Positions 1 to 64,000 of a stretch of 64,000 bases of DNA are shown piece after piece. The translations under genes and the position numbers were made by a program. Origin of the DNA: a bacterium GBS-1 (GTDB taxonomy: Bacteria; Synergistota; GBS-1); the NCBI GenBank assembly GCA_001443005.1, contig LEKQ01000001.1:516792-580791 (forward strand), read 5' to 3'. The notes beneath the pieces were generated by a model. That model was given only the letters and a program-made list of their open reading frames with translations, did no database searches and was not told where the DNA came from. Every line of letters starts with the position of its first letter. The first letter of the stretch is position 1.

Positions 1-1233
1 GAATATAAGGAGCTCCCTTTCTGGTTTACTAAACAGCTTATACCACAAAGAAAGATCTATCTCAGGTTCCTTAACGTTTCTTAAAGCTATTTCCCATGCT
101 AAAGTAGGGGAGAGCTGCTGGAAAACTCCGTATCCAGGCTCTCCCCTTATAACTCCAAATCTATGAATCAAGTTTCCTTTAACCTTCCTCTCCAGAAGGA
201 AGCTTAGCTCATTTTCCCCACCCAGGTCATCCAAACCTAGGAAAATGCTTTCCCTTTCATTGGGCAAATTCACTCTAAACCATACATCAGTAAAACCTTC
301 CCTCTTCTCACTTACAGAGGACTCACCGTACCTGAACCGTGCCCCTCCCCCTACCTGTAACCCTTTCACCCTCTCAACAACTCTCTTGGTCTCCTCAACA
401 GTAAATTTGACATCCTCTATAGTCTTACCTATGTTGCTTTCCGAGAAGCCCCTAGCCAATATGGAAATCTCATCTGCCGCTTTCTTTATAGAACCAAGCG
501 TCTCCTCAATAGCCTTAACGTTCTCCGGGGTAGCAAACTCCTGGGCGAAAACTTTAAGCCTCTCGGTAGCAACCTTAATGTTTTCAAGGATGGCCTTAAT
601 CTCACCTCTGTTTTCGGATATGGTTATTCTAAGCTCGTCCACAAGCATTGAGACTTTCTCACCTAAATTTTCCTCCATAGCTTTAAATCTCGATAGGCTT
701 TCCTTAGCTTCTTCAAGAACATCATTTAGCCTTGACGCACTGCTCTTTATGGATTCTCTGAAGCTCTCATCTCCCACGAGCTTCTCAAGACTATCCATGA
801 CTTTACCAAATCTCTGGACTGAAACCCTAACCTCATTAATTAGCTCCTCAAGCCTCTGCGGAGAAATACCTTCAACCCTATCTCCAGGCTTAAGAAGGTC
901 CCCCTCGGGCTGAGGGATTATCTCCACATATTTTTCCCCAACTATCCCAGCCGTTCCTATCGTAAATATGCTTCCCTTCTTTAGCTCTACACCAGGTGAA
1001 AGAAGAAGCCCCACATAAACCCCATCATCCCTAAGAGATATAGAGAGAACCCTTCCTACTTTAACGCCTGCAACTCTAACTGCATCTCCCTCTTTAAGCC
1101 CACCAACGTAATCAAAGCGAACTGTTAGGGTATACCCCCTTTTCTCCCAGGGCAGCTCTCCGGTTAAAAATATCATCGTTCCCAGAGCTAAAAGGGAAAG
1201 AACTATAACGAGCCCTAAGCTAACCTCACGCAT
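1..1233 (-). CDS. mlaD: MCE/MlaD-family lipid-binding protein (3' end outside window)
   Basis: Periplasmic substrate-binding component of an Mla-type phospholipid ABC transporter. One N-terminal membrane helix (about residues 5-23) is followed by a single MCE domain (about 30-115: FDYVGGLKEGDAVRVAGVKVG, then GTAGIVGEKYVEI), a long predicted coiled coil (about 120-265), and a C-terminal region (from about 285) rich in alternating polar/apolar residues. The frame stays open to base 1, so at least 411 residues are present and the true end lies outside. The ATG at 1233 overlaps the end of mlaF by 19 nt, so the two are translationally linked. MlaD of proteobacteria is about 180 residues; this longer form is typical of MCE proteins that bridge the periplasm. 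Family is clear; the role of the C-terminal part is unknown. Confidence 0.9.
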   Translation of the reverse strand, partial: MREVSLGLVIVLSLLALGTMIFLTGELPWEKRGYTLTVRFDYVGGLKEGDAVRVAGVKVGRVLSISLRDDGVYVGLLLSPGVELKKGSIFTIGTAGIVGEKYVEIIPQPEGDLLKPGDRVEGISPQRLEELINEVRVSVQRFGKVMDSLEKLVGDESFRESIKSSASRLNDVLEEAKESLSRFKAMEENLGEKVSMLVDELRITISENRGEIKAILENIKVATERLKVFAQEFATPENVKAIEETLGSIKKAADEISILARGFSESNIGKTIEDVKFTVEETKRVVERVKGLQVGGGARFRYGESSVSEKREGFTDVWFRVNLPNERESIFLGLDDLGGENELSFLLERKVKGNLIHRFGVIRGEPGYGVFQQLSPTLAWEIALRNVKEPEIDLSLWYKLFSKPERELLIF

Positions 1234-1967
1234 ATGGGTCCCTCCAGACTACCTTCGATAAACTGCTTGAGATAAGGGTTATTGCTCTCTTTAAGTTCCT
1301 TTACACTTCCCTGAAAAACGATATAACCATCGTAAAGCATGGCAATCCTATCGGCAACCCTGAAAGCGCTTCTCATATCATGAGTGACCATGACTAAGGT
1401 TAAAGATAAGCCCCTTTTGAGGCTAATTATAAGCTCATCTATAGCGGCTGACGTAACTGGATCTAATCCAGTAGTAGGCTCATCTAGAAAGAGTATCTTC
1501 GGAAGAGATACAACAGCTCTCGCGAAGGCCACTCTCTTCCTCATACCCCCAGAAAGCTCTTCAGGATAGAGATTCTCAACCCCTTGAAGACCAACTCGAG
1601 CTAAGGCCTCTTTAACGCGAGAGCGAATCTCCTCCTCCGAAAGGTTAAACAGTTTTCTCAAAGGAAAGGCAACATTCTCAAAAACGGTCATAGAGTCAAA
1701 CAGGGCACCACCTTGAAAAACCACCCCCATAGATTTCCTAACCTCCATAAGCTCATCGTGAGAGGCTTTTACTATATTTACGCCCCCTATCAAAATTTTA
1801 CCCTCATCGGGTTTCATCAAGCCAATCATGTTCTTAAGAAGCACAGATTTACCACACCCAGAAGGCCCTATTATAACGAAAGCCTCCCCCTCTCTAACCT
1901 CAAGGGATATTCCTTTTAAAACCTCCTTACCACCCAAACTCTTCTTAAGGGAATCAACGACTATCAT
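1215..1967 (-). CDS. mlaF: Mla-type ABC transporter ATP-binding protein
   Basis: Cytoplasmic ATPase that powers lipid transfer by the MlaE permease. 250 residues, normal for the family. Walker A GPSGCGKS near residue 35, Q-loop near 85 (GVVFQGGALFDSMTVFENV, the form seen in MlaF/Ttg2A rather than in other ABC ATPases), signature LSGGMRKRV near 140, Walker B LFLDEPTTGLDP near 160, H-loop VMVTHDM near 195. Its ATG overlaps the mlaE stop in an ATGA junction, and mlaD starts inside its 3' end, so the three act as one transport unit. Confidence 0.95.
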   Translation of the reverse strand: MIVVDSLKKSLGGKEVLKGISLEVREGEAFVIIGPSGCGKSVLLKNMIGLMKPDEGKILIGGVNIVKASHDELMEVRKSMGVVFQGGALFDSMTVFENVAFPLRKLFNLSEEEIRSRVKEALARVGLQGVENLYPEELSGGMRKRVAFARAVVSLPKILFLDEPTTGLDPVTSAAIDELIISLKRGLSLTLVMVTHDMRSAFRVADRIAMLYDGYIVFQGSVKELKESNNPYLKQFIEGSLEGPICVRLA

Positions 1968-2713
1968 ACCACTCTAAGAGAGAATATCAGCACGGAAAGG
2001 AAATAGTTAAAGATCAAAACTAGCATATTGGAGATGACAACGGCTGCCGTTGTCATCCTTCCAACCCCCCTTGCGCCCCCTGACGCACTCATTCCAGCGT
2101 AGCAACTAACTAAGGCTATAGTCCCACCGAAAACAGCCGATTTTATCAATCCCCCCAAAACATCTATTGGGTCCATAAGCTCACTCAAAGAGGTCTTATA
2201 AACCAAAGCGTTAACCTCTCTCGCCATAACCACGAAGTAACCTCCTATTATTCCAACGAAATCACTGAAGATGGTTAAAACTGGAAGCATAAAGGTGCAC
2301 GCAAGAAACCTCGGAACGACAAGATACCTAACCGGGTCAACGCCCATAACCTCAAGAGCATCTATCTGCTCCGTAACCCTCATAGTCCCTACCTCAGCCG
2401 CAAAGGAAGCACCAACCCTTCCCGCAACTACTAAAGCCGTCATAACCGGAGCAAGCTCCCTTGATATAGAAAGTCCTATAACTCCTCCTATCAGACTCTC
2501 AGCCCCAAAACGCAGAAATTGATCTACAAGCTGAACAGCTATAACCATGCCTGCGAAGGCGAAAGTGACTACTATCAGCGGTAGAGAATCCACACCAACG
2601 CGAGACATCTGTTCCCTCAAAGAATCAAACTCCCACTTTCCCCTTAATATCCATCTTAAAACCTTAATGAAAAGTATCGATGCTCTTGCTATATGCTCTA
2701 AAGCCCTTACTAT
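1964..2713 (-). CDS. mlaE: Mla-type ABC transporter permease, probable AUA start
   Basis: Inner-membrane permease of the Mla lipid transporter. The first usual start codon in frame is TTG at 2620 (218 residues), but that would remove the interfacial N-terminal helix that the family needs. The frame is open upstream to 2713 and reads IVRALEHIARASILF then KVLRWILRGKWEFDSL, a good match to the N-terminus expected before the conserved GVDSLPLIVV. From 2713 the length is 249 residues, the usual size. No ATG, GTG or TTG lies in 2713-2621; the codon at 2713 is ATA and sits 10 nt after a strong AAGGAGG. I infer an AUA start, or a small indel in the assembly. Several membrane helices follow (from about residue 45). 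Overlaps mlaF by 4 nt. Confidence 0.8.
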   Translation of the reverse strand: MVRALEHIARASILFIKVLRWILRGKWEFDSLREQMSRVGVDSLPLIVVTFAFAGMVIAVQLVDQFLRFGAESLIGGVIGLSISRELAPVMTALVVAGRVGASFAAEVGTMRVTEQIDALEVMGVDPVRYLVVPRFLACTFMLPVLTIFSDFVGIIGGYFVVMAREVNALVYKTSLSELMDPIDVLGGLIKSAVFGGTIALVSCYAGMSASGGARGVGRMTTAAVVISNMLVLIFNYFLSVLIFSLRVV

Positions 2714-4440
2714 TTAACATTTACCTCCTTTTCTATATACCCCTCAACATAAAAATCCGTATCAAAAACCACCTTAGCCTCCCTCTTCTTACCCCTCTTA
2801 CCATCGCTCTCATCACCATGATCTCCGCTTCTAGGAATCACCTCAACTATAATTTCATTATTGTTTTCCTGTTTTTTAATCTCATCAACTATCTCCTTGA
2901 GACTCTTGTAGACCTTGGGCTCTTCCTTTCTCCCATTCCCCTTCCCTTGAGGAGCTATCCCTCCTCCTCTAACCAAAAGAAGGGCTTCTCCTTCTGGGAA
3001 ATCCTTAGGGATGGTTATCTCAACCTTCTTCTCCAGGCTTTTCCCCCTGTGAGGCAAAAGGGTCAAATCTACCGAGATACTCTTCCCCCTCTCTAAATCC
3101 TTCCCGGTAAGTTTCACATCCTTTATCCATAAGATTTTAGGGTAAGATGTAAACTCAGCTTCTATGGTAACCCCGAGTGGGAAAATATCGCTAAACTCGT
3201 TATAGAGGATATTAAAGAAATCGCTCTTAAAGGCTTCAAAGGCTTCCTTAGCAACATCCTTTGGACTGTAAAAATAGTTCACCCTCTCAAGGGGATAGGG
3301 CATGTTTTTGCCCTCCAACACGTACCTAAGCTTAACCGTTCCCTCACCCATCTTACCCCATCCAAGGTCAAAGGTGCTTAAAAGTATCACTTTAAGGAGA
3401 TCCTCAAGTATACCATCATCGTAAACCACCCTAACAAAAGAGGTTCTCTCTTTACCATCATCGACACTCTTGACGTTAAACTTTATTGGTATGCTCAAGG
3501 GATACTGCCTTAAAGATCCACCGATAGCTTCAAGCCTGTCTTGGGTTACAATACCTATGATATCTCCTGGCGTTCCAAGCTTAAAAGGAAACTTTATGCT
3601 AGGGATGCACTCATGAATATAAGCGGTGGTCAGGAAATAACTTACCTTTCCTCTCAGAAGAAGCGGATGAGCAAAAGCTAAAAATCTGGAACCATCGATG
3701 TAGCTTAAGGTTCCTATAGCTCCTACATTTATATCGCCACAGGAAAGAAGAGCACCTATAGCAGCACCAGGCTCAAGCTTAAACTTTTCAGCAACCTTTA
3801 TCTCCCCTGAAAAGGGAACGCTCACTACCCTAACACCGTATCTTTCAAAATCAGAGTTTAGGAGAGAAAGCCCTCTCGGGCTCAAACCTGTAGCAAACAT
3901 GACAATCCTCTCTTTATCTCTATTCTCTTCATCCTTTTCCTCGCTTTCCTCTTCGCTCTCATTTCTAACACCTTCCTCGATCTTATCCTCTTCAACCTTC
4001 CTCTCTCTTAAGATGACATCATACTCAGGTGGTAAAACCTTTTGTCCTCTATCCCAAATTTTCATCATTTCTTCTATAGGCGTAACCAGCCCCAAACGGT
4101 GATCGCTCATATCCCAACCGTATCCTATAGCACCAATTATCTTACCATTAACGTAAACCGGGCTACCGCTCATGCCAGCAGCTATCCCGCCAATCTTATC
4201 TATTAGTGGTCCATAAGCCCTCACTAAGATTAATGGTCTTCCTCCTCTTGCTGATCTTATAACGCTCAAGATTTCAACCGGAAAGCTCCTTATTTCAGTC
4301 CCCTTAAAGACCGTTTTAACCTCTCCAATCATGCCAGGCTTAAGATCCTTAAGAGGCATGATATCAGCGGTGAACGCTGGGCTACTAAGCCCAAGAAATA
4401 TCAAAAGATAAAGCATGACGGGTAAAATCCTCAAGGGCAC
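2710..4440 (-). CDS. SpoIVB-type serine peptidase (family S55), exported
   Basis: 576 residues. GTG at 4440 is chosen because GAGGAGGT lies 8 nt upstream and the protein then begins with a classic signal peptide (residues 1-24, ending SSPAFTA). The longer frame from 4776 would run through the divergent promoter. The S55 domain follows directly: LKPGMIGEVKTVFKG (33-47) and GMSGSPVYVNGKIIGA (89-104), where Ser91 in GMSGSP aligns with the SpoIVB nucleophile. No PDZ domain precedes it, unlike sporulation SpoIVB. An acidic Glu/Asp-rich linker lies at about 155-185, and a beta-rich C-terminal half (about 420-576) is of unknown function. First gene of the operon with mlaE-mlaF-mlaD, so a job in envelope lipid homeostasis is plausible but inferred; no sporulation genes are nearby. 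Confidence 0.85.
   Translation of the reverse strand: MPLRILPVMLYLLIFLGLSSPAFTADIMPLKDLKPGMIGEVKTVFKGTEIRSFPVEILSVIRSARGGRPLILVRAYGPLIDKIGGIAAGMSGSPVYVNGKIIGAIGYGWDMSDHRLGLVTPIEEMMKIWDRGQKVLPPEYDVILRERKVEEDKIEEGVRNESEEESEEKDEENRDKERIVMFATGLSPRGLSLLNSDFERYGVRVVSVPFSGEIKVAEKFKLEPGAAIGALLSCGDINVGAIGTLSYIDGSRFLAFAHPLLLRGKVSYFLTTAYIHECIPSIKFPFKLGTPGDIIGIVTQDRLEAIGGSLRQYPLSIPIKFNVKSVDDGKERTSFVRVVYDDGILEDLLKVILLSTFDLGWGKMGEGTVKLRYVLEGKNMPYPLERVNYFYSPKDVAKEAFEAFKSDFFNILYNEFSDIFPLGVTIEAEFTSYPKILWIKDVKLTGKDLERGKSISVDLTLLPHRGKSLEKKVEITIPKDFPEGEALLLVRGGGIAPQGKGNGRKEEPKVYKSLKEIVDEIKKQENNNEIIVEVIPRSGDHGDESDGKRGKKREAKVVFDTDFYVEGYIEKEVNVK
2714..2730 (-). promoter_or_regulatory. Ribosome binding site that argues for an AUA start of mlaE
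   Basis: AAGGAGG (2730-2724) lies within the last codons of the upstream S55 protease gene. The ATG 3 nt after it (2720) opens an 18-codon dead-end frame and is too close. The ATA at 2713 is 10 nt away and in frame with the conserved MlaE N-terminus. Confidence 0.55.
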
Positions 4441-4480
4441 TGTAAAGCACCTCCTCGATTTTCTTAGTTTCAAAGTAAAG

Positions 4481-4502
4481 TATATCATAAGTGTGATATA
4501 AT
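4481..4502. promoter_or_regulatory. Divergent promoter region with inverted repeat
   Basis: On the plus strand an extended -10 (TGA then TATAAT, 4494-4502) precedes the nuclease gene. On the minus strand TATACT (4484-4479) faces the S55 protease gene. The two are arms of a perfect 7-bp inverted repeat, TATATCA (4481-4487) and TGATATA (4494-4500), 6 bp apart. No convincing -35 is seen for either direction. It may be a back-to-back promoter or a regulator site. Confidence 0.5.
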
Positions 4503-4525
4503 TTCTTAGAAAGGAGGTGATAAAA

Positions 4526-4987
4526 ATGGAGAAGATAATGCATATTTCCGGGGTTCTCATGGACGCTAGTGAAGGGGGATTTTTCGTGCTATTAGAGGAA
4601 CTAGAAGGAGAAAGAGCTCTCCTTATCGGTATAGGACCTATGGAAGCAAGATCCATCTGGGATGCGCTAAACGGAAACTTCTTCTTCCGTCCCCTAACCC
4701 ATGACCTAATCAGAAACATGCTTGACTCTCTTAAAGTCAGCCTTAAAAAAGTTGTGGTAACAAAGCTTGAGAACAACGTATTTTACGCTAACATGTATTT
4801 ACAAAAGGAAAGCGGAGAAACTGTAGTGATGGACTCTCGACCAAGCGATGCTATAGCTATAGCACTAAGAACAAAAAGTCCCGTCTACGTAAACGAGGAA
4901 GTTCTGAGCCAGGCAGGCGTACCTAAGGAAAACGTAAAAAGCCTCCTCTCTAAAGAAGAGGGAGAAGAAAAAAAGGTGATAAACTAA
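4526..4987 (+). CDS. Bifunctional nuclease family protein (BFN, DUF151)
   Basis: 153 residues, normal size. ATG at 4526 is 6 nt after AAGGAGGTG (4511-4519); the in-frame GTG at 4517 lies inside that Shine-Dalgarno and is rejected. The BFN domain covers nearly the whole protein: VLLEELEGERALLIGIG, then the conserved RPLTHDLIRNMLDSL, and MDSRPSDAIAIALRTKSPVYV. Family members have been reported to have RNase and DNase activity in plants, and they are widespread in thermophilic bacteria, where the role is unsettled. A lysine/glutamate-rich tail ends it. Its stop overlaps the stop of the convergent M20 gene by 4 nt. Confidence 0.9.
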   Translation: MEKIMHISGVLMDASEGGFFVLLEELEGERALLIGIGPMEARSIWDALNGNFFFRPLTHDLIRNMLDSLKVSLKKVVVTKLENNVFYANMYLQKESGETVVMDSRPSDAIAIALRTKSPVYVNEEVLSQAGVPKENVKSLLSKEEGEEKKVIN

Positions 4988-6207
4988 AGATTAAGCATCA
5001 TCAAGGTGAAAACCTCCGCGCTTTTAAGCATGTTGCTTATCCTACAATATTCGTTAGGACGAGAAGCGGTGTTATCCCTTTTACTCCAAACGAGGGCACT
5101 TATCCCCTCTCTCCTTAAAAAGGTGGCCAAGGTAATCCAGCTTATCCCACCTATCCTCGGCTCCTCACCTAAGGCATCTTTGATGCAAGAGGAAAGAAGT
5201 TTTAGGTTAGGGTCTTCCTCGCCTGAATAGGGTGTAGCTTCACTCCTATTAACTACCTCTATATCAACCTGAGCCCCGAAAGACTTCGCTATATCTCCCG
5301 CCCTATCCCTTATGAAATCTAAAACCTGATCTACGCTAAGAGAGGGTATTATCCTACAATCGAAAAAGAACACATCCTTAGCAGGAATGGTGTTTATGTT
5401 ATCGACGTTCTTTTCCCTAACCGTAGGCTCAAAAGTTGAGTATGGAGGATAGAAGAAATCGTTCCTCTGGTTGAACCTGTTATAAAGCTCTTCATGAAGG
5501 GAAACTATTATCTTGGAAGCTACGAGGTTAGCGTTTAACCCCTCGTGAGGCATGCTTGCGTGAGATTGTTTACCTTGAACTGAAAACCTAAGCCATAACA
5601 TACTCTTTTCCGTAACCTCAATGAAAAGTCCATCGGGCTCCCCCGCATCGGGAACCAAAACTAAGTCAGCCTTCTTAAAAACACCCTGTTTTATCAGATG
5701 AAGCATACCATAGTTACTACCCGTTTCCTCATCAGAAACGAACGCGAGAGAAACGTTAAAGCGGGGTTTTATCTTCTCCTTAACTAAAAAAGAAAGAGCA
5801 TACAAAGAGGCAACAATTTCCTGCCCATTATCCTCGGTCCCTCTTCCAAAAACCTTGTCTCCCTTTACAACTGGCTTAAAGGGTTCAACATCCCAGAGCA
5901 TCAGATCGCCCGGTGCCACAACATCAAGGTGAGTTATAATCCAAAAGGTCCGCGATTTGTCCTCTCCCTCGAGCGTTATTGCTAAATTAGGGCGAGCACC
6001 ATCACCTACCCTCCAATCAGGGCAGTCATACCATCGAGGTAAGGGGAGCCCTAGCTCCTTTGCTTTTCTAACAAGCATCTTTGCCTTCTTCATTTCACCA
6101 TCTCCACCGGCTTCGGGAGACAAAGCGGGAATGGAAACCAAATCACACAACGTTTTAACCATGCTCTCCCGTCTTTCCTCAAGATAAGACCTTATCTTAT
6201 CAAGCAT
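4984..6207 (-). CDS. M20-family metallopeptidase/hydrolase (DapE/ArgE-like)
   Basis: 407 residues, cytoplasmic. Di-metal site motifs are visible in order: THLDVVAPGD (near 95), GRGTEDNGQE (near 121), SDEETGSNYG (near 158) and PDAGEPDG (near 186), followed by the dimerisation domain with GKQSHASMPHEG (near 220). In the last motif, which usually carries a metal-binding His as H-x-P-N-E, the sequence is ASRPNEY, with Ser at the His position. Either another residue fills in or the enzyme binds metal differently. It lies 3' of, and overlaps by 8 nt, a racemase-like gene, so the pair may act on one amino-acid derivative; the substrate cannot be read from the sequence. Confidence 0.85.
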   Translation of the reverse strand: MLDKIRSYLEERRESMVKTLCDLVSIPALSPEAGGDGEMKKAKMLVRKAKELGLPLPRWYDCPDWRVGDGARPNLAITLEGEDKSRTFWIITHLDVVAPGDLMLWDVEPFKPVVKGDKVFGRGTEDNGQEIVASLYALSFLVKEKIKPRFNVSLAFVSDEETGSNYGMLHLIKQGVFKKADLVLVPDAGEPDGLFIEVTEKSMLWLRFSVQGKQSHASMPHEGLNANLVASKIIVSLHEELYNRFNQRNDFFYPPYSTFEPTVREKNVDNINTIPAKDVFFFDCRIIPSLSVDQVLDFIRDRAGDIAKSFGAQVDIEVVNRSEATPYSGEEDPNLKLLSSCIKDALGEEPRIGGISWITLATFLRREGISALVWSKRDNTASRPNEYCRISNMLKSAEVFTLMMLNL

Positions 6208-6826
6208 TCTCCCCCCCCTTTCTCCTTAATATAGCCTCAAGCAAGCTTAAGGCAGTAGACAGAGGCTCTATTATAGGGATGCCCATGCTCTCCCTCAACT
6301 CTTCAGAGTACCTTCTCCACGCAGGATGGCCAAGAACTATGGCCTGGGCACCATCCTCCTCAACAGCTCTCTTTGACTCCAAAAGTAAAGCAGAGAAGAG
6401 ATCTCGATTGGATGGTTTCACAACCCTTATCGATGCCAAAGCGGGAGCAAGCCCCCTTTCAAGTATCCTCCTATAAAGCAGGGAAGCTATGTATTGATTG
6501 GGAACAAGAACAGAAAACCTTCTACCGTGAAGGGCTCCACTTATTATAGATGCCTCACCAAGGCCTATAACGGGAACACCTAACCTCTTAGGTAAATCTA
6601 AACCAAGGTCCTCAAAACAGCTTATGACTATAGCATCGTAAATCTTGGACATCCCCTTCAACACGTTCAATATCTTAGAGGCTATCTGAGCTAAACCATA
6701 GGCATCTTCCGCAAGGGAAGGAACCCCCATGATAGGCTTAACCTCTATATTAATGGCCCCATATGTCTCCTCCATATCATCCAAGCTAAACCCACCGGGA
6801 ACTATCAAAAGAACCCTCCTCCTCAA
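6200..6826 (-). CDS. Asp/Glu/hydantoin racemase family protein
   Basis: 208 residues. TTG at 6826 is chosen: GGAGG stands 9 nt upstream, and the earlier ATG at 6859 overlaps the -10 hexamer of its own promoter. Racemases of this family use two cysteines on mirrored half-domains. The first is present (AIVISCFEDLGLDLP); at the second, normally in LGC, the sequence is AIVLGHPAWRRY, with His instead. With one cysteine it may be a one-sided isomerase/decarboxylase-like enzyme or inactive as a racemase. It resembles the hydantoin racemase branch (IMGVPSLAEDAYGLAQIA). In operon with the M20 hydrolase, 8-nt overlap. Confidence 0.75.
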   Translation of the reverse strand: MRRRVLLIVPGGFSLDDMEETYGAINIEVKPIMGVPSLAEDAYGLAQIASKILNVLKGMSKIYDAIVISCFEDLGLDLPKRLGVPVIGLGEASIISGALHGRRFSVLVPNQYIASLLYRRILERGLAPALASIRVVKPSNRDLFSALLLESKRAVEEDGAQAIVLGHPAWRRYSEELRESMGIPIIEPLSTALSLLEAILRRKGGENA

Positions 6827-6849
6827 CCCACCCCACCTCCATTTATGAA

Positions 6850-6878
6850 AGAATACCACCTTATTACCAAAAAGGCAA
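6850..6878 (-). promoter_or_regulatory. Promoter of the racemase-M20 operon
   Basis: Reading the minus strand: -35 TTGCCT (6878-6873), 17-bp spacer, extended -10 TGG then TATTCT (6855-6850). It decides the start of the racemase gene, since the ATG at 6859 falls within it. Confidence 0.65.
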
Positions 6879-6883
6879 GAGCT

Positions 6884-6912
6884 TTGCCAAAAGGTTAAAC
6901 CTATGATAAACT
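6884..6912 (+). promoter_or_regulatory. Promoter of lemA-DUF2207
   Basis: -35 TTGCCA (6884-6889), 17-bp spacer ending in TGA, -10 TAAACT (6907-6912). It is back to back with the racemase promoter 5 bp away. The short intergenic stretch 6860-6946 holds only these two promoters and the lemA ribosome binding site. Confidence 0.55.
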
Positions 6913-6946
6913 TATAGTATCATTCCCCAAAGGAGGATTGAGAATA

Positions 6947-7492
6947 ATGGGATGGATTGTTACAGCGATTCTTTTAGCGATAATAGGGATAGTAATCATC
7001 TACTATAATAGACTGATAGTCCTCAGAAACAGGGTGGATAACGCCTGGTCACAGATAGAGGTTCAACTTAAGCGAAGAGCGGATCTTATCCCCAACCTCG
7101 TTGAAACCGTTAAAGGATATGCATCTCACGAAAGAGAGGTTTTCGAAAAAGTAACCCAAGCGAGGAGCTCGCTACTCGGCGCAAGGACCCCAAAGGAAGC
7201 CGCCCAAGCTGAGGGAGAGCTAACCTCAGCGTTGAAAACGCTTTTCGCCGTTGCAGAAGCTTATCCTGAACTTAAAGCCAACGCTAACTTTCAGGAACTC
7301 CAAAAGCAACTTGAGGAAACGGAAAACAAGATAGCTTATACTCGCCAGTTCTACAATGACACGGTTCTAATATACAACAACGCAATAGAAACCTTCCCAG
7401 GAGTTATATTCGCAAGGCTATTCAACTTCAAGAGAAGGGAGTTCTTTGAAGCGGAGGAGAGTGAGAGAGTTGCGCCAAGGATCTCTTTCTAA
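6947..7492 (+). CDS. lemA: LemA family protein
   Basis: 181 residues, the normal size. ATG at 6947 is 10 nt after AGGAGG. One N-terminal membrane helix (about 3-22) and then the helical LemA body with the hallmark [29 protein letters not shown] (about 33-62) and [17 protein letters not shown] (about 144-160). LemA proteins are membrane-anchored helical bundles of unclear function, and commonly pair with a Gly-rich DUF2207/TPM-type membrane protein, as here. The next gene starts inside its 3' end. Confidence 0.95.
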
Positions 7493-9263
7493 AAGCCTCC
7501 TCATCCTTATAGTCCTACTTACACTACTATCACCTTCCATAGCCACAGGAAAGAGTTACTACATAAAGGAAGCCTTCACAGAGATTAAGATCAAGCAAGA
7601 TGGCCTCGTTCAGATAACGGAAAGAATCACCTATGGTCTCTCAGGAAGGTTCCACTATCTTGGCAGAACTATACCCCTTAAGGGTCTCCAGATAGAAAAC
7701 TTAAGGGCGAGCGTTAAAGGAGCAGCTGCTTCAATCAAAAGGGAGGTTTTCCCGGGAAGGGGAATAGATATAACCGCTCGAATAAGCGATGATCCGGAAA
7801 ACATCAACTTAGGCGTAGAGAACAAGGATGTAACCCTGGTCGTATCCTATGACCTTAAGGGAGCGGTTAACCTATATCAAGATATAGCGGAGATCTTCCC
7901 AAAACTATGGGGAGAAGGATGGAGCGTTCCCGTTAAGAGATTAAGGGGGGAGATATTCCTTCCAAAGGCTTCGATAGACAGCGTTAAATACTGGGTTCAT
8001 CCGAAAGATTACCTAGCATCAGAGAAAGTTACAGAAAACAAGATCTCCTTGATCTTTGAAGATATCCCTCCGAATCAATTCATCGAAGTGAGGCTTCTCA
8101 TGCCCAAAGATTGGTTCGAAAACGCAAAATTCGCTAAAAGATACAACTACCCAGCTATAGAGAAGATAGAGAAAATAGAGATGGGGTATGAGAGAAAGAT
8201 CCTCCTAATAAAGGCCCTCTCGTTAATGATCTTGATCTTTGCCTTCGCTATTCCAATAACTATTTACCTAATATGGGGAAGGGAACCGAAAGTGTCCTAC
8301 TCAGCCCCCTATGAGCACGAACCACCCTACCCTGACCCTCCATCCTTTGTGAACGCGATAATGATGGGGAAAATAGGTATCCCTACCCTTGAGGGTTTTA
8401 TAGCAAGCGTCCTTGAGCTTGTGAGAAACGGGCACATAAGATTCAAGGAGGGAGATAAAAAGGAGATATATATCGAGTTAGGTGAAGGAAACGCTGATAA
8501 GCTTCCGAAACCAGAGAAAGAGGTCTTAGATTTTCTAAAAAAGGAACTTAAGGAAAGTGGAAGATCCTGGGAAAGCCTAAAAGAATCCTGGAGTAAAACT
8601 CCAAGGTTTAAGGAGTTCTTCGAAAGCTGGAAGGATCTGGTAAGGTGGGAAGTGAACCCTAAGAGGTTTTTCAGTGATACAGGAAGCAAGATACTCAAAG
8701 CTTACGGAGCAACAGCTTTAATCTTGGGTATCCTATCAATAATGATTATAATCTCAAGCGATAAAAAGATGTTTTATCCCAAGGCTTTAAACTTCATGAC
8801 CCTATCCTTGGGTATACTCTCCTTAGCTGGACTCGTATCCCTTCTTCTACCTGAACAGATAGGAGGAAGATGGACCACCTTTGGAAGGATATATTACATG
8901 AAATGGAACGCCTTTAAGAGATTCCTAAGCGACTTCAGCCTACTTAAGATCCATGCTCCCCAATCGACAGCTATATGGGATAGATATCTGGTATATGCTA
9001 CAGCTTTGGGCATAGCGGAGAAAACGTGGAAAGCTATGAAGTTCATCGTTCCAAGAGAATCACTTAGAGAAAGCTCTTTCTATCCCATGTGGGGATTTTA
9101 CCCATCCTGGATAGGCAGCTTTAGATCTTCATTAAAAGAGGCCTACTCCTTCGAAAGCGGTGAAAGGGTAGGAAAAGATATATTCTCAGGATTCTTAGGC
9201 GGAAGCAGTGGAATCGGGGGAATAGGCGGAGGTTTCGGAGGTGGAGGAGGAAAGGCCGGTTGA
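7470..9263 (+). CDS. DUF2207 domain membrane protein
   Basis: About 597 residues from the TTG at 7470, which gives a clean signal peptide ([19 protein letters not shown]) 10 nt after AGGAG; GTG at 7461 is an alternative. DUF2207 ectodomain (about 30-235: [41 protein letters not shown]), a membrane helix (about 242-263), a cytoplasmic part ([19 protein letters not shown]), two close membrane helices (about 405-460) and a Gly-rich end, [16 protein letters not shown]. This architecture is the usual partner of LemA. Function is not established; roles in envelope maintenance are assumed. Its last 69 nt are antisense to the end of the GGDEF gene. Confidence 0.85.
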
Positions 9264-11516
9264 TCTTCCATAAATAATAGTGGTTCTTCCTCCACTCCTC
9301 TTAGCCTCATATAAGGCCATATCTGCTAGAGCCACTAGCCTATCCTCATTTATGCCCTCCTCATACTCAGCTATACCAAAACTTACTCCTACGATCTCAA
9401 ACTCATAGTGCTCAAACTCCCTCGCTATGCGCTCAGCAACCTTAGATGCTCCTTCAATTGAAGAAGAGGTTAAAATAACCGCAAACTCGTCTCCACCGTA
9501 CCTGAAAGCATAATCCGTCCCCTTCCTTAAGTTATCCCTCAAGATCTTACCAAAGACACTTAAAAGCTTGTCTCCCGCAAGATGCCCAAAGGTATCATTG
9601 TAGACCTTAAAGTTATCTAAGTCCATAAACATAAGAATGAGACCGGTTTTCTGTCGAGATGCCCGAGCTATCTCCTCCGAAAGCTTCTGATAGAAGTACC
9701 TTCTGTTATAGAGCCCCGTTAAATCATCTATTGTGGCAAGCGCCTCAAGCCTCTCATATAGTACAGCGTTTTCTACCCCAATAGCTATCATATCAGCTAC
9801 CGCCTTCAATATGCTTCTATCTTCCTCAGAAAAGGCTTTAACCCTATCGGATCCCAAAAAGAGAACCCCAATTATCTTCTCCTTTGAGATGATCGGTATA
9901 ACGAGCTCGCTTAATGTCTCCACATCAAAGCTCTTCCCGATACCAACCCTCCCTCTAAGGTCAGGAACGTAAAAAGTCTCCCCCATGTCCACAACTTGAG
10001 ATATCCCCTTCTCCAATAACAAAAGATCCTTTATATCCCTCTTGCTTCCTCTTACCTCCTCCACCTTAAGCACCCTCCACCTCTCATCTAAAAAGGCTGT
10101 GAAAACCAAGGTGGCGGGAAAATAGGCATAGATGAGATCAACAGCCTCTCTTAAGAACTTCGCCCTCTCCCTGTTAATAGCTATAAGCTTACTCAGCTCA
10201 AATAGAATGTGCTCTTCCCATATCTTCCTCTCCAATCTTCTCGCTAAGTCCCAGAGTCTAACTTCATACCTCTTAGCTTGAGTTACCTCCCTTGCCACAA
10301 CTATTACCCCTTCAACACTTCCTACCTCTCTTCTAATTAAAGCACAATTAACATCAAACACCCTATCTTTAACCTTAAACTCCTGCCTTAGATTCCCCTT
10401 CTCTTCAAGGTCTTTGTGGAAGATACAAGAGGAACCATAAAGGGATAAGAAGGGGCATACCTTACCCTTGAGGTCTGATCCAAAGACCTCAACAGCATAA
10501 TCGTTACAAAAGCTCACCCTTCCAGAGCTATCTAAGACAATAAGAGGCGTTCCAATCGATCCGAGAACCCTTCCTAAGAAGCTTCTTTCGCTGTTGATCC
10601 TCCTCTCATACCTAATGGACTCTCTAAAATAAAGAAAGGAAAAAATTAACATTAAGCCACCGAAGAACATGCCCAAAACCGCAAAAGGCAATATATTCCG
10701 CGTAAACCCAAGAATTGAAAGAAAGAGGGAATGGGAGACTAAAGAAACATACCAACTTCGAGAGGCTAGAGAAACCTTTTGAAACAGGATAAAAACATCC
10801 TTACCCCCTAACTCACCCTTAAGATAGGAGGGGATGCTACCTTGTGGGAGGCCCACCTTAAATACCTCTTCCAATCCTTTCCCAAGAATCCCAGGCATGG
10901 CAGATGAGAAAACTACCTTTCCAGTATCGGCATCTATCAGGATGAAATCCTCAATTTTACCTAAAAGTGAGCCAATGCTATCCTTATAGCTAATCACTAT
11001 GCTGACAGCTCCTAAGAAATCCCCTCCTCTTCTAACCGGATAAGCCATAGAAAATCCCAAACCACCCTCAATGAGAACTATAGATCTAGAAATAACTATA
11101 TCTTTAGACTCCTTGATTCTCCTGAAAAGCTCTGAGGAACCCACGCCTAAATTGAAGTTATAACCATAGGGGGTATGTTCCGTAGGGAAACCTTCGGTGA
11201 TAATCCCACCCGAATCTATCCATTGCACTGAGAGGATCGAACCCCTATGATCCTCATAAAAGCTTCTAAAAAGCCTCTTTAGACTGCTCGGCGAAGGATC
11301 GCTTTCGACGCTCCTACCAAGAAACCTAAGAGCCTGGGCCTTACTCCCCAAGAACGCCTCAAAGGATGAAGAGAGAATATTCAATCTCTTCCGCCCCTCT
11401 TCGAGGAAGATCCCGCTTATCCTCTCAACACTAAGGTAGTGTATTAAAAACCAAGATATAATTAGACCGCTAATCCCTATCAGGAATAAAACTCTATAAA
11501 TCCTAAGTTTATTCAC
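9195..11516 (-). CDS. Membrane sensor diguanylate cyclase (PAS-GAF-GGDEF)
   Basis: 773 residues, GTG start 11 nt after AGGAGGT. Domain order: N-terminal membrane helix (8-27), a periplasmic Cache-like sensor (about 30-270), second membrane helix (about 273-297), PAS (about 310-415, with a cysteine-containing segment [15 protein letters not shown]), GAF (about 430-590), GGDEF (about 595-755). The cyclase motif is intact, [11 protein letters not shown], with [11 protein letters not shown] and [15 protein letters not shown] before it, so c-di-GMP synthesis is expected. The usual inhibitory RxxD is altered to KGTD. The Ser/Thr-rich tail ([20 protein letters not shown]) exists because this end overlaps the Gly-rich end of the convergent gene. 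The HD-GYP protein at 15.2 kb could hydrolyse its product. Confidence 0.92.
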
Positions 11517-11541
11517 CGAAAAAATCTACCTCCTCATGTAA

Positions 11542-11570
11542 ATTATATCACTATGGTATAATGGAGACAA
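11542..11570 (-). promoter_or_regulatory. Promoter of the GGDEF gene
   Basis: -35 TTGTCT (11570-11565), 17-bp spacer, extended -10 TGA then TATAAT (11547-11542). It interleaves with the guaA promoter on the other strand. Confidence 0.65.
11554..11562 (+). promoter_or_regulatory. Extended -10 promoter of guaA
   Basis: TGG then TATAAT (11554-11562), no clear -35. Because transcription would start near 11569, the in-frame ATG at 11561 cannot be used, which leaves 11588 or 11624 for guaA. With the minus-strand -10 (ATTATA at 11542-11547) it forms a symmetrical pair. Confidence 0.6.
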
Positions 11571-11623
11571 AAGGGAATCTCTTAAGGATGAGAGAAAATC
11601 AAAATAAAGGGGTAAAGGGTGAG

Positions 11624-13147
11624 ATGATAGGAGTATTAGACTTTGGCTCACAATATACCAAGCTTATCGCAAGAAGGATAAGGGAACTCGGAGTATACTC
11701 GGAAATATTCCCATGGGATATCAGCGTTGAGGAGCTCTCTAAAAGACCCATGGAGGGGATAATCCTCTCCGGAGGGCCCGCGAGCACTCTTGACCCTGGG
11801 GCTCCTGCACCAGACAGTAAGATATTTGAGATGGGAATACCCACACTGGGAATATGTTATGGAATGCAGATAATAGCAAAAATGCTTGGAGGAAGGGTCA
11901 TCTCTGGAAAGGAAAGAGAATATGGCAGAACCGAGATAAAGATACTCGCAAATTCCCCTATATTTAAGGGCCTGCCTGAAAGAAGCTTCGTATGGATGAG
12001 CCATGGAGATAGCGTGAGCGATCCGCCCCCGGGCTTCAGGATCACAGCAGAAAGTGAGAAAACCAAAATAGCAGCGATGGAAGACGAAAACAAAAAGATA
12101 TACTGCCTTCAGTTTCACCCAGAGGTAATCCATACAGATTACGGTATGAAAATCCTTGAAAACTTTATAACGGAAATATGCAAGGCTCCAAGAAACTGGA
12201 ACATGGAGAGCTTCTTAAAGAGGATATCCTCAGAAATAGCGGAAAAAGTGAAAGGGGAAAGGGTATTATGCGCCCTAAGTGGAGGGGTTGACTCCACCGT
12301 AGCGGCTACTCTTGTAAAGGAGATCATAGGAGATAGGTTGATAGCGGTATTTGTCAATAACGGGCTTCTGAGGGAGGGTGAACCTGAAGAGGTAAGGAGC
12401 TTCTTTGAGGAGAGAGGCTTCAACTTGATCTACATAGATGCAAGCGAAAGGTTTTTAGAAAAGCTTAAAGGGGTAACCGATCCAGAGGAAAAGAGGAGAA
12501 TAATAGGGCACCAGTTTATAAGCGTGTTCGATGAGGTAGCATCGAAACAGGGAAAGGTAAGGTTTCTCCTTCAGGGAACTCTTTACCCTGATGTGATAGA
12601 AAGTGGGAGTGGAGGTAAAGGAGCAGCGAAGATAAAGAGTCACCACAACGTAGGAGGGCTTCCTGAAAAGCTAAGCTTTGAGCTCTTAGAACCCTTAAGG
12701 GAGCTATTTAAGGACGAGGTTAGAAAGCTCGGAAAATTGCTTAACATACCAGAAAAGATACTTAAAAGGCACCCCTTCCCGGGACCGGGCTTAGCCGTGA
12801 GAATATTAGGAGAAATTACCAAGGATAGATTAAGGATATTGAGGAAAGCGGACAAGATCGTTCAAGAGGAGTTCCTGCAAAGTACCTGGTATGACAAGGT
12901 ATGGCAGGCCTTCGCGGTTTTGTTACCCATAAGGAGCGTCGGCGTGATGGGAGATGAAAGAAGCTATGGATATAGCATCGCCATAAGGGTGGTTAGCAGC
13001 GAGGATGGCATGACTGCAGACTGGGTTAAGCTACCCTACGAGCTGCTCGAAAAGATATCTAACAGGATAACTCGAGAGGTCGAGGGAGTCAACAGAGTGG
13101 TCTATGATATAACCTCAAAACCACCCGCAACCATAGAGTGGGAGTAA
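11624..13147 (+). CDS. guaA: GMP synthase (glutamine-hydrolysing)
   Basis: Converts XMP to GMP using glutamine and ATP, last step of GMP synthesis. From ATG 11624 the protein has 507 residues and begins [19 protein letters not shown], the usual N-terminus; ATG 11588 would add 12 residues. Class I amidotransferase domain with nucleophile Cys in GICYGMQII (near 82) and LQFHPEV (near 170), ATP pyrophosphatase P-loop [14 protein letters not shown] (near 220), and dimerisation domain with the terminal [12 protein letters not shown]. All key residues are present. Followed after 13 nt by rnr. GTP made here also feeds the neighbouring diguanylate cyclase, though that link is only suggestive. Confidence 0.97.
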
Positions 13148-13160
13148 TGGAGGCCCATAG

Positions 13161-15239
13161 ATGAAAGATCTTATACTTAAAGCTTTATCTAAAGCATCCA
13201 AGCCATTAAAGGCTGAAGATATAACTAGGGAAATAAGCGAGGTAGAAAATATAAGGAGGGCTCTTGAAGAACTAGAAAAAGAAGGAAAGGTCTACATAGA
13301 CCCAAGGGGAAGGGCTATCTTAGCCTCGAAGTTAAAGCTTGTCGCCGGTAGGATAAAGGTTCACCCGCGAGGTTTCGCTTTTCTCTTATCAGATACAGGT
13401 GAGGAGATATTCATACCTCCAAGCGCTATAAATGGAGCGATGAGTGGTGATAGAGTCTTCGTAAGGGTTAAACAGGAGAAAAGGAGAGGAAAGTATGGGG
13501 AGGTCATTAAGGTCATAGAGAGAGCGAGAACCAAGGTCATAGGAAGGTTAGAAATCTACCCTGCTTTCTCTCTTCTAATACCTGATGATCCTTCCCTGAA
13601 AGATCCCATATTGGTTCCCAAGAAAAACCTGATAGAAGGAGCACAAAGCGGAGATAAAGTCGTAGTCGAGATAAGCTCCTTCCCTATGGGATCGCAAGGA
13701 GCTATAGGAAGAGTGATCCGAGTTCTTGGCAAAGCTGGGGAAACAGAAACTGAGGTCTTAAGTATACTACTATCCTACGACCTCTCCCTTGACTTCCCAG
13801 AGGAAGTAGAAAAAGAAAGCGAGAGCCTGCCAGAAGACATACCAAGCGAAGAGCTAAAGAAGAGGGCTGATTTCAGGGATAAGCTTATAGTAACCATAGA
13901 CGGAGAGGATGCGAGGGACTTCGATGATGCCGTTTCTGTAGAAATCGGAGAAGACGGAAACTATATACTTGGAGTTCATATAGCGGATGTAGGCTACTAT
14001 GTAAAAGAGGGAAGCAAGCTCGACATGGAAGCCTTCAAAAGGGGGTGCAGCGTTTATATAACAGATAGAGTTTTACCTATGCTCCCATTTAGATTATCAA
14101 ACAAGCTTTGTAGCCTCGTGGAGGGAGAAGATAGGTTAACTTTCAGCGTAATAATTAAGATAGATAAAAGCGGTAAAGTCCTCGACTACGAGCTTAAAAA
14201 AAGCATAATAAGGTCAAGGGCTCGCTTAACCTATGAGGGGGTTAACGCCTTCTTCGAGGGGAAAGAACTCGAACCTTACAGCAGCTTGAGAAAAGAGTTA
14301 GAGCTGATGAAAGAGCTAGCCCTAATTTTAAGGGAAAGAAGACTCTCAAGGGGAGCACTTGATTTCAACTTTAAGGAAACGAAGATAGTCTTGGATGAGA
14401 ATGGAAAAGTTAAAGATGTAATAAGCTATGAAAGAGGGATAGGAGAGAAGATAATAGAGGAGTTCATGATAGTGGCTAATGAGTGCGTGGCTCAATTCGC
14501 CTACGAGAGACTCATACCCTTCATATACAGGGTTCACGACAACCCAGATCCTGACAAAATAAGGGAGCTCTCAAGCATTTTGAAAATCTTCGGATACAAC
14601 TTAAAGATAAAAGGAGAGATAAAGCCTAGGCACCTTCAAGCCCTCCTTGAGGAGTTAAGGAACAAACCGGAGGAAAGGATTATATCAACCTTACTCTTGA
14701 GGTCCCTCGCTAGAGCGAGATACGATGTGGAAAATATCGGACACTTCGGTTTAGCATCGCAGTGTTACACTCACTTCACATCTCCTATAAGAAGATACCC
14801 TGATCTAGTCATCCATAGGATCCTAGCAGAATTTCTAGAAAATGGATATATCCCTAAGGAGAGATACGAGCGTTTATCTGAATGGCTGCCTTTAGCAACC
14901 TCGAACTCCACGAAGAGAGAGCTCATAGCGGATGAAGTGGAGGAAGAAGAAAAGAAGTTCAGAAAATGCCTATATATGAAGGAGAAACTTGGAGAGATCT
15001 TTGAAGGAACCATAAGCGGTGTGATCCCCCAAGGTATATTTGTAGAGCTCGATAACGGTATCGAGGGATTCGTCCCCTTAGATCTTATGCCAAAGGATAG
15101 ATATATAGTCTCCGAAGAAAACTTCATGGTTATAGGAGCAAAGACCAAGAGGATATACCGCCTCGGAGACCGGGTAAAAGTTCAAGTCGTTAAATCAGAC
15201 CCCCTAACGAGAAAGATAGACTTCTTACTTATGGAGTGA
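13161..15239 (+). CDS. rnr: Ribonuclease R
   Basis: 3'-5' exoribonuclease that degrades structured RNA. 692 residues. Winged-helix N-terminus (about 1-55), cold-shock domains (about 60-215: GRIKVHPRGFAFLLSD), catalytic RNB domain (about 235-570) with TIDGEDARDFDDAVSVE supplying the metal-binding aspartates and HFTSPIRRYPDLVIHR, and a C-terminal S1 domain (about 610-690: FEGTISGVIPQGIFVELDNGIEGFV). No Lys-rich tail as in E. coli. ATG is 9 nt after GGAGG. Co-directional with guaA; its last 11 nt overlap the convergent HD-GYP gene. Confidence 0.96.
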   Translation: MKDLILKALSKASKPLKAEDITREISEVENIRRALEELEKEGKVYIDPRGRAILASKLKLVAGRIKVHPRGFAFLLSDTGEEIFIPPSAINGAMSGDRVFVRVKQEKRRGKYGEVIKVIERARTKVIGRLEIYPAFSLLIPDDPSLKDPILVPKKNLIEGAQSGDKVVVEISSFPMGSQGAIGRVIRVLGKAGETETEVLSILLSYDLSLDFPEEVEKESESLPEDIPSEELKKRADFRDKLIVTIDGEDARDFDDAVSVEIGEDGNYILGVHIADVGYYVKEGSKLDMEAFKRGCSVYITDRVLPMLPFRLSNKLCSLVEGEDRLTFSVIIKIDKSGKVLDYELKKSIIRSRARLTYEGVNAFFEGKELEPYSSLRKELELMKELALILRERRLSRGALDFNFKETKIVLDENGKVKDVISYERGIGEKIIEEFMIVANECVAQFAYERLIPFIYRVHDNPDPDKIRELSSILKIFGYNLKIKGEIKPRHLQALLEELRNKPEERIISTLLLRSLARARYDVENIGHFGLASQCYTHFTSPIRRYPDLVIHRILAEFLENGYIPKERYERLSEWLPLATSNSTKRELIADEVEEEEKKFRKCLYMKEKLGEIFEGTISGVIPQGIFVELDNGIEGFVPLDLMPKDRYIVSEENFMVIGAKTKRIYRLGDRVKVQVVKSDPLTRKIDFLLME

Positions 15240-16359
15240 AACTCTTGGAAAGATCAGCCAAGACATCCTTTATGAAAAGCTCGGACGAACTTAGGTCTAT
15301 CTCATAGGGGTCCTCTACCTCACTAGAGTATTCGTCGTATAAGACCTTGATTATAGGACGAATTGGAGACAATGGATTAGACTTTAAGACAACCCCTATT
15401 TTACCATCGCTGAGCCTCACCAAACTACCCACAGGGTATATCCCAAACCTAGAGATAAACCTACTTAAAACCTTTGGGTCAAAATGTATCGCACCCTCAT
15501 GAAGCATCTTGCTTATAGCTTCATAGGAAAGCATCCTGGGCTTATAAACTCTATCCGTGGTCAAGGCATCGAAGACATCAACGACTGAAACGATCCTCGC
15601 CAAAAGGGATATCCTCTCTCCACCTAAACCTCGTGGATACCCTCTTCCAGAAAACCACTCGTGATGCTGAGATATCACTGAAATCACGGAATCGCTTTTC
15701 TCCCCTGCAGATATAGCTATATCAACCCCATAAATGGGATGCTTCTTAATCCCTTCAAATTCCTCAGGTGCCAACGGCCCAGGCTTATTCAAGATCTCCT
15801 TAGGAACCCTTAACTTGCCTAGATCGTGAAGTATGGCTCCCTTCGTGACCGCTTTAAGCTCATCCCTACTAAAGCTAAACTCCAAAGCGAATAAAGCAGT
15901 CAATATTGACACGTTAACGGAATGAACGAAAGTGTAATCATCATACCGACTAATAGCATAAAGGCTTAACATTACCTCCCCCTTAGCTATAACCTCATTT
16001 ACCATATCATCAACTAACTCATCGACTTCCTTAAGGTCAAGCTCACCAGCTTCCGTAACCCTCTTAACCACATCTAAGGCTCTCTTCCTAGTCTCCTCAC
16101 TTATAATCGGAAACAGGGATAAAGCCTTTTTTCTAATCTCACCTATGGGAGGAACGGGAGCTTTATCCTCCGTCACATCTACGATAACCTCTTGAACGTT
16201 AAACTCCTGCAGCTTAACCTTAAGCTCCTCACACTCCTCCCAATCCCCTATCTTCCATCCTTTAGGCACAAGTAAAACTCGTAACCGCACCGGTTCAAAC
16301 ACATCTTCTCCAAAAACATCGCCCGGCTGAAGGTCAAAGACGCTCTTTTTAACTTTCAT
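15229..16359 (-). CDS. HD-GYP domain cyclic-di-GMP phosphodiesterase
   Basis: 376 residues, no membrane segment. An N-terminal DUF3391-like part (1-65: MKVKKSVFDLQPGDVFGEDV) precedes the HD-GYP domain (about 140-320). Metal and active-site motifs are intact: HSVNVSILTALFALEF, the HD pair in GAILHDLGKLRVPKEIL, KKHPIYGVDIA, and HHEWFSGRGYPRGL with the GYP triplet. c-di-GMP hydrolysis is therefore expected. It lies 26 nt downstream of cheW, from which it is probably transcribed, and overlaps the rnr 3' end by 11 nt. Confidence 0.92.
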   Translation of the reverse strand: MKVKKSVFDLQPGDVFGEDVFEPVRLRVLLVPKGWKIGDWEECEELKVKLQEFNVQEVIVDVTEDKAPVPPIGEIRKKALSLFPIISEETRKRALDVVKRVTEAGELDLKEVDELVDDMVNEVIAKGEVMLSLYAISRYDDYTFVHSVNVSILTALFALEFSFSRDELKAVTKGAILHDLGKLRVPKEILNKPGPLAPEEFEGIKKHPIYGVDIAISAGEKSDSVISVISQHHEWFSGRGYPRGLGGERISLLARIVSVVDVFDALTTDRVYKPRMLSYEAISKMLHEGAIHFDPKVLSRFISRFGIYPVGSLVRLSDGKIGVVLKSNPLSPIRPIIKVLYDEYSSEVEDPYEIDLSSSELFIKDVLADLSKSFTP

Positions 16360-16385
16360 TCCAAGTATCTTGCTCTCCTCTCAAT

Positions 16386-16847
16386 TTAAGAAACCTTTAA
16401 AGCCTTTATCTCTTCTTTTTCCTTTTCAGTTAAGATCTTCTCTATGTTTAAAAGTATTATCAGCCTCTTATCTATTTTCCCAACACCTTCTATATACGCA
16501 GCCTCTATCCCAGCAACTATGGGTGGAGGAGGTTCTATATCCTCTCGGGAGATCCTTATTATCTCCGACACACTATCGACCACTATTCCGATGGTCTGGT
16601 TGCTTACGTTTACAACTATCACTCTCTTATCTCTCTCCGATACCTCCTCACCCTCAAGATTGAACCTCTTCTTAAGGTCCACTATGGGGATTATCTTGCC
16701 CCTCAAATTAACGATTCCCTCAACGAAAGAGGGAGCTTGGGGAATGCGAGTTATCTCTTGAATCCTAACTATCTCCTGAACTTTCGCTATATCTACCCCA
16801 TATTCCTCCTTACCAAGCCTGAAAACCACAAGCTGATATTCTTCCAC
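16386..16847 (-). CDS. cheW: CheW-like coupling protein
   Basis: 153 residues, GTG start with GGAGGGAAGG upstream. A single CheW domain: LVVFRLGKEEYGVDIAKVQEIVRI, IPQAPSFVEGIVNLRGKIIPIVDL and IVVNVSNQTIGIVVDSVSEII, the adaptor fold that joins receptors to CheA. A short Lys/Glu tail follows. No CheA, receptor or other chemotaxis gene lies in the window; its partner here is an HD-GYP protein, so it could link a receptor array to c-di-GMP turnover. Confidence 0.93.
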   Translation of the reverse strand: MEEYQLVVFRLGKEEYGVDIAKVQEIVRIQEITRIPQAPSFVEGIVNLRGKIIPIVDLKKRFNLEGEEVSERDKRVIVVNVSNQTIGIVVDSVSEIIRISREDIEPPPPIVAGIEAAYIEGVGKIDKRLIILLNIEKILTEKEKEEIKALKVS

Positions 16848-16886
16848 GACCCTTCCCTCCTTATCTTACAACTTTGCAACAAATAT

Positions 16887-16915
16887 ATTGTATTACAACA
16901 TTCCAATTAATTCAA
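16887..16915 (-). promoter_or_regulatory. Promoter of cheW-HD-GYP
   Basis: -35 TTGAAT (16915-16910), 17-bp spacer, -10 TACAAT (16892-16887). It overlaps the last codons of the kinase-helicase gene, so cheW can be transcribed separately from the genes upstream. A small palindrome TTGTA-A-TACAA spans the -10. Confidence 0.6.
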
Positions 16916-19514
16916 GTAAAAACCTCGATGGTTCCGTTCCTTTTCCATCAAACTTCTTAGGATAGGACAAGAAAAGCAGCTCTGTTGCCCTCGTCATCGC
17001 AACGAAAAGAAGCCTCCTCTCCTCCTCAACTTCCTCCACCCTCGCCAAGCTCCTTAAAGCGGGAACATTACCATCGAAAAGCCCGGTTATAAACACCACA
17101 TCAAACTCCAACCCTTTGGCTGAGTGAAAGGTCAAGAGGTTAAGTAAATCCCCTTTATAAGTTAAACCCATCTCCTCCATTAAGGATAGGTAGTTCAAGA
17201 ATTCCCTCATCTCCCCTTTACCAAAGGATGATGCCAACTTTAAAAGCTCAAGAAAGCCTTCCTTAAAGGCGTTCCATTCTCCTCCCCTTCTCTTAAAAGC
17301 ACCAGATATATCCAAAGGGATCCTCAAAAGCTCTTCAACGGTGAAGCTCTCCCCCTTGATTAATCCATCGAGAAACTCTATCAGCCTCTCCGCTTTTTTC
17401 CTATTAGAGAAACGCCCATTCTCAAGCTCAATCCTCTCAGATATCACGAATCTGCTTTTCTTCCAACCTAAAAGCCATGAGAAAAACTCCGTCACCGGCT
17501 TAAGATCCCTATCCACCAATCCCTTAAGATAAGATATTACCCTCTTCACTTCCTCTCTCTCATAAAATCTCGATGCACCAAGCACTTGATAGGGTATCGA
17601 GAGTCTAATCAATTGGTCCTCTATAACCCTCGACTGGTAGTTATGCCTATAAAGAACAGCCATAGATGAGAGCTTTTTACTCGAGGAAAGTTCCCTCACC
17701 CTATGAGTGACAAAACGAGCCTCATCGATCTCATCACTAGCGATATAAAGCTCAACCTTACCCTCCCCCCTCATGCTCACCATATTTGACATATCTCTAC
17801 CTGCTCGAGACATTAACGAAGTTGCCACCCTCAATATGCTCTTAGGTAACCTAAAGCTATGGGTCAACTCATACCTCTTGAGGGAGAGTTCTCTCTCAGC
17901 TCTATCTAATACATCAGGCAGAGCACCTCTCCAACGATATATCGATTGATCCTTATCTCCAGTTAGGAATATCTCACTATCTTGAGAAGATAAAAGCTTG
18001 ATAAAACGATACTGAGCTTCATTAAGATCCTGAAGCTCATCCACAAATAGGAATCTAAAGCGCTTGGAGTAAACCTCCCTTGCATCCTCATCCTCAAGAA
18101 GCTTAACGCCGTAAAATAGAAGGTCATCGAAATCCATAACATCCATCTTCAGCTTCCTCTCGCTGAAATCATTATAGAGTTTAGCCACCTTTCTCTCCCA
18201 GGGCGAGCGAGAAAAACGCATAAATTCCGACGGAGATATGAGCCTCGCTCTTAAAATAGCTATTTCGCTTAAAACTCTCTCAATTTGAGGTGGACTAAGG
18301 TCATTAGCCAACTCCTTCAGTATAGGTAAGGAAGAGGAGATAAGGAGAAAGTTCTGAGAAAATCCAAAGCGCTCTCCTTCCCTCTTAAGTATCTTATAGA
18401 GAGCACCGTGAAAGGTCTCTATCCAGATATCCCTAAGCTCCTTACCCAAAAGCAGTGAAAGCCTCTCCTTCATATCGGAAACCGCCTTTTTTGTAAATGA
18501 TAAAACTAAGAAGGATGATGGGTCCTCCCCCTCCCTAAGCTTTCTGTAGAGGCGATATAGCAAGGTGGTGGTTTTACCCGTTCCAGCACCACCAATGAGA
18601 AGAATTCGCCTTTCAGGGGAAAAGACGACTTCTCTCTGAGCAGGTGTAAGGCTCAGCTCCTCAGAGGGGCGACTTAAAACTACATGAGGGAGCTCAAGGG
18701 ATCTCCCAAGCCTAAGGGCTTTTGCTAAATCCTCCTTAAATTGCCATGCGTTATTGTATCTGTCCTCCACCCTCTTTGAAAGAGCTTTAGCTAAAACGCC
18801 ATCTAGGTCAGAGGGAATGGAGGGTAAATAAAAACTTAAGGGCTTGAGCTCAAGATCGAAGACCTTTCTCCTTATATCCTCAAGAGTATCTCCCTCAAAG
18901 GGATTTCTACCTGTCAAAGCCTCATATATAACGACAGCCAGAGAGTAAAGATCGCTCGAGGGTAGAAAAACTCCTTCCCAGCTTTCGGGTGGCATATATA
19001 TCGGGGTTCCAGCTAGCGTGGCCTTCAAACTTCCACCTTTGAGGAAAACCCCTAAGCCAAAGTCCACTAGCTTAACACACCCCTCATGGGAGATTAGGAT
19101 GTTCTCAGGCTTAACATCTCTATGAAGAACCCCCTTAGAGTGAGCGTAATTGAGAGCATCAAGCACAGGGAAAAAGAAATCAGGCACCTCCTTAATCTCG
19201 ATCCTTCTTTTCTCTAGGACATCCCTTAACGATTCCCCTTCCACATACTCCATAACCAAAACCAGCTTCCCATCTATGATATCGAGGTTGTAAAACCTGG
19301 CGATATTAGGGTGATCTAAAGAAGCCAATATCTGAGCTTCACTTTTAAGGAAGCGGATCTCCTTCTCCCTAAGCCTTGAAACCTTGAGGGCAAAGCTCTT
19401 ACCCAAGAGCGTATCTTCCGCAAGGTAAACATCACCAAAAGCTCCACCACCAAGCCAAGATATTATTCTGTACTTCCCAAGCCTCGTAAGCAGCATTGGG
19501 GTGACACCCCTCAC
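16893..19514 (-). CDS. Ser/Thr protein kinase fused to UvrD-type (SF1) DNA helicase
   Basis: 873 residues in one uninterrupted frame. Residues 15-275 form a Hanks-type kinase with every key residue: Gly-loop GGGAFGDVY (22-30), Lys44 in FALKV, HRDVKPEN (131-138), DFG (151-153), GTPIYMPPE (169-177). Residues 287-873 form an SF1A helicase: Q-motif LTPAQREVV (289-297), Walker A GGAGTGKTT (308-316), ETFHGALY, VDELQDLNEAQ (491-501), GDKDQSIYRWRGA (519-531), SFRLP, TFHSAKGLEFDVVFITGL, and VAMTRAT (838-844). No membrane segment. GTG at 19514 overlaps the stop of the FtsA-like gene (GTGA); ATG at 19496 is the alternative. I know of no described protein of this design. Phosphorylation controlling a repair or recombination helicase is inference. 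Confidence 0.93.
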   Translation of the reverse strand: MRGVTPMLLTRLGKYRIISWLGGGAFGDVYLAEDTLLGKSFALKVSRLREKEIRFLKSEAQILASLDHPNIARFYNLDIIDGKLVLVMEYVEGESLRDVLEKRRIEIKEVPDFFFPVLDALNYAHSKGVLHRDVKPENILISHEGCVKLVDFGLGVFLKGGSLKATLAGTPIYMPPESWEGVFLPSSDLYSLAVVIYEALTGRNPFEGDTLEDIRRKVFDLELKPLSFYLPSIPSDLDGVLAKALSKRVEDRYNNAWQFKEDLAKALRLGRSLELPHVVLSRPSEELSLTPAQREVVFSPERRILLIGGAGTGKTTTLLYRLYRKLREGEDPSSFLVLSFTKKAVSDMKERLSLLLGKELRDIWIETFHGALYKILKREGERFGFSQNFLLISSSLPILKELANDLSPPQIERVLSEIAILRARLISPSEFMRFSRSPWERKVAKLYNDFSERKLKMDVMDFDDLLFYGVKLLEDEDAREVYSKRFRFLFVDELQDLNEAQYRFIKLLSSQDSEIFLTGDKDQSIYRWRGALPDVLDRAERELSLKRYELTHSFRLPKSILRVATSLMSRAGRDMSNMVSMRGEGKVELYIASDEIDEARFVTHRVRELSSSKKLSSMAVLYRHNYQSRVIEDQLIRLSIPYQVLGASRFYEREEVKRVISYLKGLVDRDLKPVTEFFSWLLGWKKSRFVISERIELENGRFSNRKKAERLIEFLDGLIKGESFTVEELLRIPLDISGAFKRRGGEWNAFKEGFLELLKLASSFGKGEMREFLNYLSLMEEMGLTYKGDLLNLLTFHSAKGLEFDVVFITGLFDGNVPALRSLARVEEVEEERRLLFVAMTRATELLFLSYPKKFDGKGTEPSRFLLELIGML

Positions 19515-21661
19515 TCAACGAAGATCTCGATCCTATCCCCATCCTTTATAGGTGTAGTGAAGCCCGCTTCCTCACCGTTAACTTTCATTCTTATATAACC
19601 CCTCTTTTCTCTGAGGATCTCCTCAACCGGGAAAACCCTGAAAACGTGGGAAAGTATGGGACCATTACCTATGCTTTCCCTAACCTCTATCTTAGCACCG
19701 TTATAAACGGTATCTTCCAGTGAAGCTGGTTTGCCATCGATCAAAACGGTTGTCTCACCCCAACTAACATCGATCGGTTTATTGTTCACATAGACCTTTA
19801 CCTTCTTGGGGGGAGCGACTGAAATGAGATCCCTCACCTTATAGCTTACCTCCCTTAGGTCGAGAAGGTCTATTCTATCCCCATCCCTAACCTTGGCATC
19901 AAGTCCGACTTCAACTCCATTGAGCAAGACCCTCCCACTCCAAAGAGGAAGGGTTTTCTCCTCTCCATTGATCGATACTCTTATCTCATAAGGAAAGGGT
20001 AAAACCCCAGCCTTCTTTAAGACCTCTTCAACCTTACTCACCTGAACTATCTCAACTTTAGCCCTGTCATAAAGAGGAGCCTTAAGGGGAAGCTTCTTCC
20101 CATCAACGTAAACATCTGGATAAAACTCATACATCTTGCCGTCTACAAAGAGACGAATGGGCTTAAGCTCACCAACGACATCTTTAAGTGAAGCGAAGGC
20201 CGCCCTTCCAGGGCGCGCCCTTCTAACGCTTATTCTATCACCGTGCTTTATAGGAGAATCCAAACTCGCTTCCTCTCCATTAACGGTTATCTTAGCTGGC
20301 TCTCCCAGCTCCCCTCTTATTATCCTTACCTCTCCGTTAACCTCAATCGTTAAGGACATGCCCGGGCGAGGCCTTAAATCATCGGGAGATATACCCATAG
20401 GGATAAGAGCATCTAGGACCTTAAGCTCACCGGTCAAGGAAACGAGCCTTATCATCTCATCGTTCACCCAAACATCAATAAACTTAAACCCTCCTCCCTT
20501 TCGAGCCACAACCGCGATCCCCAAAGGCGTAACCATCTCGGGGCCTTTAAGCCTACCCGTGGCATCCTCCACAACCTTTAGGGTCTCAGCCCCTCTAACC
20601 CTAACTCTCGACCTATCTATTCCTAAAAGCTCGGCTATCTTGACATCGAAAAGGGGAATTTTGCTCCCTCCACCGACGCATATCACAGCCTGAGGAGGAG
20701 AGGAGTTAAGCTCAACTATCCTCTCTGAAAGCAACTTAGCATGCCTTTCGATCTCAGGCTCTATAACTTTTATAAGCTCCTCTTTCTCTACCTTGTAGCT
20801 ATTACCAAGGATGTCCTCAAATTCGATAAAGGAAATGTCCTCACTTAAGGACCTCTTAACCCTCTCAGCCACATTGAAGTCAAGAAGATACCTTTCACAA
20901 AGCTTTTCGGTTATCTCATCACCAGCAACTGGAACCATACCGTAAGCAACTACAGTCCCTTCACGAGTTATGGCTATATCCATGGTACCGGCACCAACAT
21001 CAACCAAAGCCAGATTCAACATCCTCATGTCTGGAGGCACCACAACCTCTATCGCAGCTATAGGCTCAAGAGTTATGCTTGAGAGTTTAAGGTCAGCCCT
21101 TCGAAGCACGGAAAGCATACTATCAAGGACAACCCTCGGTAGAAAGGTAGCGAGCACCTCAACCCCGATCTTCCTTCCTCTTTGCCCAACCAAGTTCTTT
21201 ATGTTATCTCCGTCGAGAGCATATCTGACCACGCTATAACCAACGCAATGAAACTCCTCCCTTTCAGAGGACCCTTCTCTGAGCCTCTTAAGGGCATTCT
21301 GAAGGGCCTGAAGCTCCAACTCTCTAACGATATCTTCTTCTATATCCTTAGATATATCAACTGGTAGCTCAGCAACTCCTCTCATTGTCTTAAGGGCTCT
21401 CCCAGCGACTGCAACGCTCACCTCACTGAGCTTGTTACCATACTCCCTCTCAAGCGCTTCCTTAACTCGAACCACCACCTTAGATACTTGCCCCACATCA
21501 TGAATTTGCCCATCGAGCATGGCTCGCGTTTTATGCTCCTCAAAGATAAGATGCTTAACCTTAAGCTCTTCGTCAACAGCCTCAGCTATTAATCCCACAA
21601 CGCTTCTTGTCCCTATATCTAGAGCGAATATATCCTTCTCTCTCCCAGATCTCCTAGCCAT
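19511..21661 (-). CDS. FtsA-like actin-fold ATPase with C-terminal repeat domain
   Basis: 716 residues. The N-terminal part (about 10-390) has the FtsA/Hsp70 ATPase motifs: phosphate-1 FALDIGTRSVVGLIAE, the FtsA-specific 1C region (EVSVAVAGRALKTMRGVAEL), phosphate-2 LALVDVGAGTMDIAI and adenosine motif AVICVGGGSKIPLFD. True FtsA is about 420 residues and ends in a membrane-binding helix; here about 325 further residues follow instead, with five copies of a strand-turn-strand unit of the form VNGxxxxLxxPIxDGDxI at about 458, 517, 578, 638 and 692, mostly 60 residues apart. The start is 3 nt after the mutS2 stop; its end overlaps the kinase-helicase start. A division or scaffold role fits the zapA-cvpA-mutS2 context but is inferred. 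Confidence 0.85.
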   Translation of the reverse strand: MARRSGREKDIFALDIGTRSVVGLIAEAVDEELKVKHLIFEEHKTRAMLDGQIHDVGQVSKVVVRVKEALEREYGNKLSEVSVAVAGRALKTMRGVAELPVDISKDIEEDIVRELELQALQNALKRLREGSSEREEFHCVGYSVVRYALDGDNIKNLVGQRGRKIGVEVLATFLPRVVLDSMLSVLRRADLKLSSITLEPIAAIEVVVPPDMRMLNLALVDVGAGTMDIAITREGTVVAYGMVPVAGDEITEKLCERYLLDFNVAERVKRSLSEDISFIEFEDILGNSYKVEKEELIKVIEPEIERHAKLLSERIVELNSSPPQAVICVGGGSKIPLFDVKIAELLGIDRSRVRVRGAETLKVVEDATGRLKGPEMVTPLGIAVVARKGGGFKFIDVWVNDEMIRLVSLTGELKVLDALIPMGISPDDLRPRPGMSLTIEVNGEVRIIRGELGEPAKITVNGEEASLDSPIKHGDRISVRRARPGRAAFASLKDVVGELKPIRLFVDGKMYEFYPDVYVDGKKLPLKAPLYDRAKVEIVQVSKVEEVLKKAGVLPFPYEIRVSINGEEKTLPLWSGRVLLNGVEVGLDAKVRDGDRIDLLDLREVSYKVRDLISVAPPKKVKVYVNNKPIDVSWGETTVLIDGKPASLEDTVYNGAKIEVRESIGNGPILSHVFRVFPVEEILREKRGYIRMKVNGEEAGFTTPIKDGDRIEIFVE

Positions 21662-21664
21662 GCC

Positions 21665-24001
21665 TCAACCCCTCTCAAAGTAAACTATAGTCACACCCTG
21701 CCCTCCTTCAGCCTCATCCCCAAACCTAAAGCTCTTAACGTAGGGTATCTCCTTTAGCAACTCCCAAACCATCTTGCGTAAAACCCCTTCTCCCTTCCCA
21801 TGAACAACCTTAACCTGTGGATAGCCTTTCAAGAAAGCCCTGTCAAGAAATCTTATTAGCTCGTCCCTCGCATCCTCAAGATTCTTCTTCCTTATAGAAA
21901 GCTCATAGGGAACATCCTCTATATCTACCTTCACCTTCTCCGCCACTTCAGGAAGAACATCACCCTGCGAGATCCCCTCACCGCTTATCTCATCCTTAGA
22001 TAGAAAAACCCTGAAGAAGCCAATCCTTAAAGCGACTTCTTCTTCATCCTGAAAGATCTCCTCGACCTCCCCCCATTTCCCAAACTTCGGGACGTAAACC
22101 CTATCACCAACCTTTAAAAACTTAACGCTCTTTAAGGGCTCAAATACCAATGGCTTCTCCTCTGCAAGATCCTCAGAGAGCTTCCTTATACTACCCTTGG
22201 CCTCGGCATACCTCCTTATGTCGCTCTTGGCGCTGTTTAATATCTCCTTCAGCTTTTCTTCGGCCTCCCTGATCATCTTATTAGCCTTAAGCTTAGCGGA
22301 GGCCAATATTTTCTCCTCTTTCTCCCTCAAGTTCCCAAGCTTTTTCTCATACTTCTCCTTTAGCTCTCTTACCATCTCAAGCTCTTCCTTGAGCTTCCTC
22401 TCCAAATTCGAATAGCTAGACCTTTTAGCGTGAAGCTCCCTTATGACCTCCTCAACCCTCTCATCCTGATAAGATATCAGCTTAGATGCCTCCTCAAGGA
22501 TCTCATCCATCATCCCCAACCTTTTAGCTATCGTTAGAGCGTTACTAGCTCCAGGAATGCCTATGAAAAGCCTATACGTCGGCTTCAAGGTCTCCACATC
22601 AAACTCAACGGAAGCGTTCTCCACATCGCTCTCCCTTATAGCATAGTATTTCAGCGCAGGATAATGAGTTGTAACTATAGCTTTAGCTCCCCTCCCCTTT
22701 ATATATTTTAATATAGCCATTGCCAACGCAGCGCCCTCCTGAGGATCAGTTCCAGCCCCAAGCTCATCAAGTAAGAGAAGCGACCTATTCGTTATACGAG
22801 GCAAGACCTTGGCTATTGGCTCTATGTGAGAGGAAAAGGTGGAAAGATTTTGAGCTATACTCTGTTCATCACCTACATCAGCGAAAAGAAAGTCAAAGCT
22901 CCCGATCAAAGCCTCCTGAGCCGGTATGGGGAAACCGCACCAGGCTGCAAGAACCATAAGTCCTGCAGTTTTAAGCGCTACCGTTTTCCCTCCTGTATTA
23001 GGCCCAGTTATAACAAGTATACTGAACTTCCTTCCCACCTCTATGCTTATGGGAACTGCCTCCTTACCAAGCAGGGGATGCCTAACTTCCGAAAGCTTCA
23101 ACACAGGCTTATCATCTATTTTGGGGATAACACCCCTCTCCTCAGCCATAAATAAGGCACGTCCAAAGGTATCATCTAGCTTGGAAACTATCTCCATATT
23201 CTTCTTTAGCTCTAAAGATTGAGACATCACCATTTCGCCCAACCTATAAAGTATCCTGTTAATTTCGTTTTCCTCCTCGGATCTTAACTCCTTAAGCTCG
23301 TTCTGAAGCGCAAGAGTTGATAGAGGTTCCATGAAAACGGTCATCCCGCTTCCAGAAAGATCATGAACTATTCCAGGGAAAAACCCTTTCTTATCCCTCT
23401 TTACAGGTATGACAAACCTACCTTCCCTAACGGTGTAAAGGGGCTCCTGAATCACATCGGAGAACTCCGGAGAATGTATTATCTTAAGAAGCTCACCCTT
23501 TATCCTTTCCTCAAGAACCCTTATCCTTCTTCTTAAAGAAGAAAGAAGCGGAGTAGCCTCGGAGTCCACCTCCCCCTTGTCGTTTATGGCGTTAGAAATA
23601 GCGGAGTAAAGCCCCCTTAACGGGTCAAGCTCCCTCACTAATAAGTAAAGTTTAGGATATTCATTCTTCCTGGAGAAAAAGAACTCTCTTAGCTTATCTA
23701 CACCCTTGCAAAAGTCCCTGATCAAAAGGAGCTCCTCGGGAAATAGCTTTAAGGAAATCCTTAAATTCTCAAGCAAAGGAGTTATATCGCTTAAAGAAGC
23801 GGAAAAGGGAGGAATCTCTCCCTTTATTACAAGGTCGAAAGCCTCCCTCAGAGCAGATAGTTCTTCTTCCAAGGCATCCTTGCTCAAAATACCCCTCTCT
23901 AAGATTCGCTTTTTACCCAAGCTGGTAAAAGCCATTTTTGAAACCAGATTCTTGAACTCCCTAAACTCCAAAAGCCTTATAGTCCTCTCTTCTACTTCCA
24001 T
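21665..24001 (-). CDS. mutS2: Endonuclease MutS2
   Basis: 778 residues, full length. MutS2 proteins suppress homologous recombination and act on stalled or collided ribosomes in some bacteria. Seen here: core and clamp without the MutS mismatch-recognition domain, Walker A ITGPNTGGKTVALKT (about 330), DELGAGTDPQEGAAL (about 412), long coiled coil (about 510-620), a KOW-like segment (GDRVYVPKFGKWGEVEE) and the C-terminal Smr nuclease domain with VKVVHGKGEGVLRKMV. ATG at 24001; 10-nt overlap with cvpA upstream and a 3-nt gap to the FtsA-like gene downstream. Confidence 0.96.
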   Translation of the reverse strand: MEVEERTIRLLEFREFKNLVSKMAFTSLGKKRILERGILSKDALEEELSALREAFDLVIKGEIPPFSASLSDITPLLENLRISLKLFPEELLLIRDFCKGVDKLREFFFSRKNEYPKLYLLVRELDPLRGLYSAISNAINDKGEVDSEATPLLSSLRRRIRVLEERIKGELLKIIHSPEFSDVIQEPLYTVREGRFVIPVKRDKKGFFPGIVHDLSGSGMTVFMEPLSTLALQNELKELRSEEENEINRILYRLGEMVMSQSLELKKNMEIVSKLDDTFGRALFMAEERGVIPKIDDKPVLKLSEVRHPLLGKEAVPISIEVGRKFSILVITGPNTGGKTVALKTAGLMVLAAWCGFPIPAQEALIGSFDFLFADVGDEQSIAQNLSTFSSHIEPIAKVLPRITNRSLLLLDELGAGTDPQEGAALAMAILKYIKGRGAKAIVTTHYPALKYYAIRESDVENASVEFDVETLKPTYRLFIGIPGASNALTIAKRLGMMDEILEEASKLISYQDERVEEVIRELHAKRSSYSNLERKLKEELEMVRELKEKYEKKLGNLREKEEKILASAKLKANKMIREAEEKLKEILNSAKSDIRRYAEAKGSIRKLSEDLAEEKPLVFEPLKSVKFLKVGDRVYVPKFGKWGEVEEIFQDEEEVALRIGFFRVFLSKDEISGEGISQGDVLPEVAEKVKVDIEDVPYELSIRKKNLEDARDELIRFLDRAFLKGYPQVKVVHGKGEGVLRKMVWELLKEIPYVKSFRFGDEAEGGQGVTIVYFERG

Positions 24002-24501
24002 CTTAGATTAGCTATCAACCTCCTTAAATAGGGTAAACCATGCATCTCAAAAAGCTTATATGACAAAGACTCTCCCTTTAGCTCTTTAAGGACAGGAGCA
24101 TCGGGAAGAAGATGAATCCCCCATAAGATTAGGGACAATATGCAAAGGCCTTCCACAAGCCCAAGGATGAAACCACCACCCCTGTCGAACCAGCCCAACC
24201 AGAGGAGCTTAAAAAACTTGCTTACAAAAGCCCCTGCGATAGAGAATGCTATAAGAATACCCAGAAATATTAATGAAAAAGCAACAACTAAGGAAAAATG
24301 AGAAAGGGAGGGGAAGGTCGCTTTAAGGAAACTTCCCACAGCAGAACTATACCTTACTGACATCCCCAAGCCTATAAAGAGTCCTAAAATTGCAGATAAC
24401 TCCCTCGCTATCCCTTTAAACCAACCTCTAACAGAAAAAAAGAGTATAATCACTAAAGCAATGAGATCTAAAAAACTTAAATTTGCTCCTCCGTTAAGCA
24501 C
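23992..24501 (-). CDS. cvpA: CvpA family membrane protein
   Basis: 169 residues, inner membrane, with about four helices: LDLIALVIILFFSVRGWFKG (10-29), ELSAILGLFIGLGMSV, FSLVVAFSLIFLGILIAFSI and GFILGLVEGLCILSLILWGI. The conserved opening DLIALVIILFFSVRGWFKG and the GRGGGFILGLVEG-like segment (DRGGGFILGLVEG) identify CvpA, linked to colicin V export and envelope stress, function unclear. GTG at 24501 lies inside zapA and is the only usual start in reach. The stop overlaps the mutS2 start by 10 nt, an association seen in many Firmicutes. Confidence 0.85.
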   Translation of the reverse strand: MLNGGANLSFLDLIALVIILFFSVRGWFKGIARELSAILGLFIGLGMSVRYSSAVGSFLKATFPSLSHFSLVVAFSLIFLGILIAFSIAGAFVSKFFKLLWLGWFDRGGGFILGLVEGLCILSLILWGIHLLPDAPVLKELKGESLSYKLFEMHGLPYLRRLIANLRWK

Positions 24502-24740
24502 TCCTCTACCTTCCTTCTTAAGCCATCCAAATCAAAGCGAATCTTAACTAGATTATGAGCAAGGTTTAGCGCAAGCATAAGAAGCTTCTCTTTCATGTCA
24601 AGATAAGGATAACTCTTCTCCACCTCGCTTAAAGCAGAGCTCACAAGGGAAGCAACTTCTCTAAGCCTTTCCTCAGGTTCCTCCCCCTTTATCCAATAGG
24701 ACTCACCAAAAATAACAAGCTTAACCTTAGATTCCATCAC
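24477..24740 (-). CDS. zapA: Cell division protein ZapA
   Basis: 87 residues, cytoplasmic. Recognisable ZapA: KVKLVIFGESYWIKGEEPEERLREVASLV and KLLMLALNLAHNLVKIRFDLDGLRR. ZapA binds and bundles FtsZ filaments at midcell. Overlaps the coiled-coil gene upstream by 4 nt and cvpA downstream by 25 nt, in the usual order zapA-cvpA-mutS2. Confidence 0.88.
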   Translation of the reverse strand: MMESKVKLVIFGESYWIKGEEPEERLREVASLVSSALSEVEKSYPYLDMKEKLLMLALNLAHNLVKIRFDLDGLRRKVEECLTEEQI

Positions 24741-24979
24741 TCGTCTTCCCTGTTAACTACACTAACGAGTTTACTAAATATCCGCTTTATCCTATCCTCC
24801 ATATCCTTCTTCTCCAAGAGAAACTGCTCCCTCTCTCTATCCAACTCTTCATATGCTTTCAATCTCTCGCTAACCAGTCTAAGCTCCTCCCTTAAAGCTC
24901 TATTTTCCTCCCTAAGCTTTCTAACCAAAGATATGAGGGCATCCACCTTCTCCTCAAGGAGCTTGAGCTCCTCCGTCAA
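24737..24979 (-). CDS. Small coiled-coil protein, ZapB-like
   Basis: 80 residues, nearly all one predicted coiled coil: LEEKVDALISLVRKLREEN, then REELRLVSERLKAYEELDRE. Size and position beside zapA resemble ZapB, the coiled-coil partner of ZapA, but such short coiled coils cannot be assigned by sequence alone. 12 nt after pheT; ATGA-type overlap with zapA. Confidence 0.65.
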   Translation of the reverse strand: MTEELKLLEEKVDALISLVRKLREENRALREELRLVSERLKAYEELDREREQFLLEKKDMEDRIKRIFSKLVSVVNREDE

Positions 24980-24991
24980 CCCCTATCCCTC

Positions 24992-27391
24992 CTATCTGAC
25001 CCTAAAACCAGCCTCCTCAAGCTTTCTCCTGACCTCAAAGTGAACCATATCCACCTCTTCGTCTCTTAAAGTTCTTTCCCTAAGTCTATATATAACAGAG
25101 AATGTTAAGCTTCTATAACCTTGTGGAACTTGAGGTCCTTGATAGAAGTCAAACAGCCTAATTTCCTCAACCATCTCTCCACCAACGGACTTAATTACGC
25201 TTTCAACCTCACCAGCTTTTCTCGAAAGAGGAACCAAAACGGAAACATCTCTTCTCGTGGCAGGAAACTTGGGTAGCTCCCTATACCTAAGCTCCTTGGG
25301 AATAAACACAATGAGCTTATCAAGGTTTATCTCAGCAACGTATATAGGCTCGCTAACTTCAAAGGCTATCCCTATCTTCGGATTAACCTCACCGATCCAT
25401 CCAACGCGCTCACCAGAAATGAGAATAGAAGCAGACTTGTTCCGAGAAAGGAAGGGTATATCTTCACCAAGATCCCTAAAATCTGCATCAATCTTAAGAC
25501 CTTCGAAAAGGTTCTCTAAAACTCCCTTAAGGTTAAGCAAATCCCTTGGTATCTCATAACCAGTTATTAGGTCCTTATCCACCCCTCCAAGCATCATGAT
25601 GCCAAGCTTGTTCACCTCTGTGGGCAAACCTTCAAAGGTCAGCTCCGTCTTAAACACCTTACCTATCTCAAAGAAGGAAATATTCCTTATCCCCTTTCTA
25701 TAGTTGTTCAACAAGGCGTAAAGAAGCCCGGGAAGCATGAAAGTTCTCATAACAGATTGATTTTCTTTGAGAGGATTCCTAATAATGACGGCTTTCCTTA
25801 AAGGGTGTTCCTCAGGGATCAAGAGCTTATCGAAAATCTCAGGATCTATGAAGCTATAGGTTATGACCTCATTTAACCCTATACCAGCTAAGATATCCCT
25901 TATCCTCCACTCGAGCTTCTGAGAGGGCTCTAACCCACCTACCTGAGTCTCTCCCCAAGGCATCCTCGGAGGGATCTTAACATAACCATATATCCTAGCC
26001 ACTTCTTCAACGAGATCTATCTCCCTTCTTATATCGCCTCTATAAGTGGGAACCTCCACCTCAAGTAGGTCTTCCCTGTATCTGGAGTTAAAGCCTAAAG
26101 AGGACAATATAGTTATTATCTCCTCATCTTTAAGCTGAGTACCCAGAAGCCTGTTAACCCTTTCTGGCCTCATCATTACAAACCATGGTTTAAAGCTCTC
26201 CCTAGCAAGATCAAAATATCCCTTAGACACCTTGCCAGAAGTAAGTTTAGAGATGAGATAGGCAGCCCTATTGGCAGCAAAAAGGGTATTGCCTGGGTCC
26301 ACCCTTCTCTCAAATCTATAGGAAGCCTCAGTAGTCACCCCTAAGGAGCGAGCCGTTAACCTTATAGAAGATGGGTTAAAGAATGCGGATTCCAGAAAGA
26401 CGTCCTTCGTCCCACTCCATATCTCCGTATTCTCCCCCCCTATAACCCCAGCTATGCCTATAGCTCTTTCAGCATCAGCTATGACGAGGTTAGAGGAAGA
26501 AAGCTTCCTTTCAACACCATCTATGCAACGTATCCTCTCCCCATCATGCGCCCTCCTAACCAAAACCTTCCTCCTCCTTATTAAGTTAAGGTCAAAGGCA
26601 TGAAGGGGCTGCCCCAACTCAAGCATAACGTAGTTAGTCACATCAACTACATTATTCACAGGCCTTAAGCCACAATGTATCAATCTCCTCCTCAACCAAA
26701 GCGGGCTTTCGCCAACCTTGACATTCTCTATAACTCTTCCAACGTATCTAGGGCATAGCTCATAATCCAAAACTTCAACGTCAACGAGCTCCCTTATATC
26801 CCTTCCGCTCTCTTCAAGATCAAACTTGGGCAAAAGCCCCTTAGGCCCTATCCCCTTTATAGCGGCTATCTCCCTAGCTATACCAATGATGCTCAAACAG
26901 TCACCCCTATTAGGAGTAACGCTAACGTCGAGAATCACATCGTCAAGCTCATAAAGCTTAACGAAGCTTTCCCCCTCTTGAGCATCCTCAGGGAGAAGTA
27001 TCACCCCTTCATTATCCCCAACCTTGAGCTCTGACTCAGAGGGGAGTAAAGCGTTGAACTCCATACCAGAAACAGTGTAGGATCTGACAACGGTTCCTGA
27101 TGGCAAGGATGTTCCCACCGGAGCGATCACAACCTTGTTCCCACTCTTCAGGGTCAAATTCCCCTTATAGAAAGCCCTATAGCTTTTATCCTTAACAGAT
27201 AGCTCAACCAGAAAACCATCTTCGACCCTCTGGACATCTGAAACCCGAGCACAGACTAAACCATCTAACCCTGGGTTAAGCCCCACTATCTCCTCTACCT
27301 CGAGTCCGATCATCAAGAGACGATCCGCTAAAGCCTCCGGAGAAAAATTAATATCTATGAATTCCTTAAGCCATTTGAAAGAAACCCTCAT
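24992..27391 (-). CDS. pheT: Phenylalanine-tRNA ligase beta subunit
   Basis: 799 residues, normal length. Domains in order: EMAP-like tRNA-binding domain (about 40-150), B3/B4 editing domain (about 210-390), B5 (about 405-475, EIDLVEEVARIYGYVKIP), the catalytic-like core, and the C-terminal ferredoxin-fold anticodon-binding domain (about 705-799: RELPKFPATRRDVSVLVP). Forms the alpha2-beta2 enzyme with PheS, whose gene lies 12 nt upstream. Confidence 0.97.
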   Translation of the reverse strand: MRVSFKWLKEFIDINFSPEALADRLLMIGLEVEEIVGLNPGLDGLVCARVSDVQRVEDGFLVELSVKDKSYRAFYKGNLTLKSGNKVVIAPVGTSLPSGTVVRSYTVSGMEFNALLPSESELKVGDNEGVILLPEDAQEGESFVKLYELDDVILDVSVTPNRGDCLSIIGIAREIAAIKGIGPKGLLPKFDLEESGRDIRELVDVEVLDYELCPRYVGRVIENVKVGESPLWLRRRLIHCGLRPVNNVVDVTNYVMLELGQPLHAFDLNLIRRRKVLVRRAHDGERIRCIDGVERKLSSSNLVIADAERAIGIAGVIGGENTEIWSGTKDVFLESAFFNPSSIRLTARSLGVTTEASYRFERRVDPGNTLFAANRAAYLISKLTSGKVSKGYFDLARESFKPWFVMMRPERVNRLLGTQLKDEEIITILSSLGFNSRYREDLLEVEVPTYRGDIRREIDLVEEVARIYGYVKIPPRMPWGETQVGGLEPSQKLEWRIRDILAGIGLNEVITYSFIDPEIFDKLLIPEEHPLRKAVIIRNPLKENQSVMRTFMLPGLLYALLNNYRKGIRNISFFEIGKVFKTELTFEGLPTEVNKLGIMMLGGVDKDLITGYEIPRDLLNLKGVLENLFEGLKIDADFRDLGEDIPFLSRNKSASILISGERVGWIGEVNPKIGIAFEVSEPIYVAEINLDKLIVFIPKELRYRELPKFPATRRDVSVLVPLSRKAGEVESVIKSVGGEMVEEIRLFDFYQGPQVPQGYRSLTFSVIYRLRERTLRDEEVDMVHFEVRRKLEEAGFRVR

Positions 27392-27403
27392 GCTTACCCC
27401 TCC

Positions 27404-28414
27404 TTAAAACTGCCGCAGAAAACGAAGATCGTTATCGAAGAAGAGGCGTAAGTCATCTATGCCATACTTAAGCATTGCTATCCTCTCCACACCAAGACCA
27501 AAGGCGAACCCCACATATTTACCGCTATCATAACCCACAGCCTTAAAGACCTCTGGATGAACCATACCCGCACCAAGGATCTCAAGCCAACCAGTTCCCT
27601 TGCAAACCTGGCACCCTTTCCCACCACACCTAACGCACTCCACATCAACCTCAAGGCTTGGCTCAGTAAATGGGAAGTAGCTAGGCCTAAACCTAACCCT
27701 CCTTTTTCCACCAAATATCCTATTGGCGAACTCAGAGAGAACCCCCTTAAGATCAGCCAGTTTCACATCCTCATCTACCAAAAGCCCTTCGACTTGATGA
27801 AACATAGGGGAGTGAGTTGGATCGGAATCCCTTCTATAAACCTTACCCGCTGAGATAACCCTTAACGGAGGCTTCCTCTTTCTCATAGCTCTTATTTGAA
27901 CCGGCGAGGTGTGAGTCCTTAAAAGAGCGTTATCAGTTATATAGAAGGTATCATGCATATCCCTAGCAGGATGGTCCTTAGGAATATTCAAGGCTTCAAA
28001 ATTATAATAGTCCAACTCAATTTCAGGACCCTCTTCGAGGGAAAACCCCATAGATGAAAATATCTCTATTATCTCCCTCAAAACCCTGTTTAGGGGATGA
28101 ATATTTCCTATCCTAACTCGCCTTCCTGGAAGAGTCAGATCCACTTTCCCCTCAAGCTCCTTTTTAAGAGCCTCAGCTTCGAGGATCTCACCTTCCCTCT
28201 TCCTTATTCTCTCCTCCATCCACTCCTTGAGGTCGTTTAGTACCCTTCCTCTCTCCCTCCTCTCCTCAACGGAAAGGTTCTTCAGCTCCTTAAAGAGATT
28301 GGTTAAAATCCCCTTTCTCCCAAGATATTTAGCCTTAACCTCATACAGAACGGGGAGGCTCGTAGCCTCCCCCACATCTTTGAGAAACTCTCTTCTTATG
28401 CTTTCGATATTCAT
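27404..28414 (-). CDS. pheS: Phenylalanine-tRNA ligase alpha subunit
   Basis: 336 residues. ATG at 28414 (MNIESIRREFLKDVGEA) follows a GGGAG; an upstream TTG at 28453 lies inside rplT and is not needed. N-terminal coiled coil (to about 85) and class II catalytic core with motif 2 (LLRTHTSPVQIRAM), FHQVEGLLVDE, the Cys-rich segment CVRCGGKGCQVCKGTGW, and motif 3 GFAFGLGVERIAMLKYGI. No T-box or attenuator is visible in the 25 nt before it; it follows the infC operon. Confidence 0.97.
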   Translation of the reverse strand: MNIESIRREFLKDVGEATSLPVLYEVKAKYLGRKGILTNLFKELKNLSVEERRERGRVLNDLKEWMEERIRKREGEILEAEALKKELEGKVDLTLPGRRVRIGNIHPLNRVLREIIEIFSSMGFSLEEGPEIELDYYNFEALNIPKDHPARDMHDTFYITDNALLRTHTSPVQIRAMRKRKPPLRVISAGKVYRRDSDPTHSPMFHQVEGLLVDEDVKLADLKGVLSEFANRIFGGKRRVRFRPSYFPFTEPSLEVDVECVRCGGKGCQVCKGTGWLEILGAGMVHPEVFKAVGYDSGKYVGFAFGLGVERIAMLKYGIDDLRLFFDNDLRFLRQF

Positions 28415-28439
28415 GCCCAATTCATCTCCCAAGATGTCA

Positions 28440-28799
28440 TTATGCGATACCAAGGCTTACCTTGGCTACTTCTACAAGGCGATTGAACGACTCCCTATCA
28501 TGTATGGCCATCTCAGCGAGCATCTTACGATTTATAGCGATACCTGCCTTCTTCAAGCCATTTATAAATCTGCTGTAGGTCAGGCCTCCCTCTCTCGCCG
28601 CCGCATTTATCCTAGCTATCCATAGCCTTCTAAACTCTCTTTTCTCAGCCTTCCTATCCCTGTAAGAATAGCTAAGGGCCTTTAACATAGCCTCATGGGC
28701 TCTTCTAAAAACGTTTTTCTTCTGACCATAGAAACCCTTGGTTATCTTAAAAAGCTTCTTTCTTCTACCCTTTCCAGAGCTTGCATTCTTAACCCTCAT
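28440..28799 (-). CDS. rplT: Ribosomal protein L20
   Basis: 119 residues, full length and highly conserved (GRRKKLFKITKGFYGQKKN, then RRLWIARINAAAREGG and LAEMAIHDRESFNRLV). 23S rRNA-binding early assembly protein. In several bacteria L20 also represses its own infC-rpmI-rplT operon through the leader; a suitable leader is present at 29539-29696. Confidence 0.98.
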   Translation of the reverse strand: MRVKNASSGKGRRKKLFKITKGFYGQKKNVFRRAHEAMLKALSYSYRDRKAEKREFRRLWIARINAAAREGGLTYSRFINGLKKAGIAINRKMLAEMAIHDRESFNRLVEVAKVSLGIA

Positions 28800-28827
28800 G
28801 AACCTTCACCTCTTTCCCAAACGCGTT

Positions 28828-29028
28828 TTAAGCATAAGGTAACATCTTCTTGACATTAATGGCATCTCTACCGCTAAGATAGGCAGCTTTCCTAGCCTGC
28901 CTCTTCCTCTTAGGACTTTTCCTTCTTAAAAGGTGACTCCTCCCGGTCTTCATATACTTAACCTTACCCCTTGCGGTAATCTTGAACCTCTTAGCTATGC
29001 TCTTGCGCGTTTTCATCATGTTAGACAC
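28828..29028 (-). CDS. rpmI: Ribosomal protein L35
   Basis: 66 residues, small and very basic: KTRKSIAKRFKITARGKVKYM and HLLRRKSPKRKRQARKAAYL. Middle gene of the infC-rpmI-rplT operon, 6 nt after infC and 28 nt before rplT. Confidence 0.97.
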   Translation of the reverse strand: MSNMMKTRKSIAKRFKITARGKVKYMKTGRSHLLRRKSPKRKRQARKAAYLSGRDAINVKKMLPYA

Positions 29029-29034
29029 CCCTCC

Positions 29035-29538
29035 CTATTTTGGAGCAAGCATAACGCTTATAGCCCATCCCTCTACTCTTGGGCCCCACTCAAGTCTACT
29101 TAAGTCTTTAGTTTCCTCTATGATTTTCATTAATATATCCTTACCATCATCAACATAACTCATCTCTCTGCCCTTAAAGATCATAGAAACCTTAACCTTG
29201 CAACCATCCTGAAGGAACTCTCTTATATTCTTGAGCTTGAAGCGATAATCATGCTCTTCTATTTTCGGCCTCATCCTCACCTCTTTAACCACTGAGCCCT
29301 TGGGTTTATTCTTACCCTGCTTCATCTTCTTCTTGAGCTCATAGCGATACTTCCCATAATCCATTAGCTTACACACGGGCGGGTCAGCCTCAGGCGCTAC
29401 CTCAACGAGGTCAAGCTGCTTCTCATGAGCTATCCTCAAAGCCTCCTCGATATCGCAAACCCCAATCTGCTTACCCTCCTCATCGATAAGCCTAACCTTC
29501 CTTGCCCTAATCTGCTCGTTAATGCGATGCTCTTTAAT
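29035..29538 (-). CDS. infC: Translation initiation factor IF-3 (AUU start)
   Basis: 167 residues, both IF-3 domains: N-terminal (HRINEQIRARKVRLIDEEG, IGVCDIEEALRIAHEK, PPVCKLMDYGKYRYELKKK) and C-terminal (KEVRMRPKIEEHDYRFKLKNIREFL, MIFKGREMSY). IF-3 rejects wrong start codons and keeps subunits apart. The start is set at ATT 29538: a Shine-Dalgarno GGAGGTGAT (29551-29543) lies exactly 8 nt away, while the in-frame TTG, GTG and ATG at 29553-29542 overlap it. AUU starts are the rule for infC in many bacteria and give autoregulation, because IF-3 discriminates against AUU. Confidence 0.95.
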   Translation of the reverse strand: MKEHRINEQIRARKVRLIDEEGKQIGVCDIEEALRIAHEKQLDLVEVAPEADPPVCKLMDYGKYRYELKKKMKQGKNKPKGSVVKEVRMRPKIEEHDYRFKLKNIREFLQDGCKVKVSMIFKGREMSYVDDGKDILMKIIEETKDLSRLEWGPRVEGWAISVMLAPK

Positions 29539-29551
29539 ATCCATCACCTCC
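29539..29551 (-). promoter_or_regulatory. Strong ribosome binding site fixing an AUU start for infC
   Basis: GGAGGTGAT (29551-29543) matches nine consecutive bases of the usual anti-Shine-Dalgarno. Spacing to ATT is 8 nt, ideal; spacing to the ATG at 29544 is impossible. Confidence 0.75.
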
Positions 29552-29572
29552 AAAAGCTTAAATGAAAATTTT

Positions 29573-29607
29573 AAAAGGGCAGATAGGATACACCTATCTG
29601 CCCTTTT
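29573..29607 (-). terminator. Attenuator hairpin in the infC leader
   Basis: Perfect 15-bp stem (29573-29587 with 29593-29607) and a 5-nt loop; in the infC transcript the stem ends in UUUU followed by AAAAUUUUC. It stands between the promoter and infC. Nine bases of its 5' arm can pair instead with CTATCTGCC at 29675-29667, giving a competing antiterminator. Confidence 0.7.
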
Positions 29608-29696
29608 AAACGATCCGCCCTTTTAAAAGAAGACCCTGCGAGCTTAAAACCAGCTACAGGGTGAGAGGCAGATAGATGCCCCTTCTTAAAGAAGTC
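29608..29696 (-). promoter_or_regulatory. infC operon leader, upstream part (L20-leader type)
   Basis: Holds the antiterminator segment CTATCTGCC (29675-29667), a second hairpin ACCCTG/CAGGGT with inner AGCT/AGCT (29662-29633), a small palindrome CTTCTT-T-AAGAAG near 29690, and one copy of a 15-nt direct repeat TTTAAAAGGGCGGAT (29627-29613) whose second copy (29610-29596, one mismatch) forms the attenuator arm. The arrangement resembles L20-controlled attenuation, but the ligand is inferred. Confidence 0.6.
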
Positions 29697-29702
29697 AATG
29701 GA

Positions 29703-29731
29703 AGTATACCATGAAATCTTCCATAAGTAAA
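29703..29731 (-). promoter_or_regulatory. Promoter of infC-rpmI-rplT
   Basis: -35 TTTACT (29731-29726), 17-bp spacer, extended -10 TGG then TATACT (29708-29703). It places the RNA start near 29697, about 158 nt before the infC start codon. Confidence 0.65.
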
Positions 29732-29732
29732 G

Positions 29733-30539
29733 TCAGAACAACCTTTTAAGAGTCATTACAAAATCTTGTGGAAGGGGAGAAACAATCTGAACATATTCTC
29801 CCGTGAATGGGTGTCTAAAGGAAATCTTCTCACAATGGATCATGTTTCTGGGCACCTTCCTAAGCGCCTCCTCTTCTATCTTCCCCTTCCTGTATAGCTT
29901 ATCCCCTACTACAGGATACCCCTTCTTCAGAAGGTGAATCCTAATCTGATGCTTTCTTCCAGTCAGAAGCTTAGCCTCAAGATAAGTAGCGATCTTAGCC
30001 CTCTTTAATACCTTGAAGATGGTTATGGCTTCCCGCCCCTCTATTGGAAAATCCACCTTAAAGAGATCTTCTTTCACACTCCCCTCAGCTATAACCTTAT
30101 AGATCTTATCAATAGCCCTATTCTTAAAAAGCTCTTTAAAAGCCTCAAATACCTCCTCACCCTTAGCGAAGAGGGTCACGCCGCTCGTCTCAGAATCCAA
30201 CCTATGGATAGCCCTAACCCTATAACCGTCTTCATTAAGAAGGGCTTCCAAACTATCCTTCGACTCGTTGGTTAATAGGAAGGGGGGCTTAGAAACCGCC
30301 AAGAGAAAATCATCCTTGTACAAAACCTCGTAATCCCTTCCATAATCAGCCAGCAAAACTTCAACCTTATCCCCTGGAAAGACCCAAGCCCCCGCTTTAA
30401 ATATCCTCTCCTCGTTTAGAAAAACCCAACCTCTATCTAAGACCCTCTTTATACCCCTACCAGACAATGGAAGCTTACATTTTAGAAAATCTCTTAACGA
30501 TAAGGGACCCTTTTCAACAAAAAAGCTTAAGAACTCCAA
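29733..30539 (-). CDS. RluA-family 23S rRNA/tRNA pseudouridine synthase
   Basis: 268 residues. N-terminal S4 RNA-binding domain (about 12-60: RGIKRVLDRGWVFLNEERI) and catalytic domain with the diagnostic RAIHRLDSETSGVTLFAK, where the Asp of HRLD is the nucleophile, plus LLTGRKHQIRIHL and YPVVGDKLY. TTG at 30539 is the start, 5 nt after thrS; no strong Shine-Dalgarno at that distance. Which uridine it modifies cannot be told. Confidence 0.88.
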   Translation of the reverse strand: MEFLSFFVEKGPLSLRDFLKCKLPLSGRGIKRVLDRGWVFLNEERIFKAGAWVFPGDKVEVLLADYGRDYEVLYKDDFLLAVSKPPFLLTNESKDSLEALLNEDGYRVRAIHRLDSETSGVTLFAKGEEVFEAFKELFKNRAIDKIYKVIAEGSVKEDLFKVDFPIEGREAITIFKVLKRAKIATYLEAKLLTGRKHQIRIHLLKKGYPVVGDKLYRKGKIEEEALRKVPRNMIHCEKISFRHPFTGEYVQIVSPLPQDFVMTLKRLF

Positions 30540-30544
30540 GCCTA

Positions 30545-32440
30545 TTACTTGAAACTCCTTTTTCTCTCCTCGAGCATCTTCAGGAACTCATCTATGCTGA
30601 AGCTTCCTATATCCCCCTCTTTCCTCTCCCTAACCGATACCTTTCTTTCGCTTACCTCCTTATCTCCCACTATAGCCATGTATGGGACCTTCTCAAGCTG
30701 AGCTCCTCTTATCTTATAACCCAACTTCTCATTCCTATCATCGAGCTCAACCCTATAACCTCTATCGAAGAGAATATCGTAAAGCTCCCTGGCAAAGGGA
30801 ATGTGAGCCTCACCGATCGTTAATATTTTCACCTGAACGGGAGCAAGCCAAAGGGGGAAAGCCCCAGCGTAGTGCTCTATAAGTATCCCAAAGAATCTCT
30901 CCAGACTACCGTATATAACCCTGTGGATCATAACAGGTCTATGTCTCTCACCATCAGTACCAACATAGGTCACGTCGAACTTCTCAGGAATTAGAAAATC
31001 AAGCTGAATCGTACCGCACTGCCATGTTCTCCCTATGCAATCCCTAAGGTGAAAGTCTATCTTAGGACCATAAAAAGCCCCTTCACCCTCCCTTATCCTA
31101 TAGGGAATCGATAGATCATCTAAAGTAGATTTAAGGGCGTTAGTCGCTTTCTCCCAGATCTCATCAGAACCCATCGCCTTCTCTGGCTTAGTACTAAGCT
31201 CAACAGAGTAATCGAACCCAAAGATATCCCTATAAAAGTGATCAGCAAGCCTTATGATTCCCTCTATTTCGCCCTTTATCTGCTCAGGTGTGCAGAATAT
31301 ATGGGCATCGTCCTGGGTGAAGGCCCTAACTCGCATCAGACCGTGAAGCACACCTGATCTTTCATGCCTATGCACAATGCCAAGCTCGGCCAAGCGAAGG
31401 GGAAGGTCTCTATAGCTCTTTATCCCCTCCTTATAAACGAGAATAGCTCCAGGGCAATTCATCGGTTTTATAGCGTAATCCATCTCATCTATCTTAGTAA
31501 AGTACATGTTCTCCTTGTAGTGATCCCAATGACCCGATCTCTCCCATAGCTCTTTGGATAAAATCAAAGGGGTCCTTATTTCCTTATAACCCGCCTTCCT
31601 GTGCTCCTTCCTCCAGAAATCCACAAGCTCGTTTAAAACCACCATCCCCTTGGGATGGAAGAAAGGAAAGCCCGGACCTTCAGGCTGAAGGCTGAATAGA
31701 TCAAGCTCCCTACCCAAGCGCCTGTGATCTCTTCTCTTAGCCTCCTCCATCCTATTTATGTGATCTTCCAGCATCTCCTTTGTCGGGAAAGCGGTCCCAT
31801 ATATCCTTTGAAGCATCGGATTCCTTTCATCCCCTCTCCAGTAAGCCCCAGCAACGCTCAAAAGCTTAAAGTGCTTAACATAACCGGTGGAAGGCAGGTG
31901 AGGACCAGCACAAAGATCTATGAACTCCCCCTGCCGATAAAAGCTAACCACCTCATCAGGGATATCCTCCAGAAGCTCAAGCTTATAAGGCTCATCCTTA
32001 AGTATCTCCCTAGCCTCTTTCTTACTTTTTAGCTCTTTGATCACAGGGTAGTCTTCCTCCACTATCCTCTTCATCTCCGCTTCTATTTTCTCGATATCCT
32101 CGGCTGAAAACCCATCGGGATAATCGAAGTCGTAGTAAAAGCCATTCTCTATGGCGGGACCTATACCTAACTTAGCGTGAGGGAACAGCCTCTTCACTGC
32201 CTGTGCCATGATATGCGAAGCGGTGTGCCAGAAAGCCTTTTGAGACATAGGATGAGAGAAGTCCAAAAACTTAACCTTAGAGTCTCTTTCAACAACGGAC
32301 GTTAGCTCCACCACTTCCCCATCCAGCTCAGCCATCAGGACATCCTTAACCCCCAACCTTCTTGCTATATCAAGAAGCCTTTCCCCTTTTTGAACCTCTA
32401 TGACTCTTCCATCAACATCCACCTTTAGCATCTCCATCAT
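30545..32440 (-). CDS. thrS: Threonine-tRNA ligase
   Basis: 631 residues, full class II ThrRS. TGS domain (1-60), editing domain (about 65-230, FWHTASHIMAQAVKRLFP and DLCAGPHLPSTGYV), catalytic core with MNCPGAILVYK, VHRHERSGVLHGLMRVRAFTQDDAHIFC and WQCGTIQLDF, and the anticodon-binding domain (about 530-631). Zinc ligands Cys, His, His are in place. The start is one of three close ATGs (32440, 32437, 32431); the third has the better spacing to AAAGGGAG. No T-box leader: the preceding gene ends 14 nt away. Confidence 0.97.
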   Translation of the reverse strand: MMEMLKVDVDGRVIEVQKGERLLDIARRLGVKDVLMAELDGEVVELTSVVERDSKVKFLDFSHPMSQKAFWHTASHIMAQAVKRLFPHAKLGIGPAIENGFYYDFDYPDGFSAEDIEKIEAEMKRIVEEDYPVIKELKSKKEAREILKDEPYKLELLEDIPDEVVSFYRQGEFIDLCAGPHLPSTGYVKHFKLLSVAGAYWRGDERNPMLQRIYGTAFPTKEMLEDHINRMEEAKRRDHRRLGRELDLFSLQPEGPGFPFFHPKGMVVLNELVDFWRKEHRKAGYKEIRTPLILSKELWERSGHWDHYKENMYFTKIDEMDYAIKPMNCPGAILVYKEGIKSYRDLPLRLAELGIVHRHERSGVLHGLMRVRAFTQDDAHIFCTPEQIKGEIEGIIRLADHFYRDIFGFDYSVELSTKPEKAMGSDEIWEKATNALKSTLDDLSIPYRIREGEGAFYGPKIDFHLRDCIGRTWQCGTIQLDFLIPEKFDVTYVGTDGERHRPVMIHRVIYGSLERFFGILIEHYAGAFPLWLAPVQVKILTIGEAHIPFARELYDILFDRGYRVELDDRNEKLGYKIRGAQLEKVPYMAIVGDKEVSERKVSVRERKEGDIGSFSIDEFLKMLEERKRSFK

Positions 32441-32454
32441 CTCCCTTTAAAAGG

Positions 32455-33705
32455 CTAAACTTTTTGCCCTATTTCCTCTAAGGTCAAGGATCGAGTGTGC
32501 CTCGTGTGAGACCACTCTCTCTCCCTAAAGCTAAACAGAGCCTGAATAACAACAGGTATCCAAGTTAGGCTCCAAATGAAAAGGTAAACTATATAAGGTA
32601 AAGCCTTTAAAGGAATTCTCTCTTGAAATATAGCCACCAAGGGATAAAGCCACATCCACAAGGAAAGCACAAACCAAAATTCAAAAGGTAAAACAGAATA
32701 GACTTTAAAATCCATTACCTCGATATCTGCCAAGTAGGAAACACAAAGAAAAAGAATTACCGCTCCACTTACTATGACCCTCAAGGGAGATAAAGCATAA
32801 AAGAACATATCAAGCACGTGTAATTTCCCTTCTAACATAGCCTTCTTAAAAAGAGGCAAGCTGTATCTCCAAGCCACATCCCAATGTCCTCTCATCCACC
32901 TCAACCTCTGGTTCCAGGAATCCCTGAGGGTTAATGGCTTCTCATCATAGACCTTAGCATCGTGTATCCATCCGATCTTTATACCATCAAGGTTTAACTT
33001 AACGGTAAGCTCTAAATCCTCAGTAACAGAAGTGAGATTTAAAGCGTACTTCTTTACCAGGTCTAAGGCAATAGCAAATCCGGTTCCCCCCAACACAGCG
33101 GAAAGCCCAACGTGCCAACGAGCCAACTGAAAAACCCTATTGGATATCCAATAGCCCAACGCATAGGCCTTCGTAACCCAACTATCAAAGGGGTTTTTCG
33201 TGTCGAGGTAACACTGAACGACCTTTTCTCCGGAACAGAACATCTCGTTAACCTTCTCGAGAAAATTGAGAGAAACCAAATTATCAGCATCAAAAACGCA
33301 TACAGCGTCAAACCTCTTCATCTTTAAGACCCTCTTAAAGGCCCAGCTAAGAGCATGCTGTTTTCCTCTCCTAATCGAGTCCTTCCTCTCCCATACCGTG
33401 GCTCCCGCATTTTTAGCTACCTTAGCAGTATTATCAGTACAGTTATCTGCGATAACTATCACTTCATAACAGCTCCTCGGGTATCGAAGCTTATTCAGGT
33501 TAGAAACCAAATTGGCTATAACCCTCTCTTCATCATGAGCTGGAATCAGAATGGCAAACTTCAAATACCTTTTTCCCTTTGGAATCTCACGCTTTTTCCA
33601 AGGGAAAAGTCCCAAAGTATAGATCAATACATAATAACCACCTATTAAAGCTATCAATATCTCTGCGTACAAAACTAAAATTAACCAGATATCCTCTATA
33701 TTCAT
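32455..33705 (-). CDS. Membrane glycosyltransferase, family 2
   Basis: 416 residues. N-terminal membrane helix (about 5-30), GT-A catalytic domain (about 48-270) with FAILIPAHDEERVIANLV, VIVIADNCTDNTA, the metal-binding DAD in VFDADNLVS, TSVTEDLELTVKL (catalytic Asp of TED) and QRLRWMRGHWDVA (QxxRW), then three or four C-terminal helices (about 305-395). This is the processive, polysaccharide-synthase-like layout, so a cell-surface polymer or glycolipid is likely. The ATG overlaps the gltX stop (ATGA). Confidence 0.9.
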   Translation of the reverse strand: MNIEDIWLILVLYAEILIALIGGYYVLIYTLGLFPWKKREIPKGKRYLKFAILIPAHDEERVIANLVSNLNKLRYPRSCYEVIVIADNCTDNTAKVAKNAGATVWERKDSIRRGKQHALSWAFKRVLKMKRFDAVCVFDADNLVSLNFLEKVNEMFCSGEKVVQCYLDTKNPFDSWVTKAYALGYWISNRVFQLARWHVGLSAVLGGTGFAIALDLVKKYALNLTSVTEDLELTVKLNLDGIKIGWIHDAKVYDEKPLTLRDSWNQRLRWMRGHWDVAWRYSLPLFKKAMLEGKLHVLDMFFYALSPLRVIVSGAVILFLCVSYLADIEVMDFKVYSVLPFEFWFVLSLWMWLYPLVAIFQERIPLKALPYIVYLFIWSLTWIPVVIQALFSFREREWSHTRHTRSLTLEEIGQKV

Positions 33706-35126
33706 CTTCTCTCCAGGTAATCTAAAACCCTTTGAGCTCTTTCAAGCGCTTCCTTAACGCCGATGAGCTCTATAAAGTGATAGAGCTCGGGACCTGTCTT
33801 CCTACCTGTGAGAGCTATCCTTAACGGAAATAGAACCTTTCCCCTCTTTAGCCCCACCCTATCAACCACGCCTTTTAGAAGCTCCCAAGCTAAGGAAGCT
33901 GAAACCTCCTTATACTTATAGGGAGTAAAAACCTCTAAGAAAGCCTTAAGAACCTGAGTAACATGATCAAACTTAAGCTCCTCCTCAATCGAAGAATCAA
34001 AGGGTAGGGAAAAGCTTATCAAAGGTAAGGCCTCTTCCACCATTTCGCGCAACGTTGAAGTGTGCTCCCTATAAACCGCAACTACCTTTTTAAGCCAATC
34101 GGCATTCATAGGGAAACCCTTCTCCAAGAAAAAGGGTATAGCCTGCTCATAAACCTCATCCAGGGGCAGCTTCCTCATGTAGTAACCATTCATCCACCTA
34201 AGTTTATTTATATCAAATATAGCTGGATTTCTTGAAAGCCTATCCAATGAAAAGAGCTCTATCATCTCGTCCATCGAGAATATCTCTCTATCATCGGGAG
34301 AAGACCAACCCAAGAGTAAAAGGTAGTTATCCATAGCCGAGGGTAGATAACCATCTTTCCTATACTGAGATATAGCTACAGCACCATGCCTCTTCGAGAG
34401 CTTACTTCTATCAGGACCAAGTATCATTGAAACGTGAGCAAATTGAGGCGGATCCCAACCAAAAGCCTGATATATAAGCAACTGCTTAGGAGTATTAGCT
34501 ATATGCTCATCAGCCCTTATCACATGAGTTATATTCATATGGTGATCGTCTATCACAACGGCGAAGTTATAAGTCGGTAAACCATCAGACCGCATTATAA
34601 CGAAATCCCCTATGTCGGAAAACCTAAACTTAAGCTCTCCCCTAACGATATCCTTAAAAGATATCTCCCCTCCCTCCGGAACCTTAAACCTTATAGCTGC
34701 AACCCTTCCTTCGCTCTCAAGCTTTTTCCTATCGCTCTCAGAAAGGTTTCTACACCTACCACTATACTTAGGAGCTATCCCCAAGCTCAGCATCTCTTCA
34801 CGCATTTCCTCTATCTCCGCCTCGGTACAGTAGCAAGGATAAGCCAAACCCCTTTGAACTAGCTCCTCCGCATGCTTCCTATAAAGATCGACCCTCTCCG
34901 TCTGACGATATGGCCCCTCATCCCAGTGAAGCCCAAGCCACCTCAAATCCTCCATTATGGCCTTTTCAGCTTCCACCGTTGAACGCTCCCTATCAGTGTC
35001 CTCTATTCTTAAAATAAAAGCCCCCTTCGTCTTCTTAGCAAAAAGGTAGTTAAATAGAGCAGTTCTCGCTCCACCAACGTGAAGATAGCCTGTGGGGCTC
35101 GGTGCAAACCTAACCCTGACGCTCAA
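33702..35126 (-). CDS. gltX: Glutamate-tRNA ligase
   Basis: 474 residues from TTG 35126, which stands just after GGAGATGAT and 7 nt after the rlpA-like stop; a TTG at 35177 would overlap that gene by 44 nt. It begins SVRVRFAPSPTGYLHVGGA with the HIGH-type motif, and carries RSKLSKRHGA (KMSKS-type) near 235, plus a Cys pair and HxC-like zinc element near 100 (YPCYCTEAEIEEM). Class I enzyme charging tRNA-Glu, and tRNA-Gln as well if the cell uses GatCAB, not visible here. Confidence 0.96.
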   Translation of the reverse strand: MSVRVRFAPSPTGYLHVGGARTALFNYLFAKKTKGAFILRIEDTDRERSTVEAEKAIMEDLRWLGLHWDEGPYRQTERVDLYRKHAEELVQRGLAYPCYCTEAEIEEMREEMLSLGIAPKYSGRCRNLSESDRKKLESEGRVAAIRFKVPEGGEISFKDIVRGELKFRFSDIGDFVIMRSDGLPTYNFAVVIDDHHMNITHVIRADEHIANTPKQLLIYQAFGWDPPQFAHVSMILGPDRSKLSKRHGAVAISQYRKDGYLPSAMDNYLLLLGWSSPDDREIFSMDEMIELFSLDRLSRNPAIFDINKLRWMNGYYMRKLPLDEVYEQAIPFFLEKGFPMNADWLKKVVAVYREHTSTLREMVEEALPLISFSLPFDSSIEEELKFDHVTQVLKAFLEVFTPYKYKEVSASLAWELLKGVVDRVGLKRGKVLFPLRIALTGRKTGPELYHFIELIGVKEALERAQRVLDYLERR

Positions 35127-35133
35127 GGCAATA

Positions 35134-35883
35134 TCATCTCCTACCACCAAATCTATCATCCCACTGGATGACTTCAATCTTTACCTTAGCCAGTCCTCGT
35201 CCCTTCATCTCCAGTACCTCAGCAGCAGCAGTCGACAAGTCTATCACCCTCCCAGCAACATAGGGACCCCTATCTATTATCCTAACTATAACCCATCTAC
35301 CAGTCTTAACATCAGTTACCTTAACGAGAGAGTTGAAGGGAAGGGTTCTTGAAGCCGCCACAAGCGCTCTATCCCAATAGAGCTCCCCACTTGCCGTCCT
35401 CCTATTATTCCACTCTTTACCATACCAAGAAGCTATTCCCTCGATAATACGGGGATGGGAAACGGAACGCGACCAGAGCCTATGGGACTGAAGAGAAGCC
35501 ATGCTATAGCACAGATTGTTCAGCCAAATAGCAGCCAGATAAAAGGAAGTGGTTTTATTATCAAGAGCGTCCTCAGCCTTAACCCTGAAAATCTCCTCAC
35601 CTTCATATTTGATGACGCAATCATTCTTATCCTTCGCTATCTCAAAGTTCCTGAAGAGAAGCCCCCTCTCCCATAGAGAGTTAACCTTGGTTACGAACTC
35701 GCTTGCCCTCCTTTCAGGATTCCCTCTCCTAAGCCTCATGATGGTATGCCCTGCAAACTTTACCTCAACAACACCGCTACTTATCTTGCTTTCCCACCAA
35801 CAGGGAAAGCTCTGAGCATGAGCATCCCCCCAAAGCACAACCTGATAAAAAAGCAAAGCTATCAAAGCTAACCTCTTAAGCAT
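35134..35883 (-). CDS. rlpA: RlpA-like septal lytic transglycosylase/lipoprotein
   Basis: 249 residues. Signal peptide (1-23, ending GDAHA), an unassigned N-terminal part containing a cystatin-like region (about 30-140), then the double-psi beta-barrel of RlpA (about 150-245): EGIASWYGKEWNNRRTASG, LPFNSLVKVTDVKTG, VRIIDRGPYVAGRVIDLS. The Asp of the IDRGPY motif, important in P. aeruginosa RlpA for cleaving denuded glycan, is present. No SPOR domain and no lipobox Cys. Overlaps ispF upstream by 8 nt. Confidence 0.85.
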   Translation of the reverse strand: MLKRLALIALLFYQVVLWGDAHAQSFPCWWESKISSGVVEVKFAGHTIMRLRRGNPERRASEFVTKVNSLWERGLLFRNFEIAKDKNDCVIKYEGEEIFRVKAEDALDNKTTSFYLAAIWLNNLCYSMASLQSHRLWSRSVSHPRIIEGIASWYGKEWNNRRTASGELYWDRALVAASRTLPFNSLVKVTDVKTGRWVIVRIIDRGPYVAGRVIDLSTAAAEVLEMKGRGLAKVKIEVIQWDDRFGGRR

Positions 35884-36358
35884 TCTTTTCCACCACCTTT
35901 ACAAGGGATAGGGCTGCAATCCCCTCTCCTCTTCCTAGAGCCCCCAGGCCTTCGGGACTAACCGCCTTAACGCTAACCTTATCTAAGCTAAGGTGAAGGA
36001 TCTTAGAGAGATTTTCCCTCATAGCTGGGATATAACTCTTAAGCCTAGGAGCTTGAGCAACTACGGTAACATCGATTTGATATGGGATGTAACCCTTTTC
36101 CTCGAGAAGCTTAAGGACTTCCTTAAGCAAAAGCTCACTCCTTATGTCCTTAAAAGCTGGATCATCAGGTGGAAAGTAATCACCTAAATCCCCCAGAGCC
36201 AAAGCCCCGAGAAAGGCATCACATAGGGAATGAATAACCACATCCGCATCGGAGTTTCCTAAAAGCCCCATGGGATAATCTATCTCCACTCCACCAAGAT
36301 AAAGCCTTCTTCCCTCAACAAGGGGATGAATATCGTAGCCAAACCCAACCCTCTCCAT
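35876..36358 (-). CDS. ispF: 2-C-methyl-D-erythritol 2,4-cyclodiphosphate synthase
   Basis: 160 residues, normal. MEP-pathway enzyme of isoprenoid synthesis. Zinc ligands Asp and His in GYDIHPL (8, 10) and His in DADVVIHSLCDA (42); GDLGDYFPPDDP and GLGALGRGEGIAALS are present. IspD, its usual neighbour or fusion partner, is not next to it; the supply of undecaprenyl phosphate links it to uppP and the surface-polymer genes of this block. Confidence 0.97.
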   Translation of the reverse strand: MERVGFGYDIHPLVEGRRLYLGGVEIDYPMGLLGNSDADVVIHSLCDAFLGALALGDLGDYFPPDDPAFKDIRSELLLKEVLKLLEEKGYIPYQIDVTVVAQAPRLKSYIPAMRENLSKILHLSLDKVSVKAVSPEGLGALGRGEGIAALSLVKVVEKNA

Positions 36359-36364
36359 AGCGCC

Positions 36365-37480
36365 TCACTTAACTATTTTCTTTATCTTTCCAAAGATCAT
36401 CCTTCCAGCAGCCGTTTGAAGAACACTCGTTACCTGAAGCTCAGCAACCCTACCTATATGGTGCTTACCCTCCTCAACCACAACCATAGTTCCATCGTCG
36501 AGATATCCAACTCCCTGCCCTGATTCCTTACCCTCCCTTATAATCTGAACCACTAGCTCCTCACCTGGGAGCACCAGCGGCTTTAAGGCGTTCGCAAGCT
36601 CATTTATATTCAAAACCTTAACCCCCTCGATGCTCGCCACCTTGTTCAAATTGTAATCGGTTGTTATTATCTCAGCGTTCAACTTCTTAGCTAAAGCTAT
36701 TAACTTATCATCCACGCTCTTTCCCTCCACATCCTCTTCCACTATCTTAACCTTATCCTTACCCTCCTTTTGAAGCTTAGCTAATATATCAAGACCTCTC
36801 CTCCCTCTGCTTCTTTTCATGGGATCAGTTGAATCAGCCACATATTGAAGCTCATTTAAGACAAACCTTGGAATGAGTATGGCACCCTCTATGAAACCGC
36901 TTTTGTAAATATCAAATATCCTTCCATCTATTATAACACTTGTATCTAAGATCTTTGGATAAGAGATTTCTCCATAGGTCGCCTCCTTTTTAACACCCTT
37001 TAAAGATAGCTTATCCTTCAACTTTGGAATCACACCAAAAAGCAACACTATCTCTTCCTTCTTCTTAAGGGCAAGCCCAACACCAAGATAACCAAAAACT
37101 ATGTTAAGAATGAGAGGAAAGTACTCCCCAATTATAGGAATGGGAGTTAATGAAACCGCTAAAAGATTGGCCACCACAAGCCCTAATATCAATCCCAACA
37201 ACCCAATGGCTATGTCCACCGCGGGAAGCTTCTGAAGATCGCTTTCCACCTTACTCACAACCCTTAATATCGTTCTTATTATGCTGGGAGATAGGATATA
37301 CATGATGAAACCACCAAAAACTGTGATAGCCCCAATTATACTCATCTTGCTAACAGCTTTTAAAGGATAATCTATATACCTTAAAACATAAGGACTTATC
37401 TGATAACCTATACCTAACCCTAAAAGCACAAAGGTTACTTGAAGCACCCTCTCCACGAAGTGGATCTGCTTTTCACCCAA
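36365..37480 (-). CDS. PIN/TRAM domain membrane protein (YacL-like)
   Basis: 371 residues, TTG start 6 nt after GAGGAGGTG. Four membrane helices (about 10-140), a PIN nuclease domain (about 175-290) with KILDTSVIIDGRIFDI, IPRFVLNELQYVAD and the acidic DDKLIALAKKLNAEIITTDYN, then a TRAM RNA-binding domain (about 300-365). Conserved in Firmicutes as yacL beside ispD-ispF, as here beside ispF. All four PIN acidic residues appear present, so a membrane-tethered RNase is likely. Confidence 0.92.
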   Translation of the reverse strand: MGEKQIHFVERVLQVTFVLLGLGIGYQISPYVLRYIDYPLKAVSKMSIIGAITVFGGFIMYILSPSIIRTILRVVSKVESDLQKLPAVDIAIGLLGLILGLVVANLLAVSLTPIPIIGEYFPLILNIVFGYLGVGLALKKKEEIVLLFGVIPKLKDKLSLKGVKKEATYGEISYPKILDTSVIIDGRIFDIYKSGFIEGAILIPRFVLNELQYVADSTDPMKRSRGRRGLDILAKLQKEGKDKVKIVEEDVEGKSVDDKLIALAKKLNAEIITTDYNLNKVASIEGVKVLNINELANALKPLVLPGEELVVQIIREGKESGQGVGYLDDGTMVVVEEGKHHIGRVAELQVTSVLQTAAGRMIFGKIKKIVK

Positions 37481-37483
37481 GAC

Positions 37484-38089
37484 CTACACCTCCTCAACCT
37501 CTCTCCTTCCCTCAAAGGCCTTAGTGAGAGTAAGAACGTCCGCCATATCAACGTTTCCACCTATAGGTATACCAAAAGCCAGACGGGTTATCTTAACCTT
37601 GAAGGGCTTAAGGATATCGACTATGTAGAACATGGTGGTATCTCCCTCAACGCTTGGGTCAAGAGCTAAGATAACCTCCTTAACGTCCCCCTTCTCAACT
37701 CTTCTAACGAGTCCAGATAAGTTTATGCTCTCTGGGCCCTTACCCTCGGTAAAGGATATAAGCCCACCTAAGATGTGATAGACCCCTTTATAAAAGGAAG
37801 CCCTTTCTATGCTTAAGAGATCAAGAACATCCTCAACAACGCAAACAGTCGCGTGATCTCTTTGGGGATCAGAACATATCCCACAAGGATCACTGTCGCT
37901 TAAGGCACCACAAACTGAACAAGGTTTCAGCTTCTCTCTAACCTCTATAATGAGCTCGGCTATCCTCCTCACCTTCTCAGGCCTCTCTTTAAGAAGGTGA
38001 AAGATGATCCTCTGGGAGCTTCTCTCTCCCAGACCAGGAAGCTCACTTAAAAGAACCATGAGCTCTTTCAAAGACCTTGCTAAAACCAA
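37484..38089 (-). CDS. recR: Recombination mediator RecR
   Basis: 201 residues, full length. Helix-hairpin-helix (LLSELPGLGERSSQRIIFHLL), four-Cys zinc finger (CSVCGALSDSDPCGIC), Toprim domain (VCVVEDVLDLLSIE, LALDPSVEGDTT), Walker-like C-terminus (RLAFGIPIGGNVDMADVLTL). Acts with RecO/RecF in loading RecA. TTG at 38089 lies inside the end of ybaB; no strong Shine-Dalgarno, so coupling is likely. Confidence 0.96.
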   Translation of the reverse strand: MVLARSLKELMVLLSELPGLGERSSQRIIFHLLKERPEKVRRIAELIIEVREKLKPCSVCGALSDSDPCGICSDPQRDHATVCVVEDVLDLLSIERASFYKGVYHILGGLISFTEGKGPESINLSGLVRRVEKGDVKEVILALDPSVEGDTTMFYIVDILKPFKVKITRLAFGIPIGGNVDMADVLTLTKAFEGRREVEEV

Positions 38090-38373
38090 GGAAGCTTCAT
38101 CCCTCCCAATAAACTCCCCATCCTACTCATGGCAAGTTCTCTCGCCTTCCTAAGGGCATCATTAGCAGCCGCAACTATAAGATCACAAAGCATCTCCACA
38201 TCATCAGGGTTTAAGACCTCACGATCTATGTGAACCTCAAGGATCTCTTGCTGCCCATTGGCTATTACCCTAACCATGCCTCCTCCGGCAGACCCCTCAA
38301 CCTTCTGGGAAGCAAGCTCCTCCTGGACCCTAACAAGTTTCTCTTGAAGCTGTTTTATAAGCTTTCCCTCCAA
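38080..38373 (-). CDS. YbaB/EbfC nucleoid-associated protein
   Basis: 97 residues, normal. Central motif EGSAGGGMVRVIANGQQEILEVHID, then LNPDDVEMLCDLIVAAANDALRKA. DNA-binding dimers with tweezer shape. Sits upstream of recR with a 10-nt overlap, the classic ybaB-recR pair. TTG start. Confidence 0.94.
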   Translation of the reverse strand: MEGKLIKQLQEKLVRVQEELASQKVEGSAGGGMVRVIANGQQEILEVHIDREVLNPDDVEMLCDLIVAAANDALRKARELAMSRMGSLLGGMKLPWF

Positions 38374-38386
38374 ATCCTACACCCCC

Positions 38387-38833
38387 TTAATAGTGATAGG
38401 GCTCACCCTTCATTATCTTAAAGGCTCTATATATCTGCTCCAAAAGGACAAGCCGCGCAAGCTCATGGGTAAAAGTTAACTTTGAAAGCGACCAAACTTC
38501 AAAACTGCACTCCCTAACCTTCTCAGAGATCCCTCTCACCCCTCCCAAAATGAAGGCAGGTACCTTCCCCCTTAGAAAGAGAACCTCCAACTTCTTCGCA
38601 AGCTCGGTTGAGGAAAGGACCTCACCTCTTTCGTCCAAAGCAATTAGGTAATCCTTACCCTCAATGCTCCTTAAAATATTATCCCCTTCCTTTACGGGAT
38701 CTCCCAACTCCTCAATCTCCTCAACGTAAACTTTACAGAAAGGGCTGAGCCTCTTAATATATTCATTTATGGCATCTTTGTAAAACCTCTGTTTTATCTT
38801 ACCCACAGCTATCACTTTCACCCTGTAAGCCAT
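38387..38833 (-). CDS. rlmH: 23S rRNA (pseudouridine1915-N3)-methyltransferase RlmH
   Basis: About 148 residues from ATG 38833; GTG 38821 is the other candidate, giving MKVIAVGKIK. SPOUT-fold methyltransferase: VKVIAVGKIKQRFYKDAINEYIKRL, ALDERGEVLSS, FILGGVRGISEKV and SLSKLTFTHELARLVLLEQIYRAF ending GEPYHY, all diagnostic. Its first codons overlap the end of the DUF951 gene by 35 nt. Confidence 0.95.
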   Translation of the reverse strand: MAYRVKVIAVGKIKQRFYKDAINEYIKRLSPFCKVYVEEIEELGDPVKEGDNILRSIEGKDYLIALDERGEVLSSTELAKKLEVLFLRGKVPAFILGGVRGISEKVRECSFEVWSLSKLTFTHELARLVLLEQIYRAFKIMKGEPYHY

Positions 38834-38993
38834 ATCCAACTATCAATCTCTTCAATTTGCTTCTTGGAATCCATACCTCTCTTCCACACTTTAAGCACTT
38901 AAGCTTAAAATCAGCACCTTCCCTCAACACCTTCCACTCATAGCCACCACAGGGGTGGGGCTTCCTAAGCTTGATTACCCTCCCAACCATCAT
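38799..38993 (-). CDS. DUF951 zinc-ribbon-like small protein
   Basis: 64 residues. Matches the DUF951 pattern: VGRVIKLRKPHPCGGYEWKV, then REGADFKLKCLKCGREVWIPRSK. Three cysteines (PC, CLKC) and a His suggest zinc binding. Known from Firmicutes and related phyla, function unknown. ATGA overlap with the EnvC-like gene upstream. Confidence 0.88.
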   Translation of the reverse strand: MMVGRVIKLRKPHPCGGYEWKVLREGADFKLKCLKCGREVWIPRSKLKRLIVGYGLQGESDSCG

Positions 38994-40210
38994 CTTCTAG
39001 GCAAGTAATCGAGAGGATCCACCGCTTTACCATCTATCCTAACCTCGAAGTATAGATGAGGACCCGTAGCCCAACCTGTTGTGCCAACACTTCCGATAGT
39101 TTGCCCCTGTGAGACCCTCTGCCCTTCGCTAACCACTACATCCTGAAGGTGAGCATAAACCGTTGCCACCCCATCGTCATGAAGTATAATAACGACCTTG
39201 CCATAACCCCTCAACCAACCAGCATAGGCCACCTCACCTGCCGCTGCTGCCCTAACAACCGTACCAGCTGGAGCCCCGATATCTATACCTGCGTGGAACT
39301 GCCTGGTCTTAAAAATGGGGTGAATTCTGTAACCGTAACCTGATGTCACGGGACCATCGACAGGCCAAATTAATTTAGTTCTTCTAAAACCTACTCTGAA
39401 ACCTCCTCTATCCTCGACTCTTCTTGAAGCCGCTGCCTGTTTTTCAAGGATGAGCTTCCTAATCGATATCTCAAGTTGCTTGGAAAGCTCCTCAAACTCC
39501 ATATAAGCCTTCTGATAAAGCTCCTTCTCCTGCCGAATCTTCTTAAGTAAAGCCTCTCTTTCAGCCTTCTTTTTATTCAAAGAGGCGGTTTCAGCCTGAA
39601 GCTTGTTCCTCAAAGCGATCAGGTCCTTAAGCTTTTTCTCAAGCTCTGCCTTTTCTCTCGAAAGTTCCTTCTCCTTACGCTCTATATCATCTATTAATGA
39701 GGATTCATAGGAGGCTATCCTCCTAAGGTAAAGACTGTTTAAAGCGAAGCTCTCCCACGTTCGAGCCCTGAGCAAGGCTTCGATATACCCTGCCCTCCCA
39801 TACCTATAAATCGCTTGAATCCTCTCCGCAAGCAAAGCTCTTCTTTTCTCTAACTCCTCAAGAAGCTTAGTTATGATCTTCTTCTTATTCTCTATTTCAG
39901 CATTAAGCTTCCTTATCTTAAGATCGGTTATCTTCGTCTCCAAGGTCAAGCGTTCTATCTCCTTATCAAGTTTGTTTATCTCATCAAAGAGGCTTCTCTC
40001 CTTCTCAGTCCGAGCTTTTATGAGCCTCTCTTGTTGCTCAAGCTGTTTTTTAACCCTTTCCAAGAGCTCTTGCCTCTTTCTTATCTCCTCATCATAATCT
40101 ATAGCAAAAGAGAGGGAAGATAGGAACAAAACCCAAAGCCAAGCTAAGGAAAGGAGAAGAACAAACCTCTTACTCCATAGCGACCTTACCCAGGAGACGC
40201 TGAACGGCAA
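38990..40210 (-). CDS. envC: EnvC-like murein hydrolase activator (degenerate M23 domain)
   Basis: About 406 residues from TTG 40210, preferred because it gives a compact signal anchor (about 16-38). Long coiled coil (about 40-270) and a C-terminal M23/LytM domain (about 290-400): PVDGPVTSGYGYRIHPIF, HAGIDIGAPAGTVVRA, TVYAHLQDV, GPHLYFEVRIDG. Peptidases have HxH at the last motif; here it is H-L-Y, so a zinc ligand is replaced by Tyr, as in EnvC activators, which do not cut murein but switch on amidases. Starts inside ftsX by 41 nt, right after ftsE-ftsX, the complex that controls EnvC. Confidence 0.88.
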   Translation of the reverse strand: MPFSVSWVRSLWSKRFVLLLSLAWLWVLFLSSLSFAIDYDEEIRKRQELLERVKKQLEQQERLIKARTEKERSLFDEINKLDKEIERLTLETKITDLKIRKLNAEIENKKKIITKLLEELEKRRALLAERIQAIYRYGRAGYIEALLRARTWESFALNSLYLRRIASYESSLIDDIERKEKELSREKAELEKKLKDLIALRNKLQAETASLNKKKAEREALLKKIRQEKELYQKAYMEFEELSKQLEISIRKLILEKQAAASRRVEDRGGFRVGFRRTKLIWPVDGPVTSGYGYRIHPIFKTRQFHAGIDIGAPAGTVVRAAAAGEVAYAGWLRGYGKVVIILHDDGVATVYAHLQDVVVSEGQRVSQGQTIGSVGTTGWATGPHLYFEVRIDGKAVDPLDYLPRR

Positions 40211-41060
40211 ACAAACCACCCCCAAACCCGATCAGAAGCCCAAGAAGGAGAACAGCTCCACATAGCTTATAAAGCACAGCTGTTTCCAAGATAACGGGGA
40301 TAAACGGAAATTGAGACGAAAGAACCTTAACCGCTTCACCATAACTTAAGATAAGGGCTCCGAAGGCCAATACCCCTCCTACCCCACCGAGTATCACACC
40401 TTCGAATATGAAGGGAAACCTTATGAACCAATGGGTTGCACCGACTAACTTCATTATCTCTATCTCTTCCCTTCTCGCATAAACGACAAGCCTAACGGTG
40501 TTAAATATAACCAAAAGGGCAGATACCAAAAGAATCGATCCTAGGATACCGCCGCCGTAGATGAGAAACCTCTGAATGGCAAGGAGCTTCTGAGCAGCTT
40601 CCTTACCGTATATTACCTCCTGAGTCTCACTCCACCCTTTAAGGGACCTAACCACCGCCTCCACATCTGAAGCTCTCTTAACCCTTATCTCAAATACATC
40701 GGGAAGAGGATTAGTTTTAAGAAGCCCAAGCAGATCTTCTCGGCCGAGCTCTTTGGCGAGATTCCTCAACCCTTCACCCCTCGATATAAACCTAGCCTCC
40801 TTAACACCGTTCAAAGAAAGTATACTGTTGTAAAGCCTTTGAACATCCTGAGGGGTGGGATTCCCCTTTAAGACGAGCCTTATCTCTAAGCTCTCCGAAA
40901 GGCTCTCAACAGCGAACCGAACGTTAGCTCCAATCATCAGAAAGACTCCCAAGATGAAAAGAACCAAAAATATGGTTATTATACTAAGCAGACTCATTAC
41001 CCTATGGCGCCATAGACCCTTTAAAGCTTCACTGATAAAGTATTTGAGCTTATACATCAT
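40170..41060 (-). CDS. ftsX: Cell division protein FtsX
   Basis: 296 residues, normal. Four membrane helices: about 20-42, 172-193, 220-245 and 265-287, with an extracytoplasmic loop between the first two that in other species contacts EnvC-type activators. Conserved QRFLIYGGGILGSILLVSALLVIFNT and EEIEIMKLVGATHWFIRFPFIFEG. ATG 41060 is preceded by GGAGGTT inside ftsE (11-nt overlap). Confidence 0.95.
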   Translation of the reverse strand: MMYKLKYFISEALKGLWRHRVMSLLSIITIFLVLFILGVFLMIGANVRFAVESLSESLEIRLVLKGNPTPQDVQRLYNSILSLNGVKEARFISRGEGLRNLAKELGREDLLGLLKTNPLPDVFEIRVKRASDVEAVVRSLKGWSETQEVIYGKEAAQKLLAIQRFLIYGGGILGSILLVSALLVIFNTVRLVVYARREEIEIMKLVGATHWFIRFPFIFEGVILGGVGGVLAFGALILSYGEAVKVLSSQFPFIPVILETAVLYKLCGAVLLLGLLIGFGGGLFAVQRLLGKVAME

Positions 41061-41730
41061 AACCTCCCTCTTTATCGTCCCTTACTAAAGCGCCATCTCT
41101 CAAAACTATAACCCTTTTCCTCAGGGAATTAACTATATCCCTGTTGTGAGTTGCCACTATAACCGTAGTTCCCCTTAGGTTAGCTTCAACCAAGAGGTCT
41201 ATTATACCCCTTGCAGCCTCGAAATCCAAATTACCCGTAGGCTCATCGGCTAAAAGTATCGGAGGGTCATAGACCAAGGCTCTCGCCATGGCCGCTCTCT
41301 GACGCTCACCACCCGAAAGCTGATAAGGTAAAAGATGCTTCCTATGAGATAGCCCAACCCTCTCAAGGACCTCCTCAACCCTCGCCTCCTTCTCATCAGG
41401 ATCGCACCCTATAACCTCAAGGGCAAAAGCCACGTTTTCATAAACGTTCTTGTAAGGAAGGAGCTTAAAATCCTGAAAAACAAACCCTATCTTTCTCCTT
41501 AAATAGGGGATCTCCTTCTCCTTCATCTTGGCCAAGTTCTCACCCATAACGTATACGCTTCCCCTCGTTGGCTTAATCTCCCTATATATTAGCCTCAGGA
41601 AGGTCGTTTTACCCGAACCAGTAGGCCCTATGAGGAAAACGAATTCCCCCTTCTCTATATTCACGGTTATATCTCTTAAAGCCACTATACCATGAGGATA
41701 AACCTTAGTAACGGCACTAAAACTTATCAA
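41050..41730 (-). CDS. ftsE: Cell division ATP-binding protein FtsE
   Basis: 226 residues. ABC ATPase: GPTGSGKTT (near 36), FVFQDFKLLPYKNVYENVA (near 85), LSGGERQRAAMARAL (near 138), LADEPTGNLD (near 160), ATHNRDIV (H-loop). The FtsE-specific opening ISFSAVTKVYPHGIVAL is present. TTG 41730 lies 14 nt inside the end of the transketolase gene. With FtsX it couples cytoplasmic division signals to murein cleavage outside. Confidence 0.95.
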   Translation of the reverse strand: MISFSAVTKVYPHGIVALRDITVNIEKGEFVFLIGPTGSGKTTFLRLIYREIKPTRGSVYVMGENLAKMKEKEIPYLRRKIGFVFQDFKLLPYKNVYENVAFALEVIGCDPDEKEARVEEVLERVGLSHRKHLLPYQLSGGERQRAAMARALVYDPPILLADEPTGNLDFEAARGIIDLLVEANLRGTTVIVATHNRDIVNSLRKRVIVLRDGALVRDDKEGGYDV

Positions 41731-42658
41731 GGAAGTTTTTCACCTCTCTCGCTATTCCTTCAGAATCAAGTCCCAGATGTCTTAAAAGAGCATAAGCTTC
41801 CCCTGAACAGCAGAAGGTATCTCTCACACCAAGCCTCTTTAACGGGCAGGGCATCTTCTCCGACAGGAGCTCGGCAACAGCTCCTCCAAGACCCCCTATG
41901 ATGCTGTGATCCTCAGCGGTTATAACCTTCTTGGTTTTAGAAACGCTGTCTAATATCAGCTCCTCCGGTAGAGGTTTTATTGAATAGGAATCTATAACTT
42001 CAGCAGAGATGCCAATATTTTCAAGCATAGATGCAGCAGTAAGAACCTCATGGACCAGTGGTCCTTCCGCTATTATGGTAACATCTCTCCCCTCCTTAAG
42101 AAGCTTTCCTCCACCTATCTCGAACCTCTCGCCCTGAGGATATATGTCTGGCAAGGAAACCCTAGTTAACCTGAGATAAAAGGGACCGCTTTCCTCCGCT
42201 ATTCTCAAAACCAGGTTATAGGTAGACTCGTAATCGCAACTTGCCAAGACCCGCATGTTAGGCATCACCCTCATCAAAGCTATATCCTCTATCGCGTGGT
42301 GAGTTGCCCCATCCTCTCCAACGGTAACCCCTCCATGAGTAGCTACTATCTTCACATTAGCCATGGCATAGGCTACCGCAACTCTTACCTGATCATAGGC
42401 TCTCGAGGTAGCAAATACAGCAAAAGTGCTAGCGAAAACGGTCTTACCCGAAAGGGCAAGGCCAGACGCCGTCGCCATCATGTTAGCCTCGGCTATTCCC
42501 ATATTGAAGAACCTATCTGGGAAGCGAGCACCAAACTTAGCAGTTTGTGTCGAAGTTGATAGATCAGCATCCAAAACCACTACGTCATTCCTTTCCTCTC
42601 CAAGCTTAATCAAAGCCTTAGCATAAGCTTCTCTCGGTGATCGCTTTGTAACCCCCAT
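41717..42658 (-). CDS. Transketolase, C-terminal subunit
   Basis: 313 residues. Pyrimidine-binding and C-terminal domains of a split transketolase: VVVLDADLSTSTQTAKF, RFFNMGIAEANMMATASGLA (Glu that activates thiamine diphosphate), THGGVTVGEDGATHHAIEDIA, and the C-terminal swivel (AEDHSIIGGLGGAVAELL). Two nt after the N-terminal subunit gene. Split transketolases are common in anaerobes and thermophiles. Confidence 0.94.
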   Translation of the reverse strand: MGVTKRSPREAYAKALIKLGEERNDVVVLDADLSTSTQTAKFGARFPDRFFNMGIAEANMMATASGLALSGKTVFASTFAVFATSRAYDQVRVAVAYAMANVKIVATHGGVTVGEDGATHHAIEDIALMRVMPNMRVLASCDYESTYNLVLRIAEESGPFYLRLTRVSLPDIYPQGERFEIGGGKLLKEGRDVTIIAEGPLVHEVLTAASMLENIGISAEVIDSYSIKPLPEELILDSVSKTKKVITAEDHSIIGGLGGAVAELLSEKMPCPLKRLGVRDTFCCSGEAYALLRHLGLDSEGIAREVKNFLDKF

Positions 42659-42660
42659 CC

Positions 42661-43497
42661 CTATACTACCTCCCCAAGCTCCATAAGAGCCAGCTTAACC
42701 TGCTCAGGTGTCGGTGCCTTTCCATGAAACTCATTATTGTTTTCCATAAAGGATATACCCTTCCCCTTAACTGTATGTGCGATTATTATAGATGGAGATT
42801 CCCTCACTCTCTCAACCTCGTTGAACGCCTCAAGTAGCTGATAGAAATCGTGTCCATCAACCTCAAATACCTCCCAACCGAAGGCTCTCCACTTAGAAGC
42901 TATAGGAAAGGGAGACATTACATCATGAATGAAACCATCAAGCTGTAAACCGTTATAATCCAAAATGGCTGTAAAGTTATCAAGGTGATAGTTACTGGCA
43001 GACATGGCAACCTCCCAAACCATGCCCTCCTGGATCTCGCCATCACCCAAGAGGACGAAAACGCGATAATCCTTCCTATCAAGCTTTCCCGCCATCGCCA
43101 TACCTTGAGCTATGGCAAATCCTATTCCTAAAGAGCCAGCGGAAGCCTCTACGCCAGGCGTATCCAAGCGAGATGGATGCCCCTGAAGACGGGAACCAAC
43201 CTTTCTAAGCGTCCAAAGTTCATCGCGAGGAAAGTAACCGCAAAGAGATAAAACAGAATACAAAGCGGGAGCAGCATGCCCTTTGGACAAAACGAACCTA
43301 TCCCTCTCTGGCCAATGGGGATCCATAGGATTATGCTTCAGCCTAGCGAAATAAAGAGAGACTAAAATCTCAACGGCAGATAAGGATCCTCCCGGATGCC
43401 CTGAGCCAGCTATACCCGTCATCTTTATAATATCACGCCTGACTTGCTTAGCTATGCTTTCAAGGTTCTGAACTAAATCCTTCGTGATCTCGCTCAT
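42661..43497 (-). CDS. Transketolase, N-terminal subunit
   Basis: 278 residues. ThDP-binding domain with ITKMTG-like opening (DIIKMTGIAGSGHPGGSLSA), GSLGIGFAIAQGMA and the GDGEIQEGMVWEVAMSASNY (GDG...N) magnesium/thiamine diphosphate motif. Works with the downstream C-terminal subunit in the non-oxidative pentose phosphate pathway, cytoplasmic. Confidence 0.95.
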   Translation of the reverse strand: MSEITKDLVQNLESIAKQVRRDIIKMTGIAGSGHPGGSLSAVEILVSLYFARLKHNPMDPHWPERDRFVLSKGHAAPALYSVLSLCGYFPRDELWTLRKVGSRLQGHPSRLDTPGVEASAGSLGIGFAIAQGMAMAGKLDRKDYRVFVLLGDGEIQEGMVWEVAMSASNYHLDNFTAILDYNGLQLDGFIHDVMSPFPIASKWRAFGWEVFEVDGHDFYQLLEAFNEVERVRESPSIIIAHTVKGKGISFMENNNEFHGKAPTPEQVKLALMELGEVV

Positions 43498-43501
43498 CTT
43501 G

Positions 43502-44515
43502 CTATGCTTCCCTCCCCAAAAGAAGGTTTAAGCTCCTTGTAAAAACAGACCTTACCTTCTCCCTTAGAATCTCAACCTCACATTTCAAACCCTCACTTTT
43601 CCTATCCCATTTTATCATTATATCTCTAATATATCCACTGAAAGCGAAAGTCTCACGAGGGCTCTCTAAGAAAGGCATCTTAAGAAGCTCGCATAAGCTT
43701 CTAACCTTAGGATCGTAGGATATGCCTATAAATGGAGTAAAGGTCATAGCTGACATTATCAAGGAGTGAAGTCTCATACCTATAACAAGCTTAAAGGTGG
43801 AAAGCACCCTTAAAGCCTCAGCCCAATTTGAAGGAGTGAGGAAAGGCAAGCCATACATTTTAGAGAGCCTTATACCATCCTCTCTCTCGCGCTCGGCCTG
43901 AAAGGAAATAAGGGTTAAAGGAAAACCCATCTTAACGAGAACCCGAAGAAGGCTTTCCAAATCCCACTTCCATCTTCTAAAAACGATACCTATGCCATCC
44001 CTAAGACCGGAAACCTCCCCAACACTAAGGATGAAAGCTGGATCGGGTGTAAACAGAAGTTTATTCCTGGGGACCATATCGCTCATGCTTTCATCCCTCA
44101 AAACCACAAGTGAAGCTTTAGAAAGAAGAAATCTTACCAAAAGAAGATTGACCCTTCTCTTTATAGGCCCAAGGCTCTGTCCATATATCAAGACCTTAGC
44201 CCCCTTTAAGAGCGCCAGAAAAGCATGAGAAGCATAAAAGGCTGGACTCCAAGGACCAGTGCTATCTTGAAACAATCCCCCAGGCCCACTGATTAATAGA
44301 TCACCCCTCTTAATCTCCGCGAAAAGGCGTAATAGATTACCTCTTTTGAAAGAGGAGAGGGCATGCTCCCTTTCCGTCTCCTTAGGGGAAGCCGATAGAA
44401 CGACCAGCTCATCTCTCCTGAAGCCATATTCGATGAGAAGCGCTCTTAAAGCGTCAAGAAGCATTTCATCTCCTAAGTTTCCAAATCCATAATAGCCAGA
44501 GATGAACACCCTCAT
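43502..44515 (-). CDS. csaB: Polysaccharide pyruvyl transferase CsaB
   Basis: 337 residues. CsaB family: VFISGYYGFGNLGDEMLLDAL, DLLISGPGGLFQDSTGPWSP, KVLIYGQSLGPIKR, and VIGMRLHSLIMSAM. Transfers pyruvate from PEP to a secondary cell-wall polymer, which anchors S-layer (SLH) proteins. Seven nt after the DUF5693 gene, its usual neighbour. Confidence 0.92.
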   Translation of the reverse strand: MRVFISGYYGFGNLGDEMLLDALRALLIEYGFRRDELVVLSASPKETEREHALSSFKRGNLLRLFAEIKRGDLLISGPGGLFQDSTGPWSPAFYASHAFLALLKGAKVLIYGQSLGPIKRRVNLLLVRFLLSKASLVVLRDESMSDMVPRNKLLFTPDPAFILSVGEVSGLRDGIGIVFRRWKWDLESLLRVLVKMGFPLTLISFQAEREREDGIRLSKMYGLPFLTPSNWAEALRVLSTFKLVIGMRLHSLIMSAMTFTPFIGISYDPKVRSLCELLKMPFLESPRETFAFSGYIRDIMIKWDRKSEGLKCEVEILREKVRSVFTRSLNLLLGREA

Positions 44516-44521
44516 AGCCCC

Positions 44522-46414
44522 TCAAACATCGGGAAACCTCAAATACTTACAAGATAAGTAAAGCAAGACAAGGAGAAGAGAGCCTACTAACCATCCAAGC
44601 ACGAACCCATTGAAGCTTCTTAAAAGGGAGAATAAAAATGGCGTATGAATATGACAAAATGTATTTACAACAGAAACGGGAGCCATTGCCCCTATCATGA
44701 ATACCAGAGGCCTATACCTCAAAAGCAACCCTTTTAGGCTTAGATAGATAAAGAGCGCCATTGATGGATAGCCTATTAAGAACTCCTTAAATCTAGGGCG
44801 AGCATAGAACAGACTCTCAAGGAGATCTCGCGCCTCCTTCTCAACAGAGATAGGCTTAACGAGGGGCAGGTTTCCACTTCTAACAAGATATATACCTATA
44901 ACCAAGAATAAAGCCAGAAAAACCAAAAACTCCTCTTTCAACAAAGCTTCTCTAAGAAAATCTCTGACCTTTTTCCCATTCTGGCGAAACGCGATGACCC
45001 CAGAAAGGAAGAGGGGGAAAAGATAAGCCAGCTTGACCCCCTTAAACTGAAGGAGCTTAAGCATAAATAGAGGCTCTCCCAAAAGCGCACCTATATAAGC
45101 TCCTGCCGCCAGGGACGTCAAAATCGGATACAAGCTTAAACTCAAAAAGCACTTCAAGTAAAAAGAAAGCTTTTCCTCAAAGGCTAAGTCATTTAGCTTT
45201 TTGAGCATTAAAGCCATTCCCCAAGATGGGAAAACTATGGAAACCAATAGAGCCAAGTATATCTTAGATAAAAAGCCACACACCAAAAGGAGCGATATCA
45301 TTATTAAGGCAAGCCCTCGATAGCTCCTTAAGGGTAAGACCATATTCAATAGTAAAACCGCAACAGAAACGACGCCTAGAGTTAAAAGAGGAAATAAATA
45401 GGTGGGATAGTTAAAAGGAAGTAAGATCTTTGGAGAACCGGGAATAAAGCCAGCACTACTTATAGCCTCTTTAACCTTTAGAACATATCTCAGATTTCCA
45501 TCAAGCAGGTTCTCCTTAAGATTCTGAAAGAACCTTACATATACAATGCGCATGTTTCTCTCTTTCACAGCTCTAATGTATCTTAAAACAGCCTTATCCT
45601 CGTTATAGAGAAGCATCTCATTAGCATCTACGCTATGAACAAGTATTACGTTTGGGAAAGAGGCCAAAGCAAGGGCTTCCTTACCAACCTGCTTTGCAAA
45701 CTCCACAAATCCCACAACATAATTCCTCTTCTTTATTTCTAAGGCCACCTTATCAATAAGATTAGGATAACCTAAGACTTCATTTCCCTCAAATATTATT
45801 AGCCTATCTGAGTTAAGGGAATCCATCTCATCGAAGATATAGCTTATATATTCTGGGTTAACCTCTCTAAAGTTCTTTATCCTTAAATAGATCTTAAACC
45901 CCTCTCCCTTAATCAAGCTCACCTCTTCCAAGGAAAAGATAATAGGAATCTCAAGTAAGCTCAAGCTATCCTTCCTAACCTCAATGAACAATCTACCATC
46001 TATATCTTTAAGCAAGACCCTCTCCTTTCCCAAAGCAAGGCTAAGCACAAGGAGCACCTTTCCTAATAGGTTTTCATCCCTAACTATTAGGTAAGTGAAA
46101 GAAGGGTTAAAACCATCATTATTCGGATAAAGCTTAATCGCATCAACCCCCGAAAGGACCAAAACTTTGCCCTCTTTTTGAAGCCCATCCAAGGTCAAAG
46201 CATATACAGAAACCGCATCCGCACCGCTGTCCTTAAGCCTCCTCAGGACATCCCTTAGGGATATCCCCTCAATGGAAGATAGAGCCTTGACCTCCTCCAT
46301 ATCAAGGGAAAGTGAAAAGACTCTGTTTTTGAGTTCTTCAGATACCCTGAAGCAAAGAATATAGAGACTTGCGATCAAACCTAGCAGAAAAAAGAATAAA
46401 AGTAGCTTACGCAT
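44522..46414 (-). CDS. DUF5693 polytopic membrane protein
   Basis: 630 residues. One N-terminal helix (4-22), an extracytoplasmic or cytoplasmic domain of about 300 residues that looks like a TIM-barrel-type fold by its alternating strands (ISLRDVLRRLKDSGADAVSVY, NVILVHSVDANEM), then about eleven closely spaced membrane helices (about 335-620). Matches DUF5693, which regularly accompanies csaB. Function unknown; a flippase or polymerase role in cell-wall polymer pyruvylation is a guess. Confidence 0.82.
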   Translation of the reverse strand: MRKLLLFFFLLGLIASLYILCFRVSEELKNRVFSLSLDMEEVKALSSIEGISLRDVLRRLKDSGADAVSVYALTLDGLQKEGKVLVLSGVDAIKLYPNNDGFNPSFTYLIVRDENLLGKVLLVLSLALGKERVLLKDIDGRLFIEVRKDSLSLLEIPIIFSLEEVSLIKGEGFKIYLRIKNFREVNPEYISYIFDEMDSLNSDRLIIFEGNEVLGYPNLIDKVALEIKKRNYVVGFVEFAKQVGKEALALASFPNVILVHSVDANEMLLYNEDKAVLRYIRAVKERNMRIVYVRFFQNLKENLLDGNLRYVLKVKEAISSAGFIPGSPKILLPFNYPTYLFPLLTLGVVSVAVLLLNMVLPLRSYRGLALIMISLLLVCGFLSKIYLALLVSIVFPSWGMALMLKKLNDLAFEEKLSFYLKCFLSLSLYPILTSLAAGAYIGALLGEPLFMLKLLQFKGVKLAYLFPLFLSGVIAFRQNGKKVRDFLREALLKEEFLVFLALFLVIGIYLVRSGNLPLVKPISVEKEARDLLESLFYARPRFKEFLIGYPSMALFIYLSLKGLLLRYRPLVFMIGAMAPVSVVNTFCHIHTPFLFSLLRSFNGFVLGWLVGSLLLVLLYLSCKYLRFPDV

Positions 46415-46417
46415 AAG

Positions 46418-47023
46418 CTATTTACCACCTCCGATCGAAAGCAGGTCAAAGCCAAAGTTAAGCATCAGCTTCCTTAAAAGGGACAAGGGTAAACCCACAA
46501 CGTTAAAAAAGCAACCTTCTACCCCTTCGACGAAAAGGGATGCCCTCCCCTGAATAGCATAAGCACCAGCCTTATCGCTCCACTCATCGGTATCAAGGTA
46601 GCTTTTTATCTCATCAGGCGAGAGGGGAGAAAACCTAACCTTTGTAACTTCATAACCGCTCTGGACCTCAAGACCCGGGATCTTAACCAGAGCGACTCCC
46701 GAAAAAACTCGATGCGTCTTACCCTGAAGGGCCTCTATCATCTTAAAGGCCTCTTCCCTCGTCGAGGGTTTTCCCATGAGAAGACCATCTAGTTCCACCA
46801 AAGTATCAACTCCGATGACAATCCCGCTTTCTTCCCAAGGCGAAAGCCTCAACGCAACGCTCATAGCCTTTTTAAGCGCAAGCTCAACAACGATATCCTG
46901 TACCTCCCCAAAAGAAAGCTCACCCTCGTCAACCCCAATGGGAGGGATGACCTCGAATTTAAGACCTATCATATTAAGGAGCTCTCTTCTTCTTGGGGAG
47001 GAAGAAGCAAGAATCACTCTCAT
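46418..47023 (-). CDS. maf: Maf-like nucleotide pyrophosphatase
   Basis: 201 residues. ATG at 47023 forms an ATGA overlap with uppP and gives the standard start MRVILASSSPRRRELLNMIG. GIVIGVDTLVELDG (catalytic Asp), GKPSTREEAFKMIEALQGKTHRVFSGVAL, and DEWSDKAGAYAIQGRASLFVEGVEGC are all conserved. Hydrolyses non-canonical nucleoside triphosphates (dTTP/UTP type). Confidence 0.95.
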   Translation of the reverse strand: MRVILASSSPRRRELLNMIGLKFEVIPPIGVDEGELSFGEVQDIVVELALKKAMSVALRLSPWEESGIVIGVDTLVELDGLLMGKPSTREEAFKMIEALQGKTHRVFSGVALVKIPGLEVQSGYEVTKVRFSPLSPDEIKSYLDTDEWSDKAGAYAIQGRASLFVEGVEGCFFNVVGLPLSLLRKLMLNFGFDLLSIGGGK

Positions 47024-47790
47024 GACCAGAAAATAAGTATAACACCTAAAAGCAAGCAATAGAGAGAAAACCAGTGAATTTTTTTCTGAACCAAAGGCAC
47101 CAAAAGAAACTTAATCGCAAACAGACTGAAGAAGAAGGAAGAGACAAAGCCCACGCTGAGACAAAGCCAATCCAACTCACCCTTAAAGGCACTAAACCCT
47201 CTGATCTCAAGTAGTAAAGCACCAGCTATCGTGGGAATAGCAAGAAGAAAGGAAAACCTTATAGCGCTATCTATCCTAAAGCCAGTGAAGGCTCCACCGA
47301 ATATGGTTACCCCAGAACGCGATAACCCTGGAAAAACACCCGCGCCCTGAGCTATTCCTATGAGAAAACCATCCTTGAAACTGATATCCTCAAGATCCCT
47401 TATTCCCTTAAGATATCTAAGGGAAAGGAGAAAGAATGCAGTTAAAAGGTAAAAGAACCCCACATCTCTAATGGGGAGAGTCTCCACCTTCTCCTCCAGA
47501 AGAAGACCAAATATTGCCGTCGGAATCAAAGCCCCTATTATCCCCCAGCCAAGGGATCTATAATAGCCACCATGAAAAAGAAAACCCCTAAAAAGCTCCC
47601 ACAAAGTTTTTCTGAAAAGCAAAACTAAAGCACAAAGACTCCCTGAGTGGAAGAAAACGGTCAAAAAGAGGGTATCTCCTTTCACCCCTAATAGCTTCTG
47701 AAATATCACAAGATGCCCCGAACTGCTTACGGGCAGAAACTCCGTCAGTCCCTGAACCGCACCCAAGACCAAGGCATCAAGTAAATCCAT
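47020..47790 (-). CDS. uppP: Undecaprenyl-diphosphatase
   Basis: 256 residues, about eight membrane helices. Two catalytic motifs: VQGLTEFLPVSSSGHLVIFQ (14-33) and GVFPGLSRSGVTIFGG (about 150-165). Recycles undecaprenyl pyrophosphate to the phosphate carrier used for murein and surface polymers, in keeping with the csaB and GT2 genes of this block. Three nt... close spacing (2 nt) after rnj. Confidence 0.95.
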   Translation of the reverse strand: MDLLDALVLGAVQGLTEFLPVSSSGHLVIFQKLLGVKGDTLFLTVFFHSGSLCALVLLFRKTLWELFRGFLFHGGYYRSLGWGIIGALIPTAIFGLLLEEKVETLPIRDVGFFYLLTAFFLLSLRYLKGIRDLEDISFKDGFLIGIAQGAGVFPGLSRSGVTIFGGAFTGFRIDSAIRFSFLLAIPTIAGALLLEIRGFSAFKGELDWLCLSVGFVSSFFFSLFAIKFLLVPLVQKKIHWFSLYCLLLGVILIFWS

Positions 47791-47792
47791 CT

Positions 47793-49430
47793 TTAAACCC
47801 TCATCAAAATAGGAATTATAACTGGAAATCTCCCAGTTCTATCGAGAAAAAGCCTCCTTAACCCCTCAACTATCTTAGCCTCAAGAAGCGAATCGCTCAA
47901 ACCCTGAGAATCCTTCACTACCTTCAATATCCTATCCTTAGCATCCTCCATCAAGCCATTCCATTCCCTCTCATATATAAATCCTTGAGATTCTATCTTC
48001 GGTTCACAGAGAAGACCGTCTTTTCCTAAAACCAGAGATACCACAACTATGCCATCCTTTGATAGCCTTTTCCTTTCCCTTAGAACTTCATTAACCACAT
48101 CACCAACTCCGAAGCCATCTATTAGAATGGCACCCGTTTGAATCCTACCCTTAACCCTAGCACCACCCCTGGAGATCTCAAGAACATCTCCGTTGCTGAG
48201 TATAAATATGCTCTCCTTAGGAATCCCCATCTCCTCAGCGAGCCTAGCGTGCCTGACTAAGTGCCTGAACTCACCGTGAATGGGAACAAAATATCTAGGA
48301 CGAGTGAAGTTAAGCATAAGTTTAAGCTCCTCCCTACTCGCATGCCCAGAAACATGAACCTGCCTATAGGGCTCATAAAGAACCTCAGCCCCTCTCTGAA
48401 AGAGAAGATTAACGGTTTTCGTGACCAATCTTTCATTCCCAGGTATGGGAAGAGCGGATATAACGACAACGTCATCGCTACTTATTTTCACATACTTATG
48501 TCCACCAGAAGCCATAAGACTCAAGCCCGAAAGGGGCTCACCTTGGCTACCAGTGGTTATGATCACTACCTCATTGGGTAAACACATCTCCACATCCTCT
48601 GGAGGTATAAGCATATCATCGGAGAAGCTAAGGTAACCGAGTTTTTTAGCGAGCTCAACTAGTTTCATCATGCTCTTCCCAACTATCGAGACCTTCCTAC
48701 CATACCTTAAAGCAGCATCCATTACCTGCTGAATCCTATGAATGTTAGACGAAAATGTCGCGATTATTATTCTTTTATCCCTCTCCCTCATAAAGATCTC
48801 ATTAAGGGCAACTCCAATTTCCCTCTCAGAGGGAGTATACCCCTCATGCTCAGCATTAGTACTGTCAGAAAGAAGAAGTAAAACCCCCTCATCACCGAGC
48901 TCAGCAAATCTTCGATAGTCAGTTATCCTACCATCAACCGGAGTCTGATCAAACTTGAAATCGCCAGTGTGAACGATAAGCCCTATCGGCGTCTTTATCG
49001 CTAAGCCAACCCCATCCGCTATGCTATGACAAACTCTCAAAAACTCAATCTCAAAGGGACCTAAAGTTATCCTCTCTTTATCTTTGACAACTCTCCCATT
49101 AAAATCAGCTCCATCACTGAACTTGCTTTCTACAACGGCTAAAGTAAGAGGCGTTCCATAAACTGGAACATCAAGGCTCTTAAGTATGTAAGGAAGAGCA
49201 CCTACATGATCCTCATGCCCGTGAGTCAAGATTATCCCTAAGACCTTATCCTTGTTCTCTATAAGGTAGCTTATATCGGGAATAACCAGATCAACACCTG
49301 GCATATCATCATCGGGAAAAGCTAACCCAGCATCCACAACAACTATACTATCATCAAACTGAAGAACCATCATATTTTTCCCAATCTCACCAAGTCCACC
49401 TAAAGGGATCAAAAGCAGCTTTTCGTTCAT
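47793..49430 (-). CDS. rnj: Ribonuclease J
   Basis: 545 residues. Metallo-beta-lactamase core with [16 protein letters not shown] (about 70), beta-CASP domain (about 205-350), [20 protein letters not shown] and a short C-terminal domain (ERVVV-like [11 protein letters not shown]). 5'-3' exonuclease and endonuclease of mRNA decay. Overlaps dut upstream (ATGA). With pnp and rnr it makes three processive RNases in one window. Confidence 0.96.
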
Positions 49431-49873
49431 TTCAGGCCAGTGTGACCAAATCCTCCTTCCCCACGCTCCGTTTCCTCAAGCTCCTCAACCTCTTTTATAT
49501 CCACCCTCTCCACCCTAACTATAACCAACTGCGCAATCCTATCTCCCCTTTTAACCTCAAAAGTTTCCTTTCCATGATTAATCAGTATAACCTTCAGCTC
49601 CCCCCTGTAGTCCGAGTCAACGGTTCCTGGAGAGTTCAAAACTGTAACACCATACCTAAGCGCAAGCCCGCTTCTTGGCCTGATCTGAGCTTCATATCCA
49701 GAGGGCAATTCAATCCTTAAACCCGTGGAAACGGCTCTCCATTCTCCGGGAGGGATACAAAGATCTTCAGCAGATCTCAAATCTATCCCTGAAGAACCTG
49801 AAGTGGCATAAGCCGGGAGAGGAATATCCTTCCTCTCCCTCTTTATCTTAAGGATGATCCTCTCTTCTTCCAC
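49427..49873 (-). CDS. dut: Deoxyuridine 5'-triphosphate nucleotidohydrolase
   Basis: 148 residues, trimeric dUTPase. Motifs 1-5: [44 protein letters not shown] and [11 protein letters not shown]. Hydrolyses dUTP to dUMP and prevents uracil in DNA. GTG start with GGAGGACTT upstream, 3 nt after pnp. Confidence 0.97.
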
Positions 49874-49876
49874 GAA

Positions 49877-52024
49877 TCAAGTCCTCCTATAGCCCTCAGG
49901 CCTCTTTAAGCTCCCTCGCTCTTGAAGGTCTCTTTTCTCCTCTCCCTTCTGCTCTAAAACCTTTCTCCTACTTAAGCTTATGCGCCCGAGGCTATCGACA
50001 CCTATAACCATAACCTCTATCTCATCCCCAACCTTAACCACTTCTTCCACGCTCTTTACCCTTTTATCCGAAAGCTCCGATATGTGAACCAACCCTATCT
50101 TACCAGGCCATATCTCTACGAAAGCGCCAAATTTGGTAACCCTTGTAACCTTACCCTTAAAAACATCCCCTTCTTTTATCTCCCTAGCGATGTTCCTAAT
50201 CATCTCCAGAGCCTTTATACCGCTCTCCTCACTTGGCGAGGAGATATAGACCTTCCCATCCTCATCTATGTCTATCTTGGCTCCGGTCCTCCTTATTATG
50301 TCCCTTATTATCTTCCCACCAGGACCTATAACCTCATGAATTCTCTCGGGATCGATTTCGGCTACCATTATCCTAGGAGCATAGGGAGATAAAGAGGGCC
50401 TCGGTTCAGCGATGGCTTCTCTCATCTTCTCAAGAATATATAATCTGCCCTCCCGAGCTTGTTCAAGGGCCTGCTCAAGGGTATCAAAGGTTATACCCTT
50501 TATCTTTAGGTCCATCTGAAGAGCTGTTATCCCCTTCTCCGTTCCAGCTACCTTAAAGTCCATATCACCATGATGATCCTCAAGCCCAAGTATGTCACTT
50601 AGCACCACAACCTTGTCCCCTTCCTTCACGAGCCCCATAGCTATACCTGCAACTGGAGCTTTTATTGGGACACCAGCATCCATAAGGGATAGAGTTCCAC
50701 CACAAACTGTAGCCATAGAGGTAGAACCGTTAGATGATAGGATCTCAGAAACAACCCTTATTATATAAGGGAATTCATCTTCAGATGGCACAACCGCCTT
50801 AAGAGCCCTCTCAGCGAGAGCTCCGTGCCCTATCTCTCTTCTACCAGGACCTCTCAGGGGTCTAACCTCACCTACACTGTAGGGCGGAAAATTATAATGA
50901 AGCATGAACCTTTTGGACTCCTCTTCCCCAAGACCATCTATTATCTGCTCATCACCAACAACTCCTATGGTAGTTATAACGAGCGCTTGCGTTTCACCAC
51001 GCGTGAAGAGAGCTGAACCGTGCGTCCTAGGAAGGACTCCAACTTCACAGGTTATGGGCCTTATGTCCTTCCACCCTCTACCATCAGCCCTTATGCCTTC
51101 CTCAACTATCATTTTTCTGACGGTCTCATGAAGGAGGGAGTCAAGCTCCTCCTTAATCTGAAGCTCATATCCCAGAAACTCTTCCCCTAGCTCCTTAAAG
51201 ACTTCTTCCTCTATGCTTCTTATAGCGGCGTTCCTTTCCGCCTTTGCCATAACGCTTAAAGCGTTTCTAACCGCTTCAGCCCATCTTTCCCTGATTTTTC
51301 GAGCGAGCTCTTCATTCCTTGGAGGAAGTTCAATCTTAACTTTCTCCTTCCCAACTTTCTCTACCATCCTCTCCTGAATTTCGATTATCTTCCTTATATG
51401 CTCGTGAGCGAAAGCCATCGCTTCAATTATCTTCCTCTCGGGAAGCTCAAGAGACCCAGATTCAACCATGACTATGGCATCCTTAGTCCCAGCAACTACA
51501 AGATCCAAGCTGCTTGTCTCAAGCTCCGGTTCCGTAGGGTTAAGCACGAACTCCCCATCTATATACCCAACTCTAACCGCAGCAACCGGTCCATCAAAGG
51601 GTATCTCGGAGATGCATAGAGCCAAGGATGCCCCATTTATGGCCAAGATCTCCGGTTGATTCAATTGATCATAGGATAGAACGGTCACAACCACATGAAC
51701 GTCGTTTCTCAAACCCTTGGGGAAAATAGGCCTTATAGAGCGATCCACAAGCCTCGCGCTTAATATAGCCCTTTCGCTCGGCTTGCCCTCGCGCTTGAAA
51801 AATCCTCCCGGAATCTTACCCGCAGCATAAAACCGCTCCTCGTAATCAACGAGGAGCGGTAAAAAATCTGTTCCTTCCCTTACCTCTTCAGACATAACGG
51901 CGGTAACTAACACAACGGTCCCGCCGTACCTCACGAGCGTAGCCCCATTAGCTTGCCAGGCAACCCTACCAACCTCAAAGGAGAGCTCTCTTCCTCCTAC
52001 GTCTCCCCCCACAACCTCTATCAT
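49877..52024 (-). CDS. pnp: Polyribonucleotide nucleotidyltransferase
   Basis: 715 residues, full length. Two RNase PH domains (about 5-225 and 310-535; [25 protein letters not shown], then [20 protein letters not shown]), KH (about 555-610, [16 protein letters not shown]) and S1 (about 620-690, [28 protein letters not shown]). Phosphorolytic 3'-5' decay of RNA. Follows rpsO by 7 nt, the classic rpsO-pnp operon. Confidence 0.98.
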
Positions 52025-52031
52025 TTTGAAA

Positions 52032-52301
52032 CTACCTCCTGAGCCCGAGACGCTTAATCAGCTCAAAGTATCTACGGGCATCCTTCTCCCTTAAGTAGTT
52101 CAACAATCTACGCCTTTTACCGACCATCTTGAATAAACCTCTCCTTGAATGAAAATCTTTGGGATGTTGCTTAAGATGCTCAGTCAATCTGTTAATCCTC
52201 TCGGTCAATAAAGCTATCTGAACCTCAGGTGAACCAGTATCAGATTCATGAGTTCGATATTCCCTGATAATGCTTTCCTTCTCCTCCTTAGTTAAGGACA
52301 T
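52032..52301 (-). CDS. rpsO: Ribosomal protein S15
   Basis: 89 residues, normal. [20 protein letters not shown], then [32 protein letters not shown]. Early 16S rRNA-binding protein. S15 represses its own mRNA in several bacteria; the leader here has a hairpin able to sequester the GGGGGG Shine-Dalgarno. Confidence 0.98.
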
Positions 52302-52307
52302 GCTAAA

Positions 52308-52367
52308 TCCCCCCTTTTTAGTTTTTTACCCTTCAACCAAGCTTGCGTCGGGGAGAACGGCAAGCTT
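52308..52367 (-). promoter_or_regulatory. rpsO leader hairpin, possible S15 pseudoknot
   Basis: Perfect 8-bp stem AAGCTTGC/GCAAGCTT (52367-52360 with 52346-52339), inner GTT/GAC pairing, and a loop containing UCCCC (52354-52350). The rpsO Shine-Dalgarno (GGGGGG, 52314-52309, 7 nt before ATG) offers GGGGA (52312-52308), complementary to that loop. This would make a pseudoknot closing the ribosome binding site. Confidence 0.55.
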
Positions 52368-52390
52368 AGATGAGGGTAGCTGTCTTATAA

Positions 52391-52399
52391 ATTATATCA
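52391..52399 (-). promoter_or_regulatory. Extended -10 promoter of rpsO-pnp
   Basis: TGA then TATAAT (52399-52391) reading toward rpsO. No good -35; the RNA would start near 52385, giving a leader of about 85 nt that includes the hairpin. Confidence 0.6.
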
Positions 52400-52437
52400 T
52401 AAGAAGCAAGGACTTTTAAAACAAAAATCTACGGCGA

Positions 52438-52466
52438 TTGTAATTCTCCAACCCTTTTGATACAAT
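52438..52466 (+). promoter_or_regulatory. Promoter of fprA
   Basis: -35 TTGTAA (52438-52443), 17-bp spacer ending in TGA, -10 TACAAT (52461-52466). The 200-base rpsO-fprA gap holds this, the rpsO promoter and the rpsO leader, and nothing else that I can see. Confidence 0.65.
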
Positions 52467-52501
52467 TTTAAAAGCAAATTAACTTTAAGGAGGGAAAGAT
52501 A

Positions 52502-53725
52502 GTGGCTAAGGTTTGGGTAGAAAAGCTCTTTGATGAACCAGAAATTTATATTTTAAGGATTGACGATGACATGACAAGGTTCTTTGAGGCGGTGTGGGAG
52601 ATACCAGAGGGGATAACATACAACGCATACCTGTTGCGAACGAGGGGGGAAACGATCCTATTCGACACCTGTAAAGGTGAATACTCCGAGGATTTTCTGA
52701 AAGCCCTATCTAGCTTAATAGATCCCAAGACGATAACCCATGTGGTTGTTCACCATGCTGAACCAGATCATAGCGGCGCTCTTCCAAAGGTGCTTGAGGC
52801 TAATGAGTATAGAGCTAAGATATGGTGCACACCGTTAACGAAAAAGCTCTTGGAAGCCTTTTACGACATAAAGGGGGATCTAAAAAGCATCGAGGATAAG
52901 GAGGAAGTAAAGATCGGCGAATTGAAGCTGAAGTTCATATGCACTCCGTGGCTCCACTGGCCGGATACGATGATAACCTACATACCAGAAAATGGAATAA
53001 TCTTCGGATGCGATGTCGGTGGAGGTTACTCCATACCCGAAGATATTGACGAAACCAAGGAGAAGGATATAGATAGATATTTTCGCTACGTAACCAAGTA
53101 CATAGTTACAGTAATAGGTCATTACAGAAAATACATCCCGGAAAACTTTGAAAAGTTAAAAAACCTCGGGGTCCTAGATAATCTAAAGGTACTCCTTCCA
53201 GGTCACGGCCTCGTGTGGCGTAAAGAACCCTTAAAGTTACTCGAACATTACGCTAAGGTGGCCTTAGGGGAAAAGACCAAGGATAAGTTCCTAATAGTAT
53301 ACGATTCCATGTATGGCTTTGTAGATAAGATGATTAATATAGCCATCGATGAGCTTAAAGCAAATGGCATCGAGCCAGTGGTTTATGCTTTCACCGATAA
53401 AAGCGCCCCACCATTAAGTGATGTTCTAACAGATATACCTGATAGTTCAGCGATAATCTTTGGGTTCTCAACCTATGAGGCTGGTCTTCACCCCACCGCA
53501 AGGTACCTATTAAGCGAGATAGTGGATAAGGCCAACTACGAGAAGCCAGCCCTTGCTTTAGGAAGCTTCGGATGGGCAGGAGCGCTGAAAAGAGAGCTTC
53601 AGAGACTCTCCAAGGAGCTTAAGATCAACATAATAGAGGCTATCGAGGTCAGTGGAAGGCCGAAAGCGGAAGATGAAAGGAGAATCAGAGAAAGCGTTAA
53701 AAAGTTAATCCAACTATCCTTATGA
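52502..53725 (+). CDS. fprA: Flavodiiron protein (FprA family)
   Basis: 407 residues, GTG start after AAGGAGGG. Metallo-beta-lactamase-like diiron domain (1-250) with the ligands HHAEPDHSGALP (HxExDxxG type), LHWPDTM, FGCDVGGGY and LPGHGLV, then a flavodoxin domain (about 258-405: IVYDSMYGFVDKMINI, GFSTYEAGLHPTARYLL, GSFGWAGALKREL). Reduces O2 to water or NO to N2O, protecting anaerobes. No rubredoxin or reductase fused or adjacent. The last 29 nt are antisense to the phosphatase gene. Confidence 0.96.
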   Translation: MAKVWVEKLFDEPEIYILRIDDDMTRFFEAVWEIPEGITYNAYLLRTRGETILFDTCKGEYSEDFLKALSSLIDPKTITHVVVHHAEPDHSGALPKVLEANEYRAKIWCTPLTKKLLEAFYDIKGDLKSIEDKEEVKIGELKLKFICTPWLHWPDTMITYIPENGIIFGCDVGGGYSIPEDIDETKEKDIDRYFRYVTKYIVTVIGHYRKYIPENFEKLKNLGVLDNLKVLLPGHGLVWRKEPLKLLEHYAKVALGEKTKDKFLIVYDSMYGFVDKMINIAIDELKANGIEPVVYAFTDKSAPPLSDVLTDIPDSSAIIFGFSTYEAGLHPTARYLLSEIVDKANYEKPALALGSFGWAGALKRELQRLSKELKINIIEAIEVSGRPKAEDERRIRESVKKLIQLSL

Positions 53726-54983
53726 TTCTCATAGGAACTTCAGTATTATCATAAAAGCCGCTAAAGATCTGAGCTCCTACACCTATAGCGGAGATGGGAA
53801 CGGGGGCATCCGTGTGCCCACGGGTGCCCCAATTTATCCCGGCCCTCTCGTTCAGGATCCGAATTAACTTTAGCGCAAGAGAACCAACTTCATCACCAAG
53901 GGTTTTTATCTCCGACTCAGTGAGATTAAGACCAAAGGCTCTCTTCACTAAGCCCACTATATCCCCACCCTTCGAAAGCTCCCTATTAAACCGCGCATAG
54001 GACATCGTCTGATGTTTAAGTAGTCTAAACCTTTCTCCCGATAGATCAACCCTCATCCCACCACACTCATGGTCTGCGGTAACCACAATTAATGTCTCCT
54101 CAGGATGCTTCCTTAAAAACTCCAACGCCTCCTCGACCGCCTCATCTAAAGCCTTGACCTCAGCTATGGCTGTCAAAGCGTCGTTAGCATGACAAGCCCA
54201 ATCTATCTTTCCACCTTCAACCATTATAAAGAAACCATGAGGACCATAAAGAAGTTCTATAGCCTTTCTCGTTAGATCAGCTAAGGATAAGGTATCTTTG
54301 GGGCGATCGATCTCATAATAAAGGGCTGCTCCCTGATCGAAGATCATTACCTTACCCGCCCCAGCCTTAAGAGACTCAGCTTCAACCTTATCTCTAACTA
54401 CCCTATAGCCGTTAGCTTTGGCTAAGCTCAAGATGTCAGGCCTTCTCTTTCTATACCGCTCATGATTCCCTAAAGGGCTACCCCCAGCGAAGTAATCAAA
54501 ACCGCTTCTTATCATATCCAAGGAGATCTCATAGTAGCTTAGCCTACTCCTCTGATGAGAATAAAAGGCGGCAGGAGTAGCATCATCTATAGGCGTATTT
54601 GTAACTATTCCTACCCCTATACCCCTAGCCTTAAAGACCTCAGCGAGGGTGGTAAGCTTACTGAAATCGCTTGAATCAACGCTTAAAAAGCCATTCAAGA
54701 CCTTCTTCCCCGTCGCTAAAGCGGTAGCCGAAGCAGCAGAATCAGTAATCCTCCCCCCTAAAGGTTGTGTCGTGATAAAACCCTGCACGGGAAGGTCATT
54801 CATCACCAGCTTACCATAGAAGGCATGAGCTAACGCCCTCTGCCCCTCACCCATGCCATCTCCTATGAACAGAAATACATATTTTACCTTGGCCTCTCCT
54901 AAAGCCGAGCTAGAACTGAGGCTTAAAAGGAAGGTCAAAAATAGGGTTAAGAGTAAAGCTCGGAAAAGCTTACCTTTCGTCAT
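53697..54983 (-). CDS. phoA: Secreted alkaline phosphatase
   Basis: 428 residues, ATG 54983 (GGGTGGGTGG just upstream). Signal peptide (about 1-30, ending SSALGEA). Metal and nucleophile motifs: FLFIGDGMGEGQ, RITDSAASATALATG (nucleophile Ser in DSA), FIMVEGGKIDWACHANDA, VVTADHECGGM, and WGTRGHTDAPVPISAIGVGA. Periplasmic or surface phosphomonoesterase. Starts 14 nt inside the histidine kinase gene and ends tail to tail with fprA. Confidence 0.94.
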   Translation of the reverse strand: MTKGKLFRALLLTLFLTFLLSLSSSSALGEAKVKYVFLFIGDGMGEGQRALAHAFYGKLVMNDLPVQGFITTQPLGGRITDSAASATALATGKKVLNGFLSVDSSDFSKLTTLAEVFKARGIGVGIVTNTPIDDATPAAFYSHQRSRLSYYEISLDMIRSGFDYFAGGSPLGNHERYRKRRPDILSLAKANGYRVVRDKVEAESLKAGAGKVMIFDQGAALYYEIDRPKDTLSLADLTRKAIELLYGPHGFFIMVEGGKIDWACHANDALTAIAEVKALDEAVEEALEFLRKHPEETLIVVTADHECGGMRVDLSGERFRLLKHQTMSYARFNRELSKGGDIVGLVKRAFGLNLTESEIKTLGDEVGSLALKLIRILNERAGINWGTRGHTDAPVPISAIGVGAQIFSGFYDNTEVPMRIIRIVGLTF

Positions 54984-56481
54984 CCACCCACCCAAAAGGA
55001 AGTTCACCTTTTGCATTTCCCTTTTTAAAGGGGAGCCTTAGGTGGAAAACCGTTCCTCTATCGCTCTCACCTAAATAAAGGTCCCCGCCCATTAGACCAG
55101 CTAAGCTCTTAGATATATAAAGCCCCAAACCCATTCCTTTATAAGAAGAGGAAAAACTTCTGAAAGGTAAAAATATCTTGTCCCTTATCTCCTCAGGTAT
55201 CCCAGGTCCCGTATCCTTTACGGAAAAGAGGATCTCAACCTTTTCCTCACTCTCAACGATATCATCAACGCGAAGCTCTATGAACCCCTCCTGCGTCACG
55301 TTAGCGGAGTTAACTAGGAGATTAATGAGAATCTGCTCAAGCTTTATGTCATCGCCGATCAAAAGATAAGGAAGCTTTGGAAAATCTATTCTAAAATCTA
55401 CCCCACTCCTAATATAGGGGTGAACGATCGTCTTTAAATGATTCATAACCTCGCTGAGGTCGAAAATATTTTGCAAAACCTCGATCCTTCCATAGCGCAG
55501 GCTCAGTGAACTCATCAAGTTATCAAAGAGTCTTCTAACACTATGAACGCTCGTATAGATTTTCTCAAGCAATTTTCTTTGATGATAATTAAGGTCAGTT
55601 TCAGATAAAAGAACTAAGAAAGATAAAGCGCTTCCGCAAAGCGACCTAACGTCATGACCAAGGATACCCAAAAATCTATCGTAGCTTCCTACCAAAAGGT
55701 TACCATCAAAACTCTCTATAATATCTGCCCTAATAGCTACACCCTCTCGACCGATGAGGTTTCCCCTCTCATCGTATAATCCCCTTACCACAGATATGAC
55801 CCACACAGGCTTACCATCGGCTCTTCTAAGAAGAACGCGCCCCACCCTTACCTGGTCTCTCTCTAAAAGTGCCATCATAATCTCCCGAAAGAGAGCATCA
55901 GCCAAGGCCTTATTGAAGTGAAAGTCATGAACCTTTCTACCTACGATCTCATTAGGGGAGCATCCGAAGATCTCCCTTGCACCATGATCATCCACAAACT
56001 CAAATTCGTTATCCTTGTTTATCCTGAAAAAAGCTAGGGGGAGACCCTTAATGAAGGAAAAGATTATCTCTCCCTCGAGGGGAAGCTTTATTAAGGCAAT
56101 GAGTACTCTCCCTTTAACTCCATCGGAGAGAAAAAACCCCCTTAAGATACCGCAAAACTCCGCACCTTTATCGGACAAAAAGCAAAAGCTTTCCGTTAGG
56201 ATGCCCCCTTTCGACTTAAGCCTTTCCAAGAAGCTAAAGAAGATCTCTTTTTTCTTCTCGGGGCTCTCCCTACCTGAGAAAAACTCCCATAAAAACCGCT
56301 TTTTTACCGCTTCAAGGGGCGAAGATAATCCTAAGAGGCTTGCTCCGCCTTGTGAAATTCGAGAGATGAGTCCATCCCCCTCAACCTCAAGGAAACCTAT
56401 CTCAAGAAGCTTGAAGGGATCGACCTCCAAGCTTACATCAAAGGAGAGCGTCTCCAACCCTTTTCTCTTCCCCCTCACCAT
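54970..56481 (-). CDS. Cytosolic PAS-domain sensor histidine kinase, orphan
   Basis: 503 residues at most; ATG 56481 overlaps the GntR gene by 44 nt and TTG 56457 is an alternative. No membrane segment. Two PAS-like domains (about 20-145 and 148-265; FFRINKDNEFEFVDDHGARE), phosphoacceptor FLGILGHDVRSLCGSAL, N-box LEQILINLLVNSANVTQEG, G1 VKDTGPGIPEEI and G2 GMGLGLYISKSLAGLMGG. All kinase motifs are present. No response regulator is in the window. Tight coupling to a phosphatase gene suggests, without proof, phosphate or redox sensing. Confidence 0.9.
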   Translation of the reverse strand: MVRGKRKGLETLSFDVSLEVDPFKLLEIGFLEVEGDGLISRISQGGASLLGLSSPLEAVKKRFLWEFFSGRESPEKKKEIFFSFLERLKSKGGILTESFCFLSDKGAEFCGILRGFFLSDGVKGRVLIALIKLPLEGEIIFSFIKGLPLAFFRINKDNEFEFVDDHGAREIFGCSPNEIVGRKVHDFHFNKALADALFREIMMALLERDQVRVGRVLLRRADGKPVWVISVVRGLYDERGNLIGREGVAIRADIIESFDGNLLVGSYDRFLGILGHDVRSLCGSALSFLVLLSETDLNYHQRKLLEKIYTSVHSVRRLFDNLMSSLSLRYGRIEVLQNIFDLSEVMNHLKTIVHPYIRSGVDFRIDFPKLPYLLIGDDIKLEQILINLLVNSANVTQEGFIELRVDDIVESEEKVEILFSVKDTGPGIPEEIRDKIFLPFRSFSSSYKGMGLGLYISKSLAGLMGGDLYLGESDRGTVFHLRLPFKKGNAKGELPFGWVDDER

Positions 56482-57139
56482 AAAGCTTTTCTATCAAGCT
56501 CTTAACATTTCTAACATGCTCTAAATCGGCCCTGAAGGCCTCCTCCTCATCCCCATTAGCTATAGCCTCATATATTCTCTTATGCTCCTTGAAAGACTTC
56601 TCCTTTCTCCCTGGAACCTTGAGCGTATTCTCCCCAAGCCCCCTTATTATGTTAAGATAATCCAACGTTATGTTTATCAGGAAAAAGTTATGAGTGGCTT
56701 TGGCAACCTCAAGATGAAACTCTTGGTCATATCTGATGAGCTCCTCTATGGCTGAATCTAACCTTTCTTCAACTTTTTCAATGATCTTACCTATCCTGGA
56801 TATATCCTCAGAGGTCGCACATCTAGCAGCGTATTTAGTTATCATAGGCTCAAGGATCTCACGCGCTATCAGCGTTTCATAAAAAACCGTCGGGCTGCTT
56901 AAGTCTACCTTGGGTAAGGAGCGAGCGAATCTGCCCTTTCCCAATATAGTTTCCACTAACCCCATGGACTCAAGAAGGCGAAAAGCCTCCCGTAAAGAGG
57001 CCCTGCTTACGCCAAAGAACTTTAAAAGCTCCTCTTCCGAGGGGAGCTTCTCACCGGGCTTAATCTTCCCTTCCAATATCCAGTTCCTTATCTCCTCAGC
57101 CACTTCCTCATATATGCGTTTAGTCCTAAACATACTCAT
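56438..57139 (-). CDS. GntR-family transcriptional regulator (FCD domain)
   Basis: 233 residues. N-terminal winged helix (1-75: GKIKPGEKLPSEEELLKFFGVSRASLREAFRLLESMGLV) and all-helical FCD effector domain (about 80-220: REILEPMITKYAARCATSED, YDQEFHLEVAKATHN, KEHKRIYEAIANGDEEEA) with Asp/His residues placed as in metal- and carboxylate-binding FadR-type proteins. Three nt after the DUF6282 gene. The divergent glpA operon, with a palindrome across its -10, is a likely target. Confidence 0.93.
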   Translation of the reverse strand: MSMFRTKRIYEEVAEEIRNWILEGKIKPGEKLPSEEELLKFFGVSRASLREAFRLLESMGLVETILGKGRFARSLPKVDLSSPTVFYETLIAREILEPMITKYAARCATSEDISRIGKIIEKVEERLDSAIEELIRYDQEFHLEVAKATHNFFLINITLDYLNIIRGLGENTLKVPGRKEKSFKEHKRIYEAIANGDEEEAFRADLEHVRNVKSLIEKLYGEGEEKRVGDALL

Positions 57140-57141
57140 CT

Positions 57142-57966
57142 TTAACTTAACAACCCCTTTGGGTTAATCTTCAACATCATTTCCATATCTTTTTCGGTAA
57201 GACCAGCCTTCAAAAGCTCAATAGCAAAGGCTTGCAAGCCTTCAGTAGGGAGGGGGTTAAACTCCTGCCCCAAGTCCGACGCCAAGACCGTACTTTCTAC
57301 GCCAACCAACTTTATTACCCTAGCCATCTTTTCCGCAGAAACGTGACTCAGCGAGTTCTTGGACCAAAAGCAAAAGGAACATCTTTCAAAAAACACGCCC
57401 TTTTTAGCCAACTCCCTTTGAGCCTCCAAAGGAACCTCAGTTATCCAAAACTCAGGATGAGTCACCAAAATCTTCCGAACCCCAAGCTTAATAGCCTCAT
57501 CAACTAGGACGAAGATCTCCCTTAAAGATAGATGCCCAGTCCCCAAAATCACACCCCTATCAGAAACCATCTTTATTATATCATACAACTCTCTTCTTAG
57601 CTTTCCAGTCTCATCAAGTATAGACAATCCTCCTTCTAGAGAACCACCCGTTTTTGCAAGATGATTTAAGGCATCAACCGTGGGCATCCAAACCTCCTTC
57701 GCTCCAAGCCTTAAGGCAAACTCCACAGCCTCAGGGTTAAATCCCCCCACGCTTCTATTCAGAACCACACCACCGTAAACCTCTATTTCACCCACAACCT
57801 CCTTAGCCACCACCGCCCTAGAAACCGTAGGCTCAAAGTGATTCTTAATCAATATACCAGCCATGCCCGCTTCCTTAGCTAATCTCGTGGCCTCTATATC
57901 CGAAAGCTTTCTCTTCATAAGGTCTGGAGCCGTATGAATGTGCATATCTATAGCTCCCTCAAGCAC
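57142..57966 (-). CDS. DUF6282 family amidohydrolase-like protein
   Basis: 274 residues, GTG start after GGGAGGTGGGG. Metal-site pattern of amidohydrolase/PHP folds: DMHIHTAPDLMKR (HxH), GILIKNHFEP, LGTGHLSLREI, LVTHPEFW and ASDLGQ. Matches DUF6282, uncharacterised. First gene of the operon with a GntR regulator, so it probably acts on the regulator's inducer or its product. Substrate unknown. Confidence 0.8.
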   Translation of the reverse strand: MLEGAIDMHIHTAPDLMKRKLSDIEATRLAKEAGMAGILIKNHFEPTVSRAVVAKEVVGEIEVYGGVVLNRSVGGFNPEAVEFALRLGAKEVWMPTVDALNHLAKTGGSLEGGLSILDETGKLRRELYDIIKMVSDRGVILGTGHLSLREIFVLVDEAIKLGVRKILVTHPEFWITEVPLEAQRELAKKGVFFERCSFCFWSKNSLSHVSAEKMARVIKLVGVESTVLASDLGQEFNPLPTEGLQAFAIELLKAGLTEKDMEMMLKINPKGLLS

Positions 57967-57986
57967 AACCCCCCACCTCCCATATA

Positions 57987-58015
57987 AATATACACCAGTT
58001 TCAAAGGAAAATCAA
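57987..58015 (-). promoter_or_regulatory. Promoter of the DUF6282-GntR-kinase-phosphatase operon
   Basis: -35 TTGATT (58015-58010), 17-bp spacer, -10 TATATT (57992-57987). Transcription would begin at about 57980, immediately before the Shine-Dalgarno, so the leader is very short. Confidence 0.65.
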
Positions 58016-58044
58016 ACTTTTTAATATAAAATCGAGGAAACCTC

Positions 58045-58072
58045 TTGACAATGTAGATATACTCGGTATACT
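58045..58072 (+). promoter_or_regulatory. Promoter of glpA operon
   Basis: Perfect -35 TTGACA (58045-58050), 16-bp spacer, -10 TATACT (58067-58072). Strong promoter by sequence. Confidence 0.7.
58058..58070. promoter_or_regulatory. Candidate operator over the glpA -10
   Basis: Inverted repeat TATAC-TCG-GTATA (13 bp, perfect arms) overlaps the -10 of glpA. The same bases also give a direct repeat TATACTC at 58058 and 58067. Size and position suit a FadR/GntR-type repressor, and such a gene lies in the divergent operon. Confidence 0.45.
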
Positions 58073-58102
58073 CTCTATAGTAAGCCTTAAGGGGGTGAAA
58101 GG

Positions 58103-59569
58103 GTGTTTGACGTAGGAATAGTTGGTGGAGGAGCCGTAGGCTCAGCCATAGCTTATGAGCTTTCAAGGTTCAGATTAAAGATAGCGGTCTTCGAGAAGGA
58201 GCCAGATGTCTGCTTTGGAGCGAGCGGGAGAAATAGCGGCGTATTACACGCTGGGTTTTACTACAGACCTGGATCCCTGAAAGCAAAGCTTTGCGTTGAG
58301 GGAAACAAGAAGATGAGAGAATGGTTTAAACTTCTCAAGGTCCCATTTAAAGCAACAGGAAAGGTCCTTTTAGCCTTTGATGAGGACGAGGTAAAGGAGC
58401 TCTACAAGCTTAAAGAGATAGGAGACGCCAATGGAGTCGAAGGGCTTGAAGTAATAAGGGGAAGAGACAAGGTTAACCAGATATGTCCCGGAGCCGGAGA
58501 GGCCATAGCCTGTCTTTACTCCCCTATGACAGGTATATTTTCATCCTACCTTTTAACGATCGCTCTGGCTGAAACCGCTCACCAAAACGGTGTAAAATAC
58601 TTCTTAAACTGCAAGATAGTCGATGTAAGAAAAGAAAATGGGACCTTTAAGCTTAAAGATCAAAGGGGAGAAAGATACGAATGCAGATGGCTCATAAACT
58701 CGGCTGGTGTTTACTCAGCTGAGTTTTCAAAGATAGTAGGGGTTAATGGTTATAAGATATACCCTTGCAGAGGAGAATATCTTCTTCTTGATAAGGCCTT
58801 AGCCCCCCTGCTTAAGATGCCCATATATCCAGTTCCAAGCAAGGAGGTAGGAGGGGCTCTTGGAGTTCACATAACACCTACCGTAGAGGGACCGATCCTA
58901 ATAGGTCCTTCAGCTGAATACATAGATGACCCTGAAGGTTATGAGAGCACTCCTGAGATAATGAACAAGCTCTTTGAAGAAGGATACAAGCTCTGGCCTT
59001 ACTTTAAGAAAAGCGATGTTATAAGGAGCTTTTCTGGGATAAGGGCTAAACCGGTCCCCCCTGGAGAAAAGAGCTTCTTCGACTTCGTGATAAAGGAAGA
59101 GGAGTCGATTCCAAACTTTATTAATCTCGTTGGAATAGAATCACCAGGTTTAACAAGCGCTCCCGCCATAGCTAGGATGGTGAGGGAGATAATCGAAAGA
59201 AAGGAGAAGCTCCTAATTAAAGAGGATTTCGAACCCCGCTATCTAAGGGGTGAAAGATTTGAAGAGCTAAGCGAGGAGGAGAAGGAGAGAAGGGCCAAGG
59301 AAGATCCGAAATGGGGAGAGATAATTTGCAGGTGTGAGAAGATAACCAAAAGAGAGATAATCGAAGCCATAGAGAACCCCTTGAGTGCTAAGACTCTCGC
59401 GAGCATAAAGTATAGAGCAAGGGCTATGATGGGAAGATGTCAAGGGGGTTATTGCATGCCCAAAATAATAGAGATATTAGAAAGGGAGTTCGGATATAAA
59501 CCGGAGGACTTCCAGCTACATAAAGAGGGCTCCTGGCTATTTTCAGGGAGGATGAGAAAAGATGATTGA
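58103..59569 (+). CDS. glpA: GlpA-type FAD-dependent glycerol-3-phosphate dehydrogenase
   Basis: 488 residues, GTG start after AAGGGGGTG. DAO fold: FDVGIVGGGAVGSAIAYELSRF (FAD site), GASGRNSGVLHAGFYYRPGSL, WLINSAGVYSAEFS, SGIRAKPVPPG. C-terminal BFD-like [2Fe-2S] domain (about 405-470): IICRCEKITKREI, then MGRCQGGYC, giving CxC...CxxxxC. The same three-gene set (this, the next oxidoreductase, DUF1667) occurs in Thermotoga and clostridia, where it is assigned to anaerobic glycerol-3-phosphate oxidation. The first half also resembles L-2-hydroxyglutarate oxidases, so the substrate is not certain. Confidence 0.85.
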   Translation: MFDVGIVGGGAVGSAIAYELSRFRLKIAVFEKEPDVCFGASGRNSGVLHAGFYYRPGSLKAKLCVEGNKKMREWFKLLKVPFKATGKVLLAFDEDEVKELYKLKEIGDANGVEGLEVIRGRDKVNQICPGAGEAIACLYSPMTGIFSSYLLTIALAETAHQNGVKYFLNCKIVDVRKENGTFKLKDQRGERYECRWLINSAGVYSAEFSKIVGVNGYKIYPCRGEYLLLDKALAPLLKMPIYPVPSKEVGGALGVHITPTVEGPILIGPSAEYIDDPEGYESTPEIMNKLFEEGYKLWPYFKKSDVIRSFSGIRAKPVPPGEKSFFDFVIKEEESIPNFINLVGIESPGLTSAPAIARMVREIIERKEKLLIKEDFEPRYLRGERFEELSEEEKERRAKEDPKWGEIICRCEKITKREIIEAIENPLSAKTLASIKYRARAMMGRCQGGYCMPKIIEILEREFGYKPEDFQLHKEGSWLFSGRMRKDD

Positions 59570-60797
59570 GAGGGATGTGGTTATAATAGGTGCAGGTCCC
59601 GCTGGGCTCGCCTGCGCGGTAAAGCTTAAGGAGATAGGGGTAAGCGACGTTCTCTTAGTGGAGAGAGAAAAAAAATTAGGTGGGATATTAAATCAATGCA
59701 TTCACGATGGGTTTGGCTTACACAACTTCAAGGAAAGCTTAACTGGTCCTGAGTATATAGAAAGATATGTTGAAAGGCTTAAGAAATTCAATATAGATGT
59801 CCTATCTGACACTATGGTAGTCAACCTTTTCCAAGACAAGAGTATGATATTAAGCGGACCCTGGGGAAGAGAGAGAATAAGAGCAAAGGCAATCGTCTTA
59901 GCGATGGGTTGTAGAGAGAGAACCGCGGGGGCCATAGGGCTTGCGGGGTCAAGACCCGCAGGAATATATACAGCAGGTGTAGCTCAAAGGCTAATGAATA
60001 TCGATAATTACATGGTAGGAAATGAGGTGGTTATTCTAGGATCTGGAGACGTGGGACTGATAATGGCAAGGAGATTAACCTTAGAAGGAGCTCGAGTCCT
60101 AATGGTATTGGAGAAGCTCCCCTATTCCAGTGGCTTACCGAGAAACATAGTGCAATGTCTTGAGGATTACGGTATACCTTTATACCTTAAGACGACGGTA
60201 ACCAAGGTCTACGGAAAGGCTCGAGTAGAGGGGGTAGAATACGTGAGCTTAGACGATGATGGAAAACCGATACCTGGAAGTGAAAGATTCGTTAAGTGTG
60301 ATACGCTTCTTCTTTCCGTTGGACTTATACCTGAAAACGAGCTTTCTCGCGAAGCTGGCGTTGAAATTCACCCCATAACGGGAGGACCAATAGTGAACGA
60401 TACTTATCAGACCAATATAGATGGGGTTTTTGCAGCAGGAAATGTGCTTCACGTGCATGACTTAGCTGACTGGGCGTCGATGGAAGGAGAGCTTGTGGCG
60501 GAGTTCGCCAAAAGATACCTAGAGGGGGAACTATCTAAAGCCAAGAGGTGGATAGATGTAAAGGCAGGCAAAGGTATAAGATACGTCTTACCTCACAAAA
60601 TCTCAGGCGAAAGAGATGTAAACTTTCTGTTTAGGGTTGACTCACCCTACAAAAACAGGTATATAATCGTTAGAGATAAAGATAGGGTGATAAAGAAAAG
60701 GAGGGTTATAAATCTCCACCCAGCAGTTATGGAAAACATAAATGTTAAATCTGAAGAGATGAAGGGTATAGAAAGCTTAGAGGTGATGGTGGAATGA
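59562..60797 (+). CDS. FAD/NAD(P)-dependent oxidoreductase, GlpA partner
   Basis: 411 residues. Two dinucleotide-binding folds: VVIIGAGPAGLACAVKLKE (FAD) and EVVILGSGDVGLIMARRLTLEG (NAD), with VLAMGCRERTAGA and NIDGVFAAGNVLHVHDLADWA. The segment GGILNQCIHDGFGLHNF near 42-58 contains a Cys conserved in this family. It probably passes electrons between GlpA and NAD or a carrier. Overlaps glpA by 8 nt and the DUF1667 gene by 4 nt. Confidence 0.88.
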   Translation: MIERDVVIIGAGPAGLACAVKLKEIGVSDVLLVEREKKLGGILNQCIHDGFGLHNFKESLTGPEYIERYVERLKKFNIDVLSDTMVVNLFQDKSMILSGPWGRERIRAKAIVLAMGCRERTAGAIGLAGSRPAGIYTAGVAQRLMNIDNYMVGNEVVILGSGDVGLIMARRLTLEGARVLMVLEKLPYSSGLPRNIVQCLEDYGIPLYLKTTVTKVYGKARVEGVEYVSLDDDGKPIPGSERFVKCDTLLLSVGLIPENELSREAGVEIHPITGGPIVNDTYQTNIDGVFAAGNVLHVHDLADWASMEGELVAEFAKRYLEGELSKAKRWIDVKAGKGIRYVLPHKISGERDVNFLFRVDSPYKNRYIIVRDKDRVIKKRRVINLHPAVMENINVKSEEMKGIESLEVMVE

Positions 60798-61165
60798 CCA
60801 AGGAGATGATCTGTATACTTTGTCCCAACGGTTGCAACCTCGTAGTATACTTCGATGAGAAAAACCCCGATGGTTTCAAGGTTGAAAACGCTTTGTGTCC
60901 TAAAGGCAAAGAATACGCACAAAGTGAGATATTAGACCCCCGAAGGACTATAGCTACAAGCGTACGCGTAGAAGATGGAGAGATTCCTTTAGTCAGCGTG
61001 AAGATAGATAGACCAATACCTAAGAACAAGATTTTCGATGTGATGAGAGAAATAAAGAAGCTTAAGTTAAAGGCTCCAATCAGGTCTGGCACCATCCTTA
61101 TAAGCAAGGTCGCTGGAACGGAGGCTAACGTCATAGCAACTAAAACAGTAGAAAGGGTTAAATGA
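60794..61165 (+). CDS. DUF1667 Cys-motif protein
   Basis: 123 residues. Starts MICILCPNGCNLVVYF with CxxCxxxC, then ENALCPKGKEYAQSEILDPRRT, the DUF1667 pattern; four cysteines could hold an Fe-S cluster or zinc. The fixed third member of the glpA set; presumably an electron-transfer or assembly subunit. Confidence 0.85.
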   Translation: MTKEMICILCPNGCNLVVYFDEKNPDGFKVENALCPKGKEYAQSEILDPRRTIATSVRVEDGEIPLVSVKIDRPIPKNKIFDVMREIKKLKLKAPIRSGTILISKVAGTEANVIATKTVERVK

Positions 61166-61659
61166 TGTTTTTCTCCCTTATAGCTTTGGCCTGGTTCATC
61201 CTTGAAAAAGGATGGGAGTTCTTCATAAAGGGAGAAAAAAGCTTTGAGTACTTTTCCCTTCTTTCCCTCACCGCAATAATACTGATATATGGAGGGTATG
61301 AAGCCACCTTTGGGAACGAAAACCTCTGGGGAAGTCTAATAGCCCTGCTTGGAGCAACCTTAAGGCTTTGGGGGAGGCTAAAGCTTAAGGAGAGCTTCTC
61401 AATTCACGTTAAAAAGCCTGAAAAGATCGTTACAAGTGGCCCCTACTCCGTCATAAGGCATCCGCTTTACACCGGCTTAGTTTTAATATGTCTCGGTGGT
61501 GTGATATCCTCGGGAAGCTATCTTTTAGCTCTGCCTCTCCTCTTAAACATCCTCATAATATTAAGGAAGACGAACAGAGAAGAGAAGATATTATCGGAGA
61601 TCGAAGAGTTCAAAAGATATAAAGAAAAAACCTGGAAACTAATCCCCTTCATCTGGTAA
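61162..61659 (+). CDS. Isoprenylcysteine carboxyl methyltransferase-family membrane protein
   Basis: 165 residues, four or five membrane helices. SAM-binding motif of the ICMT/PEMT fold: IVTSGPYSVIRHPLYTGLVLI and TNREEKILSEIEEF. Methyl acceptor unknown (isoprenoid, phospholipid or protein). ATGA overlap with the DUF1667 gene; ends tail to tail with the radical SAM gene (21-nt overlap). Confidence 0.85.
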   Translation: MMFFSLIALAWFILEKGWEFFIKGEKSFEYFSLLSLTAIILIYGGYEATFGNENLWGSLIALLGATLRLWGRLKLKESFSIHVKKPEKIVTSGPYSVIRHPLYTGLVLICLGGVISSGSYLLALPLLLNILIILRKTNREEKILSEIEEFKRYKEKTWKLIPFIW

Positions 61660-63306
61660 ATCTATGAAATCTAGCAAATCTCTAATAACGGAGGGGTCAT
61701 CAAGCGATCTTAAAAGCTCTTTTCTATTCTTAAAAGGTCTCCTCTCAAGGATTCTCTTAGCCCTTCCTTTACCTACCCCCGGAATGGCCTCTAAGGCTGA
61801 TAAAGGAACGCTATTTATCCTAAGCGGTATAGGTAGGGCTGTTATAGATCTATGACCGTGATCCACAACGAAAACATCCACTTCCTCCCCCACCTTAAGA
61901 GGCATAGGAATACCCACAAGAAGAGGGTAACTGCCCAAAGCTCTTCCAAAACTTATGTTGCCCTTGACTTCCTCAACTATAACGCCCCTAATTACCGTTC
62001 CGAAGGGAGCAACCTTTCTGAGCATAGGAAGGTCTACCTCCTCCCTAACCCTCCTCTTCCAGGTCTCAAAGAGCTTTTTATTTACCTTTGGGGGTTTATG
62101 CCCTAACATCTCATAAAGAGGAGTCTCCTCAAATACCATAACCTGCCTTATATTTATCCTCCTTAAGAGCAAATCCCTTTCCAAAACACCCTTTAAGAAG
62201 GCGAAGTTCAACTCATAAGTATTTCTGCTTTCACCAGGAAGCCCATAAAGAAGATTAACTCCGGGAAGAAGCTTAGGAAGCTCCCTCCCCTCCTTCCACC
62301 CACCAGCTCTATTTATTATCTCTATCGCCTTAAGGGACTCTCGAGGAGTAGCCTTAAGATTGTTCCTCTTTATAACGATAGGGTCAGCGCTCTCAAGCCC
62401 CAGGGGAGCGGTATCTCCAGGAGTGTTATACCTTGATATGACCCTGGCTATCTCGAAGCACTCATCCTCATACTTAGCTATATACCATGGATTGGCATTA
62501 TCCATGTGAAGAACCTTAAGATTAGGCGCAACCTTTCTTATCCCTCTATATAGAGCATCGATAGCTCCAACGTTGGGACGCCCTTCAATGCTCATATAAG
62601 CGAAGAGATTAGGCTGCCTACCTAACCTAAAGGCTCGACATCCAAAGCTATACAAAGCTGATATCTCCTCGATAACATCCTCAGGAGGTCTATATTCAAC
62701 CGTCCCCAACAAGGCCTCGGTGCAGAATGAACAGTGGACTTTCCTCTCACACCCTCTTCCAGTTTCAACCTCACATATAACCCTGGGAAAGCTTTCGTGC
62801 AAGGTGATGATGGAAGCCCCTAAAACCGCCCATCTTTTCAAATCAGCATAGCTCCTTTTAGCCATTGGGTTGGTCAAACCTTTAAGGTGGGAATCCAAAA
62901 CCGCACAAGGGTCCCCTAAGGCCAAGAGGTCAAAAGGCAGGTCTTTCACTCCCTTAGCTAACTTTCCACCTTTAAGAGAATAGCCATGCTTTATAGGACC
63001 ACAAAGAAGTTTAAAGGGACGGCGAACCGAAAAAGATATCTCCTCAAGCTCGCTTAAGGTAAGGGGCGTTCCCCCTCTATATCTACCAGGAACAGTTAGG
63101 CCAGCTATCACCACAAGCATATCATAGGAGTTTAGAAAGCTAAACTTATTCTCTTTCGCCCTCCAGGAATCAACCGTTATATAATCAACCTCTACACCAT
63201 GGGAGAAGAAAACACCAGCTATATACCTTGGATAAGGGGATATGTAGGGGGGAACCCCAAAGCAAGCGGGCTCGTCAACATAACCATCGAAGATAAGCGC
63301 TCTCAT
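61639..63306 (-). CDS. Radical SAM protein with C-terminal TRAM-like and HhH domains
   Basis: 555 residues. N-terminal B12-binding-like Rossmann domain (1-170), radical SAM core (about 180-430) with a cluster motif of unusual spacing, GRGCERKVHCSFCTEA (C-x5-C-x2-C), then a TRAM-like barrel (about 435-505) and a helix-hairpin-helix (about 510-545: LSALEAIPGVGKGRAKRIL). This matches the family known as COG1031, which I recall as mainly archaeal and uncharacterised. Nucleic-acid-binding modules suggest RNA modification. Overlaps azlD by 4 nt. Confidence 0.85.
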   Translation of the reverse strand: MRALIFDGYVDEPACFGVPPYISPYPRYIAGVFFSHGVEVDYITVDSWRAKENKFSFLNSYDMLVVIAGLTVPGRYRGGTPLTLSELEEISFSVRRPFKLLCGPIKHGYSLKGGKLAKGVKDLPFDLLALGDPCAVLDSHLKGLTNPMAKRSYADLKRWAVLGASIITLHESFPRVICEVETGRGCERKVHCSFCTEALLGTVEYRPPEDVIEEISALYSFGCRAFRLGRQPNLFAYMSIEGRPNVGAIDALYRGIRKVAPNLKVLHMDNANPWYIAKYEDECFEIARVISRYNTPGDTAPLGLESADPIVIKRNNLKATPRESLKAIEIINRAGGWKEGRELPKLLPGVNLLYGLPGESRNTYELNFAFLKGVLERDLLLRRINIRQVMVFEETPLYEMLGHKPPKVNKKLFETWKRRVREEVDLPMLRKVAPFGTVIRGVIVEEVKGNISFGRALGSYPLLVGIPMPLKVGEEVDVFVVDHGHRSITALPIPLRINSVPLSALEAIPGVGKGRAKRILERRPFKNRKELLRSLDDPSVIRDLLDFIDLPDEGD

Positions 63307-63620
63307 CTCAGTAAAATATTAAAGGAGAAGTGAGATACTATCCCAACCATGATAGAAATTCCTAAATTTCTCCACTTTCTATAGGAAAGAAAGACCAAGA
63401 CTAAGGCAAGAAGACTTGTGAGTATCTCTCCAAGCTTAGTCGGAAAGCTAACAAGAGAAGTTAAAAATAGCGCAGAAACAATGGCTGTAGACGAATGCTT
63501 CAGGAAATTACTGCTTTTTACTATATTCCCAACCGTTCCCTTAAACCGCATGGGTAGAAACCTCATGAGATAGGTTCCAATAGCAACTATAACTATAACA
63601 ACCAGATAGCTTCCTCTCAA
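63303..63620 (-). CDS. azlD: AzlD-type branched-chain amino acid exporter subunit
   Basis: 105 residues from TTG 63620, which follows AAGGAAGGAG and overlaps the azlC stop; the longer frame lies inside azlC. Membrane helices LVVIVIVAIGTYLMRFLP, TAIVSALFLTSLV and ILTSLLALVLVFLSYR. The TYLMRFLPM motif is typical of AzlD. Small subunit of a two-part permease. Confidence 0.88.
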   Translation of the reverse strand: MRGSYLVVIVIVAIGTYLMRFLPMRFKGTVGNIVKSSNFLKHSSTAIVSALFLTSLVSFPTKLGEILTSLLALVLVFLSYRKWRNLGISIMVGIVSHFSFNILLR

Positions 63621-64000
63621 GCCTCTCTCCTTCCTTTCACCTTTAACGCAACTATAGGGGCTAAAACCCCTGCAAGCAATATACCTAGGTGAGCATGCCC
63701 AAAAAAGTGAAAAAACAAGGCTATAGTGCCACCAATTAACGCGGAGAGCCATCTACCTTCCCCAAGGTTCAAAATCAATAGTATGAAGAAGAGGGATGTG
63801 AGCGAAAACAAAAGCGAGGATGACAAAGACTGATAATGAAGCAAAGCATCTCCGCCAAGGGCTCCGATCAAACTACCTGCAACCCAAGAGATATAGGCTC
63901 CAAGCACCATACCCCATATAAACCTCTCATCATCAGGAGCTTTTAGCAATGAAGCGAAGACTTCATCCGTTAGCCCAAAAGCGGTTAGATAAGGGAATCT
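63617..64000 (-). CDS. azlC: AzlC-type branched-chain amino acid permease (5' end outside window)
   Basis: C-terminal 127 residues; the frame is open to base 64000. Family segment PYLTAFGLTDEVFAS, then WGMVLGAYISWVAGSLIGALGG and further membrane helices. Large subunit of the exporter formed with AzlD. Confidence 0.9.
   Translation of the reverse strand, partial: RFPYLTAFGLTDEVFASLLKAPDDERFIWGMVLGAYISWVAGSLIGALGGDALLHYQSLSSSLLFSLTSLFFILLILNLGEGRWLSALIGGTIALFFHFFGHAHLGILLAGVLAPIVALKVKGRREA

Follow-up and report, generated by a model that had tools for sequence, protein, structure and literature searches.

The window, the whole 64,000-nucleotide stretch that was analysed, carries on its minus strand a gene in which a Hanks-type Ser/Thr kinase is joined to a UvrD/PcrA-type SF1A helicase. 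The first-pass annotation had described one intact frame at this position, with complete kinase and helicase motifs and about 12 residues between the halves. The frame and the quoted motifs are present as described, but the junction is longer, at about 20 residues. The plus strand of the same interval (16893-19514) contains stops throughout. The genes and features of the locus are these:

15229-16359, minus strand, HD-GYP-type phosphohydrolase gene (PF13487, 107.3 bits); gene order kept in the family
16386-16847, minus strand, CheW gene directly downstream of the fusion, 45-nt gap (PF01584, 153.1 bits)
16893-19514, minus strand, kinase-UvrD helicase fusion gene, a single open frame of 873 codons (873 aa)
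16896-18656, minus strand, UvrD/PcrA-type SF1A helicase, residues 287-873 (PF00580, UvrD_C, structural model, PcrA fold)
17310-17525, minus strand, 2B-domain stretch without the GIG motif, residues 664-735 (sequence comparison)
18027-18041, minus strand, helicase motif II DELQD, residues 492-496
18570-18593, minus strand, Walker A GGAGTGKT, residues 308-315
18657-18710, minus strand, linker, residues 269-286 (kinase end near 268, Q motif start near 289)
18711-19478, minus strand, Hanks-type Ser/Thr kinase domain, residues 13-268 (PF00069)
19116-19124, minus strand, HRD catalytic loop, residues 131-133
19496, minus strand, family-consistent ATG start at residue 7, yielding 867 aa
19511-21661, minus strand, FtsA/PilM-like protein with C-terminal beta-grasp domains, 4-nt overlap with the GTG start of the fusion

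Translation of the fusion could begin at the GTG at 19514, which overlaps the stop codon of the upstream FtsA/PilM-like gene, or at the ATG at 19496; the ATG is probably the start, since this is where relatives begin. Between these candidates lies a perfect short palindrome, GGGGTG-T-CACCCC (19498-19510, minus strand), which the compared relatives did not show in this position. Pfam assigns residues 15-254 to Pkinase (PF00069, 165.8 bits, cut-off 31.7), residues 289-542 to UvrD-helicase (PF00580, 204.7 bits) and the region up to residue 853 to UvrD_C (155.2 bits), all three far above the curated cut-offs. The fusion is the sole PF00069 kinase found in the window's genome (1.81 Mb, 98.5% complete), which has a separate standalone UvrD/PcrA gene elsewhere. 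A search of this genome for a PP2C_2 phosphatase found none, so an opposing phosphatase, if there is one, would be of another type.

Full-length orthologues with 67-69% identity are encoded in all three other sampled genomes of the window's GTDB family, so that four of four carry the gene, which is far beyond chance; it was found in none of the 184 further genomes that were sampled from the phylum. A scan of named genomes recovered the fusion on two contigs, from bacterium 42_11, one of these three family members, and from bacterium Dive96_bin4.233 (G188), whose protein is 41% identical to that of the window. A search around Dive96_bin4.233 led to genome G313, and a search around G313 to 150 genomes of a second group, of which 63 have matches that extend over both halves. 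A broad sample, comprising 386 genomes, yielded the fusion only in G188, G313 and G502. The total stands at 69 fusion genomes: four from the window's family, 63 from the second group and two further. The architecture is concentrated in another bacterial group outside the window's family. Most of the 45 aligned copies are 35-45% identical to the window protein. Among plasmid records, none covers 80% of the fusion protein, and a pattern scan of viral contigs found no fusion, its only match being to the kinase half at 29% identity. Although the named fusion-bearing records are metagenome-assembled, the occurrence of an identical intact architecture in 69 genomes, with copies on contigs over 2 Mb in G429, G442, G456 and G465, leads us to reject an assembly or annotation artefact as vanishingly improbable.

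Both catalytic centres, as judged from the alignment of the 45 full-length copies, are intact and conserved. In the kinase, K44, E59, H131, D133, K135, N138, D151-F-G, T170 and E177 are invariant, as are the P+1 GTP and the Glu of the APE-type motif; the Gly-loop, VAIK Lys, alpha-C Glu, HRD, DFG and P+1 motif place it among the Hanks kinases, and it is apparently active. In the helicase, the Walker A residues G308, G311, G313, K314 and T315 and the D, E, Q and D of motif II (DExQD) are likewise invariant in all 45, and the copies keep the Q-motif Gln, the Q-x-I-Y motif, HxxKG and EERxL..V...R. The linker, measured between fixed columns, spans 18-28 residues in every copy. None of the 45 has a convincing hydrophobic stretch that could form a membrane helix. 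The HRD Arg is present in 41 of 45 copies, and HGD replaces HRD in the other four (residue 132 of the window protein), which suggests that activation-loop control may differ among members.

The two halves share one history. The 47 fusions form a single clade in the kinase tree (support 0.999, with 57 non-fused relatives) and again in the helicase tree (support 1.0, with 51 non-fused relatives), indicating that the halves were joined in one event and have been passed on together. Consistent with this, the pairwise distances of the kinase halves track those of the helicase halves (r = 0.876; the highest permuted value was 0.22). In the helicase tree, sequences of the second group surround those of the window's family, and transfer into this family is therefore likely.

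The helicase half retains the SF1A core, with all motifs and the four-domain fold. An AlphaFold2 model of this half alone had a pLDDT of 90.6, and its best match in the PDB was apo PcrA (1pjr, TM 0.85). A full-length model built from three fusion sequences reached a pLDDT of 52 and was set aside; a 67-row mixed alignment, in which helicase N-termini were misplaced onto the kinase, had been set aside before folding. In the sequence alignment, this half is 15 residues shorter around residue 694 and has lost the RGIG-type element of domain 2B. The GIG motif is in place in none of the 47 fusions, in which two pattern matches lie elsewhere, whereas all 51 standalone UvrD/PcrA relatives have it (43 by pattern, 8 by eye). 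The pattern counts come from a broader regular expression that replaced a stricter first one, which had matched 6 of the 51 standalone proteins. Lee and Yang are said to have reported in 2006 that the GIG element contacts duplex DNA, and unwinding by the fused helicase may therefore be changed. Its absence suggests that the motor serves as a DNA-binding translocase and sensor more than as a processive unwinding enzyme. The fused helicases provide a natural UvrD/PcrA variant without the GIG element for the study of domain 2B.

Clustering of neighbouring genes yielded one recurrent partner, ARPP-1 (PF20208). ARPP-1 is present in 60 of the 63 fusion genomes of the second group, compared with 21 of the 87 without the fusion (Fisher 6e-20, ignoring kinship), and in the window's phylum in all four fusion genomes compared with 7 of 184 others (6.5e-6, ignoring kinship). 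In 21 of 45 loci it adjoins the fusion or lies close by, on the same strand every time, and in 17 of these 21 the gap is between -40 and +8 nt; in G502, too, it sits beside the fusion. Counting against ARPP-1 as a partner, the genome of the window and its family have the gene unlinked to the fusion. The relevant passages of the published account describe ARPP as a predicted enzyme in which a Cys and a Gln are conserved, with ADP-ribose as its proposed substrate, and as a putative component of systems that counter viral ADP-ribosylation (PMC9503650). Our ARPP-1 alignment (A3) has an invariant C106 and Q84, in keeping with membership of this family, but the contexts named in those passages are ARG/rhodanese-phosphatase, HIRAN, WYL and deacetylase genes rather than a kinase-helicase (PMC9503650). 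Through this association ARPP-1, predicted to be an enzyme but with no function demonstrated so far, acquires a recurrent partner.

In the window, the FtsA/PilM-like, fusion, CheW and HD-GYP-type genes lie closely spaced on the same strand, and the HD-GYP-type gene is probably in one operon with the fusion. The FtsA/PilM-like gene is directly upstream in three of the four family genomes. CheW occupies the same position in all four and in G349, and lies beside the fusion or close to it in G347 and G355. However, most loci do not show this link, and two further CheW-domain genes exist in the window's genome; both points count against CheW as a partner. The FtsA/PilM-like protein has an odd architecture kept in the family, in which several ThiS/TGS/ubiquitin-like beta-grasp segments come after an ATPase. 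At locus L102, in the family genome G001, the FtsA-like gene and the fusion are separated by two predicted genes, each encoding around 600 aa, and the one adjacent to the fusion has HEAT repeats. Two genes upstream of the fusion in Dive96_bin4.233 is a degenerate CheW-like gene (L033:7618-7968, plus strand; 22.3 bits, cut-off 23.5).

Compared with characterised families, each half is recognisable and each stands apart. The helicase shares its motifs and fold with PcrA, UvrD and Rep (TIGR01073, TIGR01074, TIGR01075; 1pjr, 3lfu), but scores only 305-366 bits where the equivalog cut-offs are 911-1144 (365.7 against 911.2 for PcrA, TIGR01073), lacks the GIG element, has an N-terminal kinase and coexists with a standalone UvrD/PcrA in the same genome. 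The kinase has the complete core of PknB/PrkC/StkP-type enzymes, which include its closest solved structures (1mru, 9ruj). It reaches 226.5 bits, below the cut-off of 450 for the Stk1/PknB PASTA kinase model (NF033483), however, and has a helicase in place of the membrane helix and PASTA repeats, for which there was no match. Most of what is known of Hanks kinases in bacteria concerns membrane sensors. The first-pass annotation had noted that a DNA motor stands here where a membrane helix and sensor repeats would be expected, and knew of no described protein of this kind; the 45 copies support the former point, and for the latter we found no description of a kinase-UvrD architecture in open-licence literature, NCBIfam, PADLOC or PHROGs. 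Both component enzymes are well known, and the joined architecture is undescribed within the literature and profiles searched. Beyond that annotation, the ARPP-1 partner, the altered 2B domain, the single origin and the concentration in another group all bear on mechanism.

Our preferred reading, held tentatively and at somewhat less than even confidence, is that the fusion is a soluble kinase that engages DNA and signals together with ARPP-1, a UvrD/PcrA-like motor taking the place of the membrane sensor. The helicase half would load onto single-stranded DNA at stalled forks, gaps or R-loops; its binding or ATP-driven movement would alter the kinase; and the kinase would phosphorylate targets in trans, partnered by ARPP-1 and in some cases by CheW. 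We count in favour of this reading that the fusion is the only Hanks kinase found in a genome without a PP2C_2 match. That the halves have remained joined ever since one fusion event, mostly accompanied by ARPP-1, argues that the protein probably represents a real and undescribed link from DNA state to protein phosphorylation. The B. subtilis kinase YabT, which is not known to be a helicase fusion, provides a functional analogy only. YabT has been described as a single-stranded-DNA-dependent Hanks-type Ser/Thr kinase that acts on the DNA-repair protein RecA, and PcrA as a phosphorylation target and phosphoprotein (PMC4754617). A narrower version, which we consider possible yet doubtful, holds that the protein is a bacterial DNA-status kinase: as the SF1A motor travels along single-stranded DNA, its movement would be converted directly into Ser/Thr phosphorylation, and ARPP-1 would be an enzymatic partner dedicated to it. 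If true, it would be a bacterial counterpart of DNA-damage kinases in logic, not in ancestry. The family allows the question of whether DNA state feeds Ser/Thr phosphorylation in bacteria to be addressed with one purified protein.

Regulation in cis, with the kinase acting on the helicase or DNA switching the kinase on, had been raised by the first-pass annotation and is plausible. Its strict form makes the kinase an on-board switch for the helicase, autophosphorylation changing loading, dimerisation or 2B movement, with no important substrates in trans. The short, nearly constant linker and fixed domain order, the strong co-evolution of the halves, the single Hanks kinase without a PP2C_2 match and the alteration of 2B, the regulatory domain of such motors, would all fit. 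A kinase with every substrate-binding and catalytic motif would usually act in trans as well, however, and we rate this strict form as rather unlikely. The same near-constant linker and correlated divergence weigh against a passive fusion, in which the shared polypeptide would serve stoichiometry or localisation only, without catalytic cross-talk. Such cross-talk is so far a matter of inference, which leaves room for this alternative, but a single fusion never separated over large divergence makes it improbable.

An anti-phage role is less probable still. In such a role the helicase would recognise invading or recombining DNA, the kinase would halt growth and ARPP-1 would handle ADP-ribose chemistry. 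The best PADLOC matches of the two halves are the PD-T4-6 kinase and GajB helicase models, and these are profile matches only. The proposed place of ARPP in systems against viral ADP-ribosylation, in the passages cited above, and the patchy distribution (63 of 150) would also suit defence. To our knowledge, GajB and PD-T4-6 are not joined in one protein. Both matches, however, are to broad enzyme families, and no GajA-like gene that would indicate Gabija is present among the window neighbours CheW, HD-GYP, FtsA/PilM-like and MutS2. Neighbouring genes resemble housekeeping genes (metK, gltX, dnaA, dnaN, exbB/D, mutS2 and rnr, named by sequence), and neither ARPP-1 nor the window neighbours tested match any PADLOC model; together these make a defence role less likely. 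The retention of the fusion in the same gene order in all four sampled family genomes and the lack of plasmid records covering 80% of the protein and of fusion matches in the viral-contig scan point the same way, and a scan of viral contigs for ARPP-1 found no relative.

In fusion-bearing genomes, ARPP-1 genes unlinked to the fusion adjoin RelA/SpoT (L167, L168, L169), a diadenylate cyclase (L171, L172), a GGDEF protein with AAA and TPR domains (L165, L166, L170) or a receiver-domain gene (L160-L163, with STAS in L161). These recurrent positions beside enzymes that produce the second messengers ppGpp, c-di-AMP and c-di-GMP, or beside receiver-domain genes, may hint at the role of ARPP-1.
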